Of a stretch of 15,942 nucleotides of DNA, positions 1 through 15,942 are shown in pieces. Under the pieces are notes generated by a model that was not told the DNA's origin, searched no databases, and saw only the letters and a list, made by a program, of their open reading frames with translations. The translations under genes were made by a program, and so were the position numbers. The DNA comes from Pseudomonadales bacterium (GTDB lineage: Bacteria > Pseudomonadota > Gammaproteobacteria > Pseudomonadales > Pseudohongiellaceae), in the NCBI GenBank assembly GCA_031277435.1, contig JAITMI010000061.1:1-15942 (forward strand). The letters are read 5' to 3'. Every line of letters starts with the position of its first letter. Position 1 is the stretch's first letter.

Positions 1-241
1 CCACGCCTTCGGTCAGGGGTTTGTCCCATGCCTTGGCCTCGACAACCGCGAGCTTGGTGTTGCGATACTCAAGCACGTAATCGGCGGATAATGGTTTGCC
101 GCGCTTGCCCGCGCCTTCCAGCCGCCCCAGCGTGATCGCATATTCGCGGCGAATGCGGCTGCCTTCGACCACACCCCAACCCGCGGCAATAAGCATCGGG
201 TCGATGTGATCGGCGCGGGTTTCGGCTTCGTTTTTATTCAT
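1..241 (-). CDS. hsdR: Type I restriction enzyme R subunit, N-terminal fragment (runs off window)
   Basis: This is the first 80 codons of a gene that continues past base 1. HsdR is the ATP-dependent translocase and endonuclease subunit of type I restriction-modification complexes. The N-terminus resembles the EcoEI-like HsdR family: an early ETRADHIDPML segment, then GWGVVEGSRIRREY, then a PD-(D/E)xK nuclease core with Asp54 (ADYVL) and the EAK triad at residues 68-70. The helicase motifs lie outside the window. The start is the ATG at 241-239, chosen because the protein begins there in the family and because it overlaps the stop of the upstream frame (ATGAATAA), which suggests translational coupling; an AGGG lies close to the ATG but is poorly spaced. 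The hsdM and hsdS partners are not visible. Family assignment is fairly sure; completeness is unknown. Confidence 0.8.
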   Translation of the reverse strand, partial: MNKNEAETRADHIDPMLIAAGWGVVEGSRIRREYAITLGRLEGAGKRGKPLSADYVLEYRNTKLAVVEAKAWDKPLTEGV

Positions 242-401
242 GTCCCTGAAGGCCGTTTAGAGCGTCTTTGTCCACGGCGGAACCAAACGAAATTTCACTA
301 TGCGGATTGTCCGGCGTGATGCTGGCGGCGGGCGCATCAAGTTCGTCGTTACGGGTAGACGCAATCACAGCACATCCATTTGGGGAGGGTAGATGTGGAT
401 G
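234..401 (-). pseudogene. Tail of an unrecognised reading frame overlapping hsdR
   Basis: Upstream of hsdR on the same strand there is an open frame of about 55 codons. It ends in TAA at 236-234, overlapping the hsdR start by 8 bases, and is closed upstream by a TAG at 404-402. It contains no ATG; a GTG at 368-366 could start a 44-residue peptide ending in ALNGLQGHE. The overlap with hsdR is the arrangement expected for the last gene of an hsdM/hsdS-type operon, so this may be the remaining 3' end of a truncated upstream gene. I do not recognise the sequence, and it may equally be a chance open frame. Confidence 0.3.
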
Positions 402-404
402 CTA

Positions 405-594
405 TACGGGAGTTGGAGGATCGAGCAAGCCAAACACCCCCATGCACCGCCCTTTGGTGTGGCGATGAAACTTGCGCAAGCGCAACGCTCTTCTTTTATT
501 TGCGCCAACCCCAAACCCCAGCTATATCCAGCGAACGCCGGCACCGTGCCGGCGCTTTGCCGTGCACGGCAAGGTGTTTGGAGATAAAAGCCCT
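405..594. other. Non-coding gap between hsdR side and dprA, with three GC palindromes
   Basis: No convincing gene is seen here on either strand. It holds three compact palindromes: 472-485 (TTGCGC, two bases, GCGCAA), 537-553 (GCCGGCAC, one base, GTGCCGGC) and 559-570 (GCCGTGCACGGC, perfect). None is followed by a T-run, so they are not classic terminators. They sit just upstream of dprA and would fold in its leader RNA or act as protein-binding sites; both ideas are inference. Confidence 0.45.
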
Positions 595-1701
595 ATGTCG
601 CGGCAAGCAGACTCACTCGATCCCTCACAACTATGGCTGTCCCTCAGCCTCATCCCCTCGTTGACGCCAGCCAAAATGAAAGCCTTTGCCACCCCGCATT
701 GGGATGAGCGGGCGGCGGCGCTGGCGCTGCGGGGTGTGCCGGTGGAGGAGTGGCGGCAGGCGTGGGAGCAGTTGCCGCGGCTCTTGGAGTGGCTGGCGCG
801 GGAGGGTAATGCGGTGTTGCCGCTCTATGCGCCGGATTATCCGCCGCTCTTGGCGGCCTTGCCGGATCCGCCGCCGGCGCTGTATCTGCAAGGGCGGCTG
901 GAGGCTTTGCAATTGCCGCAGATGGCGATGGTGGGGACGCGCAAGCCGAGCGTGGATGGGCGGCGGCTGGCGCGGGAGTTTGGCGCGGCGCTGGCGCAAA
1001 GCGGGTATGTGGTCACCAGCGGTTTGGCGCTGGGCATTGATGCCGAAAGTCATGCTGGGGCGCTGGCGCAGGGCGGTCTTACGGTGGCGGTCTTGGGTTC
1101 GGGCTTGGCGCAGCTTTATCCCAAGGCCAATACGGCGCTGGCGGCGCGCATTCGTGAGCAGGGGGTGCTGGTGTCGGAGTTTCCGCCTTGGTCGGGGCCG
1201 GCGAATTGGCATTTTCCGTTTCGTAACCGGGTCATCAGCGGGCTGTCGCATGGGGTTTTGGTGGTGGAGGCGGCGGCGAAAAGCGGTTCGCTCATCACCG
1301 CCCGGCTGGCGGCGGAACAGGGGCGGGAGGTGTTCGCCATTCCGGGGGCCATCCATAACCCGCAAACCCGCGGCTGCCATGCGCTGCTACGCACTGGCGC
1401 CAAGCTGGTGGAGAGCGTGGCGGATATTCTGGAGGAGCTGCCGGCCTTCGCCGCGTGGGAACGGCAGCGGCTGAAGGCGCAAAGCGTGGAGGCGAAGGCG
1501 CCGGCGGTGGTCATTGATGAGGCGTCTCTATCGCCGCAGGAGCGGGACATCGTGAAGGCGCTTGGCTATGGCGAGGTGTCGTTGGAGCAATTGGTGCGGA
1601 GCGTGAATTTGCCGGTGGAGCTACTACTTGGGCATTTGAGCGAGCTGGAATTGCGCGGGCTGATTCGCGCTGGCGCGGGGGGATTTTCGTGCGCGAATTG
1701 A
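595..1701 (+). CDS. dprA: DNA processing protein DprA (Smf)
   Basis: DprA binds incoming single-stranded DNA in the cytoplasm and loads RecA during natural transformation. The 368-residue product matches the usual length. An N-terminal SAM-like region (about 1-100) precedes the Rossmann-like DprA core with VGTR (113-116), SGLALGID (142-149), LGSGL (167-171), FPFRNRVISGLS (207-218) and SGSLITA (230-236). A C-terminal winged-helix domain (about 312-365, starting LSPQERDIVKAL) follows. The frame stays open back to a TTG at 472, but I chose ATG 595: GGAG at 580-583 precedes it and the family homology begins just after. It is followed 96 bases later by hemF; the tsaC/yrdC and qor genes that lie between dprA and hemF in Pseudomonas are absent. 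Identification is very sure; whether the host is naturally competent cannot be told. Confidence 0.95.
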   Translation: MSRQADSLDPSQLWLSLSLIPSLTPAKMKAFATPHWDERAAALALRGVPVEEWRQAWEQLPRLLEWLAREGNAVLPLYAPDYPPLLAALPDPPPALYLQGRLEALQLPQMAMVGTRKPSVDGRRLAREFGAALAQSGYVVTSGLALGIDAESHAGALAQGGLTVAVLGSGLAQLYPKANTALAARIREQGVLVSEFPPWSGPANWHFPFRNRVISGLSHGVLVVEAAAKSGSLITARLAAEQGREVFAIPGAIHNPQTRGCHALLRTGAKLVESVADILEELPAFAAWERQRLKAQSVEAKAPAVVIDEASLSPQERDIVKALGYGEVSLEQLVRSVNLPVELLLGHLSELELRGLIRAGAGGFSCAN

Positions 1702-2712
<1,011 letters not shown>

Positions 2713-2720
2713 TTTTTTAG

Positions 2721-2853
2721 TCCACCCTCTCCCCCGCCCTCTCCCGCCAGCGGGAGAGGGGGCCGTCCCGATGCAGCCTTAGCAACCAATCCTTTCGCGA
2801 TAGCCGATCTACTCCCTCTCCCGCTGGCGGGAGAGGGCGGGGGAGAGGGTGGA
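2721..2853. repeat. REPIN-like inverted repeat: two REP palindromes with 40-bp perfect arms
   Basis: Bases 2721-2760 and 2814-2853 are exact reverse complements over all 40 bases, separated by a 53-base unique spacer. Each arm contains its own palindrome (2737-2760 and 2814-2837), with 11-bp stems of CCCTCTCCCGC type around a CA or TG centre. This is the architecture of paired REP sequences (REPIN/BIME), which are spread by RAYT-type transposases; no RAYT gene is in the window. It fills the whole hemF-aroE gap: 8 bases after the hemF stop and ending 10 bases before the aroE ATG. It could form one long hairpin or two short ones, and in RNA may stabilise the hemF 3' end or affect aroE translation. 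Confidence 0.9.
2848..2853 (+). promoter_or_regulatory. Candidate aroE ribosome binding site inside the repeat arm
   Basis: The only purine-rich Shine-Dalgarno-like sequence before the aroE ATG (2864) is the GGTGGA/GAGAGGG stretch at the end of the right repeat arm. The bases between the arm and the ATG (2854-2863, AAAGAACAAC) have none. In the long hairpin these bases pair with 2721-2726, so ribosome access could be limited. Sequence seen directly; regulation inferred. Confidence 0.5.
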
Positions 2854-2863
2854 AAAGAACAAC

Positions 2864-3682
2864 ATGAGCGACCGCTACGCTGTGATGGGCAACCCCGTTG
2901 CCCATAGCAAATCTCCTTTCATTCATACCAGTTTCGCCCGCCAGTGCCGGCAGGACTTGCGTTACGAGGCGTTATTGGCGCCGCTCGATGGCTTCAAACA
3001 GGCGGCGGAGGCGTTTTTCGCGGGGGGCGGCAAGGGGCTCAACGTCACCGTGCCGTTCAAGCAAGACGCCTGGGCGCTGGCGCGGCGGCGCTCCGTGGGC
3101 GCCGAGCTGGCGGGCGCGGTCAACACGTTGTTGCTCAATGCAGAGGGCGAACTCGAAGGCCACAATACCGATGGGCCGGGCCTGGTACGTGATCTCACGG
3201 TTAATGCCGGCGGCGAGCTGCGCGATAAGCGCGTGCTGGTGCTCGGCGCTGGCGGCGCCACGCGCGGCATCGTGTTGCCGCTGTTGCAACTGGAGCCGGT
3301 GGAGCTGGTCATCGCCAACCGCACGCGGAGCAAGGCGGAGGAACTGGCGGCGCTGTTTGCCGCGCATGGCCGGGTGAGCGCTTGCGGGTATGAGGACTTG
3401 CCGGGGCAGCGCTTCGACTGGGTGCTCAACGCCACCGCCGCCAGCCTCGAAGGCAGCCTGCCGCCCTTGCCTGATGATCTCTTGGCGCAGGACGCCTGGT
3501 GCTACGACCTGATGTACGCCAAGGAGCCGACCATCTTTTGCCGCTGGGCGCAAGAACACGGCGCGGCGCGCGCGCTCGACGGCCTGGGTATGCTGGTGGA
3601 ACAGGCGGCGGAAGCGTTTTTGCTGTGGCGGGGAATGCGGCCGGATACCAGGGAGGTCTTGCGCGAGCTGCGCGCTCTCTGA
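2864..3682 (+). CDS. aroE: Shikimate 5-dehydrogenase
   Basis: AroE reduces 3-dehydroshikimate to shikimate with NADPH, a cytoplasmic step of aromatic amino acid and chorismate synthesis. The 272-residue product has the normal family length. The substrate domain shows NPVAHSKSPFIH (10-21), NVTVPFK with catalytic Lys66, AGAVNTL (83-89) and NTDGPGL with catalytic Asp103. The Rossmann domain has GAGGATRG (128-135) and the NADP-specificity motif NRTRSKA (152-158). The C-terminus has DGLGMLVEQAAEAFLLW (239-255). I chose ATG 2864, giving MSDRYAVMGNPVAHS; an in-frame GTG at 2849 lies inside the repeat and would add five residues. It is probably co-transcribed with hemF, and converges on the toxin-antitoxin gene, with only two bases between the two stops. 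Confidence 0.96.
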   Translation: MSDRYAVMGNPVAHSKSPFIHTSFARQCRQDLRYEALLAPLDGFKQAAEAFFAGGGKGLNVTVPFKQDAWALARRRSVGAELAGAVNTLLLNAEGELEGHNTDGPGLVRDLTVNAGGELRDKRVLVLGAGGATRGIVLPLLQLEPVELVIANRTRSKAEELAALFAAHGRVSACGYEDLPGQRFDWVLNATAASLEGSLPPLPDDLLAQDAWCYDLMYAKEPTIFCRWAQEHGAARALDGLGMLVEQAAEAFLLWRGMRPDTREVLRELRAL

Positions 3683-3684
3683 GC

Positions 3685-4050
3685 TTAGTTCAGTACCTCA
3701 ATGCCCTGCTTTTCGATCAGGGTGAGCAGGCGCAGCGCGGCGCCGCCGGGCTTCTTCACGCCGCGCTCCCAGTCCGACACCAGGTTTCTGGTGACATTCA
3801 TATACAGCGCGAATACCGGCTGCGACAGTTTTTCACGCTCGCGCAGCGCGCGGATGCGCTGTGGCGTCATCGGTTCGATTGGCGCCAGGCAGGAGGCGTC
3901 GAACTCGCGCAAGGTCTGTTTGCCGATCGCGCCAATGTCGTGCAGCGCCAGCATGGTTTCGTGGATGGAGGCGAGCGCTTCGCTGCGGTAGCTGCGCTCC
4001 ACGCGGTAGGCTTGTACCTTGTCGTGAATCATATCTTTATCTTTTGCCAT
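3685..4050 (-). CDS. Internal start for HTH antitoxin (HigA/NadS-like)
   Basis: In-frame initiation at ATG 4050 would give a free 121-residue antitoxin beginning MAKDKDMIHDKV. The ATG is preceded on the minus strand by GGAGGT (4063-4058) with a 7-base spacer, the best ribosome binding site in this part of the window. The product would hold the whole antitoxin, including a Cro/C1-type HTH at about residues 62-105 that would bind DNA and the toxin. Antitoxins of this class usually repress their own operon, so the palindrome at 4425-4443 is the natural target. In ordinary RelE/HigA-like pairs the toxin gene comes first and the antitoxin starts just after its stop, so this internal start sits exactly where an independent antitoxin gene would begin. 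Confidence 0.65.
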   Translation of the reverse strand: MAKDKDMIHDKVQAYRVERSYRSEALASIHETMLALHDIGAIGKQTLREFDASCLAPIEPMTPQRIRALREREKLSQPVFALYMNVTRNLVSDWERGVKKPGGAALRLLTLIEKQGIEVLN

Positions 4051-4416
4051 GGGATTTACCTCCACGAACTGGCCGCGCTCGACCAATTGCGCCAACTGCG
4101 TCTCGCTTAGCGCGAGCACTTGGGCGGCGGCCTGGCGAAATGCGCTCAATTCCTCGGCGTCGATGTTGTCGCGGTCGCTCTTGGCGAAGCCGTAAACGAA
4201 AACCGCGCGCTCCTTGGCCTGGTACAGCACAAGAGTACGAAAACCGCCAGACTGACCTTGCCCGCGACGCGCCACACGCTGCTTGATGACGCCGCCGCCA
4301 AGATCCGCGGCGATCAAGCCATTGTCGGCGCGGGTGATGGCGTCTCGCAGCGCCGTGTCTGAAATATCCTGTTTGCGGGCGAAGCGGTCAAACCAAGCAT
4401 TTTTATAAACCTTCAT
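3685..4416 (-). CDS. Single-frame RelE-type toxin plus HTH antitoxin (apparent fusion)
   Basis: This 243-residue frame joins two modules that are normally separate genes. Residues 1-122 look like a RelE-family toxin (PF06296-like ribosome-dependent mRNase): KVYKNAWFDRFARK, LGGGVIKQRVARRGQGQSGGFRTLVLY, VYGFAKSDRDNI. Residues 123-243 look like its HigA2/NadS-type antitoxin, with an N-terminal helical part and a Cro/C1-type HTH at about 184-227 (MTPQRIRALREREKLSQPVFA, then SDWERGVKKPGGAA). No stop separates them. The boundary codon is ATG 4050, preceded by GGAGGT at optimal spacing, so free antitoxin is probably also made. The toxin start (ATG 4416) has no clear Shine-Dalgarno; an in-frame TTG at 4422 is less likely. 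It lies tail to tail with aroE, downstream of yrdA. Domain assignments are from recalled family sequences. A sequencing error deleting a toxin stop is the main alternative. Confidence 0.8.
   Translation of the reverse strand: MKVYKNAWFDRFARKQDISDTALRDAITRADNGLIAADLGGGVIKQRVARRGQGQSGGFRTLVLYQAKERAVFVYGFAKSDRDNIDAEELSAFRQAAAQVLALSETQLAQLVERGQFVEVNPMAKDKDMIHDKVQAYRVERSYRSEALASIHETMLALHDIGAIGKQTLREFDASCLAPIEPMTPQRIRALREREKLSQPVFALYMNVTRNLVSDWERGVKKPGGAALRLLTLIEKQGIEVLN
4058..4063 (-). promoter_or_regulatory. Strong internal Shine-Dalgarno for the antitoxin
   Basis: The plus-strand bases ACCTCC read GGAGGT on the minus strand, 7 bases before ATG 4050. They fall inside toxin codons, so the ribosome binding site is embedded in the coding sequence. 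This contrasts with the toxin start at 4416, which lacks one. Confidence 0.7.
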
Positions 4417-4424
4417 GGGCAAAC

Positions 4425-4443
4425 TATCACACTAAGTGTGATA
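4425..4443. promoter_or_regulatory. Operator-like palindrome before the toxin-antitoxin gene
   Basis: TATCACACT, one central base, AGTGTGATA forms a perfect 9+1+9 palindrome. It lies 8 bases upstream of the toxin ATG (4416, minus strand) and 10 bases beyond the yrdA stop. Position and symmetry fit an operator for the HTH antitoxin (autorepression). I found no well-spaced -35/-10 pair around it, so the promoter position is open. Confidence 0.65.
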
Positions 4444-4453
4444 TGTGAATGGC

Positions 4454-5002
4454 CTACATAATCGCCTTCGACGTAATCAAATGCAGGTTCTTGAGCTTGA
4501 CGTAGTGGGCGGCGCTGTAGCGTAGGAATTCCAGCTCATCGGGGCGCAGTTCGCGCACGCGGGTGGCGGGGGAGCCGACGTACAGGCCGCCGCTTTTGAG
4601 CACTTTGCCGGGGGTTACCATGCTGCCGCCGCCGACGAATACTTCGTCTTCCACCACCGCGCCGTCCATCACGATGGCGCCCATGCCGATCAATACCCGG
4701 TTGCCGATGGTGCAGCCGTGCAGCACGGCTTTGTGGCCGACGGTGACGTCGTTGCCGATCACCAGCGCGAAACCTTCGGGGGCGGGGCCGTAGTCGGGCG
4801 AGGTGCAGTGCAGCACCGAGCCGTCTTGCACGTTGGTGCGCTCGCCGATGCGGATGTTGTGCACGTCGCCGCGCACCACGGTGCCGGGCCAGATCGAGGA
4901 ATCCGTGCCAATGGCGACTTTGCCGATCACGATGGCGCTTTCATCGACGTAGACGCGGTCGCCGAGCATGGGGAAGTGATCAAGGTAGGAGCGGACGGTC
5001 AT
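4454..5002 (-). CDS. yrdA: Gamma-class carbonic anhydrase family protein (YrdA-like)
   Basis: This is a left-handed beta-helix (hexapeptide repeat) protein of the gamma-carbonic anhydrase/YrdA family; these are trimeric cytoplasmic zinc proteins whose physiological activity is often unproven. The 182-residue length matches E. coli YrdA (184). Hexapeptide-type repeats run from about 20 to 135. The three zinc-ligand histidines fit His65 (VLHCTS), His90 (VGHKA) and His95 (LHGCTIG). The motifs RGDVHNIRIG (44-53), NVQDGSVLH (57-65) and YVGSPAT (141-147) are typical. I chose ATG 5002, preceded by AGGA (5013-5010) with 7-base spacing, although the frame is open to about 5131. In E. coli yrdA also lies convergent to aroE (with yrdB between), so the neighbourhood is conserved apart from the toxin-antitoxin gene. 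Carbonic anhydrase activity itself is inference. Confidence 0.9.
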   Translation of the reverse strand: MTVRSYLDHFPMLGDRVYVDESAIVIGKVAIGTDSSIWPGTVVRGDVHNIRIGERTNVQDGSVLHCTSPDYGPAPEGFALVIGNDVTVGHKAVLHGCTIGNRVLIGMGAIVMDGAVVEDEVFVGGGSMVTPGKVLKSGGLYVGSPATRVRELRPDELEFLRYSAAHYVKLKNLHLITSKAIM

Positions 5003-5034
5003 GGCGGAATCCTGTGCGTTGAGAATTTGTTTCG

Positions 5035-5062
5035 ATTCTAGCCGGGAGCGGGTTTGACGCAA
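5035..5062 (-). promoter_or_regulatory. Candidate sigma-70 promoter for yrdA
   Basis: On the minus strand, TTGCGT (5062-5057) and TAGAAT (5040-5035) are separated by 16 bases. The -10 matches the consensus in five of six positions and the -35 in three. It would start transcription about 26 bases before the yrdA ATG. Confidence 0.45.
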
Positions 5063-5118
5063 CACAAAAAAAGCGGGGGAAAGCGTTATTTTGTCCCAGA
5101 AAATAAGCGCGCCGAGGC

Positions 5119-5149
5119 GTGACAGCCCCACGCACTATGTTGTTATAAT
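5119..5149 (+). promoter_or_regulatory. Candidate extended -10 promoter for the cox operon
   Basis: A perfect TATAAT at 5144-5149 is preceded by TGT, giving an extended -10 (TGnTATAAT). A weak -35-like GTGACA lies at 5119-5124, 19 bases upstream, longer than ideal but tolerable with an extended -10. The predicted start near 5156 leaves a leader of about 325 bases before coxB. No closer promoter was found. Confidence 0.6.
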
Positions 5150-5155
5150 GCCCGC

Positions 5156-5480
5156 GCTTTGATTGACGGGGGGCCGGTCTCAACCTTTGAGGCTTTGTTC
5201 GGGTCAGGCAGTATTACGCCACGCCGCCGAAACTGTTCAATCGAGGCATGAAACCCCGGCGCTCAAGTCAAGGCCGGGCTGAGGTCTTCGCAGCTAGATC
5301 TCCCTTTCGAGCATGATCCGCGCAAGCCGCGGGGCTTGAGCCTTGCAATAATTTTGCGGGCAAAACGAAGGGAGGCGCGCGAAGGCCGGTTTCGCGCGTG
5401 TGAACGATACGCCGGAATTTCAAAGAATCAGATTAGATAGATCAGATAGATAAGATTAAAGAGACGTGGAGAGCCGGCGG
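5156..5480 (+). promoter_or_regulatory. Long hairpin-rich leader of coxB
   Basis: This stretch has no convincing gene. It holds several simple stem-loops: 5179-5191 (CTCAA/TTGAG), 5255-5278 (CCCGGC/GCCGGG, 12-base loop), 5323-5338 (CAAGCC/GGCTTG around a GCGG tetraloop), 5354-5367 (TTTTG/CAAAA around CGGG) and 5376-5398 (CGCGCGAA/TTCGCGCG, 7-base loop). The last ~50 bases switch to an AT-rich GATA-like run (5430-5458) leading to the GGAGAG ribosome binding site at 5468-5473. I do not recognise a known riboswitch class. A structured regulatory leader is inferred from length and hairpins only. Confidence 0.4.
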
Positions 5481-6668
5481 ATGCTGCCAACAATCAAGAA
5501 TACGCTAAACAAACTCTGCTCGAGCGTGGCGCTGGCCGCGTTGGCGGCGCTCTTGCCCGCGCTGAGCCTGGCGGCGGAAGTGAACATGCCGCAAGGGGTC
5601 ACCAGCGTCAGCCGTGCCACGTACAAGCTGCACATGGACATCATCTGGATCTGCGTGGCGATCGCCGTGGTGGTCTATGGCGTACTGTTTTATTCGTTGA
5701 TCCGTTATCGCAAGTCCAAAGGCGCCGTTCCCGCCACCTTCTCACACAGCACCTTGGTGGAAATCATCTGGACCAGCATTCCCTTTTTGATTCTGGTTGG
5801 CATGGCCATCCCCTCCACCAGAGTGCTGACGCAGATTTACGATACCTCCAACGCTGAACTCGACATCAAGATCACTGGCTATCAATGGCGCTGGCAATAC
5901 AGCTACATCAATGGTGATGGCGAAGACGTGACCTTCTTCAGCAACCTATCCACGCCGCGCGAGCAAATCGGCAGCCTGTTTGATCCATCTGTACCGGAGG
6001 GCAGCTTCGCCGAAAAAGGCGAACACTACCTGCTCGAAGTGGATGAGCCGCTGGTGATCCCGGTCAATACCAAGGTCCGTTTTCTGTTGACCTCCGCCGA
6101 CGTGATCCATTCCTGGTGGATGCCGCAGTTCGCGCTCAAGCGCGACGCCATTCCCGGCTTCATCAACGAAGCCTGGGTAAACGTGGAAGAAACCGGCACT
6201 TACCGCGGCCAATGCACCGAATTGTGCGGGCAATTGCACGGCTTCATGCCGATCGTGGTCGAGGTGAAGGAGCGGGCTGATTTCGACGCCTGGCTGGCCG
6301 AAAAACAGGCCGCCGCCGCCGCCGCCGCCGAGCTGACCAATCAAGAGTGGACCATGGAACAATTGGTGGCCGAAGGCCAGACCGTCTACACCACCTTCTG
6401 CGTGGCCTGCCATCAGGTCAACGGCCAGGGCCTGCCGCCCGCGTTCCCGCCTCTGACTGGCAGCGTGGTCACCACCGGCCCGATTGAAGAACACATCAAC
6501 GTCGTGCTCAATGGCCGCCCCGGTACCGCGATGGCCGCCTTTGGCGCGCTGTTGACCCCGGTGCAACTGGCCGGCGTGATCACCTACGAACGCAACGCGC
6601 TGGGCAACAGCGTGGGCGATTTGGTGACCCCGATAGAAATCCTGCAAGCCCAGCAGGCTGGGCAGTAA
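5481..6668 (+). CDS. coxB: Cytochrome c oxidase subunit II with C-terminal cytochrome c domain
   Basis: Subunit II takes electrons from cytochrome c at its CuA centre and passes them to subunit I in the inner membrane. The 395-residue product has a signal peptide (1-32), two membrane helices (about 54-74 and 93-113), the aromatic GYQWRWQYSY patch (133-142), and a periplasmic cupredoxin domain. The CuA ligands fit His210, Cys245, Glu247, Cys249, His253 and Met256 (CTELCGQLHGFM). An alanine-rich linker (277-283) joins a class I cytochrome c domain with CVACH (307-311) and a likely Met351 axial ligand. This fusion is typical of caa3-like enzymes. ATG 5481 is chosen because GGAGAG (5468-5473) precedes it at 7 bases; an in-frame GTG at 5466 is weaker. 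It is the first gene of the operon. Confidence 0.96.
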   Translation: MLPTIKNTLNKLCSSVALAALAALLPALSLAAEVNMPQGVTSVSRATYKLHMDIIWICVAIAVVVYGVLFYSLIRYRKSKGAVPATFSHSTLVEIIWTSIPFLILVGMAIPSTRVLTQIYDTSNAELDIKITGYQWRWQYSYINGDGEDVTFFSNLSTPREQIGSLFDPSVPEGSFAEKGEHYLLEVDEPLVIPVNTKVRFLLTSADVIHSWWMPQFALKRDAIPGFINEAWVNVEETGTYRGQCTELCGQLHGFMPIVVEVKERADFDAWLAEKQAAAAAAAELTNQEWTMEQLVAEGQTVYTTFCVACHQVNGQGLPPAFPPLTGSVVTTGPIEEHINVVLNGRPGTAMAAFGALLTPVQLAGVITYERNALGNSVGDLVTPIEILQAQQAGQ

Positions 6669-6696
6669 GCGGGCAGCACAACCGCAACATAGATAA

Positions 6697-6720
6697 GCAA
6701 GAATTAACGCAAGAATTAAC
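6697..6720 (+). repeat. Two tandem copies of a 12-bp unit before coxA
   Basis: GCAAGAATTAAC occurs twice back to back in the 74-base coxB-coxA gap, 22 bases before the coxA start. It is AT-rich compared with the flanking genes. It may be a simple slippage duplication, or help keep the coxA ribosome binding region unstructured. Confidence 0.75.
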
Positions 6721-6742
6721 GAGAGCTTGAGGAGTCACTGCA

Positions 6743-8314
6743 ATGGCGAGTGGACACGACGATCATCACCACGGCCCGGCCAAGGGTATTAAGCGCTGGC
6801 TGTTTGCCACCAACCACAAGGACATCGGCACGATGTACCTGGTGTTCAGTTTGGCCATGTTCCTGCTGGGCGGCACTTTCGCGCTGGTGATCCGCGCGGA
6901 ATTGTTCCAGCCCGGTTTGCAGTTCGTGCAGCCGGACTTCTTCAACCAGATGACCACCATGCACGGCCTGGTGATGGTGTTCGGCGCCGTGATGCCGGCC
7001 TTCGTCGGCCTCGCCAACTGGATGGTGCCCCTGATGATCGGCGCGCCCGACATGGCCTTGCCGCGCATGAACAACTGGAGCTTCTGGATTCTGCCCTTCG
7101 CCTTCACCATGCTGGCCTCCACGCTCTTGACCGACGCCGGCGCGCCCAACTTCGGCTGGACCTTCTACGCGCCCTTGTCCACCACCTACGCGACTTCCTC
7201 GGTCACCTTCTTCATTTTCGCGGTACACATGATGGGGATTTCCTCCATCATGGGCGCCATCAACATCATCGCCACCATCCAGAACCTGCGCGCGCCGGGC
7301 ATGACGTACATGAAAATGCCGCTCTTCGTCTGGACCTGGCTGATCACCGCTTACCTGCTGCTCCTGGTCATGCCGGTATTGGCGGGCGTGGTTACCATGA
7401 TGCTGTTCGACGTGCACTTCGGCACCAGCTTCTTCAGCGCCGCTGGCGGCGGCGACCCGGTATTGTTCCAGCACGTCTTCTGGTTCTTCGGGCACCCTGA
7501 GGTGTACATCATGATCCTGCCGGCTTTCGGCGTGGTGTCCGAGATCATCGCCACCTTCTCGCGCAAAAAACTGTTCGGCTACGACTCAATGGTGTACGCC
7601 ACCTCCTCCATCGCCTTCCTGTCACTGATCGTGTGGGTGCACCACATGTTCGTTACCGGTATGCCGCTGGCGGGTGAATTGTTCTTCATGTACGCCACCA
7701 TGCTGATTGCGGTGCCGACCGGCGTCAAAGTGTTCAACTGGGTCACCACCATGTTCAAAGGCTCGATTTCCTTTGAAACGCCGATGCTGTTCGCCATCGC
7801 CTTCGTGGTGCTCTTTACCTGCGGCGGTTTCACCGGCCTGATGCTGGCGATCGCGCCCGCCGACTTCCAATACCACGACACCTATTTCGTGGTCGCCCAC
7901 TTCCACTACGTGCTGGTGCCCGGCGCGGTGTTCTCCCTGATGGCCGCCGCCTATTACTGGCTGCCGAAGTGGACCGGCAACATGTACGACGAAAACCTGG
8001 GCCGCGTGCATTTCTGGCTGTCCTTCATCGGCATCAACATCCTGTTCTTCCCGCAGCACTTCCTGGGCCTCGCCGGGATGCCGCGCCGTATTCCCGACTA
8101 CGCGCTGCAATTTACGGATTTCAACATGATGTCGACGGTAGGCGCGTTCCTGTTCGGCTTCAGCCAGCTCATCTTCGTGTGGGTGGTGATCAAGTGCGTC
8201 AAAGGCGGCAAAAAAGCCACCGCCGAAGTATGGGATGGGTCGCATGGTCTGGAGTGGACGCTGCCTTCGCCGCCGCCCTACCACAGCTTCACCACCCCGC
8301 CGGCGATCAAATAA
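6743..8314 (+). CDS. coxA: Cytochrome c oxidase subunit I
   Basis: This is the catalytic haem-copper subunit that reduces O2 to water and pumps protons. The 523-residue, 12-helix protein contains all expected ligands: His74 (TMHG) and His388 for low-spin haem a, His386 for haem a3, and His251, His300 and His301 for CuB. Tyr255 in GHPEVY is the expected His-Tyr crosslink partner. Glu253 plus Asp103 (GAPDMALPR) mark the D channel and Lys329 (VPTGVKVF) the K channel, so this is an A1-type oxidase. A His-rich N-terminus (HDDHHHG) may bind metal but is often seen in the family. TGAGGAG at 6728-6734 precedes ATG 6743. It is followed 21 bases later by ctaG. Confidence 0.98.
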   Translation: MASGHDDHHHGPAKGIKRWLFATNHKDIGTMYLVFSLAMFLLGGTFALVIRAELFQPGLQFVQPDFFNQMTTMHGLVMVFGAVMPAFVGLANWMVPLMIGAPDMALPRMNNWSFWILPFAFTMLASTLLTDAGAPNFGWTFYAPLSTTYATSSVTFFIFAVHMMGISSIMGAINIIATIQNLRAPGMTYMKMPLFVWTWLITAYLLLLVMPVLAGVVTMMLFDVHFGTSFFSAAGGGDPVLFQHVFWFFGHPEVYIMILPAFGVVSEIIATFSRKKLFGYDSMVYATSSIAFLSLIVWVHHMFVTGMPLAGELFFMYATMLIAVPTGVKVFNWVTTMFKGSISFETPMLFAIAFVVLFTCGGFTGLMLAIAPADFQYHDTYFVVAHFHYVLVPGAVFSLMAAAYYWLPKWTGNMYDENLGRVHFWLSFIGINILFFPQHFLGLAGMPRRIPDYALQFTDFNMMSTVGAFLFGFSQLIFVWVVIKCVKGGKKATAEVWDGSHGLEWTLPSPPPYHSFTTPPAIK

Positions 8315-8335
8315 GGAATTCTTTGAGAAAGCGGC

Positions 8336-8914
8336 ATGGCGGACAAGTCTGACAAGCAAGTCATGTCCTCGGGCAAGGTGGTCGCCAAGCTGAGCCTGCT
8401 TACCGTGGGGATGTTCGGCTTCGGCTTCCTCCTGGTGCCGATCTATAGCGTGATCTGCGAACTGACCGGCCTCAACGGCAAAACCGGCGGCCGCTATCAG
8501 TACCAACAAGCGCAGGTGGCGGTGGATGAGAGCCGCGAGGTAACGGTGCAATTCCTCGCCAGCAACAACGCCGGCATGGCCTGGGAATTCCGCCCGATGC
8601 AGCATCAGGTAACCTTGCATCCAGGCGAACTGACGGAAGTGAAGTTTTATGCGCGCAACCCTACGGCACAGCGCATGATCGCGCAGGCGGTGCCCAGCGT
8701 GGCGCCGGCGCGCAGCGTGGATTATCTGCACAAAACCGAGTGCTTCTGTTTTACGCAGCAAGCGCTCGACGCGGGGGAAGCAGTGGAAATGCCGCTGATC
8801 TTCTTTATCGACCGGGATTTGCCAGAGGATGTCAGCAAGCTGACCCTGTCCTACACCCTGTTCGATGTAACGCAAAATTTTGCCGGCAAAAGCCAGGCTT
8901 TGTCGGTGAACTAG
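8336..8914 (+). CDS. ctaG: Cytochrome c oxidase assembly protein CtaG/Cox11
   Basis: Cox11/CtaG delivers copper to the CuB site of subunit I. The 192-residue protein has a short cytoplasmic N-terminus, one membrane helix (about 18-40), the conserved CELTGLNGKTGG (41-52) following it, and a periplasmic immunoglobulin-like domain with the copper-binding CFCF (Cys136, Cys138). The C-terminal LSYTLFDVT (171-179) is also typical. Position between coxA and coxC is the usual one in proteobacteria. The start at ATG 8336 follows a modest GAG-type ribosome binding site (8325-8327), so translation may be coupled to coxA. Confidence 0.95.
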   Translation: MADKSDKQVMSSGKVVAKLSLLTVGMFGFGFLLVPIYSVICELTGLNGKTGGRYQYQQAQVAVDESREVTVQFLASNNAGMAWEFRPMQHQVTLHPGELTEVKFYARNPTAQRMIAQAVPSVAPARSVDYLHKTECFCFTQQALDAGEAVEMPLIFFIDRDLPEDVSKLTLSYTLFDVTQNFAGKSQALSVN

Positions 8915-8982
8915 TAAGTATTGAAGCAGTAAGTGAAGTAGCAAGCATTAGAGCGGATTTATTTAAAAAAGGCTGAAGCAAA

Positions 8983-9924
8983 ATGGCTAATATGGCGAGC
9001 AAACAAGCATCCGGCGGTTACGACCAGCCCTACTACGTTCCAGAACACTCCCCCTTCCCGATTGCCGCCTCGGTCGGTTTGGCCTTGTTCGTGTTTTCTC
9101 TGGGCCACCTGTTGAACGACATCAAGGCCGGTGAAGGCACGGGCCTTGCCAGCGTGATGACTTTCGCCGGCTTCGCGGTGATTGCCACCACGTTGTTCTT
9201 CTGGTTCTCCACCCAGATCCGCGAAAACCATCAGGGCCTGCCCGGCGCGCAACTCAAGCGCTCTTATGTGCTGGGCATGTACTGGTTCATCTTCTCCGAA
9301 GTGATGTTCTTCGCCGCCTTCTTCGGCGCGCTGTTCTACGTGCGCATGTGGGTGGTGGGCTGGCTCGGCGGCGAAGGCGACAAGGGCATTACCGGGCAAA
9401 TGCTGTACCCGGAATTCCAAGCCACCTGGCCGGTGGTCGATAACCCGAATCCCGCGCTGTTCCCCGACCCCGAAGAATCCATGGCATGGCCGGGCTTCAG
9501 CGGCATGTTGAGCTACCTGCCGCTGTGGAACACCATCCTGCTGATCAGCTCCAGCTTCACCGTACACATCGCCCACACCGCGCTCAAGAACGGCAATCGC
9601 CAAAAGCTGATCACCTGGCTGGGCCTCACCGTATTGCTCGGCATTGTGTTCCTGTTCTTGCAGATCGAAGAATATTCCCACGCCTATAGCGAACTGGGCT
9701 TGACGCTGAATTCCGGCATCTACGGCTCCACCTTCTTCCTCTTGACCGGCTTCCACGGCTTCCACGTCACCCTCGGCGCCTTCATGCTGAGCGTGATGTT
9801 CTTCCGCGCGCTCAAGGGCCACTTCAAGCCCGAGGATCACTTCGGTTTTGAAGCCGCCTCCTGGTACTGGCACTTCGTGGACGTGGTGTGGGTGTGCTTG
9901 TTCATCTTCGTCTACATCTTGTGA
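8983..9924 (+). CDS. coxC: Cytochrome c oxidase subunit III
   Basis: Subunit III is a seven-helix membrane protein that stabilises the oxidase and supports proton uptake. The 313-residue product shows YYVPEHSPFPIAAS near the N-terminus, the conserved Glu106 in WFIFSEVMFF, LLTGFHGFHVTLG in helix VI, and HFGFEAASWYWHFVDVVWV near the end. It is longer than the minimal ~260-residue subunit because of an inserted loop (about 125-175, GGEGDKG to PEESMAWPG), as seen in other gammaproteobacterial subunits. AAGG at 8969-8972 precedes ATG 8983. A 68-base gap separates it from ctaG, and a terminator follows. Confidence 0.97.
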   Translation: MANMASKQASGGYDQPYYVPEHSPFPIAASVGLALFVFSLGHLLNDIKAGEGTGLASVMTFAGFAVIATTLFFWFSTQIRENHQGLPGAQLKRSYVLGMYWFIFSEVMFFAAFFGALFYVRMWVVGWLGGEGDKGITGQMLYPEFQATWPVVDNPNPALFPDPEESMAWPGFSGMLSYLPLWNTILLISSSFTVHIAHTALKNGNRQKLITWLGLTVLLGIVFLFLQIEEYSHAYSELGLTLNSGIYGSTFFLLTGFHGFHVTLGAFMLSVMFFRALKGHFKPEDHFGFEAASWYWHFVDVVWVCLFIFVYIL

Positions 9925-9947
9925 CGCGACGCGGGCAACATTGATTA

Positions 9948-9970
9948 TGGCCGGACAGGAAGTCTGGCCA
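9948..9970. other. Hairpin after coxC
   Basis: TGGCCGGAC and GTCTGGCCA form a 9-bp stem (one G-T pair) with an AGGAA loop. It lacks a T-run but lies 7 bases before the stronger terminator stem and may stabilise the coxC 3' end. Confidence 0.55.
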
Positions 9971-9977
9971 CCACTAA

Positions 9978-10018
9978 AAAAAGGGTGCGCTACGGGAAAC
10001 TGCGGGCGCGCCCTTTTT
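9978..10018. terminator. Bidirectional terminator between coxC and the DUF2909 gene
   Basis: AAAAAGGGTGCGC (9978-9990) pairs with GCGCGCCCTTTTT (10006-10018) with a single T-G mismatch or wobble, around a 15-base loop. The T-run follows the GC stem on the plus strand and the complementary A-run gives a T-run on the minus strand. It thus serves both coxC and the convergent DUF2909 gene, and implies that surf1 needs its own promoter or read-through. Confidence 0.88.
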
Positions 10019-10043
10019 GTTTGAGCGGCTTGTTATTGCGGGT

Positions 10044-10256
10044 TCAGGGATGCCAAGGCGCGTGGATCGCAAGCTGGCCGGACAATACGCCATAGGTGAT
10101 GCACAGGATCAACAGCACCGCCAGCGTGATGCGCAGACCAAGCGCATACAAGGTGCGTTTGCCTTCGCCCTGATCCTTGAAGAAAAATACCGCGCCGCCC
10201 ACCAAGGAGGCGATCATGGCGATCAAAAGCACGACGATGATGAAACGCAGCAACAT
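10044..10256 (-). CDS. Twin-transmembrane protein, DUF2909 family
   Basis: This 70-residue protein consists almost entirely of two membrane helices: about 4-26 (LRFIIVVLLIAMIASLVGG) and 43-62 (ITLAVLLILCITYGVLSGQL), joined by a short charged FFFKDQGEGKRTLYALGLR loop. That layout matches the DUF2909 twin-TM family, commonly found between coxC and surf1 in gammaproteobacteria, transcribed against the cox operon. Its role is unknown; a link to oxidase assembly is guilt by association. ATG 10256 is chosen over TTG 10262; neither has a good Shine-Dalgarno. It is divergent from surf1, with 79 bases between the starts. Confidence 0.8.
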   Translation of the reverse strand: MLLRFIIVVLLIAMIASLVGGAVFFFKDQGEGKRTLYALGLRITLAVLLILCITYGVLSGQLAIHAPWHP

Positions 10257-10335
10257 GAGCAAAACCGCTGGAACGAAGTAAGCGAAAACCCGGCGTGCAT
10301 GGTACCAGAGCCCTCAACGACATTCCTCCAAGGCT

Positions 10336-11067
10336 ATGTGGCAACGACCGCGACACTACCATTTCGATTGGAAACTGACGCTGCTTTACCTGCTGCTGCT
10401 GCCGCTATTGTTGCGCCTGGGGTTTTGGCAATTGGCGCGCGAACAGGAAAAGCTCGCGCTTTTGGCCGTGTACGAAAGCCGCCAGCAGCAAGCGCCAGCG
10501 CCGCTGGAGACGCTGAACCCGGCGGACGATTTGCAATACCGGCAAGTGCGCCTCAGCGGCGCGCCGGACAACGCGCATCTCTTTTTGCTGGATAACCGCC
10601 TGTACCAAGGGCGCGCCGGTTATGAAGTATTGCAGGCGCTGCGCGCTGATGACGGGCTCCTGGTCTTCATCAATCGCGGCTGGGTAAGCCAAGGCGCGAC
10701 GCGCGCGGACTTGCCAGAGATCGCGCCCTTGCCCGCGCGGCTGCAAGTCCAAGGCAGTATTTACGTGCCGGTGGGCGAGCCGGTCTTGCTCAGCGATGAG
10801 CTGATGTCCGCCGGCTGGCCCAAGGTGATCGAAGCCTTGCAACTTGAGGAAATGCAGCGCGTGGCAGAGCTCGACGGCACGCTGTTTCCGTACACGCTGC
10901 GGCTGGCCGAAGGCGCTGAAGGTGCGCTGATTCGCGCCTGGCCCCTCATCAACCTGAGCCCCGCCATGCACCGTGGCTACGCGGTGCAGTGGTTCGCGAT
11001 GGCGCTGGCCTTGAGCCTGCTGTACCTGTATTACAGCACGCGCCCTCAAGACGGCGCGGACGCATAA
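10336..11067 (+). CDS. surf1: SURF1 family oxidase assembly protein
   Basis: SURF1 helps haem A insertion into subunit I. The 243-residue product has the family layout: N-terminal helix (about 13-28), LGFWQLAR (28-35), a periplasmic domain with FINRGWVSQG, and a C-terminal helix beginning RGYAVQWFAMALALSLLYLYY (213-233). ATG 10336 follows a CAAGG that is only two bases away, so the ribosome binding site is weak. The next gene starts 11 bases after its stop, which suggests one transcript through to sco. No clear promoter was seen in the 79 bases upstream. Confidence 0.93.
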   Translation: MWQRPRHYHFDWKLTLLYLLLLPLLLRLGFWQLAREQEKLALLAVYESRQQQAPAPLETLNPADDLQYRQVRLSGAPDNAHLFLLDNRLYQGRAGYEVLQALRADDGLLVFINRGWVSQGATRADLPEIAPLPARLQVQGSIYVPVGEPVLLSDELMSAGWPKVIEALQLEEMQRVAELDGTLFPYTLRLAEGAEGALIRAWPLINLSPAMHRGYAVQWFAMALALSLLYLYYSTRPQDGADA

Positions 11068-11078
11068 GAGAGACCCAC

Positions 11079-11732
11079 ATGGATAAGCAACAAGCCAACA
11101 AAATCAAACTGACCCTGCTGCTGACGGCGGTGATCCTGCCGATCACCCTCGCCACCTGGTATTTCAACCGGGCGCTACAAAGCGGCGTGGTCAATACCAC
11201 CAACAAGGGCGAACTGGTGATTCCGGTGGTCGAGCTCACCGCGCTGCAACTGCGCGATGAAAACGGCGCGCCCGCCTACCAGAGCTTCGAGGCCATGACC
11301 GCCAGCGTAAGCCCCGGCGATTACACGCCGCGCCCCTGGCAACTGCTCTATCTGGGCGGCGATAGCTGTGATGCGGTGTGCGTAGAGCGCTTGTATTTTC
11401 TGCGCCAGGTCCACACCCGCCTAGGTTCCGAAGCGCGCCGCGTGCAAGGCGTATACGTACATGTAGAAGCAGGTTCGCTGCAATTGCCGCCCGAATTGAC
11501 CACCTTGCTGAGCAGCGAACATCCGGGTATGCGCAACGTATTCGCCGAGCCCGCCACCTTGCGCGCCGTGCTCACGCCGAGCGCGCGCGAGGGCGAAGAC
11601 CCGCTGACGCAACATTACATCTACGTGGCCGACCCGGTGGGTAACGTGATGCTGTACTTCACGCCCGAGGACACGCCCGAGGACATCCTGTCCGACATCA
11701 ACAAGCTGCTCAGACAGAGCAGCCTCGGCTAG
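11079..11732 (+). CDS. Membrane-anchored Sco-like thioredoxin-fold protein of the cox cluster
   Basis: This 217-residue protein corresponds in position to the conserved hypothetical between surf1 and ctaA in Pseudomonas cox clusters (PA0111-like). It has one N-terminal membrane helix (about 9-28) and a periplasmic domain. In that domain WQLLYLGGDSCDAVCVERLY places Cys97 and Cys101 in a CxxxC, the spacing used by Sco copper chaperones, and a later QHYIYVADPVGNVML could place a histidine like the third Sco ligand. The Pro after the second Cys in Sco (CPDICP) is absent. A copper or thiol role in CuA assembly is inferred. ATG 11079 follows AAGAGAGA; longer upstream extension overlaps surf1 and is unlikely. 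Confidence 0.82.
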   Translation: MDKQQANKIKLTLLLTAVILPITLATWYFNRALQSGVVNTTNKGELVIPVVELTALQLRDENGAPAYQSFEAMTASVSPGDYTPRPWQLLYLGGDSCDAVCVERLYFLRQVHTRLGSEARRVQGVYVHVEAGSLQLPPELTTLLSSEHPGMRNVFAEPATLRAVLTPSAREGEDPLTQHYIYVADPVGNVMLYFTPEDTPEDILSDINKLLRQSSLG

Positions 11733-11747
11733 TCAGGGGGAATGGTG

Positions 11748-12782
11748 ATGAAAAGCTCCAAACTGGCGTATTCCCTGGTGCTGTTCGCCACCGTGCTGGC
11801 GCTCGGCGTGGTGATTCTCGGCGCCTTCACGCGCCTCAAGGACGCCGGCCTCGGCTGCCCCGACTGGCCCGGCTGTTACGGCCACCTGGTATGGCCGGGC
11901 ACGCCGGAGCAAATCGCGGCGGCCGAAGCGCGCTTCCCCGACGCGCCCTTCGAGGTGGCGAAAGCCTGGCCGGAAGTGGTGCACCGCTATTTTGCCGGCA
12001 CCTTGGGTTTCGTCATCATCCTCATCGCCGCGCTCGCCTGGCGCAATCGCGCGGCGGGGACGCCGCTCAAATTGCCGCTGTTCCTCTTGCTCTTGGTGAT
12101 CGCGCAAGGCTTGTTCGGCATGTGGACGGTCACGCTGAAATTGTGGCCACAGGTGGTCACCGCGCATCTATTGGGCGGCTTCACCACGCTCAGCCTCTTG
12201 TGGCTCTTGTCCCTGCGCTTGTCGGCCCCCGCCCAATTCCAGGCGCCGCCCGCGCTGGCGGCGCAGTATTGGCAAGCGCTGCGGCCCCTGGCGCTGGGCG
12301 GCCTCGCCGTGGTGGTCGCGCAGATTCTGCTTGGCGGCTGGACCAGCACCAACTACGCCGCGCTCGCCTGCCCCGATCTGCCCACCTGCCAGGGCCGCTG
12401 GTGGCCGCCGATGGACGCCGCGAGCGGCTTCAATATCTTGCAGGAAATCGGCCCCAACTACCTCGGCGGCCAGCTCGATGGCACGGCCCGCGTGGCGATC
12501 CACATGGGCCATCGTATCGGCGCGCTGGTGGTAACGGGCTATCTCATTTTCCTGCTGTCGCGCCTGTACCGCGCCGCCGGCACTAGCGACCCCGCGCTAC
12601 GCCGCCAGGCCAACGTGATCGCGGCGCTGTTGGCGATCCAGCTTTGCCTGGGCCTGAGCAACGTGCACTGGTCGCTGCCTTTGCCGGTCGCGGTTGCCCA
12701 TAACGCGGGGGGTGCCTTACTATTGCTGTCCCTCGTCAGCCTGAACTACCGCCTCTACAAAAGTAGAAGCGCCGCCAAGTAG
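11748..12782 (+). CDS. ctaA: Haem A synthase
   Basis: CtaA oxidises the C8 methyl group of haem O to a formyl group, making haem A, in the inner membrane. The 344-residue product has about eight helices in two pseudo-symmetric halves. Candidate haem ligands are His79 (EVVHRY, with Glu76 nearby), His140 (TAHLLGG), His252/His255 (IHMGHR) and His318 (AHNAGG). Each half also carries a cysteine pair in an external loop: CPDWPGC (Cys37, Cys43) and CPDLPTC (Cys208, Cys214). AGGGGG (11735-11740) sits 7 bases before ATG 11748, which is why I prefer it to ATG 11742. It is followed 7 bases later by ctaB. Confidence 0.95.
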   Translation: MKSSKLAYSLVLFATVLALGVVILGAFTRLKDAGLGCPDWPGCYGHLVWPGTPEQIAAAEARFPDAPFEVAKAWPEVVHRYFAGTLGFVIILIAALAWRNRAAGTPLKLPLFLLLLVIAQGLFGMWTVTLKLWPQVVTAHLLGGFTTLSLLWLLSLRLSAPAQFQAPPALAAQYWQALRPLALGGLAVVVAQILLGGWTSTNYAALACPDLPTCQGRWWPPMDAASGFNILQEIGPNYLGGQLDGTARVAIHMGHRIGALVVTGYLIFLLSRLYRAAGTSDPALRRQANVIAALLAIQLCLGLSNVHWSLPLPVAVAHNAGGALLLLSLVSLNYRLYKSRSAAK

Positions 12783-12789
12783 ATACGCC

Positions 12790-13671
12790 ATGTCCGAACT
12801 CACCATCAAAAAATCCGCCACCTGGCGCGATTACTATGAGATGTGCAAACCGCGCGTGGTCATGATGATGGTGCTCACCGCGCTGGTGGGCATGTTTCTC
12901 GCCGTGCCGGGCATGGTGCCGTGGCCGATCCTTTGGTGGGGCAATCTCGGCATCGCGCTGGTCGCTGGCGCTGGCGCGGTGGTGAATCATCTGATCGATC
13001 ACCGCATCGACGTCCTGATGCAGCGCACCATCAAGCGCCCGATTCCGCAGGGCAAGGTAAGCCCCGTGCAAGCCCTGGTTTTCGCCTGCGTGATCTGCCT
13101 GCTTGGCATGGCGATCTTGATCGTGTTCGTCAATCCACTCTGCGCCTGGCTCACCTTGGCCTCGTTCGTTGGCTACGCCATCATTTACACCGGCTGGCTC
13201 AAGCGCGCCACGCCGCAGAATATCGTGATCGGCGGGCTGTCTGGCGCCATGCCGCCCTTGCTCGGCTGGACCGCGGTCACCGGCAGCGCCGATCCGGGCG
13301 GGCTGCTATTGGTGCTCATCATCTTCGCCTGGACGCCGCCGCATTTCTGGCCGCTGGCGATTCATCGCAAGAACGACTATGCCAAAACCGACATCCCCAT
13401 GCTGCCGGTAACCCACGGCGAACAGCTCACCAAACTGCACACGCTGCTCTATACCGTGCTCATGCTCTTGGCCTCGGTATTGCCCTATCTCACCGGCATG
13501 AGCGGGCTGCCGTATTTGTTCAGCGCGCTGGTGCTCGGCGCTGGCTTTCTCTATTACTCCATCGCACTGATGTTGACCGAGCGTCCGCAATTGGCGATGA
13601 AAACATTCCGCTATTCGATCTTCTACCTGATCGCGCTGTTCGTCGCGCTCTTGATCGATCACTACCTCTGA
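12790..13671 (+). CDS. ctaB: Protohaem IX farnesyltransferase (haem O synthase)
   Basis: CtaB (CyoE) transfers a farnesyl group to haem B to make haem O, the substrate of CtaA. The 293-residue polytopic membrane protein has the UbiA-family signature with Asn66, Asp70 and Asp74 (NHLIDHRIDVLMQRTIKRPIP), the CKPRVV segment at 19-24, YTGWLKRATPQNIVIGGLSG in the middle, and WTPPHFWPLAIHRKNDY followed by DIPMLPV in the second aspartate region. Its start is ATG 12790, 7 bases after the ctaA stop; the ribosome binding site is weak, suggesting coupling to ctaA. Confidence 0.96.
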   Translation: MSELTIKKSATWRDYYEMCKPRVVMMMVLTALVGMFLAVPGMVPWPILWWGNLGIALVAGAGAVVNHLIDHRIDVLMQRTIKRPIPQGKVSPVQALVFACVICLLGMAILIVFVNPLCAWLTLASFVGYAIIYTGWLKRATPQNIVIGGLSGAMPPLLGWTAVTGSADPGGLLLVLIIFAWTPPHFWPLAIHRKNDYAKTDIPMLPVTHGEQLTKLHTLLYTVLMLLASVLPYLTGMSGLPYLFSALVLGAGFLYYSIALMLTERPQLAMKTFRYSIFYLIALFVALLIDHYL

Positions 13672-13699
13672 TTCCATTTCCGCTTTACCCGAGGCAGCA

Positions 13700-14359
13700 A
13701 TGCAACGCAACGTCGCCAATACCGTTATCGGGCTCGTGGCTTTCATCGCCCTGGTGCTCGGCCTGTTGATTCACAAAGTGCTGACGCCAGCGCCCATGAG
13801 CCAGGAACAGCTCAGCGAAAACGGGCTGTTCGTGTACGACATTCCGCGCCGTCTGGCGGCTTTTCAACTCACCGATCAAGATGGGCAGCCCTTCACCGGG
13901 GAGCGTCTCAAGGGCCGCTGGTCGCTGCTGTATTTCGGCTACACCTATTGCCCCGACATCTGCCCGGTAACGATGGCCACCCTGCGCCAGTTTCAGGAAC
14001 AATTGGCCAAAGTAGACGCGGACGCCGCCGCGCAAACCCAAGTGGTGTTCATTTCCGTGGACCCAGCGCGCGATACGCCCGAAAAGCTCAAACAATACGT
14101 GCGCTATTTCGGCGCCGATTACCAAGGCGCCACCGCCGAATACATCGACGTATTTAACTTGGCGCGGCAACTGAACATCGCCTTCGCCTACGTGCCGCAA
14201 GGCGATGAAGGCGACTATTTAGTCAACCACAGCGGCGAAGTGCTCTTGATCAACCCCGAAGGCGATTTCCAAGGCTTTTTCAAATTCCCGCAAGACCCCG
14301 CCAAAATGGTACTGACCTTCCGCGCGCTGCTGCAAAACTGGAAGGCGGTGAAGCTCTGA
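13700..14359 (+). CDS. sco: SCO1/SenC family copper chaperone
   Basis: Sco proteins deliver copper and reducing equivalents to the CuA site of subunit II in the periplasm. The 219-residue product has an N-terminal membrane anchor (about 8-25) and a thioredoxin fold with YFGYTYCPDICPVTMATL (copper ligands Cys84 and Cys88) and the third ligand His177 (LVNHSGEVLLINPEG). FISVDPARDTPEKLKQYV (117-134) is also a family block. GAGG at 13691-13694 precedes ATG 13700. It closes the assembly-gene run and is the partner for the CoxB CuA centre. Confidence 0.95.
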   Translation: MQRNVANTVIGLVAFIALVLGLLIHKVLTPAPMSQEQLSENGLFVYDIPRRLAAFQLTDQDGQPFTGERLKGRWSLLYFGYTYCPDICPVTMATLRQFQEQLAKVDADAAAQTQVVFISVDPARDTPEKLKQYVRYFGADYQGATAEYIDVFNLARQLNIAFAYVPQGDEGDYLVNHSGEVLLINPEGDFQGFFKFPQDPAKMVLTFRALLQNWKAVKL

Positions 14360-14464
14360 GCCTGGCGGCGGCGCGTCAGTTTTGGATGGCTTTTTGACGC
14401 ACATTCAATGCACCAGGATGGAAAATAACGCCCCTCATCCTAAGCCACTGAACAGGAATCTCCC

Positions 14465-14809
14465 ATGCAGCGATCACTAATGCTCCTGGCCGTCTGGTCT
14501 TTGTACGCCACCCACGCGGCGGCGGCGACTTACGAGGAAAAGGATTTTCCATTTCAGATCGATCCGTTTTTGGATCACTACAAGGTCATCATCATCGCCG
14601 GCGTCAACATGGTTGCGCGCGAGAAGCCCGAATGCGCCACGGTCGATACCAAGTCGGTCACCAACTATGGCGGCACGCCGGATGACCCGGAATTCGTCGT
14701 CACCTGCACCGATGCCGCCGGCAAAGTCACCCAGGCCCATTTCTCCAAGACCGACGTTACCGGCGATCCAGCCTCCGACATTCCCAAGGATTTCAGCGCC
14801 GCGCAATAA
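14465..14809 (+). CDS. Small secreted protein of unknown function
   Basis: I do not recognise this 114-residue protein. It has a clear signal peptide (hydrophobic 5-15, probable cleavage after THAAA near 20-21). The mature part, about 93 residues, is acidic to neutral with two cysteines (Cys57, Cys81) that could form a disulphide, and a short hydrophobic VIIIAGVNMV (41-50) that is too weak for a membrane helix. AGGA (14454-14457) lies 7 bases before ATG 14465. It stands 105 bases after sco, with its own terminator, so it may be either the last cox gene or a separate unit. Periplasmic location is fairly likely; function is unknown. Confidence 0.75.
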   Translation: MQRSLMLLAVWSLYATHAAAATYEEKDFPFQIDPFLDHYKVIIIAGVNMVAREKPECATVDTKSVTNYGGTPDDPEFVVTCTDAAGKVTQAHFSKTDVTGDPASDIPKDFSAAQ

Positions 14810-14825
14810 GCGCGCAGCGACCCTG

Positions 14826-14858
14826 AGCCCGGCGTGGGAGCTCCCCGCCGGGCTTTTT
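14826..14858 (+). terminator. Rho-independent terminator after the small secreted protein gene
   Basis: AGCCCGGCG (14826-14834) pairs perfectly with CGCCGGGCT (14846-14854) around an 11-base loop, followed by a run of five T. The minus strand lacks a T-run after the stem, so it acts on plus-strand transcripts only. Confidence 0.9.
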
Positions 14859-14866
14859 CATGCCCG

Positions 14867-15942
14867 TTACTTCACCTCGGTGACGATGGTTGGCAGCGTC
14901 CACGGGCCGCCAAGGGTGACCATTTTGCACATGCCGGTGCTATAGGCGGAGGTGTGAACGAATTGCTCACCGTCCCAAGTCCAGCGCTCCTCGCTTATGC
15001 AATCACCCTCCCCGCGGCCCCAGTGGTACGAAAAAATGGCGCCGTCCTCATCGCCAATAGCACTGGTGGTGACCAAGACCGGCGCATAAGGCGCGACGTC
15101 ATTGATGACCCAATAGCCATCCCCATTGTTGTTATATGCCGCCTCCCAGCAGTGTGCTCTGAGCAGCATCTTGCCGTCGTTCAGGCGGGTTGCCGCCATT
15201 ATCATTTCTACCGGCCCAAAGTCCCAGTCGTACTCGGGGTCGATCAGGGCGGGGCAGAAAGTGTCATCGTCTTCGCTAATGGTTTCGCTAACGGTGGGGC
15301 GAAGGGCGTCCAGCAAGGCGGCGGCGTTGTTTTGCACGAAATTTTCGTCACCCGGCAACGGCGCGGGCAGCGGCGCGGCCCGAACCACGGGAACCGGCAC
15401 GGGTGGCGGCACACTGGCTTCGTCCCGGTTGCCCTTTCTGACCAGCGCGCCGGGCGTATCCAGGCGGCCTTGGAATTCGTCCATTTTCAAGAGCACGGCG
15501 CTGGCGCCTTGATCGGACAGATACCAGCTTGTGCTAGCGCCCCTTGCCGGCTGATAGCGGAATTCGATGTAGCTCGTGCCAACCACGGCGTCCAATAGCG
15601 CCGTCACCTGGCCCGGCGTCAAATCGCCCGTCAATTTGGGCTTGGTCATCGTAAGCTCTCCCGCGGACTGCTCATTGATGTACAAGCTCAGATTGACGAC
15701 GTTGGGCAGATGGTCCCATGTACTATCGTCATAACTGCCAAGCATCAGCTTGCCGCTCACGGCTTGATTGGGGCCACCCTCGCGGGTCAACAGCACCGAC
15801 AGCGACAACACCGCATCATCAACCTGATAGCCCGCGGCGCGGCAAGTGAGCGTGTTGTCACAAGCCAACTCCCAGTCCTCATGCTCGAAGTACACCCCCG
15901 GCTGAGCCTCGGCGGCAACTAGCGCCATCGGTAGCAACGCAA
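14867..15942 (-). CDS. DUF1176-type periplasmic protein, 5' end outside the window
   Basis: The frame runs from the window edge to TAA at 14869-14867, about 358 codons, and begins inside what looks like the end of a signal peptide (ALLPMALVAAEA). The mature part starts FEHEDWELACDNTLTCRAAGY, which resembles the DUF1176 family as I remember it. Two similar-sized parts are joined by a proline-rich linker (PPPVPVPVVRAAPLPAPLPG). Cysteines recur in ACDN/TC, FCP, HCW, DC and MC positions, suggesting disulphides in the periplasm. The true start is a few codons upstream of base 15942. The role of the family is unknown. It converges on the small secreted gene. Confidence 0.75.
   Translation of the reverse strand, partial: ALLPMALVAAEAQPGVYFEHEDWELACDNTLTCRAAGYQVDDAVLSLSVLLTREGGPNQAVSGKLMLGSYDDSTWDHLPNVVNLSLYINEQSAGELTMTKPKLTGDLTPGQVTALLDAVVGTSYIEFRYQPARGASTSWYLSDQGASAVLLKMDEFQGRLDTPGALVRKGNRDEASVPPPVPVPVVRAAPLPAPLPGDENFVQNNAAALLDALRPTVSETISEDDDTFCPALIDPEYDWDFGPVEMIMAATRLNDGKMLLRAHCWEAAYNNNGDGYWVINDVAPYAPVLVTTSAIGDEDGAIFSYHWGRGEGDCISEERWTWDGEQFVHTSAYSTGMCKMVTLGGPWTLPTIVTEVK

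Follow-up and report, generated by a model that had tools for sequence, protein, structure and literature searches.

The window, a 15,942-nucleotide stretch of contig JAITMI010000061.1 from a Pseudomonadales bacterium, contains a single gene in which a RelE/HigB2-type toxin of family PF06296 and a helix-turn-helix (HTH) antitoxin are joined in one reading frame. Comparison with a second species, which carries the same gene at the same locus, makes this fusion look real and maintained by selection. The reading that we favor, with moderate confidence, is that a chromosomal PF06296 (RelE/HigB2) type II module has been merged and selected as a fusion, and that it would provide both a cis-inhibited toxin and free antitoxin from an internal start. 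Fused toxin-antitoxin genes have usually been met singly and undated; in the present case an orthologous pair, empty sites in sister species and many separate relatives allow the merger of the frames to be read and selection on the result to be seen.

The fused frame

The frame occupies the minus strand from 4416 to 3685 and encodes 243 amino acids, with its start codon at 4416-4414 and an additional in-frame TTG two codons upstream of that ATG (for the other features, see Table 1). When the full-length fusion was searched against Pfam, residues 1-120 covered 120 of the 120 positions of the PF06296 profile (E 4e-48), and the score of 163-166 bits, against a curated cut-off of 27, places the toxin half within the PF06296 RelE/HigB2-type toxins. 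An HTH_3 match followed at residues 188-230 (E 6.4e-6). Profile NF007481 (PRK10072), which we take to be YiaG, matched the fusion at 20 bits, below its cut-off of 110 bits. The claim of a preliminary description, that a RelE-type toxin and an HTH antitoxin share one frame with no intervening stop, is thus confirmed, and the gene departs in this respect from the two separate genes of a bicistronic type II toxin-antitoxin pair. Judged by spacing only, K45, R47, R60, F77 and K79 would correspond to the active-site residues K49, R51, R64, Y82 and K84 of HigB2 (PMC10098735), the successive gaps being 2, 13, 17 and 2 residues in the fusion and 2, 13, 18 and 2 in HigB2. The phenylalanine at residue 77, in place of the tyrosine of HigB2, is found in at least 97% of 36 separate relatives.

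Table 1. Features of the fused gene and its upstream region (window coordinates)
Feature	Position	Strand	Remark
Operator-like palindrome TATCACACT-t-AGTGTGATA, 8 nt ahead of the toxin ATG	4425..4443		Perfect 9-nt arms
Toxin half, residues 1-122, PF06296 (RelE/HigB2 type)	4051..4416	-	Pfam E 5.9e-49 for the toxin part
GGAGGT, ribosome-binding-type site for the antitoxin, within the last codons of the toxin	4058..4063	-	GGAGGT also in the second species
Spacer from GGAGGT to ATG, 7 nt	4051..4057	-	8 nt in 49 of 72 separate pairs
Internal ATG, the ancestral antitoxin start	4048..4050	-	
Linker, residues 123-142, exceeding that of separate antitoxins by about 16 residues	3991..4050	-	Counted up to the Y(R/K)S motif
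Antitoxin half, residues 143-243, HTH (XRE/HigA2/YiaG-like)	3688..3990	-	
Stop codon, with the aroE stop (3682) 2 nt away	3685..3687	-	

The same fusion in a second species

An ortholog of 248 amino acids, with 75% identity to the fusion of the window, is encoded in Pseudomonadales bacterium isolate Ast373_bin18 (JAIRJU010000067.1; locus L005, protein P0002). Its genome, G005, is a member of the same genus as that of the window, the same contig place and the same protein identifying locus and genome with each other. The module is flanked by aroE and a gamma-carbonic-anhydrase gene in the two species alike, and hemF and dprA follow further out. The module is missing from this site in all eight of the other genus members in which the site was found (G001-G003 and G006-G010); in these genomes aroE adjoins the carbonic anhydrase gene, the two matches being 4 to about 70 nt apart, and the fusion has no match there. 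In one more member of the genus, G004, aroE was not found. The empty sites, together with the shared site in two species, argue that the module entered once in their ancestor or was lost from the others. Both fusion-bearing species are known from metagenome-assembled genomes (MAGs), 73% and 88% complete.

Probable route by which the two frames merged

The arrangement of the separate relatives points to the way in which the fusion arose. A GTDB set of 80 loci, 6 of them without a toxin match, left 74 loci with both halves. Relative to the toxin, the antitoxin frame is +1 in 56 of these, in frame but separate in 10 and +2 in 6, and the remaining two loci are fused (the ortholog described above and L010, see below). 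Of the 72 separate pairs, 49 have the antitoxin start 8 nt past a GAGGT inside the toxin gene; the spacer is 5 nt in 3 others and 6 nt in 2, while 15 pairs have no exact GAGGT and the start was not located in 3. This spacing argues that the toxin gene carries the ribosome site of the antitoxin within its last codons. Where an exact GAGGT is present, in 54 separate pairs, the spacer is 5, 6 or 8 nt, never a length that would join the two original frames.

In the window and in its ortholog the spacer is 7 nt, so that the ATG falls in the frame of the toxin, and neither species has lost the GGAGGT, the spacer or the ATG. In the toxin tree the pair of fusions is a single clade (99/98), nested within 21 rows (98/94), mainly from beta- and gammaproteobacteria, that are otherwise separate toxins. 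The shorter spacer and this nesting suggest that one nucleotide of the spacer was lost and the antitoxin start kept. On this comparison the frames were likely merged before the two species diverged, by way of a spacer one nucleotide shorter, the direction of the change being taken from the tree. The preliminary description had proposed that a toxin stop was lost, and that homologous pairs would reveal it. In the separate relatives, however, the toxin stop lies mostly in another frame, beyond the antitoxin start, and no lost stop was found; for this clade, loss of the toxin stop was rejected in favor of the shorter spacer.

Selection on the fused gene

Between the two species the whole gene has a dS of 0.81 and a dN/dS of 0.19 (Nei-Gojobori). 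By the same method dN/dS is 0.138 for the toxin half and 0.224 for the antitoxin half, and the flanking genes give 0.138 (aroE), 0.074 (hemF) and 0.167 (carbonic anhydrase). The linker is far less constrained, with a dN of 0.44 and saturated synonymous sites; its difference in length between the species is a 12-nt (four-codon) indel that leaves the frame intact. Had the fusion ceased to matter, the frame would not have been preserved in this way, which argues that the fusion is kept as such by selection. The second species at the same locus, the low dN/dS and the in-frame indel together strongly disfavor both assembly error and decay.

Conserved residues are similarly retained. Both fusions keep all 25 toxin columns that are at least 97% conserved in 36 separate toxins, and 36 of the 37 that are at least 90% conserved; at position 36 both have A, compared with D in 92% of the separate toxins. 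Of 49 antitoxin columns that reach 90% conservation over 46 rows, 45 are retained by each fusion; both fusions have L169, M206 and T209 where separate antitoxins have M, L and S. These substitutions, like the one at position 36, count against the favored reading.

Synonymous changes are unevenly distributed along the gene. Synonymous divergence is 0.307 in the antitoxin half (window 3688-3990 against 3433-3744 of the ortholog) and 0.608 in the toxin half (Fisher P 1.5e-4), and the antitoxin half is also below the three flanking genes (P 8e-4). The antitoxin/toxin ratio was never that low in 103 comparisons among 35 separate pairs (median 1.07), comparisons that are not independent and that leave out Brucella rows, pairs other than +1 and pairs outside a divergence range. 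Recombination of the antitoxin half, or stronger codon selection on it, could possibly account for this difference, and the second of these would be in keeping with additional translation that begins at the internal start. At the internal start itself there is no excess of synonymous conservation, with 7 of 10 codons identical between the two species (P 0.53, a count that another placement of the linker gap would change slightly), and so this test does not support use of that start.

Linker and predicted structure

The stretch in front of the antitoxin core, counted as residues before the Y(R/K)S motif, comprises 20 residues in the window and 24 in the ortholog, compared with 3-6 in the 69 separate pairs in which it could be counted. 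AlphaFold2 predicted the fusion with its linker at a mean pLDDT of 93.2 and a pTM of 0.84, and the linker-less fusion L010 at a pLDDT of 91.8 and a pTM of 0.64. The difference in pTM, which is a single number per model and in the case of L010 concerns a distant sequence, is what one would predict if fixed docking of the two halves required the long linker.

Expression signals and a putative operator

The preliminary description had assigned an internal ribosome binding site and ATG to the antitoxin part and none to the toxin start. The first of these assignments stands (Table 1), and the second holds for the window, where no Shine-Dalgarno-like sequence precedes the toxin ATG. The internal start is therefore the better of the two starts in the window, where little fusion may be made. 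The ortholog differs in having AAAGGA 5 nt ahead of its first ATG; the missing toxin ribosome site is thus not conserved, and it would favor antitoxin over fusion in the window but not in the second species. Within 4417-4443 the palindrome lies 8 nt from the toxin ATG (20 nt in the ortholog) and no ribosome site is left for the toxin, whose start may be leaderless or very weak.

None of 60 shuffles was as good as the palindrome of the window. The ortholog has a related palindrome with one mismatch, CTGTTACAC-ttc-GTGTGACAG, ahead of its own toxin ATG, and the motif TNACAC-N3-GTGTNA lies upstream of 19 of 59 toxin starts, including those of both orthologous fusions, which suggests that the palindrome is an operator of the family. 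A palindrome equalled by at most 5% of shuffles was found at 21 of the 59 toxin starts; the other 40 toxin starts gave no such operator signal in the simple motif test. A promoter scan of 3600-4600 returned one promoter-like site, at 4391-4363 inside the toxin half, and none upstream of the toxin. RNA folding around the two starts was unremarkable in all four stretches considered (z -0.62 to 0.70).

Other fusions and related loci

A second, independent toxin-antitoxin fusion, with no linker, is present in a Treponema MAG (L010, 3001-3681); it was found in one of two genomes of that genus. Its sister L014 (327-1016) has a stop within a 9-nt stretch that is missing from L010, and in this case loss of the toxin stop does fit the sequences. 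Besides the protein of the window, 18 fusion-like proteins were found among the best 120 listed, and only the ortholog P0002 keeps both the last residues of the toxin and the N-terminus of the antitoxin. The junctions of the other 17 are shifted, deleted or spliced (P0006); we read these as frameshifts or errors, with natural near-junction fusions possible among them. One protein, P0134, retains the end of the toxin, but a different stretch connects it to the antitoxin and the first part of the toxin is missing.

Among the matching rows, single open frames over both halves were found only in the genomes of the window (G000) and of the ortholog (G005) among 194 relatives (51 with a match, E 1e-3), 137 family members (9 matching at 1e-25) and 11 genus members, and only in G000 among 369 class members (47 with a match at 1e-15) and 398 phylum members (5 with a match at 1e-30), in samples that overlap and with stricter E limits that would miss distant fusions. 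Matches were found in 324 plasmid records, the best 15 of which are all two-piece, in 2 phage records, one being a single-piece match annotated as two features, and at 3 loci of viral contigs.

At 12 of the 74 GTDB loci (L006, L015, L016, L033, L043, L047, L053, L059-L061, L065 and L081) the toxin frame is broken, internally deleted or part-matched by the criterion used, and the antitoxin is still recognizable. The genome of the window has three further PF06296 toxin genes (L002, L003 and L004), none of them fused; one of their partner antitoxins has an in-frame stop and another lies at a contig end.

Proposed mechanism and alternatives

In the mechanism that we favor, translation from the toxin start would yield the full-length protein, whose antitoxin half would fold back on its own toxin half and keep this predicted ribosome-dependent mRNase from acting. 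Ribosomes initiating at the retained internal start would add free antitoxin as a backup for this inhibition, and dimers of the HTH antitoxin, with or without the fusion, would bind the palindrome and repress the promoter there. The toxin would be set free if the antitoxin half and linker were lost or sequestered. A more specific version, to which we give somewhat less than an even chance, is that this is a stable two-product design, in which every message can yield toxin chained to its own antitoxin together with free antitoxin that also sets repression, the longer linker having evolved later for docking; spacer length at the ribosome site, taken modulo three, would then be the switch between overlapping genes and a fused gene. 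The fusion of the window predicts two products from one gene, and offers a clean test of whether a cis-tethered antitoxin alters toxin release.

The closest competing explanation, which we consider unlikely, is that the fusion is natural but yields the fused chain only, the internal ribosome site being an unused remnant that is kept because it encodes the last residues of the toxin. The Glu-Val pair encoded by GAGGT is conserved as protein (E119 is found in at least 97% of 36 separate toxins), and the junction shows no excess synonymous conservation. A fused chain alone would sit less easily with the retention of the GGAGGT, the 7-nt spacer and the ATG, all three, in both species, and with a toxin start that in the window has no ribosome site of its own. 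It is less probable still that the module has been tamed, with the toxin inactive or hardly translated and the gene kept as an antitoxin or repressor, for instance to counter related toxins encoded at other loci of the genome. The bare toxin ATG of the window would suit such a role, as would the closeness of the palindrome (8 nt, compared with 20 in the ortholog), the three additional PF06296 toxin genes that this genome carries and the antitoxin-half synonymous divergence, which is half that of the toxin half. But purifying selection on the toxin half is as strong as on aroE (0.138 in each), the 25 most conserved toxin columns are all kept, and the ortholog has a plausible toxin ribosome site. 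With the frames merged through a shorter spacer, the version of this idea in the preliminary description, a toxin tamed by loss of its stop, does not hold.

That description had also raised an assembly error, and the dropping of one nucleotide in assembly or sequencing deserves mention since the window is one MAG contig and the 17 fusion-like proteins with altered junctions indicate that such errors or frameshifts do occur in the family. An independent MAG of another species has the same junction, the same spacer and a homologous linker, with no stop or frameshift near 4051-4060, which the preliminary description had named as what would refute it, and the 12-nt linker indel is in frame. We therefore reject the error, which is scarcely credible for a fusion present in two species, and the natural fusion that the description had offered as one of its readings is upheld by the shared frame and locus.

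Comparison with known systems

Merged and maintained as we propose, the fusion resembles separate PF06296 pairs of the higBA2 type, as described for Vibrio cholerae HigBA2 (PMC11006873, PMC10098735), with which it shares the toxin-antitoxin order, the toxin fold, the HTH antitoxin and a palindromic, in its case putative, operator. Those pairs differ in making two chains from overlapping frames and in the short N-terminus of the antitoxin. The N-terminal segment of V. cholerae HigA2 inhibits HigB2, and HigA2 binds a single inverted repeat (PMC11006873), which speaks for the proposed mechanism.

The predicted pair of products resembles that of the Rpn gene-within-gene arrangement, in which one frame gives a full-length toxic protein and a C-terminal antitoxin from an internal ribosome site and start (PMC10327210); the internal product has been demonstrated for Rpn and is predicted here. 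The Rpn toxin is a nuclease of the PD-(D/E)XK kind whose C-terminal portion is no HigA-type repressor, whereas the toxin half of the present fusion is PF06296 and no PD-(D/E)XK nuclease family is among its Pfam matches. In EzeT (PMC4803016) and CapRel-SJ46 (PMC9712102) toxin and antitoxin domains also lie in one chain, with the antitoxin acting in cis, but the toxin folds are unrelated (a zeta kinase and a toxSAS, respectively) and there is no HTH antitoxin.

The nearest published relatives are the fused PF06296-YiaG genes of a 2025 survey (PMC11980606), in which RelE-YiaG fusions (PF_RelE being PF06296) account for 7 prokaryotic genes among 195 fused BECR-fold genes. The present gene has the same layout, with an N-terminal PF06296 toxin and a C-terminal YiaG/HigA2-like HTH in one gene and a poorly conserved joining stretch between them. 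The concern of the preliminary description, that the homologs might belong to a known single-gene family, is thus justified only in part: such fusions are a published class, but a small one. The main text of the survey does not mention internal starts, Shine-Dalgarno or ribosome binding sites, start codons or translation initiation, and the present case goes beyond that text in its orthologous pair at one locus, the selection acting on it, the origin of its junction and its retained internal start. A fusion of this kind is already in print, and the origin of the one described here is unusually clear.
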